DNA from: Clostridiales bacterium | GTDB lineage: Bacteria > Bacillota > Clostridia > Saccharofermentanales > Saccharofermentanaceae | Assembly: GCA_017515465.1 (NCBI GenBank) | Contig: JAFWFV010000005.1 | Coordinates: forward strand, 1 to 64,000 | Direction of reading: 5' to 3' | Length of the DNA stretch: 64,000 nucleotides | In this document: positions 1-64,000 of the stretch, piece by piece | Position numbering within the stretch: the stretch's first letter is position 1 | Layout of the letters: each line of letters begins with the position of its first letter | Notes under the pieces: generated by a model | What the model saw: the letters and a program-made list of their open reading frames with translations, nothing else | Databases searched by the model: none | What the model was told of the DNA's origin: nothing | Program-made: the position numbers and the translations under genes

Positions 1-98
1 GACCCGTTAAGGCCATATTCCTTCGAAAGATAATCGCTTCCATAACCTTCGCAATGCTTCTCGTAAATCTCTTTCTTAACTTCAAAACTGTATTTCAT
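1..98 (-). CDS. Transposase OrfA N-terminus (partial)
   Basis: An ATG at 98-96 opens a frame that runs off the window. The visible peptide begins MKYSFEVKKEIYEKHCEG and continues with DYLSKEYGLNG. This resembles the start of the helix-turn-helix DNA-binding domain of IS3-family OrfA proteins, which usually begin MKYSFE and carry a LAKKYG-like turn. Only about 32 residues are visible, so the family call rests on the N-terminal pattern and on the adjacent terminal repeat. Confidence 0.55.
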   Translation of the reverse strand, partial: MKYSFEVKKEIYEKHCEGYGSDYLSKEYGLNG

Positions 99-104
99 AT
101 AAAG

Positions 105-131
105 ACCCCTAAAGTGTTCAACTTTAGGGGT
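105..131. repeat. Terminal hairpin of the insertion sequence
   Basis: ACCCCTAAAGT at 105-115 and ACTTTAGGGGT at 121-131 are a perfect 11-bp inverted repeat around a 5-base loop. It lies between the IS end and the transposase start, where it could bind transposase or shield the transposase from outside transcription. Such subterminal hairpins are common in IS elements. Confidence 0.7.
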
Positions 132-189
132 TCACTTCATGCGGCTGCGGGGGTATGCAAATTATATATGCCCTTGAGAAATCAATCTC

Positions 190-624
190 TCACTGCATTA
201 TAGCGAACTTGATGACGCACTTTACTGCGACCTGTCCGTCGACTGTTGCGGTTGCTTCGCCCATTCCTACGGGACCTCTGATGGCAGTGATCTTTGTCTC
301 GAGACGGACAACATCGCCGGGAACGATGGGACGCTTGAACTTGCAGTTATCGATACCTGCAAATACGGCGATCTTGCCCTTGAACTCAGGCTGGCAGAGG
401 ATGGCAACTGCACCTGTCTGTGCGAGCATCTCAACTGTGAGAACACCGGGAACGATAGGCTCACCGGGAAAGTGTCCTGCAAAGAAAGGCTCATTATATG
501 TGATGTTCTTGTAAGCGATGCAGTACTGTCCAGGCTCATAGTCCTCAACCTTGTCGATCAGCAGGAAAGGCTGACGGTGAGGAAGGATCTCCATGATCTG
601 CTTGATGTTAAGTGAATTAGCCAT
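190..624 (-). CDS. fabZ: 3-hydroxyacyl-ACP dehydratase FabZ
   Basis: FabZ removes water from 3-hydroxyacyl-ACP in the elongation cycle of type II fatty acid synthesis in the cytoplasm. The 144-residue length is typical. The hot-dog fold signature HFPGEPIVPG carries the catalytic His51, and Glu65 in VEMLAQ is the partner acid. It is the last gene of the visible fab operon, 15 bases after fabF. In related Clostridia accB, accC, accD and accA usually follow or interleave with fabZ. None is present here and the IS end lies about 55 bases downstream, so the operon may have been cut or rearranged. Confidence 0.96.
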   Translation of the reverse strand: MANSLNIKQIMEILPHRQPFLLIDKVEDYEPGQYCIAYKNITYNEPFFAGHFPGEPIVPGVLTVEMLAQTGAVAILCQPEFKGKIAVFAGIDNCKFKRPIVPGDVVRLETKITAIRGPVGMGEATATVDGQVAVKCVIKFAIMQ

Positions 625-639
625 TGATTGCCTCCTTGA

Positions 640-1872
640 TCATTCTTCGTATTTCTTTACGATAAGGGTTGCATTGTGTCCGCCGAAACCGAGATTGTTG
701 GTCATCGCATAGCGGATATCCCTGTTCTTGGGCTCTCCGAAAGTATAGTCGAGATCGCACTCTTCACCGGGATTCTTTGAACCAGCCGTTACGTGAACGT
801 ATCCGTCCTCGATCGCCTTGACGCATGTGATGAGCTCAACTCCACCTGCACCGCCCAGGAGATGTCCGATCATGGACTTTGTGGAGTTGATGGATACCTT
901 GTATGCATCCTCCCCGAAAGCGTACTTGATGGCTCTGGTCTCAAACAGGTCATTGTGGTGTGTGGATGTGCCGTGAGCGTTGATGTAATCAACATCAGAG
1001 GGCTTGATGCCTGCTTCCTTCATGGCGATGATCATTGCAGTTCCTGCACCTGATCCGTCCTCTGCAGGTGATGTGATGTGGAAAGCGTCGCATGTTGCGC
1101 CGTAACCTACGACCTCAGCCAGGATCTTTGCTCCTCTGGCCCTGGCATGCTCCAGTTCCTCGAGGATGACTACGCCTGCACCCTCACCTATTACGAATCC
1201 GTCACGGTCCTGATCGAAGGGTCTGGATGCCGTCTCGGGATCCTCATTTGTTGAAAGAGCGGTAAGAGCATTAAAGCCCTGTACGCCGGACATGCAGATG
1301 GCTGCCTCACAACCGCCTGCGACCATTACGTCTGCCTCATCGTACTTGACTGACTTGAATGCGTCACCGATGGAGTGCGCGCCTGTTGCGCATGCAGTTA
1401 CGATACAGGTGTTCTTGCCCTTCATTCCATACTTGATGGAGATGTTTGCAGATGCCATGTTAGCGATCATCATGGGGATGTAGAGAGGGGCAACCTTCTT
1501 GCCCTGGCTCATCTTGACCTGCTCTCTCTCGTGAGCCTGCATGGAACCGATACCTGAACTGACGATAACACCTACGCGGTAGGGATCTTCCTTTGTCATG
1601 TCAAGGCCTGATTCATCTACTGCCTGAGTTGCAGCTGCAACAGCATACTGTGAGAACAGTTCCATCCTCTTTGCAGTCTTGAAATCCATGTACTTTGTAA
1701 CGTCGAAATCCTTGACCTCTGCTGCCAGGTGGACCTTGCACTCAGATGTGTCGAACTTCGTGATGGGAGCAACAGCTGTCTTGCCCTTTTTCAGACCTGC
1801 CCAGAATGACTCAACGTCATTTCCGAGAGGTGTGATGGCACCCATTCCTGTGATAACAACTCTTCTAGCCAT
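640..1872 (-). CDS. fabF: Beta-ketoacyl-ACP synthase II FabF
   Basis: FabF condenses malonyl-ACP with the growing acyl-ACP. The 410-residue protein has the full KAS II triad: Cys161 in TACATGAHS, His300 in NAHGTST and His337 in KSMIGHLLGGAGG. It lies between fabG and fabZ. Gram-positive operons often place accB between fabF and fabZ, but the 15-base gap here leaves no room for it. The ATG at 1872 follows a GGAGGA-type ribosome binding site. Confidence 0.97.
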   Translation of the reverse strand: MARRVVITGMGAITPLGNDVESFWAGLKKGKTAVAPITKFDTSECKVHLAAEVKDFDVTKYMDFKTAKRMELFSQYAVAAATQAVDESGLDMTKEDPYRVGVIVSSGIGSMQAHEREQVKMSQGKKVAPLYIPMMIANMASANISIKYGMKGKNTCIVTACATGAHSIGDAFKSVKYDEADVMVAGGCEAAICMSGVQGFNALTALSTNEDPETASRPFDQDRDGFVIGEGAGVVILEELEHARARGAKILAEVVGYGATCDAFHITSPAEDGSGAGTAMIIAMKEAGIKPSDVDYINAHGTSTHHNDLFETRAIKYAFGEDAYKVSINSTKSMIGHLLGGAGGVELITCVKAIEDGYVHVTAGSKNPGEECDLDYTFGEPKNRDIRYAMTNNLGFGGHNATLIVKKYEE

Positions 1873-1895
1873 ATCCTGATCTCCTCCAAACCTGA

Positions 1896-2630
1896 TTACA
1901 TATGCATGCCGCCATCAACGCTGATGACCTGGCCTGTGATGTAAGATGCACTGTCTGATGCGAGGAAACCTACACAGTTGGCGATATCCTCAACCTGTCC
2001 GTAACGCTTCATGGGGATAGCCTCCAGCATTGCTTCCTTGACCTTGTCGGGAAGTACTGCCGTCATGGGCGTCTCAACATATCCGGGAGCGATCGCGTTA
2101 CATGTAACACCGCGGGAAGCGAGCTCTCTGGCAACTGACTTTGTAAGGCCGATGATGCCTGCCTTGGATGCGGAGTAGTTGACCTGACCCGCATTGCCCT
2201 GGATCCCTACGATAGAACTGATGGATACGATCCTGCCGGATCTCTGCTTCATCATGATGGGAGCAGCTGCTCTGGTGAAGTTATATGTACCCTTGAGGTT
2301 TACTGCAACAACGAGATCGAAATCCTCTTCCTTCATCCTTACGAAGAGACCGTCTCTGGTGATGCCTGCATTGTTTACGAGAACATCAACAGAACCGAAC
2401 TCGGAATTAACTTCTTCTACAACCTTGTTGACCTCTTCGGAGTTTGTTACGTTGCACTGGTATGCCTTTGTCTGTACTCCGAGAGATGCGATCTCCTTTG
2501 CAGTCTCCTCTGAATTCTCGATGGGGCATGCATCAACGATGACGATGTTGAATCCGTCATTTGCGAGCTTTGTCGCGATTGCCTTGCCTATACCTCTTGC
2601 GCTTCCTGTTACGATTGCTGTCTTAGCCAT
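1896..2630 (-). CDS. fabG: 3-oxoacyl-ACP reductase FabG
   Basis: FabG reduces 3-oxoacyl-ACP with NADPH. It is a 244-residue short-chain dehydrogenase with the cofactor loop TGSARGIG near residue 8, the NNAG motif at 86-89, and the catalytic Ser139-Tyr152-Lys156 triad (YSASK). The start codon overlaps the end of fabD by 8 bases, and an AAGGAGG site lies inside the fabD end, so the two are probably translationally coupled. Confidence 0.97.
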   Translation of the reverse strand: MAKTAIVTGSARGIGKAIATKLANDGFNIVIVDACPIENSEETAKEIASLGVQTKAYQCNVTNSEEVNKVVEEVNSEFGSVDVLVNNAGITRDGLFVRMKEEDFDLVVAVNLKGTYNFTRAAAPIMMKQRSGRIVSISSIVGIQGNAGQVNYSASKAGIIGLTKSVARELASRGVTCNAIAPGYVETPMTAVLPDKVKEAMLEAIPMKRYGQVEDIANCVGFLASDSASYITGQVISVDGGMHM

Positions 2631-3543
2631 TGAGGGCCTCCTTTACTTTATCGATATCCTCTACTGTAGATACGTTGATCACCGGGATCTCCGGGACCGT
2701 CTTCTTAACAAATCCTGCTATTGTCTTGCCGGGACCGATCTCGATTATGAGCTCCACGCCAAGATCCTTCATTACTCTCATGGACTGTTCCCACATAACA
2801 GGTGATGACACCTGCGTCTGGAGAAGGTCTCTGATCTTTGATGTATCGTTTACGATCTCCGCATTGCAGTTTGCAATGTAAGGAACCTTGAGATCTGAAA
2901 CAGTTGTCTCATCCAGGTATTTACGGAGATTATCACCTGCGGGCTTCAGCATGGGTGAATGGAAAGGTCCTGAGACATTGAGCTGGACCACCTTCCTGGC
3001 ACCTGCTTCGGAGAGGAGGGGCATGGCCTTTTCCACTGCTTCCTTCTTACCTGTAATGACTATCTGTCCGGGGCAGTTGTAGTTAGCCATCGTACATCCG
3101 TCTATATCCTTGATAACGTTCTCGATAACTTCACTGTCCAGACCGATGACAGCTGCCATGGTCCCCTCGCCTGCGGGAACGGTGTTGCTCATGAGGCTGC
3201 CTCTGATCCTGGTGAGCTTGACTGCATCTGAAAAAGTCATGGCGCCTGATGCAACGAGTGCACAGTACTCACCCAGTGACAGACCGCCGGTGATGTCAGG
3301 TGTGATGCCTGCATCGGTAAGCGCCTTTGTCATGATCATACAGGCTGTTACGAGAGCAGGCTGCGTGAACTCTGTGATGTTGATGTCATCATTCTCCTCA
3401 AAGAGGAGCTTTTCCATGTCTATCCCGGAAGCATCAGATGCCTCGGCGATCATGTCCTTTGCCCAGTCGAAGGAATCGACAAAGTCCTTTGCCATTCCGA
3501 TCTTCTGAGCTCCCTGTCCGGGATATGCAAATGCGATCTTCAT
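2623..3543 (-). CDS. fabD: Malonyl-CoA:ACP transacylase FabD
   Basis: FabD moves the malonyl group from CoA to acyl carrier protein. The 306-residue protein shows the GQGAQ N-terminal motif, the nucleophile Ser89 in GLSLGEY and the catalytic His195 in GPFHSPML. It sits between fabK and fabG. Its carrier-protein partner, acpP, is usual in this operon type but is absent from the cluster and must be encoded elsewhere. Confidence 0.97.
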   Translation of the reverse strand: MKIAFAYPGQGAQKIGMAKDFVDSFDWAKDMIAEASDASGIDMEKLLFEENDDINITEFTQPALVTACMIMTKALTDAGITPDITGGLSLGEYCALVASGAMTFSDAVKLTRIRGSLMSNTVPAGEGTMAAVIGLDSEVIENVIKDIDGCTMANYNCPGQIVITGKKEAVEKAMPLLSEAGARKVVQLNVSGPFHSPMLKPAGDNLRKYLDETTVSDLKVPYIANCNAEIVNDTSKIRDLLQTQVSSPVMWEQSMRVMKDLGVELIIEIGPGKTIAGFVKKTVPEIPVINVSTVEDIDKVKEALNG

Positions 3544-3549
3544 TTATCC

Positions 3550-4479
3550 TCAGATCTCCCTTCCCATGAGTTTTGCCGCATCGGCAAACATTGTCTCAAC
3601 GATGACCTTTGCAGGACGCTGCTCGTTTACGAGACCTGCGATCTGACCTGCCATGAAGGTTCCCTCGTTCTTGTCACCGTCTACTACGGCCTTGCGGAGA
3701 CTGCCTACGGTGAGTCCCTCCAGCTCCTCGAATGTTACGCCGGATGCCTCCATCTCCAGGTACTTGTTGGAGAGGGCATTCCTGATCTGTCTTACGGGAT
3801 GACCATATGATCTGCCGGTAACTCTGGTTGAGTTGTCCTTTGCCTTCAGGACCATGTCCTTGTAGTTCTGGTGAACGTTTACCTCATCGCATGCGCAGAA
3901 TACTGTTCCGCACTGAACGCCCTCGGCACCCAGCATGAATGCTGCCGCAACTCCCCTGCCGTCAGCGATTCCGCCTGCAGCGATAACGGGAATGGATACT
4001 GCATCTACAACCTGGGGAACCAGTGTCATGGTCGTTGCCTCACCGATATGTCCGCCGGACTCTGTTCCTTCTGCAATAACAGCGGATGCTCCGCACTTTT
4101 CCATCCTCTTGGCAAGTGCTACGCCTGCTATGACGGGGATTACGATGATGCCTGCTTCCTTCCACATTTCCATGTATTTCTCAGGTGAACCTGCACCTGT
4201 TGTAACCACCTTTACCTTTTCCTCAGCGATGACCTTTGCGATCTCCTCTGCCCTGGGGTTCATGAGCATCAGGTTTACGCCAAAGGGCTTGTCCGTTGCT
4301 TCACGGCACTTTTTGATCTGGTCGCGGAGCCAGTTCTCGTCTGCGCCTCCGACACCGATTATTCCGAGACCGCCGGCCTCAGATACTGCAGCTGCGATGT
4401 GCCAGTCTGCAACCCATGCCATGCCGCCCTGAAAGATGGGGTATTTGATTCCTACTAATTCTGTGATCCTGGTAGACAT
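3550..4479 (-). CDS. fabK: FMN-dependent enoyl-ACP reductase II FabK
   Basis: FabK catalyses the last reduction of each elongation round and is the triclosan-insensitive alternative to FabI. The 309-residue protein is a TIM-barrel flavoprotein of the nitronate monooxygenase-like superfamily. It opens with the IKYPIFQGGMAW motif and carries glycine-rich flavin-phosphate segments (IAAGGIADGRG, then MLGAEGVQCGT). Its place between fabH and fabD supports FabK over a stand-alone nitronate monooxygenase. A GGAAGGAGA site precedes the ATG. Confidence 0.95.
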   Translation of the reverse strand: MSTRITELVGIKYPIFQGGMAWVADWHIAAAVSEAGGLGIIGVGGADENWLRDQIKKCREATDKPFGVNLMLMNPRAEEIAKVIAEEKVKVVTTGAGSPEKYMEMWKEAGIIVIPVIAGVALAKRMEKCGASAVIAEGTESGGHIGEATTMTLVPQVVDAVSIPVIAAGGIADGRGVAAAFMLGAEGVQCGTVFCACDEVNVHQNYKDMVLKAKDNSTRVTGRSYGHPVRQIRNALSNKYLEMEASGVTFEELEGLTVGSLRKAVVDGDKNEGTFMAGQIAGLVNEQRPAKVIVETMFADAAKLMGREI

Positions 4480-4500
4480 ATCTGTTATCTCCTTCCTCGA

Positions 4501-5475
4501 TCAATATTCTATATAATTTGCTGCCCATGTAAGTCCGGCACCGAAGCTGGACATTACGATCTTCTGTCCCTTTTTGAGCTTGCCTTCCTTCTTCATCCTG
4601 TCGAGGAGATTGGGGATGCTCGCCGTTGAGATGTTGCCCGTGTCGTATACGGTCATGGGGAACTTCTCTATGTCCTGTCCGAGACGCTTTGCGATGGTCT
4701 CGATTATCCTGGCGTTTGCCTGATGGAGGATAAAATAATCCACATCGTTGAGATCGAACTCATACTTTGCCGACAGTTCCTTGATGATCTTGGGAACCTC
4801 TGTTACGGCAAATCTGAAAACGTCCCTGCCGTCCATCTGGAAGTAGGTATTCTTAAGGAATCCTTCCTCCTCCCATCTGTCGGGCTGCATCCTGGATTCG
4901 CATGTGAGGCACTCTGCCTTGTTGGATGTTGCATGCATTATGAACTTGTTAGCCGGCATGGTCTCATCAGCCTCTATGACTGCTGCACCTGCACCGTCGC
5001 CGAAGAGGATGCATGTTCCCCTGTCAGTCCAGTCTACATAGTTGGACAGGCACTCAGTACCTACCACGAGCGCCTTCCTGATATTTCCCGATTCCATGAA
5101 ACACTGTGCAGTGTTGAAAGCAACGAGCCATCCGGGGCATGCTGAACTGACGTCAAAGCACATGCATCCGTCGTTCCCTATGGCCTTCTGCACATAACAT
5201 GCCATGGAAGGGAACATCTTGTCGGGTGTTGAACATGCCGTTACTATGAGATCTATCTCTGAAGCGGATACGCCCGCATCCTCCAATGCCCTCTGGGCTG
5301 CGATGCCGCCCATGTAGGACGGTACTTCCTTCATGTGATCAGCGATGTGGCGGGTCTTGATACCCGTTCTTTCCATGATCCATTCATCACTTGTTTCGAC
5401 TATCCCTGACAGATCGTCGTTAGTCAATAATTTCTCGGGCAAGTATGAACCAAGCCCTGTGATCCTGCCTGTCAT
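4501..5475 (-). CDS. fabH: Beta-ketoacyl-ACP synthase III FabH
   Basis: FabH starts fatty acid synthesis by condensing an acyl-CoA primer with malonyl-ACP. From the chosen start it has 324 residues, the usual length, with the triad Cys113 (SSACPGW), His250 (LHQANARI) and Asn280 (GNISTAS). The frame is open to 5514, but GGGAGG at 5486-5481 lies 5 bases before the ATG at 5475, and the protein then begins MTGRITGLGSYLP like its relatives. It is the first gene after a promoter with a FabT-like operator. Confidence 0.96.
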   Translation of the reverse strand: MTGRITGLGSYLPEKLLTNDDLSGIVETSDEWIMERTGIKTRHIADHMKEVPSYMGGIAAQRALEDAGVSASEIDLIVTACSTPDKMFPSMACYVQKAIGNDGCMCFDVSSACPGWLVAFNTAQCFMESGNIRKALVVGTECLSNYVDWTDRGTCILFGDGAGAAVIEADETMPANKFIMHATSNKAECLTCESRMQPDRWEEEGFLKNTYFQMDGRDVFRFAVTEVPKIIKELSAKYEFDLNDVDYFILHQANARIIETIAKRLGQDIEKFPMTVYDTGNISTASIPNLLDRMKKEGKLKKGQKIVMSSFGAGLTWAANYIEY

Positions 5476-5530
5476 CTGTTCCTCCCTATACTCCGTGGCA
5501 GCCATACAGACCATACTCCACGTTAAATAG

Positions 5531-5543
5531 TTTGATTATCAAA
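5531..5543. promoter_or_regulatory. FabT-type operator upstream of fabH
   Basis: TTTGATTATCAAA is a perfect 13-base palindrome with a central T. It matches the FabT consensus of streptococci and relatives (an A.TTTGATTATCAAA.T core). It touches the -10 box and covers the likely start site of the fab promoter, where bound repressor would block transcription. FabT is a MarR-family repressor that senses acyl-ACP. No fabT gene lies in this window. Confidence 0.75.
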
Positions 5544-5571
5544 GTATTGCACAGAATCCCCACATCGTCAA
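5543..5571 (-). promoter_or_regulatory. Promoter of the fabH-fabZ operon
   Basis: On the minus strand TTGACG (5571-5566) and AATACT (5548-5543) are separated by 17 bases, and TG one base before the -10 box gives an extended -10. The -35 box lies just beyond the stop codon of the preceding peptidase-like gene. The FabT-like palindrome begins at the edge of the -10 box. Confidence 0.7.
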
Positions 5572-5574
5572 GCA

Positions 5575-6207
5575 TCACAGGGTATTTACGTCTTCTATGT
5601 AACAAAAACTTACAGCTACACTAAATTTCTTCAGACTCTCAATATCTATTTTGTACCTTCTGCCCCAGGAGGACACTACGAACATGTCTTTTTCGGCGTC
5701 GTAATCGGTTACCGTAACGAAGTGCTGGCCTATTGTCTCATCCATATACCCGGGGGTATCGCTTATGAGCTTTACGTTTTCAAAAGGAGCCCTGACCAGC
5801 ATTATGACGGGCGTATCCTTGGCCAGTACCGCCCTGGTCTTGTTAACGAAATCCCTCCTGAATGACCTGACCCTGCATTCGACTTTCTGAGAGGCTGCGA
5901 GCTTTCTAAGGCCTCTCTTGAGCCTGTGCATGGTGAGGCCGAAGCTGCCCAGGAATTCCCTGCCGGCAATGTTCATGGGCTTTATCTTGAACGGGAGCAT
6001 AATGGGCCTGATATAAGCGGATGCATCGCTCATCATCTGCAGGTACGTATCCCTGTCGACCTCGGTCATGCCCCGGAGGTGGAGGAGGCTGTCGAGGCCC
6101 GCGATTATCCCGCAGCCGGAATTGACCAGGATCTTGTCCTCGTACCACATCTGGCTGCCGCCGTATGAGGGCCTGCCGCCCTTGCTGACACAGGATACGG
6201 GTATCAT
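5575..6207 (-). CDS. Papain-like (C39-type) cysteine peptidase homologue
   Basis: The 210-residue protein looks like a papain-fold cysteine peptidase domain. A candidate nucleophile Cys32 lies in VNSGCGIIAGLDSLLHL, and a candidate His162 lies in GQHFVTVTDYD, followed by the SSWG strand that usually holds the third active residue. No signal peptide is evident, so it may act in the cytoplasm. The frame is open to 6231, but the ATG at 6207 overlaps the asparaginase stop as ATGA and follows AGAGGTGG, so translation is probably coupled. The asparaginase neighbour suggests an amide- or peptide-related role, but the substrate cannot be read from the sequence. Confidence 0.6.
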   Translation of the reverse strand: MIPVSCVSKGGRPSYGGSQMWYEDKILVNSGCGIIAGLDSLLHLRGMTEVDRDTYLQMMSDASAYIRPIMLPFKIKPMNIAGREFLGSFGLTMHRLKRGLRKLAASQKVECRVRSFRRDFVNKTRAVLAKDTPVIMLVRAPFENVKLISDTPGYMDETIGQHFVTVTDYDAEKDMFVVSSWGRRYKIDIESLKKFSVAVSFCYIEDVNTL

Positions 6208-7130
6208 CCCATTACCACCTCTGCCCAGCATCCCTCGAAAGGCATGTTGGAGAGTATCCTGACACCGGCATCCTCCAGCCTCTTCCTGCTCTCATATATG
6301 TTTCCGCGCGCAGGACACGGACCCATGTAGCATGGAATGTTCCTGTCTGCGGCCCTCCTGACCAGATCCTCCAGTCCTTTGGAATCGGCGGTTCCCGAAT
6401 GGTAGCTCTCTATGAGGATGGCTTCCACGCCCTCCAGGGAGTATGACCCGTAAGGGATGCCCGGTGCTGCAGGGATGGACATTATGCCGCCCTTGACGCC
6501 TGCTCCGCTGATAAAGGCCTCAGCCCGCTTTTTGTATTCGCTGCTCCTGAAATCAGGCTTCTTCTTTGCAGTGGAATCCATGAAGGATCTTATGTCTCCC
6601 ATAATGTCCGGGGACTGGCAGCCCGAAGCGTGAACGAAGGTGGATTCACCCATGAAGCTGTCCCTGAACACTATGCCGAATGTCTTGCTGCCTATATTTC
6701 CGTCTATCGCCGCCCCCAGAAAACCCAGGGCAAGCTTGATATTGCCTGCGGCATCACTATTCTTTTCTGAAGGAGGGAGCTTGCTGCCCGTTATGACCAC
6801 CGGCCTGTTGATGTGTGAGAGCACCCTGACTGCCAGCTGCGCAAAATAGGCAATGCTGTCCGTTCCGTGAAGGATGAGTATGCCGTCCGGTCTGGTGCTT
6901 TCGATCGCTGACACTATGCCTGACAGAGCCATCCTGTAATCGGACACAGTCGCATTCTCGGATGAGTATCCTGCAGGGGCTGCGATGCTGTAGTTAAACC
7001 TGTCATCAATGGATGAGAAAAAATCCTGACCCCAGGCCAGGCCTGCCTGACGGACGATCCCGCCCTTGATCTCTGATGTTATCGTCCCTCCCAGGGAAAC
7101 TACGAGTATATTGCTCTTTGCCTTGGCCAT
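6204..7130 (-). CDS. L-asparaginase (type I/II fold)
   Basis: This enzyme hydrolyses asparagine to aspartate and ammonia. It has 308 residues from the chosen start. The first signature VSLGGTITS holds the nucleophilic Thr16, and the second, LHGTDSIAYFA, holds Thr90-Asp91. GSKLPPSEKNSDAAGN follows as expected. There is no signal peptide, which fits the cytoplasmic type. The start at 7130 is preceded by GGAGGATATGAA, and the longer open frame to 7169 lacks such a site. The cysteine peptidase homologue is coupled downstream. Confidence 0.9.
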   Translation of the reverse strand: MAKAKSNILVVSLGGTITSEIKGGIVRQAGLAWGQDFFSSIDDRFNYSIAAPAGYSSENATVSDYRMALSGIVSAIESTRPDGILILHGTDSIAYFAQLAVRVLSHINRPVVITGSKLPPSEKNSDAAGNIKLALGFLGAAIDGNIGSKTFGIVFRDSFMGESTFVHASGCQSPDIMGDIRSFMDSTAKKKPDFRSSEYKKRAEAFISGAGVKGGIMSIPAAPGIPYGSYSLEGVEAILIESYHSGTADSKGLEDLVRRAADRNIPCYMGPCPARGNIYESRKRLEDAGVRILSNMPFEGCWAEVVMG

Positions 7131-7196
7131 TTCATATCCTCCATCTGTTGTGGTAGAATCTGTATGCAATTAGGATAGCATAACGGGTTGGCTTTT

Positions 7197-7907
7197 ATGA
7201 ATGCTTTAGAAATAAATAATCTCACAAAGTCCTATAAGGACTTCACGCTCAGTGATCTCTGCCTCACCATCCCTGAAGGATCCATAACCGGATTCATCGG
7301 TGAGAACGGCGCCGGCAAGAGCACCACGATAAAGCTCATCCTCGGAGCGATCAAGAGGGACGGCGGAGACATTTCCATCCTCGGCAGCAACTCCTATGAT
7401 GACTCTATCAAGGAAGACATCGGTGTTGTTTTAGATGATGTTGGATTCCCGGGCTGCCTCACCGCAGTTCAGGTGGGAAACATAATGAGGAACGCGTACA
7501 AGAACTGGAGCGATGATCTGTATACTGACTATCTCAGAAAGCTCGGCATTCCGGATAAGAAACCCTTTTCTGACTTTTCCAGGGGAACGAGGATGAAGCT
7601 GGGATTTGCAGTCTGCATGAGCCATTCGCCCAGGCTCCTGCTGCTGGACGAGGCAACCGGCGGACTCGATCCCGTCGTAAGGGATGAGGTCACGACGATA
7701 ATCAAGGATTTCGCATCAGACGGCAAGCATTCCGTTCTGATCTCATCCCACATAGTCAGTGATCTGGAAAAGATCTGTGACAGGATCGCATTCATCCACC
7801 AGGGTCAGCTCCTGATGTGCAAGTCAAAAGAAGAGATCGCAGAGGAATACAGCGGCATGGGCCTGGAAGACCTTTTCCTCAAGATGGTCAAAGGAGAAAT
7901 GCAATGA
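7197..7907 (+). CDS. ABC transporter ATP-binding protein (YtrB-like)
   Basis: This is the ATPase subunit of a small ABC-2 exporter, 236 residues. It has Walker A GENGAGKST near residue 35, an unusual signature region FSRGTRMKLG in place of LSGGQ, and Walker B LLLLDEATGGLDP. The variant signature is typical of YtrB/BcrA-like exporters. The open frame begins at a TTG at 7188, but the ATG at 7197 gives MNALEINNLTKSY, the normal family start. A TTGTGG-17-TAGGAT promoter lies at 7148-7176. The stop overlaps the next start as ATGA, so the two subunits are coupled. Confidence 0.85.
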   Translation: MNALEINNLTKSYKDFTLSDLCLTIPEGSITGFIGENGAGKSTTIKLILGAIKRDGGDISILGSNSYDDSIKEDIGVVLDDVGFPGCLTAVQVGNIMRNAYKNWSDDLYTDYLRKLGIPDKKPFSDFSRGTRMKLGFAVCMSHSPRLLLLDEATGGLDPVVRDEVTTIIKDFASDGKHSVLISSHIVSDLEKICDRIAFIHQGQLLMCKSKEEIAEEYSGMGLEDLFLKMVKGEMQ

Positions 7908-8536
7908 AAGCACTCGTACTCAAAGATATATACATGATGCTCAAATACTGCAGATCCTTTTTCATGATCATAGCCGTATTTACACTGATATCGATCTTCA
8001 CAGAGAACAATCTGTTCTTTGCCATGTATCCCTGCCTGTTCGTATCACTGATCCCCAACTCTCTCCTGGCTTACGATGAGAGGAGCAAATGGGAGATCTA
8101 CGCATCCACAATGCCCGTTACCAGAGCGCAGATGGTATCTGCAAAATACATCGTGGGACTGATGATGCAGGGGATTACGCTGATAGTGTCTTCCATCGCA
8201 CTGGTAGTCAGGAGCCTGCGCTTCGGAGAATCTGTCATCCAGTCCGCTGCCCTGATCGGCGCGATGATCCCCCTCATGCTGCTCACCACTGCTCTGGGTC
8301 TGCCGGTAATGTTCAGGTTCGGAGTGGAAAAAGGAAGGATATTCTACTATGTCCTCGTAGGTCTGCTGGCAGCTCTGGCCGGCGGTTCATCATTTTTTAT
8401 AACCGGGGAGACCGGCGAAATACTCAAGAATACAGCATTCGCGATAATGCCGGCGCTGGTCCTGCTGCCCATCGTCATCAATGCTCTGTCCTGGTATCTG
8501 TCCTGCGTGTTCTACAAAAAGAGGGAATTCAATTAA
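7904..8536 (+). CDS. ABC-2 type transporter permease
   Basis: This 210-residue membrane protein starts at the ATGA overlap with the ATPase gene. About six hydrophobic segments follow the short cytoplasmic start MKALVLKDIYMML, a pattern typical of the small ABC-2 permeases paired with YtrB-like ATPases. The YDERSKWEIYASTMPVTR loop between segments is a hallmark of that permease group. Its 3' end overlaps the convergent glycosyltransferase gene by 8 bases. The substrate is unknown. Confidence 0.8.
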   Translation: MKALVLKDIYMMLKYCRSFFMIIAVFTLISIFTENNLFFAMYPCLFVSLIPNSLLAYDERSKWEIYASTMPVTRAQMVSAKYIVGLMMQGITLIVSSIALVVRSLRFGESVIQSAALIGAMIPLMLLTTALGLPVMFRFGVEKGRIFYYVLVGLLAALAGGSSFFITGETGEILKNTAFAIMPALVLLPIVINALSWYLSCVFYKKREFN

Positions 8537-9470
8537 GCCTGTCTCTCTTCTCGCCGTCGATCTCTATCAGTCTCAGTTCGAAATCCTGTCTGTCCTTGTG
8601 ACGCATGGTCTTGAGGATAAGTCCTGAGAACAGCGACTGGATCCCCGCAATGGCTGCAAATCCGCAGACGATCAGCGTGGGGAAATTAGGCACGAGTCCC
8701 GTCTGGATAAACGTAATGAGGACGGGTATGAAGAATGCCACTGCCAGGGCAAACAGGATGAATGACAGGAATCCGAAATATGCCAGCGGCTTATATGTCC
8801 TGAACAGCCTGAATACCGTCCTCAGCACCTTGAATCCGTCGGAATATGTATTGAGCTTGGATACGCTGCCCTCGGGCCTGTCCCTGTACTCTATTACGAC
8901 ATTCTCGATGTGCATGTTCTTGTCTATGGCGTGTATCGTCATCTCGGTCTCGATCTCAAATCCCTCAGATAATACCGGGAAGGATTTTACGAACAGATAG
9001 CTGAATGCCCTGTATCCGGTCATGATGTCCTTGATGTCGCTCCGGAACAGTGAATTGATGGTGCCTCTGACCATGCTGTTCCCGAAATTGTGGAAAGGTC
9101 TCTTGTTCTCCTGAAAATAGGTCGAGGACAGCCTGTCCCCTACGACCATGTCAGCATTCCTCTCGAGCACGGCCGATATCATGTCACCTGCTATTTCCGC
9201 AGGATATGTATCGTCACCGTCAACGATCAGGTAGCACAATGCATCTATCTCACGGAACATCCTTCTGATGACGTTACCCTTGCCCTGGGCATACTCATGC
9301 CTGACGACAGCACCTGCCTCAGCTGCGATCTTTGCAGTATCATCAGTGGAGTTGTTATCGTAGACATAGATCACGCCGTCATCAGGGATCGCATTGCGGA
9401 AATCCCTGACTACCTTGCCGATAGTCTTTGCTTCGTTATAGCAGGGAATGAGAACGGCTATCCTGTCCAT
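8529..9470 (-). CDS. Family 2 glycosyltransferase with C-terminal membrane segments
   Basis: A 313-residue enzyme of the dolichyl-phosphate mannose synthase/GtrB type. The nucleotide-sugar fold starts at AVLIPCYNEAKTI, and YDNNSTDD and VDGDDTYP give the metal- and nucleotide-binding acids. Two hydrophobic segments near the C-terminus (residues about 235-285) anchor it to the membrane. Such enzymes usually charge polyprenyl phosphate with a sugar for use by GT-C transferases on the outer face. It follows the DUF4236 gene by 8 bases behind a GAGG site. Confidence 0.85.
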   Translation of the reverse strand: MDRIAVLIPCYNEAKTIGKVVRDFRNAIPDDGVIYVYDNNSTDDTAKIAAEAGAVVRHEYAQGKGNVIRRMFREIDALCYLIVDGDDTYPAEIAGDMISAVLERNADMVVGDRLSSTYFQENKRPFHNFGNSMVRGTINSLFRSDIKDIMTGYRAFSYLFVKSFPVLSEGFEIETEMTIHAIDKNMHIENVVIEYRDRPEGSVSKLNTYSDGFKVLRTVFRLFRTYKPLAYFGFLSFILFALAVAFFIPVLITFIQTGLVPNFPTLIVCGFAAIAGIQSLFSGLILKTMRHKDRQDFELRLIEIDGEKRDRLN

Positions 9471-9478
9471 CAGCTGCC

Positions 9479-10483
9479 TCAGGGAAGAAGCCTGTCAACG
9501 GGAGTGTAACCCGATGTCTTCTTGAAGTTGCAGTTGCATTCGAATGTGCCCAGACAGTCAGAAGGATCTACAAATTCGAAGTTGATGCCCTCGATCTGTG
9601 CCCTGGTGATCTTTGCGGAAACCAGTGTCATCTCCTCCTCGTGTCCCGTTGCAGTATTGATGACAGTGTCACATGCATGGATCAGCACGTTCTGGATAGG
9701 CAGGAGTGCAAATGCATCCCTGGCAACACGGAGGATCGTGCTGGCAACATAGTCCTGGACTATATCGTAGTATGCTGCCTTGCCCAGTTCCTTCTCGGAG
9801 AGCTTGCCGGTTGATGTGAGAGAATAGCCTATGGTGGGAACTACCTCATCAGACTTGACCTGGAATTCGACCTCCAGTATCGACGGATCATCAGTACCTA
9901 CCAGGAAGTTGCTGCCGTAATCTGTCAGGTCCTCAAAGGGATTGAATGCTCCGATGACCTCCAGATATGCCGATGTATCACCGGACAATACCCTGTCTGC
10001 GAAATTAACGAGACCCGTCATGTCAGCGGGAACGTTTCCTGCCTTGACCTTCTCCCAGTCGACCTTGCCGTCTGATGCCTTATGTACGCTCTTGATGGTA
10101 TCGATGAGCTCCTCGTATTCGGCAACGGTCTGCTTTGCCTGCTCGAGCTCTGCAGCCTTTGCTGCCTCTGCCTCCTGCTTTGCCTGTGCCTTGGCAGCTA
10201 TTGCAGCCTCATCCTTCTTGGAGGAACCGGAAGTCTTCTTGCCGGAATCCTTTTTATCGTCTGATTTCTTGCCTGTGAACAATCCGGCTATGTTCTTTAC
10301 ATTGGAGGTCTTCGTATAGTAGACGCCTGTTCCGGGAATTCCTACGGTCGTCCTGGTCTGTCCCTTGAGATTGACGCTCTGGCGCAGTCCTGATTTACCA
10401 AAAGAAATAGAGGGTCCTGATTTGCTGAGATTAAGCTTCAGCCCCTTGCCGATCGATATGGATTTACGGAAATTAAGTCCCAT
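9479..10483 (-). CDS. DUF4236 domain protein
   Basis: A 334-residue protein with an N-terminal DUF4236 module (about residues 1-60): MGLNFRKSISIGKGLKLNLSKSG, then SISFG, TTVGIPGTGVYYT. After it comes a Lys/Ala/Glu-rich, probably coiled-coil linker (about 70-120) and a globular domain of unknown function. No signal peptide or membrane segment is seen. AAGGAGG precedes the ATG. The function of DUF4236 is not established. The downstream glycosyltransferase is probably in the same transcript. Confidence 0.8.
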   Translation of the reverse strand: MGLNFRKSISIGKGLKLNLSKSGPSISFGKSGLRQSVNLKGQTRTTVGIPGTGVYYTKTSNVKNIAGLFTGKKSDDKKDSGKKTSGSSKKDEAAIAAKAQAKQEAEAAKAAELEQAKQTVAEYEELIDTIKSVHKASDGKVDWEKVKAGNVPADMTGLVNFADRVLSGDTSAYLEVIGAFNPFEDLTDYGSNFLVGTDDPSILEVEFQVKSDEVVPTIGYSLTSTGKLSEKELGKAAYYDIVQDYVASTILRVARDAFALLPIQNVLIHACDTVINTATGHEEEMTLVSAKITRAQIEGINFEFVDPSDCLGTFECNCNFKKTSGYTPVDRLLP

Positions 10484-10516
10484 GGTGAACCTCCTTGATT
10501 CTCTGATATGTTGATT

Positions 10517-11380
10517 TTACCACAATGCGGCCCTGACGCCGATGAAAATACACGGTACCAGGATGATGAGCGTATACCTGATCCTCCTGAACATGAACAC
10601 CCTCTTCTCCTTCTCATTCAGTTCCTTGACCTTGGGAACCTTGAGGATGAGCAGGACGAGTTCTGCGGACAGGAAGATGAAATATGCATTGATCAGGAAC
10701 AGATAGGCTGCGTTGGCCAGCATATCCCATCTGGCATTTGCGATGGCATATCCGCATGTGCACAGGGGCGGCATGATGGCAGTTGCGATGGCAACGCCCG
10801 GAATGACATTCGTTACTTTGTCCTTACGGGTGGATCCTATTATTCCGGCAATGCCTCCGAACAGCGCCACGATGACCGCAAAGCCGTTGGGCTGGGTCCT
10901 GGCCAGGAGTTCGCTGGTCACTTCCTTGACCGGGGACAGCAGGAAATATAGAGTGGACGTAATGATGCTGATCGCTATCTGCATCATCAGTCCCAGTGAA
11001 TGACGTTCAAGAACGTTGGAGCTGGCAACGGCCGTTCCGTATGCCATGGCGAGGATGGATCCCATGAGGGGGGATATCAGCATCGCTCCGATTATGACCG
11101 CCACTGAATTGGTGTTAAGCCCAACCGATGCGATCAGTATGGCACAGATCATGACTACCATGTTAGTCCCTGTTACCTTGCCTCCGGAAAGCAGACGGTC
11201 CCTGATCTCCTCATGACTGGCCGTGTCCTCTGTAAGCGAGAACATGTTCCTCAGTATCTGACTCATGGGGATCTTGGTACCGCCGCGCATATAGCGGCGG
11301 AACTGCTCGACGGCCGAAGTATCGCCATCATTAAATGGTTTTTTATTATCGGAAACTGTCTTTTTCTGCTCGTCTTCCAT
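10517..11380 (-). CDS. DUF389 family membrane protein
   Basis: A 287-residue polytopic protein of the DUF389 hydrophobic family (the group named after TIGR00341/TIGR00271). The core motif AVIIGAMLISPLMGSILA is present near residue 100, followed by several more transmembrane segments, and the N-terminus is cytoplasmic. The role of the family is unknown. Upstream a TATAGT box lies 14 bases before the ATG and no clear ribosome binding site is visible. The gene diverges from the Sel1-repeat gene. Confidence 0.8.
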   Translation of the reverse strand: MEDEQKKTVSDNKKPFNDGDTSAVEQFRRYMRGGTKIPMSQILRNMFSLTEDTASHEEIRDRLLSGGKVTGTNMVVMICAILIASVGLNTNSVAVIIGAMLISPLMGSILAMAYGTAVASSNVLERHSLGLMMQIAISIITSTLYFLLSPVKEVTSELLARTQPNGFAVIVALFGGIAGIIGSTRKDKVTNVIPGVAIATAIMPPLCTCGYAIANARWDMLANAAYLFLINAYFIFLSAELVLLILKVPKVKELNEKEKRVFMFRRIRYTLIILVPCIFIGVRAALW

Positions 11381-11470
11381 ATCATTTTTACTTTACTATA
11401 AAATGGACCCGATTTCGACATAAAATAATGTATAATAGTCTGAAACTAAATTTGTAAAAGAGTCTGGGTC

Positions 11471-13126
11471 ATGAGTGAAGACAACGTAATTTTCTTAACA
11501 CTGAACAAGCTGATGGATTTTGCCAGGTTCGCGGCGGACTGGAATGACATCGCCGCCGACTGCGGGTGTGATCCCATGGCCGATTGTGAATTCGAGGGAT
11601 CATACGCTCTGTCTCTCAATGACGTAAAGGAAGCTCTGGAATACGTTCGTGATTCCAGGATCACAATAGACAAGTTCCTGATGGGCTGGTGGTTCCCACT
11701 GGTCCTCAAATGTGATGAAGCCCTGATGATCAGGGACATCTTTACCGGTGTCATACCCCATGCAGGGATCATGGAACCGGCCCTGCCCATGACAGACGAC
11801 GACATGCTCGTTTATGTCCTGGATCTCCTGGCAGATTTCAGCAACTCTGAGGAGGGCAGGTATTCGAGTGCCCTGGTTACCGACTACCTCGACATCGAAC
11901 TGATCCTCGATGAGATAGAGATGTACGAGGAGGACAATCAGCTCCCCGTTACGGAACGCCGTTTCTCCGAACGCATGAGAGAGAAGTTCATCATGCAGCT
12001 GGATAACGACATGCTCCTGGGTGACAGCGATGAGGATACCAGGCAGCTCTGGAAGAAGTTCACGGACGAACTGGCCCAGACCGGCAATTTCAATGCGATG
12101 CGCATCAAGGCATATGCATGCTACGGCGGCAACTGCGTATATGAATGTGACTGGGCGGAATCCGCCAGGCTGCTGGAAAAGCTGTGGAGGGACTTCAGCT
12201 TCGGACAGGCTGCAAATACCCTGGGATATATCTACTACTACGGCAGGCTCGACCCTGCCGGCAAGCCCGATTATGAGAAGGCATTCTTCTACTTCTCCAT
12301 CGGTTCCACATACGGCATCGTGGAATCCAAATACAAGCTCGCAGACATGTTCGTCAACGGACAGTATGTCGCCCGCAACGAACGCCTGGCCAGGAGCCTG
12401 GTAGGTGAACTCTACGGGGAGACCAGGACCAGCTTTGAAAACGGTTATTTCGACTGCGACTTCGCAGATGTTGCCTACAGGATGGGCAAGCTCTTCAGGG
12501 ACATCAGCGTGGGCGAGCTCGATCCCGCCTCCAGGAAGGGTGCGCTGGAAGTTGCCAAGGTATATCTACTGCAGGCCAGGTTCGCCATCGATCTGAGGAT
12601 GCAGAACAACTATGCCTACGGGGATGACAGGGTCAAGAATAACATCGAGAGCGTACTGGGCGAGGTATCGCAGTTCCTGCCAACTGCTAAGGGTAATGTT
12701 TACCACAGCTTTAATCCCATTTTCGCATCCCTTTTTACTGACAACAGGGCAGGCACGACCTTTAACGTATCAGTCAGGAAATATAAGAACGGCAACATCG
12801 GCTTCAAGGTATCCAGGAACATACCGGGAGGTTCATACGACGTCCCCTACACGATGGTGGTGCTCCCCTGGTTCAATCAGTGCGCATTTACCGACCACAT
12901 GTCCTTCTCGCTGTCAGGGATATCTGAATTCTCATGTCCCAGAGGTCAGGAACATGAGCCGTTTGACATAACCATCGATACGATAACCTCTTCGGAATCC
13001 GAATACGAGGACTGCTTCTCACTGCAGTTCTTCAGGAATGGCGAGTTACTGATCAAGGCCTCTGCCAGCGAGATAATCTACAGGAAGCTATCCAATGCTC
13101 GACCTCATATTCCAGAAGATACATAG
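11471..13126 (+). CDS. Sel1-repeat (TPR-like) protein
   Basis: A soluble 551-residue protein. Its middle part (about residues 235-330) has Sel1-like helical repeats, for example AANTLGYIYYYGRLD and ESKYKLADMFVNGQYVARN, which usually form protein-binding surfaces. The N-terminal 200 residues and the C-terminal beta-rich region (about 400-551) are not recognised. A TATAAT box lies at 11431-11436. The ribosome binding site is weak. The 3' end overlaps the next gene by 32 bases in another frame. Confidence 0.75.
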   Translation: MSEDNVIFLTLNKLMDFARFAADWNDIAADCGCDPMADCEFEGSYALSLNDVKEALEYVRDSRITIDKFLMGWWFPLVLKCDEALMIRDIFTGVIPHAGIMEPALPMTDDDMLVYVLDLLADFSNSEEGRYSSALVTDYLDIELILDEIEMYEEDNQLPVTERRFSERMREKFIMQLDNDMLLGDSDEDTRQLWKKFTDELAQTGNFNAMRIKAYACYGGNCVYECDWAESARLLEKLWRDFSFGQAANTLGYIYYYGRLDPAGKPDYEKAFFYFSIGSTYGIVESKYKLADMFVNGQYVARNERLARSLVGELYGETRTSFENGYFDCDFADVAYRMGKLFRDISVGELDPASRKGALEVAKVYLLQARFAIDLRMQNNYAYGDDRVKNNIESVLGEVSQFLPTAKGNVYHSFNPIFASLFTDNRAGTTFNVSVRKYKNGNIGFKVSRNIPGGSYDVPYTMVVLPWFNQCAFTDHMSFSLSGISEFSCPRGQEHEPFDITIDTITSSESEYEDCFSLQFFRNGELLIKASASEIIYRKLSNARPHIPEDT

Positions 13127-14696
13127 TCAGGGTTCCGCGGAAATAACTGCAAATCTGAAGAGAAACTGGTATATTCCCATATCGGCATTGTTCTTTTATC
13201 TTTTGAATGCCTCGAATGACATTAATTATTACCTCGGGATATTCATTTCGGTCCTGTTGACACTGCTGCTGTGTGCTCTTGTTTCTGACCTTCCGGGCAG
13301 AGCCAGGAACAACAGGAAACTGCAGATATTTTCACTGGTCAATTCCATCAGTATCTGCTCTGCGCTCCTATATACTCTGTCCGGATCAGACTTTATATGG
13401 GGTCCTTCTCTTCTCCTTAGGATCATATCTGCAGTTTTGGCAGTCCCATTCGTATATGCCGGAAATCTGTTATTCTGGTCATACCTTCCCAGAATGATCA
13501 GACAGATATGCGATCTCACCACAGTCAAAAGATCAGAATGGATTTTTTATGCAGTACTGTTGTTGCTTTCCTGTGCATTAGCCTCATATGCATTTACAAA
13601 CAGCCAGGCTTTCTATGGAACACCTCACGACTGCGATGTAATCTATACCAGCGATTCCCCTGCAATGATCAGAAACAATGTTTATCTGGCTCTTACCTGC
13701 TCTGAAAACGACATCAGACAACCACTGTTTGCTGTATTTTCTGCCCCATTCATGGGCATCCCAAGCCTGATTAGCCTTATTCCGTTTATTAATGGTCCTC
13801 TGATAATGGATTATGCCCAGATAGCACTTCTCCTGTTCACCTTCATTATGCTGTCGATGAATCTCGGGATGACAATAATTCAGCGTATAAGTTTTGTGAT
13901 CTTTAACTGCTGTACATACACCTACCTTCTGTCTACGCTGATGATGGAGCAGTATGTTATTGCTTTTTTCTACCTGATATTATCGGTATGCCTCATCTCA
14001 GGAAACAGGAAAAGTGAAGCTGCCGTATGCGCTGCAACAGGTTCATACCTGGTCAGTGGAGCGCTGTTTACCCTAGTGCCCGACCGCTTTCAGGCCAGAA
14101 AGATATTGGTATGGTTCAAAAACACGTGCAAATATGCCGGTTCATACCTGTTGCTGATACTGCTGTTCGGCAGGACAGATGTCCTGATAAATTCAGCGAC
14201 AAGCATCCTGTTCCTCAGACAGTTTGCAGGCACATCCATTTCATATTCAGACAGGACATACCAGTACTTGAATTTTGTCAGGAGCTGTTTTCTGGCGCCC
14301 GATTCCGGAAACAACAACGGATTCTGGCAGATGTACCCTGTTACGGCGATAAGCTGGACAGGCATTGCATTTCTTATCATCGCCATTGTAGGATTTACAG
14401 TCACACATAAGAACAAAATGTCTCTGCTGTCCTTTGCATGGATCATCATGTCTGCATTGCTCCTGCTGGCAATAGGATGGGGAACTGTTGAAAACGGCCT
14501 GATACTGTATTGCCTGTATTTTGGATGGTCGTTCCCTGTCCTTCTGTTTAATCTCATGAAGCATGCCGAGGAGAAACTGAAGACCGTTGTAATAACACCG
14601 GTCATTACTGTGATCTCATGTATCGTGATGATGATCATCAATATTCCGGCACTGGGATCAATGCTGGTATTTGCGGTAAGTGTATACCCGGCCTAG
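13095..14696 (+). CDS. Polytopic membrane protein, possibly a GT-C-like glycosyltransferase
   Basis: A 533-residue protein with about a dozen hydrophobic segments separated by short loops. The layout resembles GT-C glycosyltransferases or lipid-linked sugar flippases, but I cannot identify a catalytic motif. The gene is visibly richer in A+T and uses different codons from its neighbours, which suggests transfer. It starts inside the end of the Sel1-repeat gene (32-base overlap) and ends in a 4-base overlap with the convergent UbiA-family gene. Its neighbours (UbiA-like transferase and a GT2 enzyme 4 kb away) fit polyprenyl-linked sugar chemistry. Confidence 0.55.
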   Translation: MLDLIFQKIHSQGSAEITANLKRNWYIPISALFFYLLNASNDINYYLGIFISVLLTLLLCALVSDLPGRARNNRKLQIFSLVNSISICSALLYTLSGSDFIWGPSLLLRIISAVLAVPFVYAGNLLFWSYLPRMIRQICDLTTVKRSEWIFYAVLLLLSCALASYAFTNSQAFYGTPHDCDVIYTSDSPAMIRNNVYLALTCSENDIRQPLFAVFSAPFMGIPSLISLIPFINGPLIMDYAQIALLLFTFIMLSMNLGMTIIQRISFVIFNCCTYTYLLSTLMMEQYVIAFFYLILSVCLISGNRKSEAAVCAATGSYLVSGALFTLVPDRFQARKILVWFKNTCKYAGSYLLLILLFGRTDVLINSATSILFLRQFAGTSISYSDRTYQYLNFVRSCFLAPDSGNNNGFWQMYPVTAISWTGIAFLIIAIVGFTVTHKNKMSLLSFAWIIMSALLLLAIGWGTVENGLILYCLYFGWSFPVLLFNLMKHAEEKLKTVVITPVITVISCIVMMIINIPALGSMLVFAVSVYPA

Positions 14697-15565
14697 ATCC
14701 TTCCCAAATAGAGTATCAGCATCATCGATAAGGCATATACTGCACACAGCAGCAGCAGCATCTTATCGTGCAGCAGGACCTCGACTGGATCCCCGTCCGA
14801 TGTCTCGCTCTCAACATTCATACAGTATTTCAGTGTAATGAGGAGCACCACCGGAACGGTGAATACTATCATGTTGCTGTGATAGTGCTCGGCCGTTGAA
14901 TCCCCTACGCTCCACAGTGCATAGAACACGTTGGCCAGGGTGAGGCACATGTACATGCTCTTGTCCAGAAAGCCTTCCGTGTATCCCTTGAGCACTGCTC
15001 TCGTATCGGCATCACCTGCCATCTTGATCTCATTTCTCCTCTTGCCGAAAGCAAAGAAGAACGAAATGCTGATGACTGTGAGATACAGCCAGCTAGAGAC
15101 GGGGATATCCGTTAATACGGCGCCGTAAATGACGCGGATGAGAAATCCGGAAACGAGTATGGCTACGTCCAGAAGGGGAGTGTTCTTCAGTCCTGCACTG
15201 TATGCGATATTGATCAGGACATATACCAGTACCAGAGCACAGGCTACGGGATCAAACCTGAAAGCAGACAGCGCTGCCGCCAGCACGATGCAGATCACCG
15301 CGACAACCGCTGCCGATCTGACGGATACCCTCCCCGATGCTATGGGACGGTCCTTCTTGGTCGGATGGTTCCTGTCCTTATCCCTGTCCTTGATGTCATT
15401 GAAGATATATACCGCAGACGACACAAAACAGAAGACCAGGAAACCTGTAACTCCGGATATCAGTTTGGATGTATCGAGAAGCTGACCGCTGAATACGAGA
15501 GCGGCCAGGACCAGAAGGTTCTTGATGTAGTGATGCACGCGCATCATCTTCAAATAATCAGTCAT
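14693..15565 (-). CDS. UbiA-family prenyltransferase (polyprenyl-phosphate phosphoribosyltransferase-like)
   Basis: A 290-residue integral membrane enzyme. The first Asp-rich motif is NDIKDRDKDRNHPTKKDRP, near residue 56. The start MMRVHHYIKNLLVLAALVFSG resembles the subgroup that transfers 5-phosphoribose from PRPP to decaprenyl phosphate rather than the quinone enzymes. The second acidic site lies around residue 185. If so, it would make a lipid-linked pentose for surface polymers. TATAAT ends exactly 6 bases before the ATG and there is no ribosome binding site, so the mRNA may be leaderless. Confidence 0.75.
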   Translation of the reverse strand: MTDYLKMMRVHHYIKNLLVLAALVFSGQLLDTSKLISGVTGFLVFCFVSSAVYIFNDIKDRDKDRNHPTKKDRPIASGRVSVRSAAVVAVICIVLAAALSAFRFDPVACALVLVYVLINIAYSAGLKNTPLLDVAILVSGFLIRVIYGAVLTDIPVSSWLYLTVISISFFFAFGKRRNEIKMAGDADTRAVLKGYTEGFLDKSMYMCLTLANVFYALWSVGDSTAEHYHSNMIVFTVPVVLLITLKYCMNVESETSDGDPVEVLLHDKMLLLLCAVYALSMMLILYLGRI

Positions 15566-15571
15566 ATCAAG

Positions 15572-15577
15572 ATTATA
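15572..15577 (-). promoter_or_regulatory. -10 box of a probable leaderless promoter for the UbiA-family gene
   Basis: On the minus strand TATAAT is followed by CTTGAT and then the ATG at 15565. A start site about seven bases beyond the box would be the A of the ATG itself. No convincing -35 box stands at the usual distance. Confidence 0.5.
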
Positions 15578-15743
15578 AAGGATTCTCTTTTACAATCGTT
15601 TTTCATTTTTTGTGCCATTATCACAAAACGCTCCAAATTAATTTGTGCATGTGATTTCAGGAGCAGCATCCGGACGTGTTTCAAATGCCCAGATCACGCG
15701 GCTTTGGAGCCGAAACAGCCCTTATATGACATCCAGATTACAA

Positions 15744-15759
15744 ACACAATATATTGTGG
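15744..15759. promoter_or_regulatory. NrdR box 1
   Basis: ACACAATATATTGTGG matches the NrdR consensus (acaCwAtATaTwGtgt). CACAATA/TATTGTG is a perfect 14-base palindrome. NrdR represses ribonucleotide reductase genes according to bound ATP or dATP. The nrdR gene is not in the window. Confidence 0.85.
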
Positions 15760-15775
15760 TTATCCATATTTATCG

Positions 15776-15791
15776 CCACAACATCTTGTGT
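15776..15791. promoter_or_regulatory. NrdR box 2
   Basis: CCACAACATCTTGTGT is a weaker NrdR box. Its centre is 32 bases (three helical turns) from box 1, the spacing normally seen for paired NrdR sites. It overlaps the extended -10 element of nrdD. Confidence 0.85.
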
Positions 15792-15797
15792 TAGAAT
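15789..15797 (+). promoter_or_regulatory. Extended -10 promoter of nrdD
   Basis: TGTTAGAAT forms an extended -10 box (TG, one base, TAGAAT). A good -35 box is lacking, as is common with extended -10 promoters. NrdR box 2 covers its upstream edge, which fits repression by NrdR. Confidence 0.6.
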
Positions 15798-15902
15798 CTG
15801 ACGCAATAGCAAGAGGAAACGATGCGGAACAAGGATTGAAATCCGGCATGTAGTGGTACAATTATTCCAATGTGCAGCAGGCACATTGACGGAGGGAATC
15901 TT

Positions 15903-18092
15903 ATGAAGATCATTAAGCGTAACAAGGCAGAGGTTGATTTCGATCAGAGCAAGATAACTGCTGCTGTCACAAAGGCAAATAACGCTGCAAAAGAGAATGA
16001 GAGGATGACTCCCATCCAGATCGAGAGGATCTCCGACACCGTTACAAAACAGTGCGAGACCATAGGCAGGGCTCTCTCCGTCGAGGAGATCCAGGATCTC
16101 GTTGAAAAACAGATAATGGCACATGGCGCATACGAGGTGGCCAAGCTCTACATCACATACAGATATACCAGGACACTCGTCAGAAAGGCGAACACGACTG
16201 ACGATACGATCCTCTCACTGATCGACTGCAACAACGAAGAGGTAAAGCAGGAGAACTCCAACAAGAACCCTGCCGTAAACAGCGTTCAGCGTGACTATAT
16301 GGCAGGCGAGGTCAGCAAGGATCTGACTGCCAGGCTCCTCCTCCCACAGGATATCGTTAAGGCCCATAAGGAAGGCCTGATCCATTTCCACGATTCAGAC
16401 TACTACGCCCAGAGGATGCATAACTGCGATCTGGTTAACCTGGAGGACATGCTCCAGAACGGAACTGTCATTTCAGGCACCATGATCGAAAAGCCCAGGT
16501 CCTTCTCAACGGCATGTAATATCGCAACTCAGATAATCGCCCAGGTCGCATCAAGCCAGTATGGCGGCCAGTCCATATCTCTCACACACCTGGCACCTTT
16601 CGTGCAGGTTTCCAGGGAAAAGATCACCCGCTACGTAAAAGAGGAGATGGCATCGGCAGGCGTTGAACTGACGGACGAGATGCTCAGCAGGATCGTTGCC
16701 GGCCGTCTGCAGGAGGAGATCGCCAGAGGCGTTCAGACCATCCAGTACCAGGTCATCACGCTCATGACCACAAACGGACAGGCTCCGTTTATCACAGTAT
16801 TCATGTATCTCAACGAGACACAGGATCCCGTTCTCAAGGCAGACCTGGCACTTATCATCGAGGAGATGCTCAAGCAGAGGATCCAGGGCGTCAAGAACGA
16901 GTCAGGTGTTTACGTAACCCCTGCATTCCCCAAGCTCATATACGTGCTGGAGGAGGATAACGTAACACCAGATGCTCCCTACTATTACCTGACCGAGCTG
17001 GCTGCAAAGTGCACCGCAAAGAGAATGGTCCCCGACTACATCTCAGAGAAGGTAATGAAGAGCCTTAAGGTGGACAAGACAGGAACGGGCCGCTGCTACA
17101 CCGCAATGGGCTGCAGATCCTTCCTCACCCCCTATATCGATGAATCAGGGAACCCCAAGTACTACGGCAGGTTCAATCAGGGCGTCGTAACCATCAACCT
17201 GGTCGATGTGGCATGCACAGCACGCCAGTCACACAAGGCCGACAAGATCCACGCCTTCTGGGAGATCCTGGACGAGAGGCTGGAACTGTGCCACAGGGCA
17301 CTGCGCTGCAGACATGACAGGCTCAAGGGAACCTTGTCAGATGCTGCACCGATCCTCTGGCAGAACGGAGCTCTGGCAAGACTTCAGAAGGGCGAGACCA
17401 TCAACAAGCTCCTCTACAACGGTTATTCCACATTGTCCCTGGGATATGCGGGACTCTGGGAATGCGTATATGCCATAACGGGCAAGAAGCTCACCGAGGA
17501 TGAGGGAAAGAGATTCGGCCTCGAAGTCATGCAGAAGCTCAACGATGCATGCGCAGTCTGGAAAGCTGACGAGCACATCGACTACTCCCTCTACGGAACA
17601 CCTCTGGAGTCCACGACATACAAATTCGCCAAATCCCTGCAGAAGAGGTTCGGCATCATCGAAGGCGTTACGGACAGGAATTACATCACCAATTCCTACC
17701 ACGTTCACGTAACGGAACACATCGATGCCTTCAAGAAGCTGGAACTGGAATCCGAATTCCAGCGCCTGTCACCGGGCGGAGCCATCTCATATGTTGAGGT
17801 GCCCAACATGCAGAACAATATCCCGGCTGTCATCTCCGTCATCCAGTTCATCTACGACCATATCATGTACGCAGAGCTCAACACCAAGTCCGACTACTGT
17901 CAGGTATGCGGATTTGACGGCGAGATCCAGATCGAAAAGGTCGACGGCAAACTGATCTGGAAGTGCCCCAACTGCGGCAACACCGACCAGACAAAGATGA
18001 ACGTTGCCAGAAGGACCTGCGGATACATAGGTTCCCAGTTCTGGAACCAGGGCAGGACACAGGAGATCGCCGAGAGAGTACTGCACCTGTGA
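15903..18092 (+). CDS. nrdD: Anaerobic ribonucleoside-triphosphate reductase NrdD
   Basis: Class III ribonucleotide reductase, which makes dNTPs from NTPs without oxygen. It has 729 residues. An ATP-cone occupies about residues 1-95 (KRNKAEVDFDQSKI to YRYTRTLVRK). The catalytic barrel includes HDSDYYAQRMHNCDL. The C-terminal zinc site has two CxxC pairs (CQVC and CPNC), and the glycyl radical loop RTCGYIGSQ places the radical at about Gly707. The ATG at 15903 follows GGAGGG, and the longer open frame to 15870 is unlikely. NrdG follows directly. Confidence 0.97.
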   Translation: MKIIKRNKAEVDFDQSKITAAVTKANNAAKENERMTPIQIERISDTVTKQCETIGRALSVEEIQDLVEKQIMAHGAYEVAKLYITYRYTRTLVRKANTTDDTILSLIDCNNEEVKQENSNKNPAVNSVQRDYMAGEVSKDLTARLLLPQDIVKAHKEGLIHFHDSDYYAQRMHNCDLVNLEDMLQNGTVISGTMIEKPRSFSTACNIATQIIAQVASSQYGGQSISLTHLAPFVQVSREKITRYVKEEMASAGVELTDEMLSRIVAGRLQEEIARGVQTIQYQVITLMTTNGQAPFITVFMYLNETQDPVLKADLALIIEEMLKQRIQGVKNESGVYVTPAFPKLIYVLEEDNVTPDAPYYYLTELAAKCTAKRMVPDYISEKVMKSLKVDKTGTGRCYTAMGCRSFLTPYIDESGNPKYYGRFNQGVVTINLVDVACTARQSHKADKIHAFWEILDERLELCHRALRCRHDRLKGTLSDAAPILWQNGALARLQKGETINKLLYNGYSTLSLGYAGLWECVYAITGKKLTEDEGKRFGLEVMQKLNDACAVWKADEHIDYSLYGTPLESTTYKFAKSLQKRFGIIEGVTDRNYITNSYHVHVTEHIDAFKKLELESEFQRLSPGGAISYVEVPNMQNNIPAVISVIQFIYDHIMYAELNTKSDYCQVCGFDGEIQIEKVDGKLIWKCPNCGNTDQTKMNVARRTCGYIGSQFWNQGRTQEIAERVLHL

Positions 18093-18114
18093 TCTGTTTG
18101 TGCAGGTTCAGATC

Positions 18115-18636
18115 ATGTTTTACGGAGCTATCAAGGACTGTGATATAGCAAATGGCGCAGGAGTCAGGGTCTCCCTGTTTGTTTCGGGATGCCGCAATCA
18201 CTGCAAGGGATGTTTCCAGCCAGAGACCTGGGCGTTCGATTACGGGCAGGAATTCACGTCTGAGACTGAGGATGAGATCATATCCATGATGAAGCCGGCT
18301 TATATAAGAGGTCTGACTGTCCTCGGAGGAGATCCCTTCGAACCGGAAAACCAGAGAGCTCTCCTGCCTTTTATCCGGAGGATCAGGAATGAATATCCGT
18401 CCAAGGACATATGGATGTATTCCGGTTATACATTCGAGGAATTGATGGGAGAAAATCCCCACTGCCATCTGGATATCACGGAAGATATCCTGGGATCTAT
18501 CGATGTACTCATAGACGGCAGGTTCGAAGAGCATTTGAGGGACCTGTCCCTGCAGTTCAGAGGATCATCCAACCAGAGGATCATCAATGTCAGTAAGTCC
18601 CTGACATCAGGTGAACTGATCCTGTGGAGTGAATAA
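18115..18636 (+). CDS. nrdG: Anaerobic ribonucleotide reductase activase NrdG
   Basis: A radical SAM enzyme that installs the glycyl radical on NrdD. The cluster motif CRNHCKGC (CxxxCxxC) follows NGAGVRVSLFVSG, and LTVLGGDPF is the SAM-binding GGE-like strand. The 173-residue length is usual. The start is uncertain: a GTG at 18100 would add five residues, but the ATG at 18115 gives the family-like start MFYGAIKDCDIANG. Neither has a strong ribosome binding site. It is 22 bases after nrdD and shares its NrdR-controlled promoter. Confidence 0.93.
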   Translation: MFYGAIKDCDIANGAGVRVSLFVSGCRNHCKGCFQPETWAFDYGQEFTSETEDEIISMMKPAYIRGLTVLGGDPFEPENQRALLPFIRRIRNEYPSKDIWMYSGYTFEELMGENPHCHLDITEDILGSIDVLIDGRFEEHLRDLSLQFRGSSNQRIINVSKSLTSGELILWSE

Positions 18637-18637
18637 C

Positions 18638-19324
18638 ATGATAGACGTTATATCAGTAGAGAACATGAGACTTTCCGATCAGAGGACAATAGAATCCGGG
18701 ACTCCCGGAACAGTCCTCATGAAGAGAGCAGCAACAGGTATTTATCTGGCATCTGACAGGTGGCAGTCAGCACACAGGATAACGATCGTAACAGGGTCAG
18801 GAAACAATGGCGGTGACGGGTTCGCACTGGCCGTTATACTCCATGAGAACGGCATATCCTCACGCATACTTACACTGAGTGACAGGACTACACCCGATGC
18901 CGGCTTCTATAAGGAAAAATGTGTGGAACTGGGCATAGAGTTATTGCCCTTTTCACCATCTCTTCTCTCCGGGTCTGACCTGATCGCAGACTGCATCCTG
19001 GGAACCGGTTTTGCAGGTGTACCCAGGGATAATGTCCGATGCGCCATAGAGGAGATCAACAGCTTAAGGCAGAATGGATCCTACGTAATATCCGCTGACA
19101 TCAACAGCGGTATGAACGGTGACACGGGAGATTTCTCCTGTGCCGTAAACTCTGACCTGACCGTGGCCATCGGGAGCCTCAAAAAAGGGCAGATAACAGA
19201 CAGTGCGCTCAGCATCACAGGCAGCATAAAAGTCGCAGAGATAGGCATTCCTCCCGTTTTCAAAGAGGATGAGATCGACGCTTCAGAATACGGGATCGAA
19301 GTTATAGACCTTTCTGATAGATGA
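18638..19324 (+). CDS. nnrE: NAD(P)H-hydrate epimerase (YjeF N-terminal domain)
   Basis: This enzyme interconverts R and S forms of hydrated NAD(P)H for repair. The 228 residues match the stand-alone YjeF_N domain: an N-terminal helix with SDQRTIESG, the glycine-rich loop GSGNNGGDGFALA, and the LGTGFAG motif near residue 125. The ADP-dependent dehydratase domain to which it is often fused is absent and must be elsewhere. The ATG at 18638 lies one base after the nrdG stop region, with GTGGAG upstream. A GTG at 18629 is an alternative. The 3' end overlaps the convergent SseB-like gene by 23 bases. Confidence 0.88.
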   Translation: MIDVISVENMRLSDQRTIESGTPGTVLMKRAATGIYLASDRWQSAHRITIVTGSGNNGGDGFALAVILHENGISSRILTLSDRTTPDAGFYKEKCVELGIELLPFSPSLLSGSDLIADCILGTGFAGVPRDNVRCAIEEINSLRQNGSYVISADINSGMNGDTGDFSCAVNSDLTVAIGSLKKGQITDSALSITGSIKVAEIGIPPVFKEDEIDASEYGIEVIDLSDR

Positions 19325-20660
19325 GCTTCTGCTTGGAGAAATAATCCTCTGCAAATACCGTTTCCTCATATCTCATGAACTCGATCCTGCGGTTCTGGCC
19401 CAGGAAAGGCTTTACTGATGCGAACAGTCCTGTGTAGCATTCGTTTTCCGTGCCCTTGGGACAGGATACGATGCAGAGGTATGAGGGATCGTTCTTACCC
19501 TTTTCCAGCTTCATCACGATACCGGCCTTGGAGATGTTGGGATTGGTCTGGCAATACTTGAGTACGGCATTGCTTATGAGCTTGTATTCATTATTCTCTG
19601 CAGGGACACCGATATAGATCTGTGCCTTGTCAGAGATCTTTTCCTTTACCACTTTGGCATTGGCTGCTCCCTTGGAACCGAAGTTCTTGATATAGCTTGG
19701 ATTTGATGTGATCTCCTCGATCAGCTTTCCGGGGATCTTTACGGATACGGGGCCGAAGGGATTGATGACGAAACCGTCATGCTTGGGAGTCATGGCGAAT
19801 GTGGCAAGCTGGGGGAAGGTCAGGTTTACGATCTTCATCTTGTCGTCGAGATTGACCTTTGCCCTGGACATGTTGAAGCCGTCGGTAAATACGGGTACCA
19901 GGAGCTTGCTGGGATCGTTCTTGTCCTGAAGTGAGAGTATTCCGATCCTGCCCTTATGCTCTTCGGCATTTTCGACCTCGATCCTGGCATGTGTAACGAA
20001 CGTTGACTTTACTATCGCATTGATGAGAACAGTAAAGTAGTCCGGATCGCCGGAAAACCTGTTGAAGTCGAGAGACAGTCCGAGGACGTGAGGATTGGAC
20101 GGGATCTTCCTGCTGTCAGGAACGTTGTCCGGTTCGGAATTCGTAACGAGGGAGAACCTTTCGATCTCACCCAGAGCCTCACCCTTCAGTTCGAGGATGC
20201 AGTGCTTGTCCCTGGCATTATCCGCATAGAGATTGGGACCTGTCTTGATCTCCTCGACAGTAGCTTTGACTATAGTGCTGTCCGTCTTGAAGATAAATAC
20301 CTCATCCCCCTTGTTGAGAACACCGTAAACGTTTCCCTCTACGAGGATGTTTCCTGCTGTCTTCGGTTCGAGATCCACGGGGCTGTCAACGAGCATGTAG
20401 AATCTCTTTCCGCCGGCCTCTTCCTTGTTCTCGGTCTCAGTAAGGAAGGCGGAAGCCGTCCTGGCAACTCTCTCCTCCCTCTCCTTCTGCTCTTTCAGCA
20501 GTTTCTCGTTTTCCTCAGCGCGGGCTCTGGCCTTTGCCTGTTTTTCCTCTTCCTCCTCCTCGAGAGCGGCATTGATGGCCTGCATCTCGGCAGACATCTC
20601 CTCGGAAGGAAGCTGTTCGTTCATATCTTCATCGTTGTTCTTCTTATTCCAGAAAGCCAT
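19302..20660 (-). CDS. SseB-family protein with N-terminal coiled coil
   Basis: A 452-residue cytoplasmic protein with several parts. Residues about 10-75 are a charged Glu/Lys-rich coiled coil. Residues about 85-150 resemble the EF-Tu domain 2-like barrel (RFYMLVDSPVDL, GNVYGVLNKGDEVFIF). An SseB N-terminal domain follows (LVPVFTDGFNM to GFVINPFGPV), then an SseB C-terminal domain (AQIYIGVPAENNEYKLI onward). SseB is linked to serine sensitivity, but its biochemistry is unclear. AGGTGAGG precedes the ATG. Confidence 0.75.
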   Translation of the reverse strand: MAFWNKKNNDEDMNEQLPSEEMSAEMQAINAALEEEEEEKQAKARARAEENEKLLKEQKEREERVARTASAFLTETENKEEAGGKRFYMLVDSPVDLEPKTAGNILVEGNVYGVLNKGDEVFIFKTDSTIVKATVEEIKTGPNLYADNARDKHCILELKGEALGEIERFSLVTNSEPDNVPDSRKIPSNPHVLGLSLDFNRFSGDPDYFTVLINAIVKSTFVTHARIEVENAEEHKGRIGILSLQDKNDPSKLLVPVFTDGFNMSRAKVNLDDKMKIVNLTFPQLATFAMTPKHDGFVINPFGPVSVKIPGKLIEEITSNPSYIKNFGSKGAANAKVVKEKISDKAQIYIGVPAENNEYKLISNAVLKYCQTNPNISKAGIVMKLEKGKNDPSYLCIVSCPKGTENECYTGLFASVKPFLGQNRRIEFMRYEETVFAEDYFSKQKLIYQKGL

Positions 20661-20720
20661 TAAAAATACCTCACCTAAGCATAATTCAGTAGGATTATAA
20701 CACTTGAAGGGGCCGATTAT

Positions 20721-20748
20721 TTGATTTTTAAATAAAAAGTGCTAACTT
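20721..20748 (+). promoter_or_regulatory. Probable leaderless promoter of the transglutaminase gene
   Basis: TTGATT (20721-20726) and TAACTT (20743-20748) are 16 bases apart, with TG one base before the -10 box. Only seven bases separate the -10 box from the ATG at 20756, and no ribosome binding site is present. The -10 match is modest. Confidence 0.4.
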
Positions 20749-20755
20749 AGTATCT

Positions 20756-22042
20756 ATGAAAAAGCACAGTGACAGGGAAATGGAGATGTACGGTGTCCGC
20801 CCCAGGAGTAATCTGGGCAGGAACATCGCTATCGGCATCAGCTGCGGGATCGTCGGAGCCGCTCTGGGTGCCGGTCTTTGTTATCTGCTCCTGTCAGAGA
20901 TGGCCAGGATCAAGACGTCCGTACACGTGGAGATGGGAGATACCTTTGACCGTTCCGTGTTCTTTGACGGGGACCTCGATCAGGCCAAGATCATGACCGA
21001 CCTGACCAAGATCTCAACTGATGAACCCGGCACTTACCAGATACCCATCAACTATTTCGGCAAGAAGGCAACATCCATACTGGAGATATCAGACACAACG
21101 CCTCCCACCGGAACTGCCGTCCCCCAGACATGCATGAAGGAACAGCCTCCTGAGGCCTCCGAGACAGTCAAGGATCTCTACGACCTGTCAGGTACGGTCT
21201 ATGTCCAGTATTCCGGCAGCCCCAACGTCATGACGGCAGGAGAGACAAATGTACCTGTAGTCCTGACCGATGCCTACGGCAACGTCAGTGTCGTAAGCGT
21301 TCCTTTCACGGTCCTGGAAGACACTACTCCTCCCGTCATCGAGGGCGTTCAGAATATTGCAATGGTGGCAGGAGATCCTGCCAAGCTGATGGAAGGCATC
21401 ACCGTCACAGATGACTATACGGATAACCCCACTCTGGATGTCGATGTAACGGGATTCGATCCCAACACACCGGGAACATATGAGATCTTCTATGTATCCG
21501 CTGACGAGGCAGGAAATGAGGCCAGAGTGCCGGTAACTGTAACCGTTGCCGTCAGGCCCGCCGATTACGTATACCCCGATGAAGTTTACGCCAGGGGCAG
21601 GGAGATCTATAGCCAGATAATCACCAGCAATAACCTGACGGATGTCCAGATCGCGATGCGCATATTCAAATGGGCATTCGACAACATCAAATATGTGTCA
21701 TCCAACACCGAGAAACACTGGACGGGCGCAGCCATGCAGGGCTTTAACGACAGGAGGGGAGAATGCTCCATCTTCTACGCCGTATGTAAGGTCCTGCTGG
21801 ATATCGCAGGTATCGAGAATCTGAAAGTGGACGGAGGACATATCTGGAACCTGGTCAAGCTCAACGGCAAGTGGTATCACTGTGATGCATGTCCCACCAG
21901 GACGCACAAGAACACCTACTGGTTCATGCGTCTGGATTCTCAGCTGGATTCGAGATTCCCCTTTGACGGATCAGAACTGCCGGAACGTGCAACAGAGGAC
22001 GTTCAGGGCAGGCTGGACTTCACAAATCTCACAATTAACTAG
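20756..22042 (+). CDS. Membrane-anchored transglutaminase-like protein with Ig-like repeats
   Basis: A 428-residue surface protein. After a short cytoplasmic tail, residues about 23-47 form one transmembrane helix. Ig-like (DUF5011-type) modules follow: EDTTPPVIEGVQNI and YEIFYVSADEAGNEA are diagnostic. The C-terminal domain is a transglutaminase/papain-fold domain with Cys337 (RRGECSIFYAV), His362 (GGHIWNLVKLNG) and Asp377 (CDACP), so the triad is intact. Relatives act as peptidases or cross-linkers at the cell wall. Whether this one cuts or links is not visible. Confidence 0.8.
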   Translation: MKKHSDREMEMYGVRPRSNLGRNIAIGISCGIVGAALGAGLCYLLLSEMARIKTSVHVEMGDTFDRSVFFDGDLDQAKIMTDLTKISTDEPGTYQIPINYFGKKATSILEISDTTPPTGTAVPQTCMKEQPPEASETVKDLYDLSGTVYVQYSGSPNVMTAGETNVPVVLTDAYGNVSVVSVPFTVLEDTTPPVIEGVQNIAMVAGDPAKLMEGITVTDDYTDNPTLDVDVTGFDPNTPGTYEIFYVSADEAGNEARVPVTVTVAVRPADYVYPDEVYARGREIYSQIITSNNLTDVQIAMRIFKWAFDNIKYVSSNTEKHWTGAAMQGFNDRRGECSIFYAVCKVLLDIAGIENLKVDGGHIWNLVKLNGKWYHCDACPTRTHKNTYWFMRLDSQLDSRFPFDGSELPERATEDVQGRLDFTNLTIN

Positions 22043-22143
22043 GATAATCGATATCAAAACTTGTAGTATTGCATACCATATTATTTGTTTTTCTTATGGT
22101 AATATTCCAAATGTCTGAAAAATATTTCGGAGGTTCATAAAAC

Positions 22144-22707
22144 ATGAAATTTACAAAGATCATTTCCGTTGCTCTCGTTTCTGTCATGGGTGTTGCCATG
22201 ATCTCAGCGTGCAACGATCAGAATTCAAACGAGACCAACTTCTCACTCAATACAACAGCTCAGTCACAGCTGCCCATTCAGACTACTGTTGCACAGGGTG
22301 TTGAGGGCTACGTATTCAAGTACAGAGGTGCTGACATCCGTGTTAACACAGACATGAACGACATCATCTCCACACTGGGTGATGACTATGCTTACTTCGA
22401 GGCTGCATCTTGTGCAGGTCTCGGCATGAGCAAGACATACACATACGGTTCAGGCTCAGTCGTAATCAGCACTAACCCTAACGGTGCAGTAGACGTAATC
22501 TCCAGCGTTGCCCTGTACGACGATACAGTACAGACACCTGAGGGTATCTACATCGGATGCACAAAGGATCAGGTAATCGAGGCTTACGGCCAGGCATCTG
22601 AGGAAACAGATACGACTCTGACCTATGAGCTCAACGATACAGTACTGGTATTTGTCTTTGACGGAAACGGCAAGGCTTCCAATATCATCTACAACGGTAT
22701 CGTCTGA
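22144..22707 (+). CDS. Lipoprotein of unknown function (copy A)
   Basis: A 187-residue secreted protein with a lipobox (MISAC) at about residue 23, so it should be membrane-anchored. The mature part has motifs shared with the product of 29499-30059: VNTD, GDDY.Y.E..SCA..G, K.YTY, ISSV, and EGI.IG. I do not recognise a named family. GGAGG precedes the ATG. Codon use differs from the neighbours (fewer AGG and more GCT, GTT and ACA codons), which may mark high expression. A strong terminator follows. Confidence 0.7.
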   Translation: MKFTKIISVALVSVMGVAMISACNDQNSNETNFSLNTTAQSQLPIQTTVAQGVEGYVFKYRGADIRVNTDMNDIISTLGDDYAYFEAASCAGLGMSKTYTYGSGSVVISTNPNGAVDVISSVALYDDTVQTPEGIYIGCTKDQVIEAYGQASEETDTTLTYELNDTVLVFVFDGNGKASNIIYNGIV

Positions 22708-22728
22708 TCACATAAACAACCATTGACT

Positions 22729-22761
22729 GGGCTGTCTCAGTTGAGACAGCCCTTTGTTTTT
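22729..22761 (+). terminator. Rho-independent terminator after lipoprotein A
   Basis: GGGCTGTCTC and GAGACAGCCC form a perfect 10-bp stem with a 4-base AGTT loop, followed by TTTGTTTTTG. Its 3' arm also overlaps the candidate -35 region of the next operon. Confidence 0.92.
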
Positions 22762-22771
22762 GTATTATAAT
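22743..22771 (+). promoter_or_regulatory. Promoter of the racemase/adenylase operon
   Basis: TATAAT at 22766-22771 is a perfect -10 box. GAGACA (22743-22748, 17-base spacing) or TTGAGA (22741-22746, 19-base spacing) could serve as the -35 box. Either would be embedded in the stem of the upstream terminator. A short leader ends in AAGGAGG before the GTG start at 22801. Confidence 0.6.
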
Positions 22772-22800
22772 GTTCTGGTAAAAACGTAAGGAGGATTCTA

Positions 22801-23499
22801 GTGTCACTCGGAATCATCGGCGGAATGGGACCCATGGCTACGGCTGTCTTCTATGAGAAGATAGTAGGTCTCACCGACGCCTCACGTGACCAGGACCACA
22901 TAGATACGATCATATACAGCTGTCCGCAGATCCCTGACAGGACGGCATTCTTTCTCGGCAGGAGCAGCGAGGACCCCTATCCCGTCATCCTCAGCCTGGC
23001 AAGGAAACTGGAACAGCAGGGCGTATCCATCATCGCGATCCCCTGCATCACCGCAGCATACTTCCAGAAGGACCTGTCAGAGGATATCGGTGTTCCCGTG
23101 ATCAACGGGATCGTTGAAACGTCCAGGAAGCTGGCAGGCATGGGTATCAAGTGTGCAGGGATCATGGCAACCGAGGGCAGCATCAGAAACAGGCTCATAG
23201 CTGACAGCCTCGAGGATCACGGCATCACCCCCGTGGAGCCTGATGCGGAGTATCAGAAGATCATAACGGATATCATATACGACGATGTCAAGGCAGGCCG
23301 TCCCGTAGATCTTGCCAAGCTGGACAAGGTGGCAGATCACCTCACATCCAGAGGAGCACAGATCTGCATTTTGGGCTGCACCGAACTGTCAGTCGTAGCC
23401 CATGACCACGACCTGGGTGACAGGTATTGTGACATCCTGGACGTACTGGCGGAGGCATCCGTTGCCGCATGCGGAAAAGAGATAAAAACGGAGAATTAA
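22801..23499 (+). CDS. Aspartate/glutamate racemase family protein
   Basis: A cofactor-independent amino acid racemase of 232 residues. It starts with the family motif GIIGGMGPMAT. Two candidate catalytic cysteines are Cys82 (IPCITAAY) and Cys193 (LGCTEL). In aspartate racemases the first site usually reads PCNTAH; here Asn and His are replaced, so the substrate may differ. The start is GTG with AAGGAGG upstream. It leads an operon with an adenylase, carrier protein, MBOAT and SGNH protein and is 1 base from the next gene. The likely role is supply of a D-amino acid for surface polymer modification (inference). Confidence 0.85.
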   Translation: MSLGIIGGMGPMATAVFYEKIVGLTDASRDQDHIDTIIYSCPQIPDRTAFFLGRSSEDPYPVILSLARKLEQQGVSIIAIPCITAAYFQKDLSEDIGVPVINGIVETSRKLAGMGIKCAGIMATEGSIRNRLIADSLEDHGITPVEPDAEYQKIITDIIYDDVKAGRPVDLAKLDKVADHLTSRGAQICILGCTELSVVAHDHDLGDRYCDILDVLAEASVAACGKEIKTEN

Positions 23500-23500
23500 G

Positions 23501-25015
23501 ATGCAGCAGAAAAACGTTCTGGAATATATAGAAAAGACAGTGCTGGAAGTCCCTGACAAGACCGCCTATGAATCATTTGAGGGTGAGACGGTCTCACTGA
23601 CATTCAGGCAGGTATACGATACGGCACGTTCCGTCGGCAGCTTCCTGGCAGATAACGGTTATTACGGCGAGCCCGTCATCATATTCATGAAAAGGACCCC
23701 CAGGGCCATTGCCACCTTCTTTGGAACGGTCTACGGAGGATGTTCATACGTACCCATCGATGAGGAGATGCCCAAGATGAGGATAGACCTCATTTTGAGT
23801 TCAATGAACCCCCGTCTCATAATATGCGAATCATCCACAAAGGAACTGGCTGACGGTTTCGATTTCAATGGCGATACCGTCCTGTTCGAAGATATCTGCA
23901 GTACTCCCGCAAACGATGAGAGACTCGCTGATATCAGATCACGCCAGATCGATACCGATCCCATTTACGTGGTATATACTTCCGGCTCGACTGGAGTGCC
24001 CAAGGGTATCGCAGCATGCCACAGGAGCGTCATTGACTACATAGAACACCTGTCTGACGTTCTGGGCTTTGACAGGGATACCAGGTTCGGCAACCAGAGC
24101 CCCTTCTATTTCGATGCCTGTCTCAAGGAACTCTACCCCACCATCAAGTTCGGTGCCTATACTGCCATCGTTCCCAAGCAGCTGTTCATGTTCCCGCTAA
24201 AGCTCGTGGAATTCCTGAACGATAAGGAGATCAACACCGTTTGCTGGGTAGTATCCGCTCTCACCATGATCTCCGCTCTGGGAGCATTTAAGAAAGATAC
24301 ACCACACTTTTTAAGGACCGTCGCTTTCGGTTCGGAGGTCTTCCCCATAAAGCAGTTCAACAGATGGAGACAGGCCCTGCCTGATGCCAGGTTCATCAAT
24401 CTCTACGGCCCTACGGAGGCCACCGGCATGAGCTGCTACTACGAGGTCAACAGGGAATTCGAAGATGGTGACGCCATCCCCATCGGGCGTCCCTTTGACA
24501 ATACGGATATCCTCCTGCTTGATGAGGACAGGAAGGTCCCTGCAGGCGAAGTGGGTGAGATCTGCATCAGGGGAACAGCTCTCACTCTGGGATACTATAA
24601 CGATCCCGTCAGGACTGCCGAGGTATTCGTTCAGAATCCCCTCAATACACACTACCCCGAACTGATCTACAGGACGGGGGATCTTGCCAGATATAATGAA
24701 TACGGTGAACTGGTCTTCGTCTCCCGCAAGGATTACCAGATCAAGCACATGGGACACAGGATCGAGCTGGGAGAGATAGAGGCAAACGTCAATACACTGG
24801 ATGAGATATATCTGTCCTGTGCCGTTTACAATAAACAGAAGGACAGGATTGTGCTATATTATACCGGTACGATCGAAGAGGGCGCACTGAAGGATGTTCT
24901 GACTGACAAGGTCCCCAGATACATGCTTCCCGCCGTATTCACCAAACTGGAAGACATGCCGCTGACACCCAACGGCAAGGTTGACCGTAAGAAACTGCTC
25001 GAGATGGCAAACTAA
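23501..25015 (+). CDS. DltA-like amino acid adenylation enzyme
   Basis: A 504-residue AMP-forming ligase that should activate an amino acid and load it on the adjacent carrier protein. Core motifs are intact: VVYTSGSTGVPKG (A3), the Asp of FDACLKELYP (A4, amino-group binding), NLYGPTEAT (A5), YRTGDLARY (A7), IKHMGHRIELGEIE (A8) and PNGKVDRKKL (A10 lysine). The gene order resembles dltA-dltC-dltB-dltD, which D-alanylates teichoic acids. The pocket region around WVVSALTMISAL does not look like the DltA segment that holds the D-Ala-sensing Cys, so another substrate is possible. The name dltA is withheld for that reason. Confidence 0.85.
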   Translation: MQQKNVLEYIEKTVLEVPDKTAYESFEGETVSLTFRQVYDTARSVGSFLADNGYYGEPVIIFMKRTPRAIATFFGTVYGGCSYVPIDEEMPKMRIDLILSSMNPRLIICESSTKELADGFDFNGDTVLFEDICSTPANDERLADIRSRQIDTDPIYVVYTSGSTGVPKGIAACHRSVIDYIEHLSDVLGFDRDTRFGNQSPFYFDACLKELYPTIKFGAYTAIVPKQLFMFPLKLVEFLNDKEINTVCWVVSALTMISALGAFKKDTPHFLRTVAFGSEVFPIKQFNRWRQALPDARFINLYGPTEATGMSCYYEVNREFEDGDAIPIGRPFDNTDILLLDEDRKVPAGEVGEICIRGTALTLGYYNDPVRTAEVFVQNPLNTHYPELIYRTGDLARYNEYGELVFVSRKDYQIKHMGHRIELGEIEANVNTLDEIYLSCAVYNKQKDRIVLYYTGTIEEGALKDVLTDKVPRYMLPAVFTKLEDMPLTPNGKVDRKKLLEMAN

Positions 25016-25033
25016 GTTATAAGGAGAATTGCA

Positions 25034-25264
25034 ATGGACGTAATCATCGAGATCCTCAAAGAACTTCATCCTGATGTGGATTATGAGACAAATACATCTC
25101 TGGTCGACGACAGGATCATCGACTCCTTTGATATCATCAGCATCGTTGCAGAGATCGATGACAGACTGGATGTTCAGATCCCTGCAGAGGAGATCATCCC
25201 CGATAACTTTAACTCAGCTGCTGCTCTGGCAGCTCTCGTAAAGAAGCTCGAGGACGAAGACTGA
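25034..25264 (+). CDS. Acyl/peptidyl carrier protein (DltC-like)
   Basis: A 76-residue acidic four-helix carrier. Ser31 in RIIDSFDIISI is the phosphopantetheine site (D-S-[LF] motif). AAGGAG precedes the ATG. Lying between the adenylase and MBOAT genes, it most likely carries the activated amino acid as a thioester to the membrane acyltransferase. It is not the missing fatty-acid AcpP: its sequence and context are of the aminoacyl carrier type. Confidence 0.88.
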   Translation: MDVIIEILKELHPDVDYETNTSLVDDRIIDSFDIISIVAEIDDRLDVQIPAEEIIPDNFNSAAALAALVKKLEDED

Positions 25265-25267
25265 TAA

Positions 25268-26860
25268 ATGCTGTTCGTTTCCTATGAATTCATAGCTTTC
25301 ACGATCTTATTGTTCGTGCTCTACTATCTGTTGCCGAAGAAATGCCAATGGCCTCTTCTGCTCATTGCAAGCTACGTATTCTACTGGATAGCAAACCCCT
25401 ATTACCTGATATTCATCGGCACGACCACCATATCCGCCTTTGCCGCCGGCGTCCTGATGGACAAGGCTCAGGGCAGGGCTGATCTGGCCATCAAGGCTGC
25501 CAAGGAGGACGGCAGCTATACCTCCGACCTGAAGAAAGCCCTTAAGGCAAAAGCCAAGTCATCGAAATGGAAGATACTGCTGGTATCGATGCTGTTCAAT
25601 CTCGGCATCCTGGCAGTCACCAAATACACCAATTTCGTCATCACCAACATCAACAAGTTCCTGGAGGACGGCGCTGCGCTCAAGGCCGTAGACCTGATAA
25701 TCCCCATGGGTATCTCCTTCTACACTTTCCAGACCGTCGGATATCTCATCGATACATACAGGGGAACCGTAAAGGCGGAAAGAAATCCCTTTAAACTGGC
25801 GCTGTTCGTATCGTTCTTCCCACAGCTGGTCCAGGGCCCCATCTCGCGTTACGGGGACCTGTCCAAGACGCTGTACGGGGAACACAAGTTTACGGAAAAG
25901 ACATTCACGTACGGTCTGGTCAGGATACTGTGGGGTTACTTCAAAAAAGTAGTGATCGCAGACAGGATCATCACTGCCGTAACAGCTCTCATCGGCGACA
26001 CGGAAACATATACCGGAGCATACGTTTTCATTGCGATGTTCTTCTATGCTTTCGAGCTCTACTGCGACTTTACGGGCGGCATAGACATCACCATCGGAAT
26101 TGCCCAGTGTCTGGGTATTACCGTAACGGAGAACTTCAACCTGCCGTACTTTTCCAAGAACATCAAGGAATACTGGAACCGCTGGCACATCACCATGGGT
26201 TCCTGGTTTACGGATTACATCTTCTATCCCCTGTCCGTTGACAAGAACATGCTGCGTCTGTCCAAATGGTCCAGAGAGCATCTGGGCAAGTTCTGGGGCA
26301 AGAGGCTCACCGTATATCTGTCCGCATTCATCGTGTGGCTGGCAACGGGTGTATGGCACGGTGCGGCATGGAACTTTATCGTCTGGGGTCTCATGAACTT
26401 TGCAGTCATCATGATCTCCCAGGAATTAGATCCCCTCTACCTGCGCTTCCACAAGAAGTTCAAGGTCAAGGACAAGGCCGGGTACGGTGTGTTTGAGATC
26501 ATCAGGACCATCTTCCTCATGAGCCTCATCAGGATGTTCGACTGCTACAGGGACGTCCCCATGACGTTCAGGATGGTGGGCACGATGTTCACCCGTTTCA
26601 GGCTGAGTACTTTCACGGACGGCAGTCTCCTGCAGCTGGGACTCGGCTCATCTGACTATATCGTACTGGCAGCAGGCCTGCTTATCATACTGTCGGTCAG
26701 CATCTACAAGTACCGCTCCAAAAAGGATATCCGCGACAGGCTCTACGATACGCCCTGGATCTGGTATGGCGCCATGTCATTCCTCCTGATCATAACGCTT
26801 CTGTTCGGCGCATATGGTCACGGCTATGACGCTACGCAGTTCATCTACAATCAATTCTAA
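25268..26860 (+). CDS. MBOAT-family membrane acyltransferase (DltB-like)
   Basis: A 530-residue polytopic enzyme that should take the aminoacyl group from the carrier protein and pass it across the membrane to an extracellular acceptor. MBOAT motifs are present: IPMGISFYTFQTVGYLID, LVQGPISRYGDL, YWNRWHITMGSW with His307, and the catalytic His364 in GVWHGAAWNF. A charged insert of about 40 residues (about 64-103) follows the second hydrophobic hairpin. The start is 3 bases after the carrier protein stop. Confidence 0.9.
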   Translation: MLFVSYEFIAFTILLFVLYYLLPKKCQWPLLLIASYVFYWIANPYYLIFIGTTTISAFAAGVLMDKAQGRADLAIKAAKEDGSYTSDLKKALKAKAKSSKWKILLVSMLFNLGILAVTKYTNFVITNINKFLEDGAALKAVDLIIPMGISFYTFQTVGYLIDTYRGTVKAERNPFKLALFVSFFPQLVQGPISRYGDLSKTLYGEHKFTEKTFTYGLVRILWGYFKKVVIADRIITAVTALIGDTETYTGAYVFIAMFFYAFELYCDFTGGIDITIGIAQCLGITVTENFNLPYFSKNIKEYWNRWHITMGSWFTDYIFYPLSVDKNMLRLSKWSREHLGKFWGKRLTVYLSAFIVWLATGVWHGAAWNFIVWGLMNFAVIMISQELDPLYLRFHKKFKVKDKAGYGVFEIIRTIFLMSLIRMFDCYRDVPMTFRMVGTMFTRFRLSTFTDGSLLQLGLGSSDYIVLAAGLLIILSVSIYKYRSKKDIRDRLYDTPWIWYGAMSFLLIITLLFGAYGHGYDATQFIYNQF

Positions 26861-26875
26861 GGAAAGGAACGCAGT

Positions 26876-27949
26876 ATGAAAAAACGCATCGTCGCTCTCA
26901 TATCAGTACTGGTGATCACAGGCATAATATTGGCGTTCCTGTCATGTCTGGTCATGCCCAAGTACATGTCCGGCATAATCGAGGGTTCCCTGACGGAGGA
27001 ATACTACGATGACAAGGCTCCTCACGAAGTCATATTCATCGGTGACTGCGAACTCTACGAGAATGTGTCAACTGTGGAGCTGTACCGTGAATACGGCATC
27101 TCTTCCTACATCAGAGGCAACTCCCAGCAACTCATCTGGCAGTCCTACTATCTCCTGGAGGACGTGCTCCGCTACGAAAAGCCCAAGGTGGTTGTATTTA
27201 ATGTCCTCGCTCTGAAATACAACGAGCCGAAGAGCGAGACATACAACAGGATGACATTAGACGGCATGAAGTGGTCCATGACCAAGGTAAATGCCATCAA
27301 GGCATCAATGACAGAGGATGAGAACTTCGTCGAATATGTATTCCCCTTCCTGAGGTTCCACTCCAGATGGCAGGAACTTAAAGCCTCCGACTGGAATTAC
27401 CTCATGGGCAAAGAACCCGTTTCCATAAACGGATACTATCTGAGAGCAGACGTCAGGCCTGAGACGGGATTCCCCGAACCCAAGTCCCTGACAGATCCCG
27501 CATTCGGTTCCAATGCCATGATGTACCTGGACAAGATGGCAGACCTGTGCAGGGAAAACGGCATAGAACTGATCCTGGTAAAGGCTCCCATCACCTACCC
27601 CTACTGGTATCCGGAATGGGATCAGCAGGTATCGGACTATGCACAGGAAAAGGGACTGACATACATCAACTATATAAACGAGATGGATGCCATGGGCCTG
27701 GATATGACAACAGACACCTATGACGGCGGCGAACATCTGAACGTATACGGTGCGGAAAAGTTCGCAGACCATATCGGAGCCTATCTCACGGAAAACTACG
27801 ATCTCACCGACTACAGGAACGTTCCCGGAGTCGCAGCTATATGGGCAGAAAAGGAATCACTCTACGACTCCATCCTGCAGCAGCAGTTATCAGAGATCGC
27901 ACAGTACGGGGAACTGATGAGCTTCGGCAAGAACGCCATTGAAGAATAA
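26876..27949 (+). CDS. SGNH-like extracellular protein (DltD position)
   Basis: A 357-residue protein anchored by an N-terminal hydrophobic helix (about residues 5-25), with the rest probably outside. Its fold markers are VIFIGDCELYEN near residues 53-62 and the C-terminal DGGEHLNVYGAEKF with Asp283 and His287. The usual SGNH/DltD nucleophile Ser is replaced by Cys58 (GDC). As the last gene of the operon it takes the DltD position, the probable final transferase or hydrolase at the surface. From memory, clostridial relatives share the GDC motif, so Cys may be the working residue rather than a loss. Confidence 0.75.
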   Translation: MKKRIVALISVLVITGIILAFLSCLVMPKYMSGIIEGSLTEEYYDDKAPHEVIFIGDCELYENVSTVELYREYGISSYIRGNSQQLIWQSYYLLEDVLRYEKPKVVVFNVLALKYNEPKSETYNRMTLDGMKWSMTKVNAIKASMTEDENFVEYVFPFLRFHSRWQELKASDWNYLMGKEPVSINGYYLRADVRPETGFPEPKSLTDPAFGSNAMMYLDKMADLCRENGIELILVKAPITYPYWYPEWDQQVSDYAQEKGLTYINYINEMDAMGLDMTTDTYDGGEHLNVYGAEKFADHIGAYLTENYDLTDYRNVPGVAAIWAEKESLYDSILQQQLSEIAQYGELMSFGKNAIEE

Positions 27950-27960
27950 GCCGTTCTATC

Positions 27961-29496
27961 TTACATAAACGCCAGGAATTCACACGAATAGAATGCAGCT
28001 GATGCCATGCAGAACAGGCATATTGCCCCGGTCATGAACTTGGTAAGAAGTGACAGGTATTCGTTCCTGGACTTAAAGTCAAAGCACGTTGCCGTAAATA
28101 CCGCAGAGCATATGATCAGTGGCAGGACATACCTGAAGTTCACAGAACAGATGAGAGGGTATTTAAAGGCAAAGAGAATGCAGCTTGTAAGCTCCGTAAA
28201 CATCAGGATGAAGACAGCAAAGAGCTCAATGTTCTTCTCCTTTACTGCCTTAATGAATGCCTTGACGGCGCCAGCTATTATCATGACCATTACGATCAGT
28301 GCGACTATGGTCAGGAGTATCGCCAGCAGGACGAACAGCTCACTGTTGTGGTGATCGAATTCATCGAATAAAGAGCTCTTGAACAGGGTCATGAATATGT
28401 TGTAATCCTTGTTGTTGATGTCGAACACAACAAAGGGTATGGACGATGTTACCGGGGATATCCCGAACAGTCTGTCGGCCACGGAATAGCCGGACAGATC
28501 CTGGTTGGGGACTATTCCGAGATCAAATACATAAGTCGGGGGTATGCCCCACCTGATGTAGTTCCTCACGGGGAACCATAATCCGAGGGGAAATACGACG
28601 GCCGCAAATGTCAGGAACATGAGCCACATCTTTTTGTCCCTGAACCTGGCCTTGATAAGTGCAGCCAGGAATATGAATCCCACGGGGAAAGCGATAAGGC
28701 CTGCTGAGATCTTGGTCATCATGCCCAGCCCTATGCATATGGCGGTGATGATGATCCTGCCGAAGCTGTGCTCCCTATACCACTTTATGGCATTGTAGAA
28801 CGCCGCGATCACCAGCATGTTGGCCAGGGGATCGTTGTTGATGTGTCCTGCGGACACTATCAGATAAGGGTAGAAACAAGCCAGTGCAAATGAGCAGATG
28901 AGTGCCGTCTTTTCAAAGCCGAATGCCTTAAGGATCTTATAGATCAGGATCAGCGTTACGAGCGAGTAGAAAAGTGATATGCACTGCAGGAATCCGTAAT
29001 CACCTGCCCTGCCGGGAAAGATCAGGGAATTGACCTTGATCGCGGCAGCACTTATGGCGTGATGGAGGGGCGGATGGTAGAACTGTCCCGTCCCCCTGAA
29101 ATCGAAATCAGGCAGATGATGGTTATTGAGCAGGTACAGTATGTAGTTATCGTGTACCGCTTTGTTCATGTCAAAGTCAAAGGTGCCCACGTCATGCTGA
29201 TAAATGTCACTGGTCTTGGCATAGATTACATACCATGTGCGTGCCAGGAATCCTCCTGCTGCGCACATGATGGCGGCGGCCTTTATATCGAGCTTTTTTA
29301 TGATGGCGAGAACTGCCATAAATATAAAGAGCAAGGCCATGAGGGTGATGTAGATAACCATCATGGTCTTGCTGTTTATACCTGTAACAGATGTGCTCCC
29401 GCCTGTCAGAAGCCAGACAGATATGCACAGCAGACCCGATACGATATAAGGATGCTCAGATATGAGCTTCAGGGATCCGATGTGCTTGCCGTCCAT
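27961..29496 (-). CDS. GT-C family membrane glycosyltransferase (copy A)
   Basis: A 511-residue polytopic protein of the GT39/ArnT-like type that uses polyprenyl-phosphate sugars on the outer face. Family features include an acidic first loop (DVGTFDFDMN), FYHPPLHHAISA, GLGMMTKISAG, FPLGLWFPVRNYIRWGIPPTY and CSVNFRYVLP. These segments recur almost unchanged in the product of 30095-31744, so the two are paralogues. It converges on the Dlt-like operon with a 12-base gap. The sugar and acceptor are unknown. Confidence 0.8.
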   Translation of the reverse strand: MDGKHIGSLKLISEHPYIVSGLLCISVWLLTGGSTSVTGINSKTMMVIYITLMALLFIFMAVLAIIKKLDIKAAAIMCAAGGFLARTWYVIYAKTSDIYQHDVGTFDFDMNKAVHDNYILYLLNNHHLPDFDFRGTGQFYHPPLHHAISAAAIKVNSLIFPGRAGDYGFLQCISLFYSLVTLILIYKILKAFGFEKTALICSFALACFYPYLIVSAGHINNDPLANMLVIAAFYNAIKWYREHSFGRIIITAICIGLGMMTKISAGLIAFPVGFIFLAALIKARFRDKKMWLMFLTFAAVVFPLGLWFPVRNYIRWGIPPTYVFDLGIVPNQDLSGYSVADRLFGISPVTSSIPFVVFDINNKDYNIFMTLFKSSLFDEFDHHNSELFVLLAILLTIVALIVMVMIIAGAVKAFIKAVKEKNIELFAVFILMFTELTSCILFAFKYPLICSVNFRYVLPLIICSAVFTATCFDFKSRNEYLSLLTKFMTGAICLFCMASAAFYSCEFLAFM

Positions 29497-29498
29497 CG

Positions 29499-30059
29499 TT
29501 ATTCAGTTCTGAGATTAGCGTAGTCGTAGACTATTCCGGAGACCTCATCGTTCTCAAATACGAAGGAGAGAACGCTCTCACCCTTTGTATACTTGATGAC
29601 GCTGCCGGCATCCTGATAATCATCTCCATAAGCGGCTGTTACATCATCTCTGGATGAACCTATCCTGATGCCTTCCTCAGTTGAGATAACGTCTGCCTTG
29701 ACCTCTACGGAACTGATCATGTCCCTGTCTCCATCCGGATATGTATAGATGACAAAGAGAGGATATGTGTAGATCTTATCCAGGCCCTGATATGCGCAGG
29801 AATTTGATTCGTAATATGTGTAATCATCTCCGAATGCTGCGAGTGCTGCTGATACGTCAGTATTTACCTGTACGGTGGTGCCTGAATAGGTGAACTTGTA
29901 GGAATCAGAGCTGACTGATGCCTCTCCGCCGTCTCCGGGAACAGTGATGGTCGTTTGTCCTCCGATGTTGACGGGATCCGTCTGCTCCTCTCCTGATGAA
30001 CATCCTGCCAGCGCGAGGGCTGCTGCCAGTGAGACTGCTATGATAATCGATCTTTTCAT
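29499..30059 (-). CDS. Lipoprotein of unknown function (copy B)
   Basis: A 186-residue lipoprotein (lipobox LAGC at about residue 20) with a Ser/Gly/Thr-rich linker. It is a clear paralogue of the 22144-22707 product: VQVNTD, FGDDYTYYESNSCA, GLDKIYTY, MISSVEV, EGIRIG and a closing VLSFVFE.D..SGIVYD region correspond in order. It lies between the two GT-C paralogues, 2 bases from the one downstream, suggesting a joint role in a surface glycan or teichoic acid-like polymer. Confidence 0.75.
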   Translation of the reverse strand: MKRSIIIAVSLAAALALAGCSSGEEQTDPVNIGGQTTITVPGDGGEASVSSDSYKFTYSGTTVQVNTDVSAALAAFGDDYTYYESNSCAYQGLDKIYTYPLFVIYTYPDGDRDMISSVEVKADVISTEEGIRIGSSRDDVTAAYGDDYQDAGSVIKYTKGESVLSFVFENDEVSGIVYDYANLRTE

Positions 30060-30094
30060 TTTAATTTACCTCCGTTTTCCACCCGGCTATTTTA

Positions 30095-31744
30095 TCACAA
30101 GTTCTGCAGTTCGAGCCACATATCGTAGTACCACAGTGAAATGTAGAACACATAAGACATTACTGACACCGCCACAACGCTGATATCCGTTATGGTCCCC
30201 AGTATCCTGATCCTGTCATCTCTTCCGATCCTGTCCCTCAGTACTCCTGCCCCCAGGAACAGCGGTATCAGTACGGGAACGATGTATCTGAAGTTCATGG
30301 TGCAGATAAAGGGGAACTTGAAGCAGAAGATCGTGAAGCTGATGAGTTCCACTGCCAGCAGTGCGGTAAGAGATATTATCTCCCATGTGTACTCCCTCTT
30401 CCTGACCGTTCTGATTATCAGATATATGACGCCGATAAATGCTGCAACTGCCAGGAAGGCAACTATCGTAAATATGATAAAGCTCAGTGTTCCAAAGAAC
30501 ATGTGCACCCTGTAATCGTCATCGTCAAATACTGCAGACCAGACGGCAAAGTACGGGATGTTATAGTATCCGCTGTTATCGAAAACATCGAACAGGCGCT
30601 GCCACACACTGTACTTTTCCAGAGAAGAATCGTAGAAAGGTACGGGGATATATGTCGGCGGCACGCCCCATCCCAGGTAGTTCCTTATGGGGAACCACAG
30701 CCCCAGGGGGAAGGATATCAGTGCAAATATGCCGTACTGTCCCCAGAGCCTTAAATCCTTGCCCTTTTTCTCTATCAGTACTGCCAGCAGGATGATGCCT
30801 ACGGGAACGGCGGCCATCCAGACGGACAGCTTTGTCATCATGCCCAGGCCTATGGTAAGGGCGCTCAGCACCACGTGTACCGTCTTTCGTCCTTCCCTGT
30901 ACCAGCGGAAGATAAAATATACCGACATGACGAACAGCATTATCGATAATATGTCGTTGTTCAGTTCTCCTGCGTTGAAGACGAAGAACGGGAAGACTGC
31001 CATCATGAGCGTCATGGTGAGATCCGTCCTGTCAGTCAGACCGAACATCATAACGATCCTTCTCATGAATACGACCGTAAGCATGCTGTATACGGTGGTG
31101 AACATCTGGAGGACATCGTAGTTCTGCGCATATTTTGGGAATACCATGCCGTACAGCCTGAGAAAATAAGCGCAGATCAGATGATGGAACGGCGGGTGAT
31201 ACCACTGATCCATCTCCCTGACGTCAGCTGCGGGGATCCATCCGTAATATCTGATATAGCTGATATATCCCGCATGGTGGGGATCGAATACCGTCTCACC
31301 GAAGAATCCCACGTCGTTCTGCCTGAGCCAGCATGGAGTGTACTGGCTGTAACAGAACATGAGCCAGAAACCCATGGCCAGGATCAGATGTATCAGCTGA
31401 TCGTGGTCAAAGCTGCCCTTGATGCGCAGATAGATGAGGCTGCCTGCTATGATCACCGTTCCTCCGGCTGAGAGGATCAGGTTGTTATCCGCACCCAGCA
31501 GGCAGGATAAGGCAGATATCATGCCGATGGCAACGCCTGATATAGCGCAGGCAGGGATCTTTGCCTTTGCAACATAGAGGCAGAAGGCACCGAATCCCCC
31601 GGTCACGAAGAACATGTCAACGGGACCCATCAGAGATGAGTCTCCCCTGGCAAACAGTATGCAGTACAACAGCACTCCTGCCATGAAAAGGACAGGGTGT
31701 TTTACCATGAAACTGCCGTTTGTATCATCCTTCGTTTTGCTCAT
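30095..31744 (-). CDS. GT-C family membrane glycosyltransferase (copy B)
   Basis: A 549-residue paralogue of the 27961-29496 product. It shares QWYHPPFHHLICA, IGLGMMTKLSVW, FPLGLWFPIRNYLGWGVPPTY and TMNFRYIVPVLIP, with about a dozen membrane segments. No ribosome binding site precedes the ATG at 31744. Instead TGTTATACT, an extended -10 box, ends 6 bases upstream, so the transcript may be leaderless. An alternative start at the Met of residue 13 also lacks a ribosome binding site. Confidence 0.8.
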   Translation of the reverse strand: MSKTKDDTNGSFMVKHPVLFMAGVLLYCILFARGDSSLMGPVDMFFVTGGFGAFCLYVAKAKIPACAISGVAIGMISALSCLLGADNNLILSAGGTVIIAGSLIYLRIKGSFDHDQLIHLILAMGFWLMFCYSQYTPCWLRQNDVGFFGETVFDPHHAGYISYIRYYGWIPAADVREMDQWYHPPFHHLICAYFLRLYGMVFPKYAQNYDVLQMFTTVYSMLTVVFMRRIVMMFGLTDRTDLTMTLMMAVFPFFVFNAGELNNDILSIMLFVMSVYFIFRWYREGRKTVHVVLSALTIGLGMMTKLSVWMAAVPVGIILLAVLIEKKGKDLRLWGQYGIFALISFPLGLWFPIRNYLGWGVPPTYIPVPFYDSSLEKYSVWQRLFDVFDNSGYYNIPYFAVWSAVFDDDDYRVHMFFGTLSFIIFTIVAFLAVAAFIGVIYLIIRTVRKREYTWEIISLTALLAVELISFTIFCFKFPFICTMNFRYIVPVLIPLFLGAGVLRDRIGRDDRIRILGTITDISVVAVSVMSYVFYISLWYYDMWLELQNL

Positions 31745-31750
31745 AAAGCA

Positions 31751-31759
31751 AGTATAACA
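31751..31759 (-). promoter_or_regulatory. Extended -10 box, probable leaderless promoter of GT-C copy B
   Basis: On the minus strand TGTTATACT (TG, one base, TATACT) is followed by six bases and the ATG at 31744. A second TATAAT lies twelve bases further upstream and would give only a very short leader. Confidence 0.45.
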
Positions 31760-31899
31760 CGCATTATAATAATTAATATAAAATATCTTGATTTTCGCAT
31801 TATTTGAATATATAGTTGATACTATTCGGGTATTAGGCTCGTTTTTTGACCTGTCAATGGCGGCAGAGCCGAAAATCTAATTTTACAGAGGGGTTTGCA

Positions 31900-33027
31900 A
31901 TGAAGAAAGTTTTAGTTTGCAAAGAAAAGATCGAAGCTGAAACCAGAGTTGCCCTCATTCCTGACGATATCAAGCGTCTTTCCGGAATGGGCTTCGAATT
32001 CACGGTAGTAAGCGGCGCAGGCCTCAAGAGTGGTATCACAGATGCCGATTACGAGGCAGCAGGAGCAAAGATCGTCAAGACCGAGGAAGACGGCTATCAG
32101 GATGCCGAGATCGTAGTGCGCATCCTCAAGCCTGAGAGTGCAAAGGGCCTTAAGCCTGATACTCTCCACGTCAGCTACCTCGATCCTTTCAACGAGAAGG
32201 ACCTCCTGAAGGAATTTGCCACGAGCAATGTTCAGGCTGTATCACTCGAGATGATCCCCAGAACAACACTGGCACAGAAGATGGACGTTCAGTCATCACA
32301 GACATCACTTGCAGGTTATGTTGCAGTCCTCAATGCTGCTGCAAGACTTCCCAAGATCCTCCCCATGATGGTTACCCCTGCAGGCACCATCAATCCCGCG
32401 AGAGTATTTATCATCGGTGTAGGTGTTGCAGGTCTGCAGGCTATCGCTACTGCCAAGAGACTCGGTGCGAGAGTAGATGCTTTCGATACGAGACCGGTAG
32501 TTGAGGAGCAGGTCAAGTCCCTCGGCGCCAACTTCGTCAAGATCGATCTCGGCGAGATGGGACAGACAGAGCAGGGCTATGCAAAGGAACTCACACCTGA
32601 GCAGGTTGAGAAGCAGCGTGAGGGCCAGGCAAAGGTATGTGAGAAGAGCAACATCATCATCACAACAGCCAAGGTCTTCGGACGCAAGGCACCCGTACTC
32701 ATCAAGAAAGATGTTATCGAGCGTATGCAGCCCGGTACCATCGTCGTAGATATGGCCGTATCCACAGGCGGCAACGTTGAGGGTTCATCCCCTGACAAGG
32801 TCGTAACAACTGATAACGGCGTAATCATCCTCCCCGGCGACATGCTGGAGCGTCAGGTTCCCGTTGACGCATCCAAGATGCTCTCCGGAAACATCTACGC
32901 ATTCCTGACACACTTCTACAATAAGGAGACAAAGGAATTCGAAGTTAAGCTCGAGGATGAGATCATGAAGGGCTGTCTCCTGACAAAGGGCGGCGAGATC
33001 ATTCACGAGAGATTTAAGGAGGCTTGA
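31900..33027 (+). CDS. pntAA: NAD(P) transhydrogenase subunit alpha part 1
   Basis: The NAD(H)-binding domain I of the proton-translocating transhydrogenase, which drives NADP+ reduction by NADH. The 375-residue protein is of the alanine dehydrogenase/PntA type: an N-terminal ETRVALIPDDIKRL motif, LDVQSSQTSLAGYVAV and the Rossmann segment FIIGVGVAGLQAIATAKRLG. The open frame reaches back to 31846, but AGAGGGG precedes the ATG at 31900, which gives MKKVLVCKEKIE. The split into three genes (pntAA, pntAB, pntB) is common in Firmicutes. Confidence 0.94.
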   Translation: MKKVLVCKEKIEAETRVALIPDDIKRLSGMGFEFTVVSGAGLKSGITDADYEAAGAKIVKTEEDGYQDAEIVVRILKPESAKGLKPDTLHVSYLDPFNEKDLLKEFATSNVQAVSLEMIPRTTLAQKMDVQSSQTSLAGYVAVLNAAARLPKILPMMVTPAGTINPARVFIIGVGVAGLQAIATAKRLGARVDAFDTRPVVEEQVKSLGANFVKIDLGEMGQTEQGYAKELTPEQVEKQREGQAKVCEKSNIIITTAKVFGRKAPVLIKKDVIERMQPGTIVVDMAVSTGGNVEGSSPDKVVTTDNGVIILPGDMLERQVPVDASKMLSGNIYAFLTHFYNKETKEFEVKLEDEIMKGCLLTKGGEIIHERFKEA

Positions 33028-33030
33028 TCT

Positions 33031-33360
33031 ATGGATATCCAAACAATAATGCTGCTGCTGTTCATCTTCATCATAGCAGCTTTCCTGGGTGTTGAACTTA
33101 TCTCCAAGGTTCCTTCCCAGCTCCACACACCTCTGATGAGCGGTACTAACGCCATCTCAGGCATCACCATCGTAGGTGCCATCGCAGCTACTCAGGTTAA
33201 CTCTTTCCTGGCCGTTAACGGCTCAGGTTCCATCGCAGCCGACATCATCGGCATCATCTTCGGTTTTCTTGCCGTACTCTTCGCTACGATCAATGTTATC
33301 GGCGGTTACTTCGTAACTGACAGGATGCTCGGTATGTTCAAGAAGAAAGGAGATAACTGA
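33031..33360 (+). CDS. pntAB: NAD(P) transhydrogenase subunit alpha part 2
   Basis: A 109-residue membrane subunit with three to four helices. SQLHTPLMSGTNAISGI is the diagnostic motif near residue 30. It forms the proton channel with PntB. It lies 3 bases after pntAA and overlaps pntB by 1 base (TGATG). Confidence 0.94.
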   Translation: MDIQTIMLLLFIFIIAAFLGVELISKVPSQLHTPLMSGTNAISGITIVGAIAATQVNSFLAVNGSGSIAADIIGIIFGFLAVLFATINVIGGYFVTDRMLGMFKKKGDN

Positions 33361-34835
33361 TGAATACGACGGCAATTAGTGTTATCAGCGCTATCTGCAT
33401 TATCATGTATATTGCAGCCAGCATCTTCTTTATCCTCGGTATCAAGAAGCTCGGCAAGGCCAATACCGCACGTAAAGGTAATCTCCTTTCATCCGTAGGT
33501 ATGGGTATCGCCGTTCTGGCAGTATTTATCGAGGGCATCTCCTACATGATCCTCACAGGTAATTTCGGACGCAACATCGGTCTGTTCTTCCTGTCATTCG
33601 GAATTCCCTTCGTTGCCATCATCATCGGCGGCATCATCGGTTTCCTGTGGGCCAAGAAGGTTGAGATGACCGGAATGCCCGAGCTCGTTGCTCTGTTCAA
33701 CGGCTTCGGCGGTCTGGCTTCACTCCTCGTTGCCCTCTCACAGTTCTCAGCAGGCAAGGCCGTAACAAACGACGCCTTTGCTGCCATCACACTGGGACTT
33801 ACGATCGCCATCGGCGCTATCGCATTCACAGGATCCATCGTTGCATGGGGCAAGCTCTCCGGCAAGAAGATGTTCAAGAAAAACGTTCCCGTACCTAACT
33901 TCGTTAACGGCATACTCTGCGGAGTAGGTCTGCTGGGCATCATCTTCTATGCATGCGGATACAGCAGCTCCAGCAGGGGAGCAGCAGGTGCAGGTGTTCT
34001 CGGCGTTATCGGAGTTATCCTCACAGTCATCGTATTCCTCGTTCTCGGTGTAACACTCGTTATCAAGATCGGCGGCGGTGACATGCCTGTTATCATCTCA
34101 TTCCTTAACGCTCTTTCAGGTCTGGCTGCAGCATTTGCAGGTTTCCCTATCAGAAATACGGTCCTTATCGTTTCAGGATGTCTCGTTGGTGCTTCCGGTC
34201 TCATCCTCACGCTCATCATGTGTAAGGCCATGAACAGGAAGTTCTTCGACCTCCTCTTCAAGAGCTTCGGCGCAAAGAAGAGCACTGCAGCAGCAGGCGA
34301 GCAGAAGGAACCCAAGGCTATGTCCATCGAGGATGCTTTCCTGATCCTCGAGGCTGCAAAGAACGTTGTCATCATCCCCGGTTACGGTATGGCTGTTGCT
34401 CAGGCTCAGCATGCTGTAAAGGAGCTCTGTGACGTTCTCGAGGAGAACGGATGCGAAGTCAACTTTGCCATCCACCCCGTTGCAGGACGTATGCCCGGTC
34501 ACATGAACGTACTCCTCGCAGAGGCAAACGTTCCCTACGAGCAGCTCAAGACATCTGACGATATCAATCCCCAGATGAGCAACGTTGACGTAGCCATCGT
34601 AATCGGTGCCAACGACGTTGTTAACCCCGCAGCCATCAACGATGAGTCATCTCCTCTCTACGGCATGCCTATCGTTAATGCTTACGAGGCACGTACAGTA
34701 TTCGTACTGAAGCGTGGTAAGGGTACAGGTTTCTCCGGTATCGAGAACCCTCTGTTCACCAACGAGAACACTGTCATGATCTATGGCGATGCCAAGCAGA
34801 CAGTATCCCAGCTCGTTGTTGAGTTCGAGAACTGA
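33360..34835 (+). CDS. pntB: NAD(P) transhydrogenase subunit beta
   Basis: A 491-residue subunit with about nine transmembrane helices followed by the NADP(H)-binding domain III (about residues 315-491). NVVIIPGYGMAVAQAQH and IHPVAGRMPGHMNVLLAEA bind NADP. DVAIVIGANDVVNPAA and PIVNAYEARTVFVLKRG complete the site. A strong bidirectional terminator follows. Confidence 0.96.
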   Translation: MNTTAISVISAICIIMYIAASIFFILGIKKLGKANTARKGNLLSSVGMGIAVLAVFIEGISYMILTGNFGRNIGLFFLSFGIPFVAIIIGGIIGFLWAKKVEMTGMPELVALFNGFGGLASLLVALSQFSAGKAVTNDAFAAITLGLTIAIGAIAFTGSIVAWGKLSGKKMFKKNVPVPNFVNGILCGVGLLGIIFYACGYSSSSRGAAGAGVLGVIGVILTVIVFLVLGVTLVIKIGGGDMPVIISFLNALSGLAAAFAGFPIRNTVLIVSGCLVGASGLILTLIMCKAMNRKFFDLLFKSFGAKKSTAAAGEQKEPKAMSIEDAFLILEAAKNVVIIPGYGMAVAQAQHAVKELCDVLEENGCEVNFAIHPVAGRMPGHMNVLLAEANVPYEQLKTSDDINPQMSNVDVAIVIGANDVVNPAAINDESSPLYGMPIVNAYEARTVFVLKRGKGTGFSGIENPLFTNENTVMIYGDAKQTVSQLVVEFEN

Positions 34836-34856
34836 TAGTCTTAATAGCACAAAACA

Positions 34857-34890
34857 AATCCCGGCAGGCGCATCACCTGCCGGGATTTTT
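34857..34890. terminator. Bidirectional terminator between pntB and the M56 peptidase gene
   Basis: AATCCCGGCAGG and CCTGCCGGGATT form a 12-bp stem with a 7-base loop. It is followed by a T run on the plus strand, and by TTTGTTTTG on the minus strand, so it can end both convergent transcripts. Confidence 0.92.
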
Positions 34891-34912
34891 CTATGCGGCT
34901 ATTGGAGAGATA

Positions 34913-36469
34913 TCAGCCTACTCTGCCAAATGCATTGTCTTCAGCCTGTCTGTAGAAGGATACTCTGTAGATGCCGGCGCTTCCAACTGTTTCCAGTGTC
35001 ACGCTGATACCGTCGCCGTTGGATGCAACGTAGTTATGCATGTCTCCGTTTGTGTCTTCATAACCATCGTATGTGAATCCGGCATTCTTGAGAGCTTCGA
35101 TATATGCCTCTATCTGCTCTTCACTCCAGGGAGTGCTGTAGTAGATGGAGAAGGCGTCACTGGCGAGAGGTTCACCCTCGACCATGAATCTGGCGAGATC
35201 AGGATGATCCTCAACCCTGGTTCCTGCGGGAAGATTCAGTTCAACATCCACCTCGGGACCGTTCAGTACAGGCAGATCGATGCCGAGAATATTGTCGTTC
35301 CTGATAGAGATGTCTGCAGAGGAAGCCTCAGTATCAGCTGTTTCCGCAACATCCGCCGTAACCTCTCCGCTCTCATCATCCATATTGATGACGACGCCAT
35401 TATCATCCTCATCAACAAAGACCTGTACTGTTGTCTCGTCGGTCATATCATTTACTTCAGCCTCATCAGAAACAACTGTTGCTTCAGATGTTTCATCAGA
35501 TACGGCGTCCTCATCGGCGAATGTCCTGGCATTAAACAGACATACGAGTCCGACTCCTGCCACGAGCATCAGTGCTGATGTGGTGATCAGCTTGGATGCT
35601 CCCTTATAACCCAACACGTTTTTAATCCTCATCTTTACTTCCTTTCCGCCTGAAGCTCTGTTACTGAACGCTACAGGCACTACGATGTACTTGGAGCTGT
35701 TGCTCCTGCGGGCGAAGGAAACGAGAGACATTGTGTAATCCACTTTAACGTCCTCACCCAGTCTGGCGATAACTTCCTCGTCACAGCTCATCTCCATATC
35801 CCGTACGAACATGGAATAAGCTATCCATACGAGGGGATTGAACCAGTGAATGACAACCACTGCCAGACCCAATGTCTTGAAGAAGACATCACCTCTCCTG
35901 ATGTGGGTCTTCTCATGAAGGATCAGGTAATCCAGTTCGTCGCGGGACAGTCCTGCGGGCATGTATATCCTCGGACGGATTATCCCCATAACGAAGGGTG
36001 AATCTATCTCATGCCCCGAGTACAGTCCGGGAGCTATCTGTTTCACATCCCTGAGAGCGGTCCTGACAGTTACGTACTGATGGATGATGTATATAACTAT
36101 CCCGATGGCGATGGCAGCCCATATGGCTGTCAGCACTATGGGAACATAATTGACACCCGTTCTGTTGTTCATAACTGTCTGTGAGACATCTCTGACGGTT
36201 TCAGATACGTTCCGTGGTCCGTTCCCGTACTGTATCAGCGGCAGGTTCTTCACATGCTCCACCGAATTCCTGATCGGCTTGATGTTAAAGATGGAAATGC
36301 TCGATTCCAATGCTACCGGGCAAAGAAGCCTGAACCCGACGATGCCCCACAACAGATACATGTATTTCTTGGGCATCTTCTTCATTATCATCCTGGCCAG
36401 TAAGACCACCAGGATAACGATGCTTCCGGTGAGGCTCATATGCAGTATATTCATTAATAATCCATTCAT
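34913..36469 (-). CDS. BlaR1-like M56 family metallopeptidase
   Basis: A 518-residue membrane zinc peptidase. Four N-terminal membrane segments surround the HEXXH site, HEKTH with His185, Glu186 and His189, and DMEMSCDEEVIARLG lies downstream as in BlaR1. A fifth hydrophobic segment near residue 315 leads to an acidic, Thr/Asp-rich linker and an extracellular region of about 180 residues. There is no penicillin-binding (transpeptidase) sensor domain, so the signal is not obviously a beta-lactam. It should cleave, directly or indirectly, the BlaI-type repressor encoded upstream in the same operon. Confidence 0.85.
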   Translation of the reverse strand: MNGLLMNILHMSLTGSIVILVVLLARMIMKKMPKKYMYLLWGIVGFRLLCPVALESSISIFNIKPIRNSVEHVKNLPLIQYGNGPRNVSETVRDVSQTVMNNRTGVNYVPIVLTAIWAAIAIGIVIYIIHQYVTVRTALRDVKQIAPGLYSGHEIDSPFVMGIIRPRIYMPAGLSRDELDYLILHEKTHIRRGDVFFKTLGLAVVVIHWFNPLVWIAYSMFVRDMEMSCDEEVIARLGEDVKVDYTMSLVSFARRSNSSKYIVVPVAFSNRASGGKEVKMRIKNVLGYKGASKLITTSALMLVAGVGLVCLFNARTFADEDAVSDETSEATVVSDEAEVNDMTDETTVQVFVDEDDNGVVINMDDESGEVTADVAETADTEASSADISIRNDNILGIDLPVLNGPEVDVELNLPAGTRVEDHPDLARFMVEGEPLASDAFSIYYSTPWSEEQIEAYIEALKNAGFTYDGYEDTNGDMHNYVASNGDGISVTLETVGSAGIYRVSFYRQAEDNAFGRVG

Positions 36470-36490
36470 ATGCTCTACCCCGTGCGGTCG

Positions 36491-36856
36491 TCAGTTAACG
36501 TTCCTGTACTTATCTATGAGTTCTATGAGTTCATCAGCTTCGCTGTCCGTGAGCTTTCTGTCGCCCAGGAAAGAAGCGAGAAAAGAAGGAAGTGATCCTC
36601 CAAATGACTTTGTCACGAGCCTCTCGCTCTCAAACCTCTGAACTCTGTCTCTGGGGATAAGCACGGATACCATTGCGTCGTCATTACGGACCATGCCCTT
36701 GGCCACGAGCTTACGTAATATGGTGTATGTAGTCGATTTCTTCCAGTCCAGTTCGCTCTCGCAGAGCCTGACCAGCCTGCCGGATTCAACCGGTGCATAA
36801 CGCCAGATCACGTCCATAAGACGGTACTCACTCTCGCATAACATCAATTCGTCCAT
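36491..36856 (-). CDS. BlaI/MecI/CopY family transcriptional repressor
   Basis: A 121-residue winged-helix repressor. ESEYRLMDVIW, then KKSTTYTILRKLVAKGMV (the recognition helix), and a C-terminal dimerisation helix match the family. The first gene of a two-gene operon with the M56 peptidase, it probably represses its own promoter through the GTTTA-N6-TAAAC sites upstream. GGAGG lies eight bases before the ATG. Confidence 0.92.
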   Translation of the reverse strand: MDELMLCESEYRLMDVIWRYAPVESGRLVRLCESELDWKKSTTYTILRKLVAKGMVRNDDAMVSVLIPRDRVQRFESERLVTKSFGGSLPSFLASFLGDRKLTDSEADELIELIDKYRNVN

Positions 36857-36872
36857 CCTTTATTCCTCCGTG

Positions 36873-36912
36873 GTTTACGATCATAAACTGACGTCAGTTT
36901 ACAACCATAAAC
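36873..36912. promoter_or_regulatory. Tandem BlaI-type operators
   Basis: Two sites of the form GTTTA-N6-TAAAC lie at 36873-36888 and 36897-36912, 24 bases centre to centre. Together with the perfect 18-base palindrome TAAACTGACGTCAGTTTA (36884-36901) they make a nested symmetric array bounded by TGGTTTA and TAAACCA. The array covers the -10 box, the start site and most of the leader of the repressor operon. Confidence 0.8.
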
Positions 36913-36924
36913 CAAATTAGTCAA
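36896..36924 (-). promoter_or_regulatory. Promoter of the BlaI/M56 operon
   Basis: On the minus strand TTGACT (36924-36919) and TAAACT (36901-36896) are 17 bases apart. The -10 box lies within the central palindrome of the operator array, so repressor and polymerase would compete directly. Confidence 0.8.
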
Positions 36925-36955
36925 CCCTTGCCACATAATTGCCATACATAACACA

Positions 36956-36985
36956 GCGGCCGCCGGCATTAACACCTGCGGCCGC
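36956..36985. repeat. GC-rich inverted repeat after the serpin gene
   Basis: Two copies of the 8-base palindrome GCGGCCGC (36956-36963 and 36978-36985) flank a short spacer and can form an 11-bp stem with one mismatch. It lies between the serpin stop and the BlaI promoter. No T run follows on either strand, so terminator function is uncertain. Confidence 0.6.
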
Positions 36986-37018
36986 CATGTCTGTATATTA
37001 GGCTATCCCTGTTAAGGC

Positions 37019-38299
37019 TTAGAGGTTGTTGACCGTTCCTATGAACACCGGAGTATTGTCCGTAGTATCCACGATGGCATAGGCAAAAGGTCTGTCACAT
37101 TCAACGCGTCTTATGTTATCGTCACCGATCATGGCACCCGTGGCGCGGATCGATACAGCCGTTACCGCGGCAGCTCTCGTTCCCGCACTGTCCACTTCGA
37201 TATGTGTCTTGTGGATGACATCTCCTATATAGAGATTGCCATCTTCGAGTTCAGCAATACCGGTCAGATCTGCTCCTGCCGGAGAGAAGGCATCCGTCAT
37301 GCCCAGATCCCGGAGTGTCCCGGCAAAGCTGTCACCATAGTCATATTCGAATTCGGGGAGCGTTGCGAACACCTGGTATTCGTATGTCTGGCTGTCCATG
37401 AATCCATTGAAATCATCACCTGTAAAATCCGCCAGAAAACTGTCTGCATCGCAGTCCTCATCCTTGGGGAGCATTACGACGAAAGCATACTGGCATCCCT
37501 CATAGAACTTGATGAATCCCGTGGCATCATCGTTTTCCAGATACAGGCCTTCCTCGCTGTTGAGCATGGTAACATCCGATTCCGTGCCGTCACTGTTCCT
37601 GAATGTGCCGTCATGAACCTGATGTTCCTCATACTGCTGCTGCCAGGATCCGTCGAAAGCTATGGCATTGAGGAGCATCATCGCGGTATTGGGTTCAAAG
37701 GAGTCTATGATCTTGTCTATCATCCCGTCTGTATTGTCATTCACCCATCCGTTGATCCTGTCCAGGGCAGCATCATCAAGATCGAGCATGTTGACCTCGG
37801 AATCATAATTGTCCCTGACGAAATCAACATAATCATCCTTTAGTACGCCTGCCAGGATCTGCTGATTGATCCACATTGAATCAGCCGCATGCATGCTTAC
37901 TCCTTCGGAGCTGTTCAGCCTGTCCAGAAGCTCAGCTGCATAGGACAGCTGTCCGTCACTGTCCTCCTGCCCTCCCCACAGCGCTGCCATCTGATCTCTC
38001 GTCGTTCCGTGTGCCCCGGCCTCAGCCATGGACAGTGCGATCATGATGGATGCAGGTGATATCATAACGTTCGTGCCATTACCTGTCTTATTCCTGAGCA
38101 GGTCGAAAGCAGTATTGAGATATGCTCTCCTGTATTGTTCATTCTCGGATTCATCGAGCGTCCTGAGCTCTGCACTCATGGGTGCACCTGCGATCCTGTC
38201 GGGTATTACCTGCTCAGTGGGATCAGTTTCCCCTTTGCAGGCACTTACGGCTCCTGTCATCAGTGATGCCGCCAGGATGGATGCTAAGATCTTTTTCAT
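37019..38299 (-). CDS. Serpin lipoprotein (protease inhibitor)
   Basis: A 426-residue secreted serpin. A lipobox AVSAC puts the lipid anchor at Cys21. The serpin core shows NVMISPASIMIALSMAEAGAHGTT, the shutter region MLLNAIAFDGSW and the signature HKTHIEVDSAGTRAAAVTAV, where the hinge (about 371-384) is Ala-rich as needed for the inhibitory conformational change. The reactive loop continues through SIRATGAM to about residue 395, and the P1 residue cannot be fixed by eye. It probably protects surface proteins from host or community proteases. AAAGGGG precedes the ATG. It diverges from the barnase-like gene. Confidence 0.9.
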   Translation of the reverse strand: MKKILASILAASLMTGAVSACKGETDPTEQVIPDRIAGAPMSAELRTLDESENEQYRRAYLNTAFDLLRNKTGNGTNVMISPASIMIALSMAEAGAHGTTRDQMAALWGGQEDSDGQLSYAAELLDRLNSSEGVSMHAADSMWINQQILAGVLKDDYVDFVRDNYDSEVNMLDLDDAALDRINGWVNDNTDGMIDKIIDSFEPNTAMMLLNAIAFDGSWQQQYEEHQVHDGTFRNSDGTESDVTMLNSEEGLYLENDDATGFIKFYEGCQYAFVVMLPKDEDCDADSFLADFTGDDFNGFMDSQTYEYQVFATLPEFEYDYGDSFAGTLRDLGMTDAFSPAGADLTGIAELEDGNLYIGDVIHKTHIEVDSAGTRAAAVTAVSIRATGAMIGDDNIRRVECDRPFAYAIVDTTDNTPVFIGTVNNL

Positions 38300-38357
38300 T
38301 TTTCTTCCCCTTTCGCTTTGGAGTTACACCATTTATACAACCGGCAGATCCAAAATG

Positions 38358-38388
38358 TTGCAACAACGTGCAAAAATAGTTTTATAAT
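38358..38388 (+). promoter_or_regulatory. Probable leaderless promoter of the barnase-like gene
   Basis: TATAAT (38383-38388) ends six bases before the ATG at 38395. TTGCAA (38358-38363) is a possible -35 box with long, 19-base spacing. It belongs to an inverted repeat, TTGCA-N6-TGCAA (38358-38373), that could be an operator. No ribosome binding site is present, so translation would start at the 5' end of the mRNA. Confidence 0.5.
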
Positions 38389-38394
38389 GTGGAC

Positions 38395-38931
38395 ATGGGC
38401 TCATTATTAAAAAGAATACTGTCAGTTATAACCATTATATCTCTTGCCGCGGGCATCTCCGGATGTGCGGTGCCCGAATGGTCATACGAGACTGCTTCAG
38501 AGACCACTGGGTTCACATCGGCAACTTCATCAGAAACCACCGGAAATACTGAAACTACGGCAACTTCAGAAACGGAGGCTCTGATCGACGAGGACGGTGC
38601 CTATACTCATGCGGATGATGTTGCACTTTATATCCATACCTACGGACATCTGCCTCACAATTTCATCACAAAGCGCCAGGCCCGCGAACTGGGATGGAGC
38701 TCAGGAGGATTGGACGACTATCTCTATGAGGGATGCATCGGCGGGGACAGGTTCGGCAATTATGAGGAGACGCTGCCTGAGGCAGATGGCCGCGATTACT
38801 TCGAGTGTGACATCGATACGATGCATCAGCGCTCCAGGGGCGCCAAAAGAATTGTATATTCAGATGATGGTCTGATATACTACACAGTGGACCATTACTC
38901 TACATTTGAACTGCTTTACGGGGAGCCCTGA
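38395..38931 (+). CDS. Barnase-like secreted ribonuclease (lipoprotein)
   Basis: A 178-residue protein. A signal peptide with lipobox GISGC (Cys24) is followed by a Ser/Thr/Glu-rich linker (about 30-65) and a barnase-type guanyl-specific RNase domain (about 68-176). Landmarks are VALYIHTYGHLPHNFITK, ALGW-like ELGW, CIGGDRFGNYE, the general base Glu137 in YFECDID, Arg152 in AKRIVYS and the general acid His167 in TVDHYSTF, matching barnase Glu73, Arg83 and His102. The active site looks intact. A GTG at 38389 could be an alternative start. The barstar-domain gene begins 4 bases downstream, as expected for a toxin with its inhibitor. Confidence 0.9.
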   Translation: MGSLLKRILSVITIISLAAGISGCAVPEWSYETASETTGFTSATSSETTGNTETTATSETEALIDEDGAYTHADDVALYIHTYGHLPHNFITKRQARELGWSSGGLDDYLYEGCIGGDRFGNYEETLPEADGRDYFECDIDTMHQRSRGAKRIVYSDDGLIYYTVDHYSTFELLYGEP

Positions 38932-38935
38932 TCAG

Positions 38936-41113
38936 ATGAACAATGCCATCTACATCAACCTGACTGGTATACCGGGCAAGGAAGCCCTGCATGCAATACT
39001 TAAGGAAGCACTGGAGCTGCCTGACTATTACGGCGCCAATCTCGATGCCCTTAAGGACATGCTGACATCCCTGGATACTCCCAAACATCTGGAGATATTC
39101 GGCATAGATGATGTGGATCCTGCGATCAAGACATACGTTCCCAAACTTCAGAGGGTCCTGGAGGAATCTCACGAAGAGAACTCCCTGTTCACATTTAAGG
39201 TGAGCGCTAATCCCGCTCCGCCGGACCGCAGACCACTGGTCGTATGCGGATCATGGGAAGATGCCGAGAACCTCAACATGTTCCTGGCCAACCTGAATTT
39301 CCCGGAACTGACATCCAGATATGTTGTTTGCTGCTTTACTTTCGGAACGGCCGCCATGACCGGCTTTTCCAAGTCACAGATAGAGTTCAAGCTTGCTGAT
39401 ACGATCAAAAAGCTCGAACCCGTAGGCATGATCATATTCGCAGAGATGCTCAAATCACCCTATCTCACGGAATACCTGGCGGATATCGGCCATAATTCCA
39501 ACATTCCCGTGTTCATGCTGGAGCATGATGAGGAGGGCTGCATCAATTTCAAGCTCGACTATCTGGACGGCTTCAGGAAGCTGGTCACCCATGTGGTTGA
39601 GGATCACCACTGCACAGACCTGATGATGATGGCCGGGTTCAAGGGCAACCTCTTTTCCGAGGACAGGATCAGGGTCTTTAAGGATGTCCTCACATCACAT
39701 GATATCCCCTTCGACAGCAACAAGGTCATTTATGGTGATTTCTGGTACATCCCTGCCAAGCAGGCACTGCAGGAATACTTTGATGAGAACGGATACGTTC
39801 TGCCGGAGGCCATAATCTGTGCCAACGATACAATGGCCATGGGCACATGTGACTATCTGATAGAAAAGGGATACCGTATCCCTGACGACTGCATCGTAAC
39901 AGGCTTTGACGGTATCAAGGATTCGCTGTTCCACTATCCCACCATCACCACAGCAGCCCCAGACTATTCACAGGCGGCACATAACATCATATCTGCCATA
40001 GATGAATGGTACGAAACGGGCACGGTTGAGACATGGACTCACAAGATTGGCTACAAGCCTCTGTATAAGCACTCCTGCGGATGCAATCTCACGACCATGG
40101 AGGAGATGCAGAACATTTCCTCTGCTCTGTTCAAGGACAATCAGGACTACTTCATGCACGTTCACGAGATGGGACGTCTGACATCCAAGGCCATAACGAT
40201 AGCTGACACAAAGCTCCTGTCCGCCTTCCTGGACAAGCACCTGTGGCTGTGGAAGGATCAGATGTTCTTTGTCGGCATAACGGAATCCGATAAGTGCATC
40301 AATGCCCTCTATTCCTCATGGAAGGACATCTATGAATACGGCAACAAGATCTATAATTCAGAATATCTGCTCCCCTATCAGAACGAGATGTTCGCATCCG
40401 GCAGCGGGCTTAATTACCTCATATTCAGCCAGCTGAGGTCAGCAGATGAATCCTACGGCTATCTCTGCACAGGTGCGAAGAGCATTTCCCTGAGACTGCA
40501 GCAGAGGTTCGAGGAGATGGAATCCTATATATCCTCCATCGTCCATGCCGTCCTGAACAACAAAAAGCTCATGAACGTCAACCGAGAGATGAAGCAGCTC
40601 TCTGAGCTGGACTATCTGACCGGACTATATAACAGGAGAGGGTTCCTCTCCCACGTTGCCAAGATGGTCAAGGACCCCAAATACAAGGGAAAGATCTTCA
40701 ATTACGTAACGATGGATCTGGACAATCTGAAACCCATCAACGATAACTACGGCCATCAGGAGGGGGATACGGTCATCAAGGCCCTGGCCTATGCAATACA
40801 GACCAGGGTGCACAAGATCGGCATCTCATCCAGGTTCGGCGGTGATGAGTTTGCTTTCGTGATAATAAGTGACAAAGCCCTCGACGGAGAATCCGACACC
40901 CTCAGGAACGAGCTGGAGGCGTCTGCGGAATACGATTCCAATCTGACGGGCAAGCCCTACAGAGTCCTCGCCAGCATCGGCGTTTCTTCCTGCCCCATCT
41001 CGGAATTCCCTTCCGGAAAGATAGATTCCACTCTCGAGAAGCTGATGAACCGTGCCGACGAGATGATGTATTCCGACAAGGAAAAAAGACATAAGGACCA
41101 GTCCGGGGACTGA
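38936..41113 (+). CDS. Barstar domain - LacI-type ligand-binding region - GGDEF fusion
   Basis: A 725-residue soluble protein in one uninterrupted frame. Residues 1-90 are a barstar domain: LPDYYGANLDALKDML matches the barstar helix that plugs the RNase active site, with Asp37 and Asp41 at barstar positions Asp35 and Asp39. Residues about 98-375 resemble a periplasmic-binding/LacI-type sensor (AIICANDTMAMGTCDYLIEKGYRIPDDCIVTGFDG). Residues about 385-545 form a helical linker region. Residues about 555-715 are a GGDEF domain (LDYLTGLYNRRGF, DLDNLKPINDNYGH, SSRFGGDEF at 635-639). The RxxD inhibitory site is absent (His and Gly at those positions). GGGGAGC precedes the ATG. It should neutralise the RNase inside the cell and may link that state to c-di-GMP (inference). 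Confidence 0.88.
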   Translation: MNNAIYINLTGIPGKEALHAILKEALELPDYYGANLDALKDMLTSLDTPKHLEIFGIDDVDPAIKTYVPKLQRVLEESHEENSLFTFKVSANPAPPDRRPLVVCGSWEDAENLNMFLANLNFPELTSRYVVCCFTFGTAAMTGFSKSQIEFKLADTIKKLEPVGMIIFAEMLKSPYLTEYLADIGHNSNIPVFMLEHDEEGCINFKLDYLDGFRKLVTHVVEDHHCTDLMMMAGFKGNLFSEDRIRVFKDVLTSHDIPFDSNKVIYGDFWYIPAKQALQEYFDENGYVLPEAIICANDTMAMGTCDYLIEKGYRIPDDCIVTGFDGIKDSLFHYPTITTAAPDYSQAAHNIISAIDEWYETGTVETWTHKIGYKPLYKHSCGCNLTTMEEMQNISSALFKDNQDYFMHVHEMGRLTSKAITIADTKLLSAFLDKHLWLWKDQMFFVGITESDKCINALYSSWKDIYEYGNKIYNSEYLLPYQNEMFASGSGLNYLIFSQLRSADESYGYLCTGAKSISLRLQQRFEEMESYISSIVHAVLNNKKLMNVNREMKQLSELDYLTGLYNRRGFLSHVAKMVKDPKYKGKIFNYVTMDLDNLKPINDNYGHQEGDTVIKALAYAIQTRVHKIGISSRFGGDEFAFVIISDKALDGESDTLRNELEASAEYDSNLTGKPYRVLASIGVSSCPISEFPSGKIDSTLEKLMNRADEMMYSDKEKRHKDQSGD

Positions 41114-41148
41114 TCCTTACATTAGTTATTTCAGTATTTGTAACAATG

Positions 41149-43527
41149 TTACTCGCTTCTTAATGCCTCAACAGGGTTCTTCTTTGCTGCCATCCTGGCG
41201 GGTCTGCTGCCTGCAATGACGTTGAGCAGAACACTGAGGAATACGAGAGCTATGGCTCCCAGAACGGGCATGCTGGCGATCCCGCTGAACTCTTTGTTGA
41301 TCAGACCTACAACGATGTTGATGATCACTGTCAGGATAAATGCTGCAACCACACCCATAACGCCGGAAATGAGTCCCTCGATGATGGTCTCAGCCCTGAA
41401 TACGCGGGTAATATCCTTTTTGCTGGCGCCGATCGCTCTCAGGATACCGATCTCCTTGGTCCTCTCCAGAACTGAGATGTATGTGATGATGGCGATCATG
41501 ATGCTGGAAACGAGAAGGCTGATGGCAACAAATGCAATGAGAACGTAGGATACGACATCCACGATCCTGGTGGCACCGCCTATTATCACCTTGACATCGT
41601 CAGTGTAGGATACCACGAGATCCTGCCTGCCCTCTGCCTTCTTTGATTCATTATACTTGTTCAGGATATCGAGGACTTTCTGCTTTGCCTCATAATCCTT
41701 GGGGTTGATAACGATGCTGGAACAGTCTCCTTCCTCAAAGATGCCGAGCTTTTCGCATACGCTGTCAAATGTATACATGAGACCGTCGAAAGCCTCGCCG
41801 TTCAGGATATTCGTATCCCTGTCTGCGATCTGTGCATCATAGATTTCAGTCCCTCTGATCTCAGATACGATCTCCCCGGCAAGAGCAGGTCTGTAACCGA
41901 AGCTGCTTTCGGCTGCCATACCACTTGATACTACACCTACTACCGTGAGCTCTCTTCCGGCATCGATGACGCTCTTCATGTGATCTGTATCATTAGAGTG
42001 GTCAACTGCAACGCCGTTTTCCAGAATGTAGGGATCTGTATTGAGTATCAGCTTAAATGTCCTGCCCATTACCGTATCGAATGAGAATGATGCGGATGCA
42101 ACCTTGTATGTTGAATCCTTGGCGATCTTGGCCAGGTCTTCCTTGAGGACGGACATATCCTTGATCCCCAGGGTATAGAGCATGGAGTCTGAGATCGTGT
42201 TATTGGGACCGAGTACCAGAACGATCTCATTGTTGTTCTCCGGCAGTCTGCCTGCCAGGACCTTGGTATATTCATCCTCCTCTGTTGTATCAAATATCGT
42301 AAACAGAGGTGTGGGCGTTCCGGTCAGATCGGAAGGGCTGATCCTGCTGTAATCCTCTCCGTTATATACCTGGAGATCCACATTGTATCTGTAATCAACA
42401 CTTTCGATGTTGCCGGCAAACTCGCTGTTGCCTTCGAAGAATCCCCTGAGTTCCTTCAGGTTGTTCTTTGTCGCCAGACCCTGATTCTCTGTTACGATGG
42501 TCTTCTCCACGATATCGTCGGTGGAATACATCAGTGTCTTGTCATATTCCTTCTGCTGGGTTGCGGAGGCGAACGCATTGGAAAGAGATCCGAAGAGGTC
42601 GACACTCGTCTTCTCGAGTGTGATGGAGTAATTTCCGGATCCGGTCTCCAGGCTCTTGGCCATCTTGTTGATGCCGTTTGACAGGGAGAGGATGAGTGCG
42701 ATGCCGATGATCCCGATGGAACCTGGGACTGCAGTCATGAAAGTCCTTCCCTTCTTGGTCAGGAGATTATTGAATGACAGTGACAGTGATGTCATGAGAG
42801 ACATTGATGTCTTCTTTGCTTCTTCTGATTTAACTGCTTCCTCATCGCCCGTGAAAGGATCACTGTCGTTGATGATGAGACCGTCCTTGAGCTCTATGAT
42901 CCTGCTGGAATACTGTCTGGCCAGCTCGGGGTTATGTGTAACCATGATGACGAGCTTGTCGCCCGCGATCTCCTTGAGCAGATCCATGATCTGAACGCTT
43001 GTTGCGGAATCCAGGGCACCGGTGGGTTCATCGGCGAGGATGATCTCAGGATCATTTACGAGGGCCCTGGCGATGGCAACTCTCTGCATCTGACCGCCTG
43101 AGAGCTGGTTGGGCTTCTTGTCTATATGCTCACCCAGACCTACGCGGATCAGGGCTTCCTTTGCCTTTTCTTTTCTGTCCTGCTTGGATACGCCTGACAG
43201 TGTGAGAGCCATCTCGACATTAGCCAGGATGCTCTGATGCATTATGAGGTTATAACTCTGAAAGATGAATCCTACTCTGTAATTACGGTATGAGTCCCAA
43301 TCCTGGTCCTTATACCTGCTCGTAGATATGCCGTCGATGATGAGATCTCCGCTGTCGTATTTATCGAGACCTCCGATGATGTTGAGCAGCGTCGTCTTGC
43401 CGCTTCCTGATGATCCCAGTATCGAAGTAAACTCATTCTTCCTGAACTTTACGTTGATACCCTTGAGAACGAGCTGTCTCTGTTCTCCGATCGCATAGCT
43501 CTTTTTGATGTCTTTCAGTTCCAGCAT
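41149..43527 (-). CDS. MacB-like ABC transporter, ATPase fused to FtsX-type permease
   Basis: A 792-residue protein. The ATPase domain (1-225) has Walker A GSSGSGKTT, signature LSGGQMQRVAIARAL and Walker B ILADEPTGAL, of the LolD/MacB type. A first membrane helix near 270 leads to an extracellular domain of about 350 residues. Three more helices near the C-terminus form the FtsX permease (VLERTKEIGILRAIGASKKDI is the conserved loop). Such proteins act as mechanical exporters or remodel lipids, peptides or lipoproteins. AAGGAG precedes the ATG. It forms its own unit between the GGDEF fusion and the lipoprotein operon. Confidence 0.9.
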   Translation of the reverse strand: MLELKDIKKSYAIGEQRQLVLKGINVKFRKNEFTSILGSSGSGKTTLLNIIGGLDKYDSGDLIIDGISTSRYKDQDWDSYRNYRVGFIFQSYNLIMHQSILANVEMALTLSGVSKQDRKEKAKEALIRVGLGEHIDKKPNQLSGGQMQRVAIARALVNDPEIILADEPTGALDSATSVQIMDLLKEIAGDKLVIMVTHNPELARQYSSRIIELKDGLIINDSDPFTGDEEAVKSEEAKKTSMSLMTSLSLSFNNLLTKKGRTFMTAVPGSIGIIGIALILSLSNGINKMAKSLETGSGNYSITLEKTSVDLFGSLSNAFASATQQKEYDKTLMYSTDDIVEKTIVTENQGLATKNNLKELRGFFEGNSEFAGNIESVDYRYNVDLQVYNGEDYSRISPSDLTGTPTPLFTIFDTTEEDEYTKVLAGRLPENNNEIVLVLGPNNTISDSMLYTLGIKDMSVLKEDLAKIAKDSTYKVASASFSFDTVMGRTFKLILNTDPYILENGVAVDHSNDTDHMKSVIDAGRELTVVGVVSSGMAAESSFGYRPALAGEIVSEIRGTEIYDAQIADRDTNILNGEAFDGLMYTFDSVCEKLGIFEEGDCSSIVINPKDYEAKQKVLDILNKYNESKKAEGRQDLVVSYTDDVKVIIGGATRIVDVVSYVLIAFVAISLLVSSIMIAIITYISVLERTKEIGILRAIGASKKDITRVFRAETIIEGLISGVMGVVAAFILTVIINIVVGLINKEFSGIASMPVLGAIALVFLSVLLNVIAGSRPARMAAKKNPVEALRSE

Positions 43528-43603
43528 AAAGTATTCTCCTTATAATAAACATCCATCATTGATTATAAGAGTATATTCCCGCCGGTCAAACACATTAAAA
43601 CGC

Positions 43604-43636
43604 ATAATAATACGCCCCGGATACATCTCCGGGGCG
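43604..43636 (-). terminator. Terminator after the lipoprotein operon
   Basis: CGCCCCGG (43613-43620) and CCGGGGCG (43629-43636) form an 8-bp GC stem with an 8-base loop. On the minus strand TATTATTATG and then a short T run follow, consistent with an imperfect rho-independent terminator. Confidence 0.7.
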
Positions 43637-43643
43637 GTAAGAA

Positions 43644-44441
43644 TCAACAATCCTCAAACAGGTAATATCTCCCGTTATCCTCTCTGATCTCCAGGCCTGT
43701 GAGAGTTGCGCCGAACATGATCTCCCGTTCGTAGACGCCTTCGACCTCATGTTCATTGTCATCTGCGTCTATTACCGTAAAGGTGATGGCAGCATCAAAT
43801 ACCTGACCTCTCTCGGCTGTTCCTCCGGTTTCGAACTCATTGATCTCCAGATCGAAGAGCTCGCCCTTTTCAACTGTATCATAAGACAAATAGCCCGTTT
43901 CACCACTGAAGACTTCCTTGCCATTTACCGATATATCATAATTAATAACTTTTACATTCTCACAGTCGCATGTGAACCTGACGATCGCAGCCGGCATATC
44001 GTAATGTATGCCCGACGAACCCCAGCATTCATAACCCAGGGATTCGATGTAGGACGGCGCAAAGGTATCCTGCAGTCTGGTATCCGTTGCCCTGTAGAAC
44101 ACCGGCTGATCCATGATGCCGTTTATTACCTTTACCATGATGAAGTTATCGTATGGATCTTCATACAGGGTGTATATGCGGGTATTCCTGTCACCATCCA
44201 GATATCCCAGGCAATCCCGGATCGAGTCATCTGACACCTTGTCCTTTACCGTGCCGAAGAGAGAATATGTCCTGCCGTTGACATCGATCGTGGTATCACC
44301 CGTATCCTCATCATAGACCTGTTCGAATGACACCGGATTCGGCGGCAGCATCAGAGCACCTTTGTCCTGGTCGAGAAGAGAGCATCCCGACAGCATCATT
44401 GCGCCGCACATCAATAGTATTCCAAATCTGCACACTTTCAT
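43644..44441 (-). CDS. Lipoprotein of unknown function
   Basis: A 265-residue secreted protein with lipobox MLSGC (about residue 20). The mature part is rich in beta strands and acidic, and contains paired cysteines (FTCDCENVK; ESLGYECWG). I recognise no family. It is the last gene of a five-gene operon with DUF2975, XRE, DUF4173 and a small membrane-anchored protein. AAAGGGG precedes the ATG, and a hairpin terminator follows. Confidence 0.6.
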   Translation of the reverse strand: MKVCRFGILLMCGAMMLSGCSLLDQDKGALMLPPNPVSFEQVYDEDTGDTTIDVNGRTYSLFGTVKDKVSDDSIRDCLGYLDGDRNTRIYTLYEDPYDNFIMVKVINGIMDQPVFYRATDTRLQDTFAPSYIESLGYECWGSSGIHYDMPAAIVRFTCDCENVKVINYDISVNGKEVFSGETGYLSYDTVEKGELFDLEINEFETGGTAERGQVFDAAITFTVIDADDNEHEVEGVYEREIMFGATLTGLEIREDNGRYYLFEDC

Positions 44442-44444
44442 CCT

Positions 44445-44816
44445 TTATTCCCCTTTTACCGTGATCTTTATATCATGGGAGCTCCCTTCAGGAGCATTCT
44501 CGTTAGTCGCAAAGACAGTGACCTCCGCTATTCCCGCGCCGGAGGTGATCTTAATGCTCTGGCCGTCTTCCGATATCTCGCCCTCAGCGCCGAGGATGCC
44601 GTTGATCCTCCTGGTATCGTAATTCGAGAACTCCGCCAGATCATCGATCGATAATGTGTCTCCCACAGTGCATTCGATGTTCTCCCTATCCTTTATATGT
44701 GCACAGCGGGATACATAATCCCATGCTCCATGTATCATGATCGCTGCAAAAGCAGCGAGTACTGCCAGCACGATCCCGGCAGATATCAGAACTGTTTTAA
44801 ACTTACTTTTCATCAT
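44445..44816 (-). CDS. Small membrane-anchored protein of unknown function
   Basis: A 123-residue protein with an N-terminal membrane helix (about residues 8-28, VLISAGIVLAVLAAFAAIMI) and an external domain of about 90 residues that looks beta-rich and ends in SSHDIKITVKG, like an Ig-type fold. The ATG at 44816 overlaps the DUF4173 stop (ATGA), and GGAG lies upstream. A second in-frame ATG at 44813 is possible. The longer frame to 45095 lies inside the DUF4173 gene and is not used. Confidence 0.6.
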   Translation of the reverse strand: MMKSKFKTVLISAGIVLAVLAAFAAIMIHGAWDYVSRCAHIKDRENIECTVGDTLSIDDLAEFSNYDTRRINGILGAEGEISEDGQSIKITSGAGIAEVTVFATNENAPEGSSHDIKITVKGE

Positions 44817-46141
44817 GTTGTCACTCCTAATCCAAGATATACTAATCCAATATATATGAGTGAAGATATTACGCTCATTACCGCAAAGCTGGATGCAGTG
44901 AACCATATCCATGCCCTGGAGCAGTCCTTCTTCCTGAGAAGTGAGATGATGACCATTACAGCTCCTGCTGCAAATATCAGTGTTCCCCACATAGCCAGCA
45001 GTCTCTTGGGCGTGTAGCCGAACCTGGAGTAGTACAGTGCCAGCTTGGAAAATGAGACCATGGCAAATACAATGCTCTCTCCCATCAGGGCGCATGTGAT
45101 TGCAACAGAGGCTTTGCGTCCCATCAGTTCCCTGTTCTCAAAGTATGAGATCAGGAGGAAGATCAGCATGTTGATGAACATTATGCCCGTCAGCTCAAAG
45201 AATCCCCTTCTGGCATATTCTGCTGCCGTGAATTCCTCAGGCAGGCGTCCTGCAAATGCGCTGAACAGATACTGTCCCTCGTAGACGAAGAATACCAGAT
45301 AAAGTGCCACAAATAACCCTGCGATGACAGATGATACGAACGGTGAGATCCTGCGGCATTTCTGTCTCCATCTGATAAGTCCCTCGCATGATCTCTTCTC
45401 CTTTTCCCCGTCACTGTCAGCGCTCTTGGAGAGCATTCCGTAGAGGTAGAGACTCGTGGGAACTGCAAAGATAACATAACCCATATTATTGAGGATGAAG
45501 TTGATGACATCGAGGGGTACGATCTTGAAGTTGATATTGTCCAGCAGATCTTCGACCATCTTTCCGAAGAAGGGGTTGATCTCCGACAGGAGAGCTACGG
45601 CGATGCAGAAGATGGGGATCATGACTATCACGATCAGTATGCCGCCAACTACGGAGCCGCGGGGCCCGGAGGCCTTCTTCTGTTCAGATGTCTCAGAGGT
45701 CTTGTCCTTTACCCTCATACTTCCCAGATCTTTGAACAGATTGGGAAATCCGCCGAAGGCTTTGATTATTCCCGAATTGAACAGGTCGGCAATTATGAAG
45801 CTTCCCGTCCTGCCCTCGTACCACAGACGGTTGCTGACGATGGCAACGTACATCGCACAGAGGTGGAGACCGATAAAGGATACCCAGTCTGCCAGACCCG
45901 TCTCATAGGTCACTGCCACGATAGCCATTATTCCGTACCAGAAGTATGTTTCCTTTGCCGGCTTCTTTCCCCTGCCCCTTACGACCAGTTCGTTGAGAAG
46001 GATGAAGAACAGCACAAAGATGATCTTCTTAAGCGTTACGTATTCATCCGAAAAATCTAAGAGTACGTACTTTTGATAAGCGAATGCTATAGGATACGCC
46101 AGCAATATTCCGGCGTTCTTCGCGGTCTTTCTGATGTCCAT
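44813..46141 (-). CDS. DUF4173 (DUF4153-like) membrane protein
   Basis: A 442-residue polytopic protein with about eleven hydrophobic segments. The motif EFTAAEYARRGFFELTGIMFINM near residue 300 is diagnostic for DUF4173. The function is unknown; relatives often sit beside small XRE regulators and lipoproteins, as here. AAGG precedes the ATG, and the start lies 9 bases after the XRE gene. Confidence 0.8.
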   Translation of the reverse strand: MDIRKTAKNAGILLAYPIAFAYQKYVLLDFSDEYVTLKKIIFVLFFILLNELVVRGRGKKPAKETYFWYGIMAIVAVTYETGLADWVSFIGLHLCAMYVAIVSNRLWYEGRTGSFIIADLFNSGIIKAFGGFPNLFKDLGSMRVKDKTSETSEQKKASGPRGSVVGGILIVIVMIPIFCIAVALLSEINPFFGKMVEDLLDNINFKIVPLDVINFILNNMGYVIFAVPTSLYLYGMLSKSADSDGEKEKRSCEGLIRWRQKCRRISPFVSSVIAGLFVALYLVFFVYEGQYLFSAFAGRLPEEFTAAEYARRGFFELTGIMFINMLIFLLISYFENRELMGRKASVAITCALMGESIVFAMVSFSKLALYYSRFGYTPKRLLAMWGTLIFAAGAVMVIISLLRKKDCSRAWIWFTASSFAVMSVISSLIYIGLVYLGLGVTT

Positions 46142-46150
46142 GTGATTACC

Positions 46151-46354
46151 TTATTCCTCTCTGAATTCCAGTATGTCCCCCGGCTGGCATTCCAGGTTCC
46201 TGCATATCGCATCCAGTGTCTCGAGCCTGACTGCCTTGGCCTTCTGATTCTTGAGTATCGACAGGTTCGCCTGCGTTATACCTATCCTCTGGGCGAGTTC
46301 TCCGGAGGACATCTTGCGTTTTGCCATCATTACATCGAGATTTATGACGATCAT
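46151..46354 (-). CDS. XRE-family helix-turn-helix regulator (YozG-like)
   Basis: A 67-residue single-domain DNA-binding protein. SSGELAQRIGITQANLSILKNQKAKAVRLETLDAIC is the HTH core of the small group that accompanies DUF2975 proteins. The open frame to 46393 is longer, but AAAGGAGGAAC precedes the ATG at 46354. It may bind the inverted repeat at the operon start. Confidence 0.85.
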   Translation of the reverse strand: MIVINLDVMMAKRKMSSGELAQRIGITQANLSILKNQKAKAVRLETLDAICRNLECQPGDILEFREE

Positions 46355-46370
46355 GGATGTTCCTCCTTTC

Positions 46371-46823
46371 TCAGATGGTGAGATCCAGCTCACTCTTCAT
46401 TTCTATTGCCTTCTCGAACACTGCTCTGACGCAGAACAGCACGAGCATCATGAAGAAACAGATTATTCCCACATATATCGTACCGAACCATGCTATCGTG
46501 CCTACCATGCAGTCAACGCCCATGAGAGCCAGTGCTATGGCTATTATCTTCATCAGCTTTGTGTTCGCCTTGTCGAAAACGATGTCCTTGCTCATGTTGT
46601 TCAGGAGCTTATAGAATGCGATCAATACCACATATGCCCCTACTGTTCCGAGATAGTAGACGGTGGACAGTGTGATCAGGGCGAATGTGTCTTCCCTGTC
46701 TGCCCAGACTCGTGTTATATAGTTCGTGATGCTGAATCCGAATACATCAGCAACTACAACGAGTACGAGAAAGATGACCGTTGCCACCTTTGTATATCTG
46801 ATAACGTTGTCTGCCTTGTCCAT
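46371..46823 (-). CDS. DUF2975 membrane protein
   Basis: A 150-residue protein with four transmembrane segments, typical of DUF2975, which is almost always encoded next to a small XRE regulator as here. The GTG at 46835 is open, but AAGGAGG (46842-46836) fits the ATG at 46823 better (11-base spacing). It leads a five-gene operon. The role of DUF2975 is unknown; it may hold the regulator at the membrane. Confidence 0.8.
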   Translation of the reverse strand: MDKADNVIRYTKVATVIFLVLVVVADVFGFSITNYITRVWADREDTFALITLSTVYYLGTVGAYVVLIAFYKLLNNMSKDIVFDKANTKLMKIIAIALALMGVDCMVGTIAWFGTIYVGIICFFMMLVLFCVRAVFEKAIEMKSELDLTI

Positions 46824-46830
46824 AAATAGA

Positions 46831-46850
46831 GCCACCTCCTTCGAGATGGC
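46831..46850. promoter_or_regulatory. Inverted repeat covering the DUF2975 ribosome binding site
   Basis: GCCACCTC (46831-46838) and GAGATGGC (46843-46850) form an 8-bp stem (one G-U pair in RNA) with a 4-base loop. The AAGGAGG ribosome binding site lies in its loop and 3' arm. It sits at the predicted 5' end of the mRNA, so it could hide the ribosome binding site or be the DNA operator of the XRE regulator. Confidence 0.6.
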
Positions 46851-46853
46851 TTT

Positions 46854-46882
46854 ATACTACACCCTGTAATTCTGTTTTGCAA
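46854..46882 (-). promoter_or_regulatory. Promoter of the DUF2975-XRE operon
   Basis: On the minus strand TTGCAA (46882-46877) and TAGTAT (46859-46854) are 17 bases apart. The predicted start (about 46847) falls at the edge of the inverted repeat that contains the ribosome binding site. Confidence 0.7.
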
Positions 46883-46926
46883 TACTTTTTTATCGTTTTA
46901 CAATAAATTTTTGTTGTTTTACCAGA

Positions 46927-48711
46927 TCAGTCCTCAACCTGACGGCCATTGAACCTGAAGCCGAGCATCGTGATATCGTCGAACTGCGGAGTCTCTGCCA
47001 CGAAGTCGTTGATATGTTTTGCAATCGTATTCAGTATGATCTTCGGATTGGAATCCGGATTTACGTTAAGGGCATCGATCATCCTGTCAGTTCCGAACAG
47101 CTCGTTATCCTTGTCCGTTGCCTCGGTAACGCCGTCCGTATATACATAGATGTAATCACCGGGTTCGAGCTTGAACGGATGCTCCTTGAACATGAAGTCC
47201 TCATCAACTGCAACAGGAGGCGCGTGGCGGTATTTGATGAGTTCGAACTTGCCTCCTGCTCTCTTCAATGCCGGGTGCTCATGTCCTGCATTACAGATCA
47301 GACAGTCACCTGTATTGAGATCGATCTTGGCAACCCAGGCAGTTACGAACAGACCTGCCTTGTTATTCTCCAGCAGCTGCTTATTTACTTTGTTCAATGC
47401 CTCCTCGGGAGATTCGTTATTCTGCAGATGGTTCTTGATCAGTATCTTGGAGATCATCATAAAGAGCGCCGCAGGTACACCCTTACCGGTTACGTCGGCA
47501 ATTACCAGACCCAGATGATCCTCGTCTATCATGAAGAAATCGTAGAAGTCTCCTCCCACTTCCTTGGCGGGATTCATTGAAGCATAGATCTCAAAATCAT
47601 CTCTCTCCGGGAACTTGTCAGGAAGCTGGCTGGCCTGGATCTCGGTAGCCATGGACAGTTCCGCTTCGATCCTCTCCTTGGCAGAAGTCACGTCCCTGAC
47701 CTCTTCGATGTATCTGTTCAATTCGCCTACCATCGACGAGAAGCTCTCGGCAAGGGATTCTATCTCGTTATCGGAAGTGATGTGGCTCAGCAGTTTGACT
47801 GCCTCTTCAGAATCCTTGTCGCTCTCATATTTGTGTATGATCTCCTGCTCTTTGGCCACGGGGCCTGTAACCGACTTCTTAAGGAGTATGTAGATGCTGA
47901 TGCCCAGGAGCAGGAACAGTCCTGCAGAAACAGATGTGACGACAATGGCCGGTCTCAGAGAACTCGTTATAATGTCCTGCCACTCCAGTGAGACTGCAAC
48001 TATCGATACGATCTTGCCGTTGCTGTATACCGGTGAAAAGGCATGTACGGCAGAGTTATCAGCAGAATTACCCAGTGACATCTCCATTTCCTGAACAGGT
48101 CTTCTGGTCTCCAGAAGCTTGTCGAGGACAGGATATGTGCCTACGTTATACGGGAGTTCCTTGCCAACGTCGAAGATGTCTCCGCCTTCGCTCTCTCTCT
48201 TTTCATTTACGAGGGTTCCCGTGATCAGGAATACTACGTTGTTATCCTTTATAACAAAATCGTAGAGATACATGGGCTTATAGGATCTCTTGAACGAGTC
48301 AAATATCTTACACAGCCTGACGTATGCAACCTCTGCATAATACTGCTGTGCCTCGGAACTTAGCTCCCGTGCCTGATCGTTTGTGATCTGTGAGATATCC
48401 GTAACACCGGGGAGCACTGAAAAGATATATTTCTCCTTGCGGATCAGCTTTGCCTCGTCATTATAGAACAGCTCCATGTCACCGCTGTGTTCCTGCCAGT
48501 AGGGGATCAGGAATTCCAGTCCTCTGTAGGATGATACCTGGGTCGCAACGGCCATGCCAAAGGAACTGGCCGTATTATAACGTTCATTGATATTCTTGTT
48601 GAGATTGTACAGGAAGAGGAATATTCCGTTGGATAGGATGAGCACAATAATAAACAAGACCAGAGGTCTCATTACCTGAAGGTTTATCGTCCCACGTTTC
48701 TTTTTACGCAT
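46927..48711 (-). CDS. SpoIIE/RsbU-type PP2C phosphatase with extracytoplasmic sensor
   Basis: A 594-residue membrane serine phosphatase. One helix near residues 14-35, an external sensing region (about 40-255), a second helix near 260-282, a HAMP-like linker, and a coiled coil lead to the SpoIIE PP2C domain (about 350-594). Metal-binding motifs are ASMNPAKEVGGDFYD, LGLVIADVTGKGVPAALFM, CNAGHEHP, YVYTDGVTEATD and FDDITML. Such proteins dephosphorylate anti-anti-sigma factors in partner-switching stress systems. No anti-sigma partner lies nearby. An extended -10 TGATAGAAT lies upstream. Confidence 0.9.
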   Translation of the reverse strand: MRKKKRGTINLQVMRPLVLFIIVLILSNGIFLFLYNLNKNINERYNTASSFGMAVATQVSSYRGLEFLIPYWQEHSGDMELFYNDEAKLIRKEKYIFSVLPGVTDISQITNDQARELSSEAQQYYAEVAYVRLCKIFDSFKRSYKPMYLYDFVIKDNNVVFLITGTLVNEKRESEGGDIFDVGKELPYNVGTYPVLDKLLETRRPVQEMEMSLGNSADNSAVHAFSPVYSNGKIVSIVAVSLEWQDIITSSLRPAIVVTSVSAGLFLLLGISIYILLKKSVTGPVAKEQEIIHKYESDKDSEEAVKLLSHITSDNEIESLAESFSSMVGELNRYIEEVRDVTSAKERIEAELSMATEIQASQLPDKFPERDDFEIYASMNPAKEVGGDFYDFFMIDEDHLGLVIADVTGKGVPAALFMMISKILIKNHLQNNESPEEALNKVNKQLLENNKAGLFVTAWVAKIDLNTGDCLICNAGHEHPALKRAGGKFELIKYRHAPPVAVDEDFMFKEHPFKLEPGDYIYVYTDGVTEATDKDNELFGTDRMIDALNVNPDSNPKIILNTIAKHINDFVAETPQFDDITMLGFRFNGRQVED

Positions 48712-48776
48712 TATTGTACCTGCAATAATATATATAGGGTAATTCTATCACAATTAACACGCCTACGCAGTAAGTA

Positions 48777-49643
48777 TTATTCCTTTGCCGCAAGTCTTCC
48801 AACAACTGCAAAGACTGCATACATGACGATATCTGCGCATACGATCGTGGATCCTACGGGTGTTCCTGCCAGGATGGAGATCAGCATTCCCGCCAGAGTG
48901 CAGATCACGGACAGGACCGCGGAACATATGGTGACCTTCAGAAAACTCTTGAACACTCTCATGGCTGAAAGTGCCGGGAATATTACCAGGGCGGAGATCA
49001 GAAGGGATCCCACCAGGTTCATTGCCAGAACGATTATAGTAGCGATTATGACTGCGATGATGACGTTGTATGCACGGGCATTAGTCCCTGCCGTAGATGC
49101 AAAATCCTCATCAAAGGTCACTGCGAATATCTTGTTGTAGAACAGGATGAACAGCACTACGACGATGAGTGAGACGGCGATGCATAATATGACCTCCGAA
49201 TCGGACAGAGTGAGGATCAGTGTCGATCCGAACAACGTGCTGCACACATCTCCTGCCAGGTTCGATGATGAGGTAAACAGGTTCATTATGAGATATCCCA
49301 GGGCCAGCGCCGATACGGATACCATGGCGATGGCCGCATCGCCCCTGAGCTTTGCACGCCTGCCCGCCGCCAGCAGTATTACCGCGCATATCACGGTCGC
49401 AGGCAGCACCAGATACATATTATTGGACAGATTGAGGACCGTTGCCACCGACATGGCACCGAAAGCCACATGGGACAGTCCGTCTCCTATGAATGAAAAC
49501 CTCTTGAGGACCAGCGTTACGCCCAGAAGTGATGAACAGAGCGCAATGAGGACACCGACTATTATCGCATTCCTGACGAAGGGGAACTGCAGGTATTCGG
49601 CGAGCTTGGACGTCCAGTCAGAAAGGATCATTTCAGCTGACAT
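48777..49643 (-). CDS. znuB: Zinc/manganese-type ABC transporter permease ZnuB
   Basis: A 288-residue polytopic permease of the ABC-3 metal family. The core motif RFSFIGDGLSHVAFGAMSVA lies near residue 45, and about eight helices follow. The frame opens at a TTG at 49649, but AGGAGGTGA fits the ATG at 49643. It overlaps znuC by 16 bases. Zur-type control upstream favours zinc. No substrate-binding protein (znuA) is encoded nearby. Confidence 0.88.
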   Translation of the reverse strand: MSAEMILSDWTSKLAEYLQFPFVRNAIIVGVLIALCSSLLGVTLVLKRFSFIGDGLSHVAFGAMSVATVLNLSNNMYLVLPATVICAVILLAAGRRAKLRGDAAIAMVSVSALALGYLIMNLFTSSSNLAGDVCSTLFGSTLILTLSDSEVILCIAVSLIVVVLFILFYNKIFAVTFDEDFASTAGTNARAYNVIIAVIIATIIVLAMNLVGSLLISALVIFPALSAMRVFKSFLKVTICSAVLSVICTLAGMLISILAGTPVGSTIVCADIVMYAVFAVVGRLAAKE

Positions 49644-50287
49644 GAGCAAGTCACCTCCTGACCGAATCTCAGTTCATTCGTGGCGAACCTGGCCGGGGCA
49701 TCCGGATCGTGGGTTACCATGATTATCGTGATCCCATCTTCCCTGTTGAGGGAACTGATGAGCTCATACATCTCCTCTGTTACCTTCGGGTCGAGAGAAG
49801 CAACGGGTTCGTCCAATACCAGCACCTTGCCCGTTGCACACAGCGCTCTGGCCAGAAGCACTCTCTGCTGCTGTCCGCCGGACAATTCCCTGTAACAGCG
49901 TCTGCTGAGATCGGATATTCCCATCCTCTCCATGTTAAGGGCTGCCCTCTCTTTTTCCTGCGCGTTATAGAAAGGCCTGAAACCCATCCTGCCCTGACAT
50001 CCTGACAGGACCACCTCCGTTACGGAAGCGGGAAAATCCCTCTGTACGGCAGTCTGCTGAGGCAGATATCCCACCCCGCTCTTTACCGCTTCATCGGACC
50101 ATTTCACAGATCCGGCCAGAGGCTTGGTAAGTCCCAATATGGTCTTCATGAGGGTGGTCTTGCCGGTACCGTTCTCTCCGGTGATGCACCAGTACTCCCC
50201 CTCGCCTATCTCGAAGGAAACATCCGTTGCCAGGGTTATATTCTCATATCCGAGAGTCAGATTGCTGCAGGTCAGGATCGCACTCAT
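49628..50287 (-). CDS. znuC: Metal ABC transporter ATPase ZnuC
   Basis: A 219-residue ATPase with Walker A GENGTGKTT, signature LSGGQQQRVLLARAL and Walker B VLVLDEPVASLDP. The start overlaps the zur stop as ATGA. The C-terminus ends QEVTCSCQLK, with two cysteines that could bind metal. Confidence 0.88.
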   Translation of the reverse strand: MSAILTCSNLTLGYENITLATDVSFEIGEGEYWCITGENGTGKTTLMKTILGLTKPLAGSVKWSDEAVKSGVGYLPQQTAVQRDFPASVTEVVLSGCQGRMGFRPFYNAQEKERAALNMERMGISDLSRRCYRELSGGQQQRVLLARALCATGKVLVLDEPVASLDPKVTEEMYELISSLNREDGITIIMVTHDPDAPARFATNELRFGQEVTCSCQLK

Positions 50288-50694
50288 TTGGAACAGTCCT
50301 CACACAGACCGTAGAATACGGTCCTCCTGGGATTAACGGTAAATCCGTGATGTTCCCTGATATGGTCATTAAGGGAACTGATCTCCTCGCATCCGAGATG
50401 GATCAGCTTGCCGCATGATTCGCATTTCAGGTGATAACAGCTGCCTTCCTTGTGGCCTGATTCCACGTATTCGTAGCAGGCGCTGCTGCCCTCGTCGACT
50501 ATGTATTTGTTAACGATGCCGTCGTCTACCATCTTTTCCAGCTGACGGTATACGGTGGCCGTTCCGATATTCTTGCCCGAGGAACGCATGTGCATGCAGA
50601 TATCACCGGCAGTTACATGCTTTCCTGCCGTATTCTTCATATATTCCAGAAGTTCTTCCTGATGTCTGGTCGAATAAGTCTTCTTGATGGTCAT
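50284..50694 (-). CDS. zur: Fur-family regulator, probably Zur
   Basis: A 136-residue metal-sensing repressor. The winged helix includes TATVYRQLEKMVDDGIV. The structural zinc site has CESC and CEDC pairs, and the His-rich segment HLKC...HLGCEE...HIREHHG lines the regulatory site. Coupling with znuC and znuB supports zinc sensing (Zur) over Fur or PerR. A Zur-like palindrome lies 20 bases upstream of the start. Confidence 0.85.
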   Translation of the reverse strand: MTIKKTYSTRHQEELLEYMKNTAGKHVTAGDICMHMRSSGKNIGTATVYRQLEKMVDDGIVNKYIVDEGSSACYEYVESGHKEGSCYHLKCESCGKLIHLGCEEISSLNDHIREHHGFTVNPRRTVFYGLCEDCSK

Positions 50695-50714
50695 TCTGTT
50701 CCCCCGGACGAATT

Positions 50715-50738
50715 AAAATGAGAATCGTTTTCGATTTT
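50715..50738. promoter_or_regulatory. Candidate Zur/Fur-type box upstream of zur
   Basis: AAAATGAGAA and TTTTCGATTTT are imperfect inverted arms around position 50726. The right half (TTTTCGATTT) is close to half of the Bacillus Zur box. It lies just upstream of zur, where it could give self-repression. The left half deviates and the spacing is one base long. Confidence 0.6.
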
Positions 50739-50758
50739 ACTCGCTGATCCGGGGAAAG

Positions 50759-52384
50759 TCAATGTTGATCGGATGTAGTCTCAATAACAACTGTATCTGC
50801 ACCCATGCCGCCCTCGCCGTATGTGACGCCGTCACCTGTATTGGGCTGAAGTGCGGACAGCACCATGTCGATAAAGAATACCACCAAAAGGGCAGTGCAG
50901 ATTATCTTGCGCGCTTTCATGCCTATGTTCGAATAGAGATTATCCAAAAGAGGAGAAAATACATATGTAAATGCCACGCCTGCCAATCCGAATACCAGCA
51001 GGCCTTCCAGGCAGATCCTGCCGTTGATGTTGAGGAAATACCCCTGATAATCCCACCATTTGGCATCGAAGAGATATTCCAGGAGCCACGATGCAAAGTA
51101 TTCCAGGACGCCGCATGCCACGGTTGTTCCGGCAAACATGAGAAGCGGATTCCTGCGCAGGGGCTTGAGCACCACGATTATTATCAGTCCTCCTACGCCG
51201 TATATTGGCAGCCACGGTCCGTTCATCGTTCCCCTGTTTACCAGCAGACCTTCGTTCAGGAGCGTGTAGAACACCTCCCAGATGTATCCCACTAGAGCAT
51301 ATGTAAAGAACAGCAGGACTATGGTGGAGAATGAATAGTTGCGTTCGTAATCGATCCTCATCCATCTGCGCTTTTCAGGTATGGGAAGCGTAAAAGCAGA
51401 GTCGGGATAGATGCTGTCTGACACGTTGACCACCGCCAGCATCCTGTCGCCCAGGAGCTCTGCGGCGCGGGGAATGTGGGTCCTCTTGTTGGATCTCAGC
51501 TGCATGTATGTCTCTGCCCTCACACAGTTCTCATAGGGAGACATCAGGAATACTGAAATGAGATTGAGGGTAAAAGGTGACAGGAGATATCCGGGAACCA
51601 GGATCAGGTCCAGCAGGAACAGACGCCTCTTGTCCCCGTTCGTCATCTTTTTGGACAGGTAGAAGGCATCCCTCCACTTGATGTCGGGATTTTCTGCCAC
51701 GATATACGGGATCATGGAATACTCATATGTCTTGATGATCCCTCCGACGATCGTCAGGTTCCACAATGCCTGGAACAGTGATCTCAGGAACATTATCAGG
51801 GCAACGTTCCAGGTCCTGTTGAACTTGTATACGAACAGCACCTTGTCGGCCTTTGTATCTGCATATCTCCTGTGTTCCAGGAAATAACGGTTCTTGCCCA
51901 CGGTGATGATGTTGCTGACGAACAGATTGAACACCACCAGTGCCACTACGGTGACAAATATGACCACGGATCTGGAAACGGAACCCTTGAACACGATCAT
52001 GTTGACACCGTTTAAGATGCCGAAGAACATGTCCTCAGACGTTGATATCTGATTGACGAATACTGACAGAACGCCTTTCGTGTACTGCTGTCCCGCCGTC
52101 TTGATCTCTTCCTTGGCAGGCAATATCCCGTTTGAGGACAGGTAATCCAGAAGGTCTTCGAGAGACTGTGCATTCGACTGTCCCGTGGAACGGTTGTTGA
52201 GTATCTGCTGGGTCTGGACCAGTTCGATCTGAGGGCTGTCAGTCAGTTTGCCCACATAGGTGTTCATGGCGTAGCCGCCCATGATCAGTCCCACGATAAA
52301 AACGACCAGGACGTTCATAAAGTACTTTATCCGAAGTGCTTTCCAGGCTCCATTGAGAACTTCGCGTATCCTGAGCTTATCCAT
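50759..52384 (-). CDS. DUF975 - CmpB-like (PF06541 type) membrane protein
   Basis: A 541-residue polytopic protein with two parts. The N-terminal part (about 1-290) resembles DUF975 membrane proteins (LNGAWKALRIKYF start, KVLFVYKFNRTWNVALIMFLRSLFQ). The C-terminal part (about 345-500) matches the putative ABC transporter type IV/CmpB-like domain (GYIWEVFYTLLNEGLLVNRGTMNGPWLPIYGVGG, then GVLEYFASWLLEYLFDAKWWDY). Both are of unknown function. The ATG at 52384 overlaps the endonuclease IV stop by one base (TGATG); the GTG at 52393 is less likely. Confidence 0.75.
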   Translation of the reverse strand: MDKLRIREVLNGAWKALRIKYFMNVLVVFIVGLIMGGYAMNTYVGKLTDSPQIELVQTQQILNNRSTGQSNAQSLEDLLDYLSSNGILPAKEEIKTAGQQYTKGVLSVFVNQISTSEDMFFGILNGVNMIVFKGSVSRSVVIFVTVVALVVFNLFVSNIITVGKNRYFLEHRRYADTKADKVLFVYKFNRTWNVALIMFLRSLFQALWNLTIVGGIIKTYEYSMIPYIVAENPDIKWRDAFYLSKKMTNGDKRRLFLLDLILVPGYLLSPFTLNLISVFLMSPYENCVRAETYMQLRSNKRTHIPRAAELLGDRMLAVVNVSDSIYPDSAFTLPIPEKRRWMRIDYERNYSFSTIVLLFFTYALVGYIWEVFYTLLNEGLLVNRGTMNGPWLPIYGVGGLIIIVVLKPLRRNPLLMFAGTTVACGVLEYFASWLLEYLFDAKWWDYQGYFLNINGRICLEGLLVFGLAGVAFTYVFSPLLDNLYSNIGMKARKIICTALLVVFFIDMVLSALQPNTGDGVTYGEGGMGADTVVIETTSDQH

Positions 52385-53211
52385 CAGAACCACGACCTGA
52401 TGAGTTCGATCTCTTTTTTGTATCCGGGATCCTCGTTGGGAGTCTCCAGTATAAAGGGCTTGCCCTGCAGGAGCGGATGAGTGACTATGCGTCGGATCGC
52501 TTCCTCACCGAGAAAGCCTCCCCCTATTACCTCATGCCTGTCCTTATGGCTGTCCCTGTCATTCTTGCTGTCGTTCAGGTGTACGGCATAGAGCCTGTCC
52601 AGTCCTATGACACTGTCAAACTCCTTCAGGACACCGTCTATATCACTAACGTTATCGTAGCCGCCGTCCCATGTGTGACATGTATCAAAGCATACGCCGA
52701 TCTTGTCCTTGAGCTCAACCAGGTCTATTATCCGGGCGATCTCCTCAAAGGTCTTTCCCACCTCTGATCCCTTGCCTGCCATTGTCTCCAGCAGGACGGT
52801 GGTATCGTGTTCGGGCCTGAGCGCACTGTTGATCGCATCAGCGATCATGGGAATGGCAGCATCCGTTCCCTGACCCACGTGTGAGCCGGGATGGAAATTA
52901 TAGTAATTGCCCGGTACATACTGCATCCTGTCCAGATCATCTGAGAGCATTTCCCAAGAGAACTTTCTGACGCTCTCCTTTTCCGCACACACATTCATGG
53001 TATAAGGGGCATGTGCCACGAGCCTGCCGAAATTGTTTTCCTTCATGAAGGTGACTAATGCCTTTGCATCCTCAGGATCGATCTCCTTTGCTGATCCCCC
53101 TCTGGGATTCCTGGTAAAGAATGCGAAAGTATCCGCGCCCAGTTCCACGGCATGCTTTCCCATGGCCAGAAAGCCTCCCGAACTCGACAGATGACAACCG
53201 ATATTGATCAT
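52384..53211 (-). CDS. nfo: Endonuclease IV (AP endonuclease)
   Basis: A 275-residue zinc-dependent AP endonuclease of base excision repair. Metal ligands appear in order: HAPYTMN, NFHPGSHVGQG, LLETMAGKGSEVG, CFDTCHTWDGGYD, HLNDSKN, DRHEVIGGGFLG and LETPNED. All signature sites are intact. GAGGGG precedes the ATG. Confidence 0.95.
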   Translation of the reverse strand: MINIGCHLSSSGGFLAMGKHAVELGADTFAFFTRNPRGGSAKEIDPEDAKALVTFMKENNFGRLVAHAPYTMNVCAEKESVRKFSWEMLSDDLDRMQYVPGNYYNFHPGSHVGQGTDAAIPMIADAINSALRPEHDTTVLLETMAGKGSEVGKTFEEIARIIDLVELKDKIGVCFDTCHTWDGGYDNVSDIDGVLKEFDSVIGLDRLYAVHLNDSKNDRDSHKDRHEVIGGGFLGEEAIRRIVTHPLLQGKPFILETPNEDPGYKKEIELIRSWF

Positions 53212-53233
53212 GTTTATACCCCTCTAGTAACTA

Positions 53234-54325
53234 TTAATCGAACAGTATGCCCTTCATGCAGATCAGCGGTTCGTTCTTATCGTAATCCCAGGAATGGTAT
53301 GCCCCACCCCTGCAGAACTTTTTGTGTTCGCACTCACCGCATTTTGCGCAGTCATTTGACTTGTCACGCCTGAAGATCTCAAATCTGTTCTCCCAGACGT
53401 CCTTGAACCTGTCCTGTCTGATGTTTCCCTGAATGACGGCGGGATTCCTCTCGATATCCAGGCATGCACCTATGTCGCCGTTGCTCATGATGCTGGCAGT
53501 ATATACGCCTGCGTTGCACAGCCAGTACCACTCCCTGACCTCGACCTCGTAATCCAAGCCCAGATAATGGCTGCATCCGTAGAGTACCGGATATCCGTCC
53601 TTCCGGGCCTGCCTGATGAACTCGAACATCCTCCTGAGGTCATCGTCGGTGCACATCAGTTCGGGCCTGGTAAGAGCCCTGCCGATGGGCTCGAGATTAA
53701 TGACCCTCCAGGAATCGATATCGATCCCCTTCATGATCTCAAAGAGTTCGTCCAGCTCGTTTATGTTCTCATGGTTGATGACTGTTGTTATCTGAACGGA
53801 GGAAAAGGCATTCTCGTCGATCAGGTTCTGGACTCCGCGCATCGCCAGTTCATAACCTCTCTTAAATCCTCTGAGCTTGTCATGGGTATCAGGGAGGCCG
53901 TCTATGGAAACGGAAATTGTCTTCATTCCCGTCTCCGCCAGTTTATGGGCAACTTCCTTCGTGATCAGGGTTGCATTGCTTGTCATGCCCCACTTAAATC
54001 CCAGTTCGTTGGCATAGCTCATTATCTCAAAGAAATCCCTGCGCAGGAGAGGCTCTCCTCCCGTTATGCACAGCAGGATCTTGCTGATGTCGAAATCTTC
54101 CTTGATCTGGTCCAGGATGCGCTTATATTCATCTGTGGTGAGCTCGCCCGGCTGCGGCCTGTCGCAGTTGCTGCCGCAGTGGAAGCAGTGTTCATTACAT
54201 GCTGTGGTCAGTTCAAAGAACAGATGGCGCAGCTGAGGATGACGATACAAGCCCTCGACATATTCCGAGAGCTTTGTCATGTGATCTGTCTTTGCCTGGG
54301 CGATTACCGGATTAACAGGATTCAT
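53234..54325 (-). CDS. Radical SAM/SPASM peptide-modifying enzyme
   Basis: A 363-residue enzyme. The radical SAM cluster motif is CNEHCFHC (Cys43, Cys47, Cys50), followed by LLCITGGEPLLR. The C-terminal SPASM region has cysteines at about 270, 288, 326, 329, 332, 338 and 356, enough for two auxiliary clusters. GRALTRPEL and NGDIGACLDI are typical of peptide maturases. The start overlaps the stop of the VYGP-repeat peptide gene by 4 bases (ATGA), so the two are translationally coupled. The likely role is modification of that peptide, possibly at the repeated Tyr-Gly-Pro sites (inference). Confidence 0.85.
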   Translation of the reverse strand: MNPVNPVIAQAKTDHMTKLSEYVEGLYRHPQLRHLFFELTTACNEHCFHCGSNCDRPQPGELTTDEYKRILDQIKEDFDISKILLCITGGEPLLRRDFFEIMSYANELGFKWGMTSNATLITKEVAHKLAETGMKTISVSIDGLPDTHDKLRGFKRGYELAMRGVQNLIDENAFSSVQITTVINHENINELDELFEIMKGIDIDSWRVINLEPIGRALTRPELMCTDDDLRRMFEFIRQARKDGYPVLYGCSHYLGLDYEVEVREWYWLCNAGVYTASIMSNGDIGACLDIERNPAVIQGNIRQDRFKDVWENRFEIFRRDKSNDCAKCGECEHKKFCRGGAYHSWDYDKNEPLICMKGILFD

Positions 54326-54639
54326 CCCATATCTTCCGGAGGACCGTAAACGTCCTCATTCTCATTCAGATCGACCTTGTGGTCGAAACCGTCCGGAGGA
54401 CCGTAAACGTCTTCGTTCTCATTATCATCAGTCTGGTATGTGATCTCAGGTTTTTCAGTATCCTGCGTTTCTTCAGTAGTTGACGTAGGAGGGGGACCAT
54501 ATACATCTCCATTGATGTTATCGAGGATAGGCGCGGGTCCGTACACACATCCGTTTACGTTGCAGCCCAGTGTAAGAGTCGCAGCGATGCCTGCGATCAC
54601 CTTGGCAGCGGTAACACCATTTTTGCTTGGTTTCTTCAT
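54322..54639 (-). CDS. VYGP-repeat peptide, probable RiPP precursor
   Basis: A 105-residue peptide with a positively charged start, a hydrophobic stretch (about 10-25) ending in LTLGC (Cys26, an imperfect lipobox), then four VYGP motifs at about residues 32, 46, 78 and 97. The last two repeat as NENEDVYGPP, and their DNA is nearly identical too. The remainder is acidic and low in complexity. A short repetitive core after a leader, coupled to a radical SAM/SPASM gene, is the usual layout of a modified peptide. It also recalls the radical SAM-associated putative lipoprotein families. GGGGGTGA precedes the ATG; a GTG at 54645 is an alternative. Confidence 0.75.
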   Translation of the reverse strand: MKKPSKNGVTAAKVIAGIAATLTLGCNVNGCVYGPAPILDNINGDVYGPPPTSTTEETQDTEKPEITYQTDDNENEDVYGPPDGFDHKVDLNENEDVYGPPEDMG

Positions 54640-54708
54640 GATCACTCACCCCCTGACACGCCTATTATAACACAGGTAGAGGAAGCATATAGATATAAAC
54701 TGTCAGCT

Positions 54709-55356
54709 TCAGAAGATCAATCCCTTGATGTCAGTCAGAGTATCCACCCTGGCATAGAGCATCCTGCCCAGTTCTGCATCAGGTTCTGTAAGATCGGGGA
54801 CCATTATGACGTTGCATCCTGCTCCATAGGCGCTCTTCACTCCGTTGGGTGAATCCTCGACTGCAAAGGTCTCTTTGGGATCTAATCCCAGCTCGCTGCA
54901 GGCGAAGGCATAGATGTCGGGTGCGGGCTTGCCGTACTCCACCATGTCGGCGCAGATTATCCTGTCAAAGTAATCCCTGATGCCGATCCTGCCCAGGTGT
55001 TCTTCGGTCCTCCGGAGGCCGTTGGCAGTTGCCATTGCTACCGTGATACCGTTCTCCCTGAGCCATGTTAGGATCTCTATTGCTCCCGGCTTCAGGGGGA
55101 TCCCGTTCTCGGCTATGAGGTCTCTTACGATCTGCTTTCTGACTTCCCTGACGGCATAGTAATCGAAATCATCACCATACCATTTCCTGAACTGTTCAGG
55201 TGCAAAGGGACGTCCCAGCGACCTGAGCTCGAGAGCCATTTCGGGAATCGGTTCATATCCGCATCTCCTGATCGCCTCAGGCCATGCGGTCTGATAGTAT
55301 CTCTCCGTATCGGTTATGGTCCCGTCGAGATCGAAGATGACAGCCTTGATGCTCAT
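54709..55356 (-). CDS. HAD-superfamily phosphatase (beta-phosphoglucomutase-like)
   Basis: A 215-residue subfamily IA HAD hydrolase. Motif I is FDLDGTITD (Asp9, Asp11), motif II lies in MATANG, the Lys is in VEYGKPAPD, and motif IV is VEDSPNG. The helical cap lies at about 15-85. The ATG at 55356 overlaps the queF stop by one base (TAATG). A phosphosugar or nucleotide substrate is likely, but the exact one is not visible. The upstream extension to 55425 lies inside queF. Confidence 0.85.
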   Translation of the reverse strand: MSIKAVIFDLDGTITDTERYYQTAWPEAIRRCGYEPIPEMALELRSLGRPFAPEQFRKWYGDDFDYYAVREVRKQIVRDLIAENGIPLKPGAIEILTWLRENGITVAMATANGLRRTEEHLGRIGIRDYFDRIICADMVEYGKPAPDIYAFACSELGLDPKETFAVEDSPNGVKSAYGAGCNVIMVPDLTEPDAELGRMLYARVDTLTDIKGLIF

Positions 55357-55838
55357 TATCTGTTGTCCACTTTCTCGGGATACATGTCGTGATGGAAGAG
55401 CCTGTCTTCGGCGACCTTCTCCCACTTTGTTCCGGGCTTGCCGTAATTGCAGTAGGGATCTATGGATATTCCTCCGCGGGGAGTGAACTTGCCCCAGACC
55501 TCGATGTATTTGGGATCCATGAGCTTTATCAGATCCTTCATTATGATGTTCACGCAGTCCTCGTGGAAATCACCATGGTTGCGGAATGAAAAGAGATACA
55601 GCTTCAGCGACTTGCTCTCCACCATGCGTTCCGAGGGAACGTATGAGATGGTTATGGCGGCAAAATCAGGCTGCCCGGTGATGGGACACAGGGAAGTGAA
55701 TTCGGGGCAGTTGAACTTGACGAAATAATCGTTATCCGGATGCTTGTTGACAAATGTCTCCAGAACGGACGGATCGTAATCAGAACTGTATGTTGTTCCG
55801 GAATTGCCCAGCAGTGTCAGATCTTCCCTTGCTCTCAT
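55356..55838 (-). CDS. queF: NADPH-dependent 7-cyano-7-deazaguanine reductase QueF
   Basis: A 160-residue enzyme that reduces preQ0 to preQ1 in queuosine synthesis. The catalytic Cys lies in [14 protein letters not shown] and the QueF NADPH-binding motif is [20 protein letters not shown]. The length fits the short, unimodular subfamily. It is 4 bases after the precursor transporter, which supports shared control by the leader RNA. Confidence 0.95.
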
Positions 55839-55842
55839 GATA

Positions 55843-56523
55843 TCACCCCTTGATCAGATTGTACCTGATGTCGAAATCGTATGTGTCGATACCTTCCTTC
55901 TTCTTTACCCATTTTACTACAGCATAGGTAACGGGTGTGAACAATACTTCATAACCCACCTTGAACAGGTACTGGAACAGGATCATCTGAAGTACTACGG
56001 AGTTTTCCATAGTGCCCCAGAAAGAGATCAGTATGAACAGAACTGAGTCAAATCCTTCTCCCACCAGCGTGGAAACGATGGTCCTTACCCAGAGGTTCTT
56101 GCCCTTTGTGAGGACCTTGAGTCTGGACAGGATTATGGAATTTGAGAATTCACCGAAGAGGTATCCTGCGAAAGATGCAATTGCAACTCTGGGAGTCGTT
56201 CCCAGGACAGTCTCGAAAGCAGCCTGGTTGTCCCAGAATCCGGGATGGGGAAGCGCAAGTGTGAGTATATACACCATTACCGCAAAAAAGCTGCATGCGA
56301 ATCCCATCCAGATGACTGACCTGGCATTCCTGAATCCGTAGACCTCTGTCAGCACGTCACCGATGATATACGTAACCGGGAACAGGATAACTGCACCCGG
56401 CAGAGTGATGCTGTCTGTTACTGCCCACATCTTGCCTGCGACCAGGTTGGACAGCAGGAGGCATGTAACGAATACGATGCCTATGTACATGAATAATCTT
56501 GATGTTGTCTTCTCGTCCTTCAT
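55843..56523 (-). CDS. Queuosine precursor transporter (YhhQ/DUF165)
   Basis: A 226-residue membrane protein with about six helices. [19 protein letters not shown] is the DUF165 signature near residue 50, and [17 protein letters not shown] follows near 115. The family imports preQ0 or preQ1. AGGAG precedes the ATG, itself just after an intrinsic terminator, so expression is probably set by attenuation. QueF follows in the operon. Confidence 0.9.
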
Positions 56524-56654
56524 AAAAAACTCCTACAAATAAAAAAATGGCTCACAAAACAGGAGCCATATTCAATAATACGCATCAAACAATGACTGTC
56601 CTGGTTTTGTTTATCGACAGGATGGCACAAACGAACTGTCGGCGCCTCAGGCGC
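56524..56654 (-). promoter_or_regulatory. Candidate riboswitch-like leader of the queuosine operon
   Basis: About 130 bases of leader between the predicted start site (about 56654) and the transporter ATG. Elements in plus coordinates: a GCGCC/GGCGC hairpin at 56642-56654; GACAG at 56616-56620, which can pair with CTGTC at 56596-56600 or, alternatively, 56636-56640; and CCTGGTTTTGT at 56600-56610, complementary in RNA, with one bulged base, to the loop of the terminator at 56547-56569. These exclusive pairings look like a switch. The ligand would be preQ1 or preQ0 by context, but I cannot match a known preQ1 class. Confidence 0.55.
56540..56569 (-). terminator. Attenuator terminator upstream of the queuosine transporter gene
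   Basis: ATGGCTC (56547-56553) and GAGCCAT (56563-56569) form a 7-bp stem with a 9-base loop. On the minus strand the stem runs into seven T residues. It ends only 15 bases before the transporter start codon, so it must act as an attenuator of that operon. Confidence 0.8.
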
Positions 56655-56660
56655 AGAGGT

Positions 56661-56689
56661 AATATATCATCCCGAATTCATAACGTCAA
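56661..56689 (-). promoter_or_regulatory. Promoter of the queuosine operon
   Basis: On the minus strand TTGACG (56689-56684) and TATATT (56666-56661) are 17 bases apart, with TG one base before the -10 box. This strong promoter sits about 140 bases upstream of the coding region, which implies a long leader. Confidence 0.75.
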
Positions 56690-56744
56690 TAACCATCCCG
56701 GATATGCTATGATAATAGCGATAATAAAACCGGAGGTCATGAAC

Positions 56745-57938
56745 ATGGCGGAGAGAAGAGTAGGTACAGTTTCCAGAGGTATCAGATGTCCCATCATCAG
56801 ACAGGGTGACGATCTGGCAGATATTGTTACGACATCAGTCCTGGAGGCGGCAGAAGCAGAAGGTTTTGAGATGCGCGACCGTGACGTCATCGCCATCACC
56901 GAATCGATCGTGGCACGTGCACAGGGCAACTACTGCACGGTGGATGACATCGCTTCCGACGTTAAGAAAAAGACAGGCGGCGGAACGGTAGGCGTCATAT
57001 TCCCCATCCTGTCCCGAAACAGGTTCGCCATCTGTCTCAGAGGAATTGCAAAGGGCGTAAGCAAGATCGTCCTCATGCTCTCCTATCCTTCTGACGAAGT
57101 GGGCAACTGCCTCGTAAGCCTGGACAAGATCGACAGCGCAGGTATCAACCCCTACAGCGACGTACTCTCACTGGAAAAGTACCGCGAGCTCTTCGGCGAG
57201 AACAAGCACGAGTTCACAGGCGTTGACTATGTGGCATACTACAGTGATCTGATCAGGGAATGCGGATGCGACGTTGAGATCGTTTTTGCCAACCAGGCCA
57301 GAGCCATCCTCGACTACACCAAGGTAGTCATCAACTGCGACATCCACACCAGGGCCAGGACAAAGAGGATCCTGCTGGCAGCAGGCGCCACATCCGTCCT
57401 CAGCCTCGACGAGATAATGAACGCTTCCGTTAACGGCAGCGGATTTAATGAGAGATACGGCCTCCTGGGTTCCAACAAGGCAACGGAGGACAAGGTCAAG
57501 CTCTTCCCCAACGAATGCAAGGATCTGGTCATCGACATCCAGAGGAGGATCCTGGACAAGACCGGCAAGTGCGTTGAGGTCATGGTATATGGCGACGGCG
57601 CATTCAAGGATCCCCAGGGCAAGATCTGGGAACTGGCTGATCCGGTCGTTTCACCTGCCTTTACTGACGGACTCATCGGTACTCCCAACGAGCTCAAGCT
57701 CAAGTATCTGGCCGACAACGATTTCAAGAACCTGTCAGGCGAAGAACTGAAGAAAGCCATCTCCGATTCCATCCGCGCCAAGGATGCCAACCTGGTAGGC
57801 CAGATGGCCAGCGAGGGCACAACGCCACGTCAGCTCACGGACCTGATCGGCTCCCTCTGCGACCTCACATCAGGATCAGGAGACAAGGGAACTCCCGTTG
57901 TCCTCGTACAGGGTTACTTCGATAACTACACTAACTGA
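56745..57938 (+). CDS. Coenzyme F420:L-glutamate ligase-like (CofE family) protein
   Basis: A 397-residue protein. The N-terminal 250 residues follow the CofE fold: DRDVIAITESIVARAQGN, GVDYVAYYSDLIRE and, later, GTPNELKLKYLAD. CofE adds glutamate to F420-0, but no other F420 genes are visible and Clostridia usually lack F420, so the true substrate is uncertain. GGAGG fits the ATG at 56745 (8-base spacing) better than the one at 56739. A strong terminator follows. Confidence 0.75.
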   Translation: MAERRVGTVSRGIRCPIIRQGDDLADIVTTSVLEAAEAEGFEMRDRDVIAITESIVARAQGNYCTVDDIASDVKKKTGGGTVGVIFPILSRNRFAICLRGIAKGVSKIVLMLSYPSDEVGNCLVSLDKIDSAGINPYSDVLSLEKYRELFGENKHEFTGVDYVAYYSDLIRECGCDVEIVFANQARAILDYTKVVINCDIHTRARTKRILLAAGATSVLSLDEIMNASVNGSGFNERYGLLGSNKATEDKVKLFPNECKDLVIDIQRRILDKTGKCVEVMVYGDGAFKDPQGKIWELADPVVSPAFTDGLIGTPNELKLKYLADNDFKNLSGEELKKAISDSIRAKDANLVGQMASEGTTPRQLTDLIGSLCDLTSGSGDKGTPVVLVQGYFDNYTN

Positions 57939-57963
57939 TCCGCGGGATCATCTATGATTAAAC

Positions 57964-58004
57964 AAAGGGCTGACTCCTTGCCAAGCAAGGAATCAGCCCT
58001 TTTA
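57964..58004. terminator. Bidirectional terminator after the CofE-like gene
   Basis: AAAGGGCTGA and TCAGCCCTTTT, continued by TCCTTG/CAAGGA after one mismatch, form a long stem with a 5-base loop. T runs on both strands let it serve this gene and the convergent DinB-like gene. Confidence 0.92.
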
Positions 58005-58046
58005 GTTTAGAGAGTCGATCCACTTATTCTGAATGATCACACATAT

Positions 58047-58586
58047 TTACAGGCAAACCTGCTGCCCGGTCACCTGACCCTTTCTGTATCTGCCATAGTA
58101 GATACCGTCATCAACATACTGATCCGCCTGTGAGACCCACATCGGGAACTTGCCGGTATTGACGGCTGTCTGGCCGTTGAGCATTCCCGTGTGGAAAGAG
58201 ATGTGGCGGAACTGCCTGAGCACCAGCTCCATCCTGGTAAGCGCACAGTTCTCAGGGCATTCATAGAGCATCTCATCAGTGAGGGAATCCAGATATGCGT
58301 ATGTCTTCTGTTCCACACTGTCCAGATAAGCCAGGAGCTGATCATCTGACAGGACCACCGTGGCGGGCTTGTCGGGATTGTCCAGCCCCTCCTCGTGGAA
58401 CGGGGGCTCATCGTATACGCAGGGATTTATAAACCACTTATCAGCTGAATGAATGGCGTGATATGCCCATCTCCAGCAGGGCGCCCCGCAGCATAGTGCA
58501 TCTCTGTCGTAGGTCTGAAGAGATGTTCTGATATTCATGAAGTTCGGCCTGACCATGTCCTTGATTATCATGCATAGCTCATTCAT
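58047..58586 (-). CDS. DinB-like putative metal-dependent protein
   Basis: A 179-residue four-helix protein. AYHAIHSADKWF near residue 42 and QFRHISFHTGMLNG near residue 125 supply the histidines of a DinB/YfiT-type metal site. Members include thiol-S-transferases and many proteins of unknown function. AGGAGG precedes the ATG. It lies 12 bases after an ABC-2 permease gene and is probably in the same transcript. Confidence 0.75.
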   Translation of the reverse strand: MNELCMIIKDMVRPNFMNIRTSLQTYDRDALCCGAPCWRWAYHAIHSADKWFINPCVYDEPPFHEEGLDNPDKPATVVLSDDQLLAYLDSVEQKTYAYLDSLTDEMLYECPENCALTRMELVLRQFRHISFHTGMLNGQTAVNTGKFPMWVSQADQYVDDGIYYGRYRKGQVTGQQVCL

Positions 58587-58598
58587 TTTCGTATCCTC

Positions 58599-59402
58599 CT
58601 ATGAACCCGTAAAATCGTATCTCCTGACACCCAGCATCCAGAACTTGTAGCTTGCGAAGAAGAACAGGAGTCCGATGAGGGGTGACAGCCATGACAGGAG
58701 CGGAACATTGCCCGGCTCCAGGATCACAAGGCTGGGGTAATATGCTATGAACGCGATCGGGATGATAAATGTGAATATCACCTTGAACACGCCCTGAAAG
58801 ATGCTCGACGGATACTTTGCGAAATCCTTGAACCTGAACATGATGACCATTACGTATCCAGAGCCCTTGAGCCAGAAACATGTGGCTGCCGCGAAGTTCA
58901 TGATGGCGATCATGAACAGGGATGCTGTGAACAGGAACAGTATCAGCTTCAGTATTATCAGAACATTTACTTCCAGTCCGATGTGGATCCAGGCATATAC
59001 TATGGTTCCTATACCGAATGCCAGCTGGCCCAGTCCCTTGACATCGAACACCTCCGACATAAAGTAGAAGAACACGTTGACCGGTCTGAAACAGTACTTG
59101 ATAAAGTCACCTGTCTGGACCATGAAACGCAGGTTCCAGTTGTTGTCGAAGAAGCACTGGACAGGCGTTAATGCCACCAGCGAGAATCCGTACAGGAACA
59201 GCATATGGTAGTAATCCCATCCGTTGATGGTAGGGAAATTATGGAACAGGATCATGAAAGTGATAAAGCCTGCCAGGTTAGTCATTATCATGCCGAATGT
59301 TGAGATGACAAAGTCGGCTCTGTAGCTCATCTTGCTCTTAAGATCCTGGATGAGTATCTTGCGGTAGATACTCAGATAAAACTTAAGTCCTCTCTTTCTC
59401 AT
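58599..59402 (-). CDS. ABC-2 family exporter permease (DUF990-like) B
   Basis: A 267-residue protein with six hydrophobic segments, starting with a Lys/Arg-rich tail (GLKFYLSIYRKILIQDLKSKMSYRADF). The motif NWNLRFMVQTGDFIKYCFRPVN is typical of the DUF990/ABC-2 permease pairs found next to NatA-like ATPases. It is one base from the companion permease gene. The substrate is unknown. Confidence 0.82.
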   Translation of the reverse strand: MRKRGLKFYLSIYRKILIQDLKSKMSYRADFVISTFGMIMTNLAGFITFMILFHNFPTINGWDYYHMLFLYGFSLVALTPVQCFFDNNWNLRFMVQTGDFIKYCFRPVNVFFYFMSEVFDVKGLGQLAFGIGTIVYAWIHIGLEVNVLIILKLILFLFTASLFMIAIMNFAAATCFWLKGSGYVMVIMFRFKDFAKYPSSIFQGVFKVIFTFIIPIAFIAYYPSLVILEPGNVPLLSWLSPLIGLLFFFASYKFWMLGVRRYDFTGS

Positions 59403-59403
59403 A

Positions 59404-60213
59404 TCAGCCTCCGTTCACGGTGATCCTGCGCACCGCGATCTTCCAGAAAATGTTGCCTGCAACCGTTAGTATCACCAGCCATATGAGCTGCAGACCGAAC
59501 AGCTTCAAAAGTCCTTCACATGTGTCTGATCCGCTCTTCTCCAGCAGGATGGACAGCGGGATATCGTATACAGCGCGGAAGGGCAGATACTCTACCACGA
59601 TCCTGGCCTTTTCCGGGAAGAATGCCAGAGGGATCGATGCGCCTGACAGGAGGAGCACGATGGTCTCCTTGACGATGTTGATGCCCCAGGTCGATTCAGT
59701 ATAGAGACAGATCGGGGCAATGAGCATCTCGATGTTGTAATTGATCACCAGTGCAAATACTGTTGCGATTATGAACCACAGCAGGTTCAGTCCCATCCTG
59801 ATCGCTCCGCCGGTTACGATCATTACCACGATGAATGTGGGAATGAAGGTTAATACGAACTGCACCACATGGTTGCCCGTATAGCTCCAGAAAGTGTATT
59901 TCCTGAAGCTCATTGGCTTGAGCAGATCGAGTACTATCTTGCCTGACTGTATCGCTCTGCTCATGTCCCAGACTACGAACATCTCCAGGAAGTTGAACAG
60001 AGCAGTTGCCAGGATGAGATATATCATGGTATCCGAAAAAGTCATGCCGTTGACCACGTCAGTTCCGGAGGAATCGTAGATCGCCTTCCAGAGATAATAT
60101 ACAAGGACCAGATAGATGAGGTTGGCAAACAGGGTGACGAAGATGCCGAGCCTGTAATGCAGCGACTCCATTATCCCGCCTCTGGTGAGAGCCAGTAATC
60201 TTTTGGGGTTCAT
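59404..60213 (-). CDS. ABC-2 family exporter permease (DUF990-like) A
   Basis: A 269-residue protein with six hydrophobic segments. YRLGIFVTLFANLIYLVLVYYLWKAIYDSSG and QSGKIVLDLLKPMSFRKYTFWS match this permease group. Its start overlaps the ATPase gene by 4 bases (ATGA), with GGGAGG upstream. It likely forms a heterodimer with the next permease. Confidence 0.83.
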   Translation of the reverse strand: MNPKRLLALTRGGIMESLHYRLGIFVTLFANLIYLVLVYYLWKAIYDSSGTDVVNGMTFSDTMIYLILATALFNFLEMFVVWDMSRAIQSGKIVLDLLKPMSFRKYTFWSYTGNHVVQFVLTFIPTFIVVMIVTGGAIRMGLNLLWFIIATVFALVINYNIEMLIAPICLYTESTWGINIVKETIVLLLSGASIPLAFFPEKARIVVEYLPFRAVYDIPLSILLEKSGSDTCEGLLKLFGLQLIWLVILTVAGNIFWKIAVRRITVNGG

Positions 60214-61151
60214 CTTGTGCCTCCCTCGTATATCTTCTTGATGACATCCTCTGTTGAGATCTCCAGGATCTTGATGTCTGTTATCTTCTTTTCCTTCTGC
60301 TTTTCCATGATGACGTCCATAACGTCTGTCGTCTTCTCATCGATCAGCATCTCTTCCCAGGTGTTGTCTGCCAGCTTGAGCTTCAATGTGCGGTAGGATC
60401 CGAAATAGCTCTTCAGATGTTCAATGTCGTTATCGTAGATCTTCTGGCCGTGGTCTATTATTACGATCCTCCTGCAGAGAGCATCAACGTCACCCATGTC
60501 GTGGGTGGTCAGTATTACGGTAGTGTTCTTTTCCTTATTGAGACCCCTGATCAGTGCACGGATCTTGTCCTTCATGGACACGTCGAGACCGATGGTAGGC
60601 TCATCCAGGAATACGATTGCGGGGTTATGCAGGAACGCCGCCAGGATATCGCTTAATGTCCTCTGACCCAGTGACATCTGTCTTACGGGCTTGTGCAGGA
60701 TCGGCTCGATGTCCACCAGCGAGCGGTAGAGCTCTATCATCTCCTCATAGTCCTTCTGGGGAACCATGTACAGATCCCTGAGGAGCTTAAAGGATTCAAT
60801 GAGAGGCAGCGACCACCACAGCTGGCTCCTCTGACCGAAGACTACACCGATGTTCTCGCAGTTCTGTGTCCTGTTTCTGTAGGGTTCCTTGCCATTTACC
60901 AGGATCTCGCCGGATGTGGGTTCCAGAACTCCCGTCATCATCTTGATGGTCGTGGATTTGCCCGCACCGTTAGGTCCCAGGTATCCGATGATCTCCCCTC
61001 TTTCAACTGTCATCGATACATCCTTTACCGCGCTTACAGTCTTGTAATCACGGGAGAAAAGGTCCTTGATGCTTCCCTTCAGACCCTCATGCCTGTTAAG
61101 GACTTTGAAATCCTTGCAGACGTTATTCATGATCAATGCTTCATTACCCAT
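60210..61151 (-). CDS. ABC exporter ATP-binding protein (NatA-like)
   Basis: A 313-residue ATPase: Walker A GPNGAGKST, the GQRSQLWWSLP Q-loop that is characteristic of this DUF990-linked group, signature MSLGQRTLSDI and Walker B IVFLDEPTIGLD. The C-terminal 75 residues are an extra regulatory domain. AAAGGAGA fits the ATG at 61151; the ATG at 61157 would lie too close to it. The gene leads the exporter operon and diverges from the AraC regulator. Confidence 0.88.
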   Translation of the reverse strand: MGNEALIMNNVCKDFKVLNRHEGLKGSIKDLFSRDYKTVSAVKDVSMTVERGEIIGYLGPNGAGKSTTIKMMTGVLEPTSGEILVNGKEPYRNRTQNCENIGVVFGQRSQLWWSLPLIESFKLLRDLYMVPQKDYEEMIELYRSLVDIEPILHKPVRQMSLGQRTLSDILAAFLHNPAIVFLDEPTIGLDVSMKDKIRALIRGLNKEKNTTVILTTHDMGDVDALCRRIVIIDHGQKIYDNDIEHLKSYFGSYRTLKLKLADNTWEEMLIDEKTTDVMDVIMEKQKEKKITDIKILEISTEDVIKKIYEGGTR

Positions 61152-61314
61152 CCTCATTCTCCTTTTGTTCCATTTTCCACTTGCGTTTGTGTGATATCAT
61201 AAGTATATTGTAGATATACACCGTATAAAACGTGATTTATTATCGATTTTAACAACTATTTTCCATACATATGGAATATTGTTATGATTTTTGAACTATT
61301 GGGAGCAGATTGTT

Positions 61315-62208
61315 ATGAACCGCGACGTTATGGGACTGATCGTCAAGAGAGATGACGGATCCGAGATTGTAAATTACGATAATCCATCCTTCCCCTCCTA
61401 TATCTACGACGGGTGGATCGCACCGAACGTAACATGGGAGAAGGTCCCTCACTTTCACGAGGATATTGAACTGCTGAGCGTCAAATCCGGCAGACTGGCA
61501 TATTCCGTCAACGGCAAGACCCTGGTCCTGAACGAGGGCGATACCATCGTGGTCAATTCCAATCAGATCCATTACAACATGTCCCTGGACGGCCAGGTAG
61601 CTAAGTATGTCGTATTCATCATCCATCCCAGCGTGCTTTCCTCTACCGTTGCCGTGGAGATGCAGGCCGTCAGGCCCATCATCGATAATCCGGACATTCA
61701 ATACATCCGCTTCAGGTACATCAATGAATATACGGAAGATATGTATAAGCTCATGATGGGCATGCCGGAACTGAGAAACGATCCTTTTGCGGTCACGAAG
61801 CAGTTCTTTCAGATATGGGACCTGATCCGCAGGCAGATCGCCTCATGGGGAACTGCGAATGAAGAGATCGTAAAGGATCCCAAGATGCAGTCATTCAAGG
61901 AGATGATGTCCTATATATCGAACAATTACAGGAACAGCATAACCCTGGATGACATCGCCTCCAGTGCCAATATCAGCAGGTCGCTGTGCAATAACCTGTT
62001 CCATCAGTATGTGGAGGAGTCACCCATCAACTACCTGATGCACTTCCGCGTCAGGAAGGTAGCAGAATACCTCAGATCAGGTTCATACTCCCTCAAGGAG
62101 ATAGCTGATCTGACCGGCTTTAACGGCGTGAGCTATATGTCGGAAACGTTCAAGAAATTCTTTGGCACTTCCCCCAGGGATTACAGGAAACAGTGGAAGA
62201 CTGACTGA
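61315..62208 (+). CDS. AraC-family transcriptional regulator
   Basis: A 297-residue regulator with an N-terminal cupin sensing domain (PHFHEDIELLSVKSGRL, LNEGDTIVVNSNQIHYN) and two C-terminal HTH motifs (ITLDDIASSANISRSLCNNLFHQYV and YSLKEIADLTGFNGVSYMSETFKKFFG). The ATG at 61315 follows GGGAGCAG. Divergence from the exporter operon suggests that it may control it, but the signal, probably a sugar or small molecule, is not visible. Confidence 0.9.
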   Translation: MNRDVMGLIVKRDDGSEIVNYDNPSFPSYIYDGWIAPNVTWEKVPHFHEDIELLSVKSGRLAYSVNGKTLVLNEGDTIVVNSNQIHYNMSLDGQVAKYVVFIIHPSVLSSTVAVEMQAVRPIIDNPDIQYIRFRYINEYTEDMYKLMMGMPELRNDPFAVTKQFFQIWDLIRRQIASWGTANEEIVKDPKMQSFKEMMSYISNNYRNSITLDDIASSANISRSLCNNLFHQYVEESPINYLMHFRVRKVAEYLRSGSYSLKEIADLTGFNGVSYMSETFKKFFGTSPRDYRKQWKTD

Positions 62209-62271
62209 CTGTTTTATTCCCTGGCACGCACGGATCCTATTATCCTGCCGTCCGGTGTTCACTGCCTGCTA

Positions 62272-62300
62272 TTGACAATCGTCTCACTGCACGTTAAAAT
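62272..62300 (+). promoter_or_regulatory. Promoter of the TetR-hydrolase operon
   Basis: TTGACA (62272-62277) and TAAAAT (62295-62300) with exact 17-base spacing make a near-consensus promoter. Its -10 box lies in the left arm of the TetR-type palindrome. Confidence 0.85.
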
Positions 62301-62320
62301 GACACCGTGTCATTTTAACG
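62292..62320. promoter_or_regulatory. TetR-type operator, perfect 14-bp arms
   Basis: CGTTAAAATGACAC (62292-62305) and GTGTCATTTTAACG (62307-62320) are perfect inverted arms around a single C. The site covers the -10 box and the start site of the promoter and ends 17 bases before the tetR start codon, so self-repression is very likely. Confidence 0.88.
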
Positions 62321-62337
62321 CAAAGGCGGACCTTTCC

Positions 62338-63015
62338 ATGCCGAGAGTAAGTGAAGAATATATCAGGAATAAACGCAGGGAGATCGTGGATGCAGCATAC
62401 CGCGTATGCACCAGAAAGCCCATCACGTCCATTGAGATGAAGGACATCATAGCAGAGACCGATTTCTCGCATGGTGTCATCTACAGATACTACAAAGACC
62501 TGGACGAGGTCCTGCGGGATCTGGTCATCACCATCAACTCTAACAACAAGATAGATGACAGTCTGGATGACATTATCAGGAACGCTGATCCGGACAACTG
62601 GGAACAGGCGATCTACGACATATGCGATATGCAGGCAGGATACATGAGATCGGTGGGAACTGACCTGCTCAAGGTATCGATCTACAGCGACATGCTGGCC
62701 ATGACAGATCCTGACAGAGCCATGAAGATAGCTCAGAGACTTGGAAAAGATGAACAGAGCCCCCTGCTCTATGCCACCGTGAAAACGGAGGAATTCCTGA
62801 AAAAGATAATAAGTCACAATAACCTGCATCCGGTATCTTCCGTCGATGAGATCATCCAGTTCATGATCGTCACATATCACGGCATTCAGACCGGGTATGT
62901 TCTTTCTGAGTGTTTTAGAGCAGAACACATAGATGGCAAGTATAAGCCCGAGGATATGTTCCGGCAGCTTGCAAGATCAGTGATCCTGATGATGGGAGGA
63001 GAAGCGGAAAGATGA
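62338..63015 (+). CDS. TetR-family transcriptional repressor
   Basis: A 225-residue regulator. The N-terminal HTH reads RREIVDAAYRVC, then EMKDIIAETDFSHGVIYRYYKDLDEVL; the C-terminal ligand domain is all helical. The frame is open to 62272, but the longer form would run through the promoter and operator, so the ATG at 62338 is chosen. It probably represses its own operon with the two alpha/beta hydrolases until a ligand, perhaps their substrate, binds. Confidence 0.9.
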   Translation: MPRVSEEYIRNKRREIVDAAYRVCTRKPITSIEMKDIIAETDFSHGVIYRYYKDLDEVLRDLVITINSNNKIDDSLDDIIRNADPDNWEQAIYDICDMQAGYMRSVGTDLLKVSIYSDMLAMTDPDRAMKIAQRLGKDEQSPLLYATVKTEEFLKKIISHNNLHPVSSVDEIIQFMIVTYHGIQTGYVLSECFRAEHIDGKYKPEDMFRQLARSVILMMGGEAER

Positions 63016-63761
63016 TCTTTCACACATACGGGAAAAAAGAAAACAAGGCAGTCATCCTGATACACGGGGTGCTCACACCGTGGCAGATATGGAATACGGC
63101 GGTCAAAAAGTTCCGGGGAGATTACTATGTCATAGTGCCTGAGCTGGACGCTCATACAGAGGTTACGCCCACAGTTTTTCATTCGGTCGAGGAGGAAGCA
63201 GACAGGATATATCAATACATCATGGATGAGCTGGACGGACATGTCTTTCTCCTGGCAGGCCTTTCCATGGGAGGCAGGATAGCTGCAACCATTGCGGCAA
63301 GGGACGGAATAACCATAGAAAACCTGGTACTCGACGGAGCGCCTCTTGCGAAGATGAACTTCCTGATGAGGGCGGTCATGAAGAACAACTACAAAACGAT
63401 AATCATGAAGTCGAAAAAACACGATGCCAGGATCATTGAGCAGGCAAAAAGAGATTTTCTCCCGGAGGAGATGATCCCCTACTACATCAAGATCGCCGAG
63501 AACATGATAATGGTGTCGATAGACCACATGATCGATTCGGTATTCTCAGGTTTTGTCATTCCTGAATATGCTGGCACAATGAGGATACTGTTCATGCACG
63601 GAACAAAAGGCAACGAAGCTGTCTCCAGAAAGTGTGCAGCAAAGATGAAGAAAGCAAATCCCCAGACTGAGATCAGATGCTTTGACGGACTTGCCCATGC
63701 GGAACTGGCATGCTTCAAGCCGGATCTGTGGGTCAATGAAGTGGAGGGTTTCATATCATGA
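63012..63761 (+). CDS. Alpha/beta hydrolase
   Basis: A 249-residue hydrolase. The oxyanion strand is AVILIHGVLTPWQIW, the nucleophile Ser lies in LAGLSMGGRIA near residue 85, the acid is probably in RILFMHGTKGNE, and the His is in GLAHAELACF near residue 230. There is no signal peptide, so it is cytoplasmic. The start overlaps tetR by 4 bases (ATGA) and the stop overlaps the next gene the same way. The substrate is unknown; an ester or lactone is plausible. Confidence 0.85.
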   Translation: MIFHTYGKKENKAVILIHGVLTPWQIWNTAVKKFRGDYYVIVPELDAHTEVTPTVFHSVEEEADRIYQYIMDELDGHVFLLAGLSMGGRIAATIAARDGITIENLVLDGAPLAKMNFLMRAVMKNNYKTIIMKSKKHDARIIEQAKRDFLPEEMIPYYIKIAENMIMVSIDHMIDSVFSGFVIPEYAGTMRILFMHGTKGNEAVSRKCAAKMKKANPQTEIRCFDGLAHAELACFKPDLWVNEVEGFIS

Positions 63762-64000
63762 TCGATTACATCAGAGAAAACCTGAGCTACTATCCGATAT
63801 ACTTCAGATTACTGTTCAGGACAAAGAAGGATCTAACGCCTGATCATGTATCCTACGGGAGTGATAAGGAGCAATACTTTCTATACTATGAACCGAAGCA
63901 GCCTGTAAGTGACAAGGTAGTCGTCTGGGTCCATGGCGGAGGATGGAATGCCGGAAATCCCCGGTTCTTTGACTATGTCGGACAGAACATGGCAAGGGCC
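63758..64000 (+). CDS. Alpha/beta hydrolase, esterase-like (partial)
   Basis: The ATG at 63758 overlaps the previous stop (ATGA) and opens a frame to the end of the window, 81 codons. The visible part includes QYFLYYEPKQP and VVVWVHGGGWNAGNPRFFD. The HGGGW motif is the oxyanion hole of hormone-sensitive-lipase-like or carboxylesterase enzymes. The nucleophile lies beyond the window. It is the third gene of the TetR operon. Confidence 0.75.
   Translation, partial: MIDYIRENLSYYPIYFRLLFRTKKDLTPDHVSYGSDKEQYFLYYEPKQPVSDKVVVWVHGGGWNAGNPRFFDYVGQNMARA

Follow-up and report, generated by a model that had tools for sequence, protein, structure and literature searches.

A conserved Dlt-like gene module of gut Clostridia as a candidate pathway for envelope aminoacylation with an acidic D-amino acid

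In the window, a stretch of 64,000 nucleotides from a Clostridiales bacterium, a racemase gene heads an operon that otherwise resembles the dlt operon. Which amino acid would such an operon deliver to the cell surface? Among carrier-dependent aminoacylations of bacterial surface polymers, D-alanylation is well studied, and a module for an acidic D-amino acid, if true, would run parallel to it. The dedicated racemase together with a lysine-lined activation pocket suggests an acidic D-amino acid. On balance, though narrowly, we favour reading the module as a Dlt-type pathway that aminoacylates the envelope with such a substrate, most likely D-aspartate.

The gene module and its conservation

Five genes on the forward strand were confirmed, encoding an aspartate-type racemase, a stand-alone adenylase, a carrier protein, an MBOAT protein and an SGNH-fold protein (Table 1). 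The Dlt-like logic with a dedicated racemase, as put forward in the original prediction, was borne out by the gene families and by the related loci, and racemase and adenylase genes were indeed one base apart (23499 / 23501). The proposed boundaries, 22801-27949, held for the five genes but were too narrow for the module. Comparison of related loci revealed that the genes for a transglutaminase-like surface protein (TGL-Ig) and a small lipoprotein (lipo1) belong to the same conserved module, which thus comprises seven genes.

Table 1. Genes, residues and intergenic elements of the module (positions in the window).
Feature	Position	Strand	Description
TGL-Ig surface protein	20756-22042	+	accessory gene; PF01841, PF16403
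lipo1 small lipoprotein	22144-22707	+	accessory gene; lipobox, conservation in module
Intrinsic-terminator-like hairpin and T run	22729-22752	+	between lipo1 and racemase; 10 bp stem GGGCTGTCTCAGTTGAGACAGCCC, then TTTGTTTTTG
Two overlapping promoter-like sites	22741-22771	+	5' of racemase; TTGAGA-16-TATTAT and GAGACA-17-TATAAT; 10/12 each, consensus match only
Racemase	22801-23499	+	Asp/Glu family, PLP-independent, Asp-racemase subfamily; PF01177, TIGR00035
Adenylase	23501-25015	+	stand-alone amino-acid adenylating enzyme other than DltA, in a DltA-like role; TIGR01733
Adenylase pocket segment DACLK	24113-24127	+	Asp205, Ala206, Lys209 = DltA Asp197, Leu198, Met201
Adenylase Gly277	24329-24331	+	at DltA Cys269 position; Gly in 80/81 adenylases
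Carrier protein	25034-25264	+	DltC-like role; PF00550
Carrier Ser31	25124-25126	+	phosphopantetheine site; Ser of DSFDI motif invariant in 76 sequences
MBOAT membrane acyltransferase	25268-26860	+	DltB-like role; PF03062
MBOAT His364	26357-26359	+	catalytic-type His; WHGAAWNF conserved
FIYNQF hexapeptide	26840-26857	+	C-terminal acyl shuttle fused to MBOAT; matches FXYXXF
SGNH-fold protein	26876-27949	+	predicted extracytoplasmic transferase, DltD-like role; model and fold search
SGNH protein Cys58	27047-27049	+	nucleophile position; Cys in 65/65; aligns with Ser of sister protein

A racemase-family gene was found in 74 of 80 related Clostridia loci, nearly always directly 5' of the adenylase gene, and most of these loci share the gene order and retain the full module. 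The cassette is thus not a product of chance but a conserved module of gut Clostridia. Distances between racemases tracked those between adenylases (matrix correlation 0.65, a value reached in 0 of 500 permutations). In five related loci with some upstream sequence an adjacent racemase was absent. Cultured bacteria among the owners of related loci include Mobilitalea sibirica, Sporofaciens musculi and Ruminococcaceae bacterium YRB3002. No earlier account of the cassette was found in the literature searched, nor any racemase paired with DltA-like and MBOAT genes, the latter being a weak negative from a search of papers available without subscription.

The TGL-Ig protein is membrane-anchored and matched a transglutaminase-like (PF01841, E 1.6e-7) and an Ig-like family (PF16403, E 1.3e-6). 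Its relatives lie directly 5' of the racemase in 56 of the 68 loci with more than 1 kb upstream, and Cys337, His362 and Asp377 are at least 90% conserved among 70 sequences. The lipo1 gene stands 5' of the racemase in the window, whereas most other genera have it directly 3' of the SGNH gene. Its lipobox Cys23 and an SCA motif are invariant in 50 sequences; the core of its model had a pLDDT above 90, and a fold search returned only weak matches, to YfeY/DUF4309 folds. Hairpins of the kind listed between lipo1 and racemase are no more frequent in the region overall than in shuffled sequence.

Comparison with the dlt operon

The dlt operon (DltA-DltB-DltC-DltD-DltX), which serves the D-alanylation of teichoic acids, likewise unites an adenylase, a carrier, an MBOAT protein and an SGNH-fold transferase. 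Is the module then an ordinary D-alanylation operon that acquired a racemase? The function set is the same, and by profile scores DltA ranks among the named families that come closest to the adenylase. However, the adenylase, which fell into the amino-acid adenylation family (TIGR01733, 326.7 bits, cut-off 317.4), stayed below the DltA cut-offs with 279 bits on TIGR01734 (cut-off 559.85) and 285 bits on PRK04813 (cut-off 476), whereas a genuine DltA from the window's order scored 577 and 600 bits on these two models. The carrier (PF00550, 22 bits, cut-off 20.8) missed those for DltC (TIGR01688, 19.9 against 52 bits; PRK05087, 33 against 68 bits), and the MBOAT protein (PF03062, 50 bits, cut-off 27) that for DltB (TIGR04091, 158.5 against 375 bits). 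Module adenylases form a clade of their own, separate from DltA, with support of 100/99 for each group in a tree whose program warned of long branches. The D-Ala pocket is not conserved either, and the MBOAT protein carries a fused shuttle. On cut-offs, pocket and tree we rejected the plain dlt operon, which we regard as highly unlikely. A search for a standard dlt operon elsewhere in the genome found none above cut-off, and no protein encoded in the genome reached the cut-off for canonical DltA.

The acyl-shuttle motif has been defined as FXYXXF, and an acyl-Tyr relay has been demonstrated for PatA and DltX (PMC12148441). In the MBOAT protein of the window we found the PF03062 domain, the conserved His and this motif at the C-terminus, as in fused shuttles of the PatA type. 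Nearly all MBOAT homologues end in a FIYNQF-type sequence; the exceptions look like truncated copies. No DltX gene, that is a separate small protein ending in FXYXXF, was seen, and the operon leaves no gap for one. By analogy, the fused shuttle matches the acyl-Tyr relay of PatA and DltX. The O-acetyltransferases PatA/PatB also pair such an MBOAT protein with a separate SGNH partner, but draw on acetyl-CoA, whereas the module relies on an amino-acid adenylase together with a carrier protein.

The fifth protein gave no significant Pfam or NCBIfam match. Its predicted model (pLDDT 93) matched DltD (6pfx), PatB (7tlv) and GDSL lipases in a fold search, with a VIA Z of 10.8 to DltD 3bma and 12.3 to TesA, and supports an SGNH fold. 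Where SGNH/GDSL enzymes, DltD included, carry a nucleophilic Ser after GD, the module proteins have Cys throughout. We found no description of a Cys nucleophile in an SGNH protein, a weak negative as well, from a search of papers available without subscription. The original prediction had overlooked the fused shuttle motif, the replacement of Ser by Cys and both accessory genes.

Racemase and activation pocket

The racemase matched PF01177 (E 2e-31) and the aspartate-racemase model TIGR00035 (197 bits, cut-off 93), and both catalytic Cys are present. The assignment to the Asp/Glu type therefore held: Cys82, Cys193, Arg47 and Lys164 are invariant in 75 of 75 sequences. Its nearest solved relative by sequence is the aspartate racemase of P. 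horikoshii (1jfl, 167 bits), in which Arg48 and Lys164 correspond to Arg47 and Lys164, a pair linked to acidic substrates. Unlike 1jfl, the window racemase partners an adenylase in an operon, and the motif CNTAH of the aspartate racemase reads CITAA. Asn83 is replaced by Ile in the window and in 53 of the 75 homologues, so the specificity may have shifted. By its NCBIfam name the enzyme would be a cysteate racemase (CuyB; NF052483, 196 bits, cut-off 190), and cysteate is an isostere of aspartate; D-cysteate could then be the substrate. Since the authentic aspartate racemase 1jfl scored 250 bits on the same model, the match does not discriminate. We treat the match as uninformative and consider D-cysteate very improbable.

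When the adenylase was aligned with DltA and its pocket predicted, the pocket differed (Lys209, Gly277). Residues that in DltA contact the amino group, the carboxylate and ATP are retained (Asp205, Lys415, Arg420, Lys493). In 79 of 81 module adenylases the pocket code is DAKVAGLGMK, whereas B. cereus DltA has DLMTLCTVAK and three DltA of the window's order have near-identical codes to the latter. Asp205, Ala206 and Lys209 are invariant (81/81), Lys replacing Met201 of DltA, and in place of the small hydrophobic pocket with a Cys269-type D-Ala sensor the module adenylases have Lys and Gly. The original prediction was thus right that the pocket is unlike that of DltA and lacks the Cys. The segment quoted for it, WVVSALTMISAL (adenylase residues 249-260), was the wrong one and was rejected as the Cys site; Cys269 aligns with Gly277. 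Judged by its residues, a pocket with an invariant Lys and Gly for Cys would fit an acidic side chain. NRPS adenylation domains that select acidic residues (those for surfactin Glu and the D-MeAsp and D-Glu modules of microcystin) have a basic residue at code position 239 and Gly at 301, as in the module; these enzymes feed a peptide assembly line, whereas the module enzyme stands alone and feeds a membrane acyltransferase. The D-MeAsp and D-Glu codes were not found in a microcystin paper.

Such a pocket would suit glutamate equally, and the surfactin Glu code begins with DAK and has Gly at the same position. The same pathway could then carry D-glutamate, the racemase acting on Glu and the adenylase activating D-Glu via either carboxyl. 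The racemase, however, resembles aspartate racemases and retains their Arg and Lys, and a separate MurI is encoded in the genome: besides the operon racemase, a single PF01177 protein was found, with MurI-type sequence, so peptidoglycan D-Glu would be served separately. A MurI role for the operon racemase was rejected on this ground, and we regard D-glutamate as unlikely.

Whether the substrate is a D- or an L-amino acid is not settled by the pocket alone. Lys209 occupies a position that in NRPS domains forms part of the side-chain pocket wall for L substrates. In B. cereus DltA, Cys269 within FLFC(269)GE senses D-Ala, and the C269A mutant loses its preference for D over L (PMC4176424). Loss of this Cys thus means that the pocket by itself would admit an L-amino acid, and Gly at its position would open the pocket for an L side chain. 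The adenylase might accordingly use L-Asp or L-Glu, with the racemase in another role or running in reverse. Yet L-Asp is abundant in any cell and a racemase need not accompany an adenylase for it, as it does in 74 of 80 loci; we find little room for this explanation.

Finally, the substrate might be a D-amino acid that is neutral or otherwise unusual; Lys209 would then take part in a hydrogen bond or act elsewhere in the pocket. Pocket codes can mislead as predictors of the substrate, the racemase superfamily includes enzymes of broad specificity, the racemase motif is changed at Asn83, and D-Ser is reported to be able to enter the S. aureus dlt pathway (PMC12071552). Against this stand the invariant Lys209 and the invariant Arg47 and Lys164, and a non-acidic substrate seems improbable to us.

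Proposed pathway and candidate acceptors

For the favoured substrate, D-aspartate, we infer the following route from the genes and motifs above. The racemase would convert L-Asp to D-Asp. The adenylase would activate it with ATP, while Lys209 holds the non-activated carboxylate in a pocket that Gly277 has opened, and would load it onto the phosphopantetheine of the carrier. The MBOAT protein would then shift the amino acid to the Tyr within its C-terminal FIYNQF tail, outside the membrane. There the SGNH protein would accept it, probably through a thioester at Cys58, before passing it to an extracytoplasmic acceptor, which may be a surface polymer of teichoic or other type. Both accessory proteins, TGL-Ig and the lipoprotein, would act outside, perhaps on acceptor or product.

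More tentatively, and with somewhat less confidence than in the pathway itself, we envisage a dedicated envelope D-aspartylation in gut Clostridia that is racemase-fed and carrier-dependent and employs a Cys-based SGNH transferase. An aminoacyl thioester intermediate might allow amide as well as ester products, the transglutaminase-like protein could be a processor or eraser, and the surface would become zwitterionic. The original prediction, supported in part as a whole, had expected an acidic D-amino acid to lower the surface charge. The net positive charge conferred by D-alanine would indeed be missing, but an aspartyl ester, whose amino group and one carboxylate both stay free, would be about neutral rather than negative.

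If true, this would change the view of surface chemistry in many rumen and gut Clostridia, and with it that of their resistance to cationic peptides and of immune recognition; the gut would hold an additional bound form of D-aspartate, and there would be an SGNH transferase whose nucleophile is Cys. Three small soluble proteins allow a direct approach to the substrate question.

Among the related loci no neighbour beyond the seven genes recurred that could name the acceptor, and recurrent adjacency to polymer synthesis genes was not seen. A teichoic-type acceptor is possible, since two membrane proteins with PF00884 and an LtaS-like length are encoded in the genome, along with one strong glycerophosphotransferase-type protein. 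A stand-alone adenylase elsewhere in the genome retains the Cys and has no adjoining MBOAT gene. In another genome of the same order, a sister module (L142) combines an adenylase with the pocket Lys, a carrier, an MBOAT protein with a FIY tail and an SGNH protein, but there a GNAT protein replaces the racemase, the SGNH protein has Ser, and the pocket code is DVKAMSLCNK.

Composition and conservation of the module

All five predicted genes were complete, ran in one direction and had 1-18 bases between their coding parts. By family scans, the first four encode a racemase of the Asp/Glu family, an amino-acid adenylating enzyme, a carrier and an MBOAT. The fifth had no significant match in these scans; its AlphaFold model (pLDDT 93) had an SGNH fold, with fold matches including DltD of Enterococcus faecium, PatB and GDSL lipases.

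Positions of the module genes, related modules and other genes observed
Feature	Position	Strand	Remark
Racemase	22801-23499	+
Adenylase	23501-25015	+
Carrier	25034-25264	+
MBOAT	25268-26860	+
SGNH-like protein	26876-27949	+
Small lipoprotein, sixth member	22144-22707		Upstream in the window's genus; elsewhere directly downstream of the SGNH gene
Membrane-anchored Ig and transglutaminase-like protein (TGL-Ig), seventh member	20756-22042		Upstream of racemase
Two PMT_2-type membrane glycosyltransferases	27961-31744	-	Second lipoprotein like the sixth member between them (29499-30059)
Sister module (L142, contig 8 of G013, a genome of the same order)	L142:965-6306		Adenylase, GNAT protein, carrier, MBOAT, SGNH with Ser
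Second SGNH (GDCE) and lipoprotein pair, window genome	G000:C39:29348-31100 (L136:9349-11101)
Stand-alone adenylase	L099:4690-6216 (G000 contig 57); L141:6607-8342		Code DLQILCLEAK, DltA-type Cys kept
FkbH-domain protein, glyoxalase-like gene, MBOAT	L102:2319-5970 (G000 contig 62)

For comparison we used the best 80 adenylase relatives among GTDB species genomes (61 to 88% identity), nearly all from Clostridia (Saccharofermentans and relatives, Lachnospiraceae, Oscillospiraceae). The full gene order was present in most of these loci, and a racemase of the same family in 74; at least one of the six without it has a contig ending inside the adenylase. The five-gene neighbourhood is a module, not a chance arrangement. 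For the racemase, MBOAT, SGNH, lipoprotein and TGL-Ig alike, pairwise distances correlated with the adenylase distances (r from 0.61 to 0.73, a level that none of 500 permutations reached), which fits common descent of the module, part of the signal coming from species descent. The SGNH family occurred in 35 of 291 genomes of the class sample and 2 of 348 of the phylum sample. Novelty of the module was judged from an incomplete literature search, covering few subscription papers.

A TGL-Ig relative lay immediately 5' of the racemase in 56 of the 68 loci having enough sequence, and its Cys-His-Asp set was conserved among relatives. In the window, the stretch between the lipoprotein and racemase genes holds a terminator-like hairpin and promoter-like sites, so the two accessory genes are probably transcribed separately there. 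In three loci (L063, L069, L088) the racemase was displaced, giving the order racemase, TGL-Ig, adenylase, carrier. An arrangement similar to that of the PMT_2 genes was seen beside the operon in two further loci (L022, L023).

Against the dlt models the adenylase scored 279 (DltA, cut-off 560), the MBOAT 158 (DltB, cut-off 375) and the carrier 20 (DltC, cut-off 52). In a tree, 16 sampled module adenylases stood apart from DltA (three of the same order and B. cereus), each group with 100/99 support, long branches leaving the depth of the split unsure. A search for a standard dlt operon elsewhere, as originally proposed, found no DltA over the cut-off in the window genome (draft, 93% completeness). 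Judged by sequence, the module is not a dlt operon. The setting of the stand-alone adenylase looked like a surface-polysaccharide cluster, with an adjoining carrier gene in L141.

Adenylase pocket and racemase

The adenylase was aligned with B. cereus DltA, whose sequence was taken from the PDB match. In DltA Asp197 serves the amino group, Lys403 and Lys492 the carboxylate and Arg397 ATP (PMC4176424); equivalents of all four were retained. The position of Cys269 was Gly277 in 80 of 81 adenylases, that of Met201 was Lys209 in all 81, and that of Leu198 was Ala206 in the module adenylase. The ten-letter pocket code was DAKVAGLGMK in 79 of the 81, as against DLMTLCTVAK in DltA. The predicted lack of the D-Ala-sensing Cys was thus borne out; the segment quoted for it was not the right one, as Cys269 sits in FLFCGE. 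NRPS codes for Glu, Asp, D-MeAsp and D-Glu likewise pair a basic pocket residue with Gly at the Cys269 position, and the pocket points to a negatively charged substrate. It does not decide between a D and an L substrate, because Cys269 gives DltA its D-Ala preference and its removal relaxes stereo-preference (PMC4176424).

The closest solved relative of the racemase was the aspartate racemase of P. horikoshii. Across 75 racemase sequences there was no variation at the two catalytic Cys or at the counterparts of that enzyme's Arg48 and Lys164, which we take to bind the substrate carboxylates; the Asn83 position was Ile in most of these sequences. In L063 and L088 Asn was kept, in the motif CNTA. 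The cysteate racemase label (NCBIfam NF052483) does not discriminate, and may mislabel aspartate racemases, since 1jfl, an authentic aspartate racemase, reaches 250 bits where the cut-off is 190. A racemase travelling with the adenylase is best explained by a need for the D form. Asp would be the more likely substrate than Glu, because only one further member of this racemase superfamily was found in the window genome, and it was MurI-like.

Predicted transfer and product

The MBOAT ended in FIYNQF, matching the acyl-shuttle hexapeptide FXYXXF, whose Tyr bears the acyl group in PatA; in the dlt pathway the separate microprotein DltX does so (PMC12148441). From its carrier and this ending, the module would pair donation of the Dlt type, from a carrier thioester, with a shuttle fused to the MBOAT as in PatA, unlike dlt. 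The nucleophilic Ser position of the SGNH protein was Cys in 65 of 65 aligned sequences and also in the second copy of the window genome; in L142 it was Ser. The second SGNH-lipoprotein pair was flanked by transglutaminase/Ig-type proteins and had neither an MBOAT nor an adenylase as neighbour. Another genome of the genus (L137) held a similar pair, again lacking an MBOAT, and SGNH copies of the GDCE type occurred in many genomes of the genus.

Each D-aspartyl ester brings in one amino group together with one carboxylate. D-aspartylation, if true, would therefore be about neutral relative to the bare polymer and, unlike D-alanylation, would not raise net positive charge; this would agree with the original prediction on the last point, not on the charge being lowered. 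Teichoic-type synthesis genes seem to be present in the window genome, and such a polymer would be one candidate acceptor among others.

In L142 the GNAT protein takes the place of the racemase, the adenylase code differs (DVKAMSLCNK) and the MBOAT ends in FIYQGF; the exchanged gene and code are consistent with the first gene in these modules serving to tailor the amino acid. The FkbH-domain protein of L102 (TIGR01686, 258 bits) and its MBOAT may act together to place a glyceryl group on a surface acceptor.

Follow-up and report, generated by a model that had tools for sequence, protein, structure and literature searches.

A gene pair on the minus strand of the window (the whole stretch of DNA analysed, 64,000 nucleotides) codes for a short repetitive peptide and a radical SAM/SPASM enzyme, and represents a conserved and widespread system that has no name in Pfam or NCBIfam. 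Sequence comparison gives good support to the view that this VYGPP pair is a variant of the X-Tyr-Gly (XYG) radical SAM maturases, consisting of a maturase and its lipoprotein substrate. XYG is very probably the site at which the enzyme acts, while excision of tyramine at each VYG, proposed by analogy with the spliceases, has in our view about an even chance of being the reaction.

The precursor gene (54322..54639, minus strand), delimited by its open reading frame and by homologues, encodes a predicted lipoprotein of 105 residues, MKKPSKNGV...VYGPPEDMG. Its start is an ATG, with an alternative GTG possible two codons upstream. As stated in the initial annotation, the peptide contains four VYGP motifs, two of them within NENEDVYGPP, which start at residues 32, 46, 78 and 97. 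All are encoded on the minus strand: motif 1, VYGPA (residues 32-36, 54532..54546), immediately follows the putatively lipidated Cys31; motif 2, VYGPP, occupies residues 46-50 (54490..54504); motif 3 (residues 78-82, 54394..54408) and motif 4 (residues 97-101, 54337..54351), the latter close to the C-terminus, are both VYGPP preceded by NENED. The layout of the peptide reads MKKPSKNGVTAAKVIAGIAATLTLGCNVNGC-VYGPAPILDNINGD-VYGPPPTSTTEETQDTEKPEITYQTDDNENED-VYGPPDGFDHKVDLNENED-VYGPPEDMG. When the peptide was shuffled 200,000 times, at least two VYGP arose in only 2 cases. Across the four motifs, Val is encoded by GTG, GTA and GTT, the Gly and Pro codons also vary, and identical codons are found only in the last two copies. 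It follows that the motif has a long history at the protein level and did not simply arise through a recent DNA repeat. The peptide had no match in Pfam or NCBIfam (the latter including TIGR04134 at E up to 1). Its stop codon overlaps the start of the enzyme gene by 4 nt (ATGA, 54322..54325, minus strand), as was originally noted. Among the 76 homologous peptides, 52 have a stop situated between -5 and +20 nt of a potential start of the enzyme.

Homologues of the precursor bearing one to eight XYG motifs were found at most enzyme loci. The 76 homologous peptides contained 268 XYG motifs in total. X is mostly Val (84%), followed by Leu (9%), and after YG there is Pro at the first position in 96% and at the second in 95%. 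Asn was present at position -5 in 75% of the motifs, often within D-P-x-x-N-E, Phe was frequent six residues past the Tyr, and the acidic, Asp/Asn-rich spacing around the motif was also conserved. In the closest relatives the motifs were kept, with no loss of YGP, and the linkers varied freely in length and sequence; outside the VYGPP motif, nothing in the mature peptides is strictly conserved. Since Cys is scarce and located outside the repeat, a thioether crosslink is unlikely. In a Blautia MAG (L111, 3692-3964), an enzyme of the VYGPP clade adjoins a peptide with LYAGP/IYAGP, representing a natural change of Gly to Ala after Tyr.

The lipoprotein-like leader that had been proposed for the peptide is supported by a hydrophobic N-terminal signal, TAAKVIAGIAATLTLGCNVNG (residues 1-30, 54550..54639, minus strand), which is followed by Cys31 in a lipobox-like V-N-G-C, in agreement with the relatives. 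The lipobox is imperfect, and a simple lipobox pattern was present in 50 of the 76 homologues. In 73 of 76 homologues (56 of 58 in Bacillota), the first XYG is preceded by a Cys at a distance of at most 25 residues. Most Bacillota peptides combine a hydrophobic signal with a Cys shortly before the first motif, and the NGC/TGC-VYGP arrangement was kept in most of 13 close relatives. These features lend moderate support to the peptide being lipidated. As for Actinomycetota, a twin-arginine signal RR-x-[FGS] (LTRRxFTAAGI...) was found in 14 of 18 peptide ORFs. The Tat system exports proteins after cytoplasmic folding or cofactor insertion; the Tat signals of coriobacterial peptides therefore fit, and suggest, modification preceding export. 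No TatC was detectable in the window's own genome, so that Sec is the most likely route for its peptide and Tat is argued for Coriobacteriia only.

The second gene (53234..54325, minus strand) encodes a radical SAM/SPASM maturase of 363 residues, assigned by means of Pfam (PF04055, 1.3e-26, and PF13186, 3e-8, both above gathering scores), NCBIfam, a phylogenetic tree and an AlphaFold2 model. In the clade alignment, the CxxxCxxC cysteines C43, C47 and C50 are followed by G51-S52, forming an HCGS signature (54170..54199, minus strand), and a second signature, E260-x3-R264 (53534..53548, minus strand), is located just ahead of the SPASM domain. The SPASM auxiliary-cluster region, defined from Pfam and alignment, extends from C270 to C356 (53258..53518, minus strand). 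The CxxxCxxC motif and seven C-terminal cysteines (270, 288, 326, 329, 332, 338 and 356) reported in the initial annotation are indeed present, but the latter are not the canonical SPASM seven. The enzyme possesses six of the seven cysteines of the canonical set (CX9-15GX4C, CX2CX5CX3C, C), the CX3C cysteine being replaced by A342, and C326 is poorly conserved (7 of 19 clade members). None of the 23 VYGPP and TIGR04133 enzymes sampled has the CX3C cysteine, but it is present in 8 of 8 enzymes of the TIGR04103/TIGR03913 type, which indicates that the auxiliary cluster ligands differ from those of spliceases. C251, just before the SPASM domain, is invariant in the same 23 enzymes and may replace the missing cysteine.

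The AlphaFold2 model of the enzyme, built from an input alignment that excluded plasmid-collection sequences, had a mean pLDDT of 93.3. Its best matches among solved structures were SuiB (Z 26.9), anSME, SkfB, ChlB and CteB, these top matches being tied and revealing just the common SPASM fold; the epimerase EpeE was more distant (Z about 19.6). The fold alignment begins at about residue 25 of the enzyme, equivalent to SuiB residue 97, from which the enzyme seems to be devoid of an N-terminal RRE. No PlpY-like or PqqD-like gene adjoins the pair in the window; three unlinked PqqD-like proteins are encoded in the genome.

Among NCBIfam models, the enzyme scored highest with TIGR04133 (273.6 bits, cut-off 425), followed by AhbD (172.6), TIGR04053, mycofactocin (152.8), NirJ2 and others, and its score with TIGR04103 (123.5 bits, cut-off 725) was below those of AhbD and mycofactocin. 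The TIGR04133 cut-off was reached in none of 148 genomes of the class. In a maximum-likelihood tree of 41 sequences, in which few other SPASM families were sampled, VYGPP enzymes were sister to TIGR04133 (support 95/96), and together with TIGR04133, TIGR04103, TIGR03913 and relatives they formed one group on a 99/99 branch. AhbD-like, NirJ, TIGR04053 and MftC enzymes fell outside this group, and an earlier tree with other outgroups agrees on the grouping. G51 and S52 were found in 31 of 31 clade members (0/10 and 2/10 in outgroups), and E260 and R264 each in 30 of 31 (1/10 and 2/10 in outgroups). The kinship to the TIGR04133/TIGR04134 lipoprotein system that had been suggested from the first inspection is thus borne out by the tree, but membership in it is not, given the score below cut-off and the missing TIGR04134 match.

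Neighbouring precursors of these related enzymes were read directly and X-Tyr-Gly proved common to them. TIGR04133 lipoproteins contain CYGMP, CEYGSP or CEYGTP soon past the lipobox Cys, and a Firmicutes relative of TIGR04133 (L113) is associated with LYGVP. TIGR03913 (GDL) peptides contain MLYGG and PYGV, the TIGR04103 precursor of Nostoc C057 ends with GGRGSIALYGLPPELF (ALYGLPPELF), and TIGR04103-like enzymes of Clostridia are neighboured by GG-leader peptides with PLYGIEP repeats. Two spliceotide-like loci (L119 and L120, in G139 and G172) combine LYGIEP-repeat GG-leader peptides with TIGR04103-like enzymes that have C-terminal TPR-like repeats. Another locus (L123 in G240, 404-2541) forms a parallel system, in which the neighbours of a TIGR04103-like enzyme are an ORF containing multiple VYAGP repeats and a zinc-ribbon protein with YAGP and YGGP.

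Taken together, the clade and its common X-Tyr-Gly point to tyramine excision, i.e. splicease chemistry, and not to a cysteine-based crosslink. Other kinds of crosslink have to be weighed as well. The enzyme could form a carbon-carbon or carbon-heteroatom bond at YGP, for example a three-residue cyclophane from Tyr to Pro, leading to rigid rings. Cyclophane-forming SPASM enzymes typically use short aromatic-x-x motifs, the length of which is matched by Y-G-P, and SuiB, the nearest solved structure, is a crosslinking maturase. On the other hand, the tied fold matches do not single out a crosslinking fold, the dynobactin maturase DynA scored 70.5 bits with no other recognised cyclophane-maturase model among the best 25 NCBIfam matches, and precursors within the clade retain X-Tyr-Gly with a variable third residue (YGL, YGI, YGG, YGM, YGS). 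We consider crosslinking unlikely, yet the least unlikely of the alternatives. Somewhat more doubtful is that XYG undergoes a different kind of radical chemistry, for example with Val or Tyr being epimerised or Tyr oxidised, which would yield D-residues or oxidised Tyr. Related SPASM enzymes are chemically diverse, and the loss of a cysteine at position 342 along with the invariant C251 sets the cluster ligands apart from spliceases, both of which leave room for such a reaction; but MftC, which decarboxylates Tyr, falls outside the clade, EpeE is the more distant fold match, and Gly after Tyr is almost fixed, as in the splicease motif.

Of 115 genomes from the organism's own family, 62 possess the enzyme, and an independent scan added 80 loci belonging to Lachnospiraceae, Oscillospiraceae, Erysipelotrichaceae and Coriobacteriia, the two collections overlapping in part. 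The 115 family genomes were also scanned for a DNA pattern of repeated VYGP (two copies 24-54 nt apart), which was present in 45 of 62 genomes with the enzyme and in 0 of 53 without it (Fisher P 4e-18, shared ancestry uncorrected); a reversed control of the pattern gave three matches. A VYGP-type peptide was scored nearby in 68 of the 80 loci, where one locus (L062) was missed through the length filter and two (L080, L088) had little or no upstream sequence. Sometimes, the enzyme was without an adjacent precursor. In six of seven such genomes (L089, L091, L092, L093, L102 and L105), repeated VYGP was encoded elsewhere; in the seventh (L101) it was looked for and not found. While enzymes lacking an adjacent precursor might be taken as a sign that a repetitive lipoprotein and an unrelated radical SAM enzyme became adjacent by accident, most of these genomes still encode the peptide, and such an accident, next to impossible in our estimate, is refuted by the co-occurrence data.

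It was confirmed that no exporter or protease adjoins the pair, which is flanked by genes for Nfo (deoxyribonuclease IV) and a HAD hydrolase. When the ORFs surrounding the enzyme were clustered across the 80 loci, no shared partner gene emerged besides the precursor; the next clusters were an ABC-transporter-like group (8 loci, varying positions) and lineage-specific genes. The enzyme tree implies at least two phylum changes between Bacillota and Actinomycetota, which suggests transfer between phyla, and according to record titles many carriers originate from the herbivore rumen or gut. One candidate (L207, G102:C17, 1495-3360) was rejected as an intact enzyme, being a decayed paralogue whose SPASM part is no longer intact.

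Several genomes carry substrates that differ from the simple adjacent peptide. One genome (G062) encodes a second, unlinked precursor bearing three VYGP. Another (G376) also encodes a 160-aa lipoprotein in which CVYGPPVENEAPTVYGPP is followed by a globular domain. In two loci (L110 and L106), the enzyme adjoins lipoproteins of 276-304 aa with VYGP, VYGV and VYGI and an M15 peptidase domain (PF13539 in two proteins of L110, E 3e-18 and 7.5e-22). No second enzyme copy was seen at unlinked VYGP loci where these were examined. Unlinked precursors and larger VYG lipoproteins indicate that the enzyme appears to act in trans and on more than one lipoprotein. The pairing of peptide and dedicated maturase proposed in the initial annotation is therefore upheld by the co-occurrence, but the system is not a classic RiPP with a leader and a released core, as the motifs reside on predicted lipoproteins, substrates may be unlinked, and some substrates are large and folded.

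Two further observations concern the surroundings of such motifs. In several Lachnospiraceae (L165, L169 and kin, G375-G380), unlinked VYGPP precursors are located beside 2-oxoacid:ferredoxin oxidoreductase-like genes, away from the enzyme. The VYG lipoproteins with the M15 domain (D-Ala-D-Ala carboxypeptidase-like) are located at 2276-3982 of L110 and 3070-3981 of L106.

A small zinc-ribbon protein with a conserved CVYGPP between its zinc knuckles is encoded in the window's genome (G000:C26:44538-44819, L200) and in five related ones (L201-L205), among them one (G011) in which no enzyme was detected. It may be an extra client of the enzyme or an unrelated use of the motif. Its retention in G011 implies that the motif can serve a purpose even where it is not modified, and the conserved Asp/Asn-rich spacing might be read in the same way: VYGPP would be merely a docking or structural element, repeated for the sake of binding, and the enzyme would modify another part of the lipoprotein or a partner. 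We regard this as improbable, because the motif is the only strictly conserved mature part, is repeated one to eight times and tracks the distribution of the enzyme, and its XYG core is common to precursors of homologous enzymes.

We thus favour the following sequence of events, in which XYG is the site of action and tyramine excision the reaction. There are strong grounds for assuming that the cytoplasmic enzyme would bind X-Tyr-Gly-Pro, mostly Val-Tyr-Gly-Pro-Pro, in unstructured lipoprotein stalks before export. With moderate confidence, it would then excise C8H9NO from each Tyr, converting VYGPP into Val(alpha-keto-beta)-Gly-Pro-Pro. Export by Sec in the window's organism, or by Tat in Coriobacteriia, followed by lipidation would leave the cell surface decorated with as many as four electrophilic ketoamides per lipoprotein. 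More speculatively, these could inhibit proteases that cleave C-terminal to Val or Leu, or they could react with nucleophiles. The confidence in excision is lower than that in the site itself due to the loss of the CX3C cysteine, the lack of a PlpY-like gene and the presence of Tyr-Ala in two related systems (L111, L123); moreover, that the sampled TIGR04103 enzymes are spliceases is itself extrapolated from PlpX. Since all relatives of the enzyme accompany Tyr-Gly tagged proteins, the backbone of some envelope proteins is probably altered at such tags in rumen and gut bacteria, most likely through removal of the greater part of the tyrosine. The broadest version of the model is a tentative one: a single enzyme acting in trans might convert VYGPP tags of several envelope lipoproteins, including those with M15 peptidase domains, to internal alpha-ketoamides before Sec/Tat export, giving rise to multivalent surface protease inhibitors or reactive anchors. 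By analogy with spliceotides, there is a weak indication that modified lipoproteins act as protease inhibitors in rumen and gut.

The separately named families TIGR04133/04134, TIGR04103 and TIGR03913, together with the unnamed VYGPP family, are hereby joined as a single clade of X-Tyr-Gly maturases, which provides testable chemistry for the 'radical SAM-associated putative lipoproteins' of the gut. Should excision take place, ribosomal beta-amino acids would occur on surface proteins of many rumen and gut bacteria, at several sites per protein, and short VYGPP tags could be used to install ketoamides in proteins. Tat leaders and unlinked substrates make both the modify-then-export order and the substrate range directly testable.

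By family cut-offs, the enzyme belongs neither to TIGR04133 nor to TIGR04103, and the peptide does not belong to TIGR04134. The TIGR04133/TIGR04134 systems of Bacteroidota and Treponema are alike in that the enzyme adjoins a lipoprotein with YGxP soon past the lipobox Cys; their enzymes share HCGS, C251 and E260/R264 and have likewise lost the seventh SPASM Cys. However, the Bacteroidota/Treponema lipoproteins examined have only one such motif, close to the Cys, and their C-terminal domain is larger, whereas VYGPP is repeated one to eight times in Firmicutes and Coriobacteriia. The distinctness of the repeat form, suspected from the outset, is thereby supported, and this form has no family model of its own. 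In a literature search that did not cover Scott et al. 2022 (Chem 8:2659) and Richter et al. 2024 (Chem Sci), no relevant mention of TIGR04133, TIGR04134 or a VYGPP RiPP was found. TIGR03913 enzymes with DUF1843 peptides belong to the same clade, and the short peptides that they accompany have an LYG or PYG towards the N-terminus, but these are not lipoproteins and have no repeats, and the window enzyme scored 81.8 bits against a cut-off of 591.75. MftC, which acts on a C-terminal Val-Tyr together with MftB, is also a SPASM enzyme, but one from outside the 99/99 clade.

As for the spliceases, PlpX is described as an IPR026482 enzyme (PMC11002830), and PlpXY excises C8H9NO at XYG, naturally at MYG and LYG in PlpA (PMC10533398). 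Splice tags used with PlpXY include GGPIRPLYGLPI (PMC10533398; PMC11002830), spliceotides have been described as inhibitors of proteases (PMC11117315; PMC10373908), and 939 predicted splicease systems have been mentioned (PMC10533398). The system described here differs from TIGR04103 in its lipoprotein or Tat signal in place of a Nif11 or GG leader, in having no PlpY-like gene and in the loss of the CX3C Cys. It resembles the PlpX/TIGR04103 spliceases in belonging to the same 99/99 clade, in its X-Tyr-Gly motif, in the possibility of multiple sites per precursor and in sharing 7/8 to 8/8 signature residues with them.
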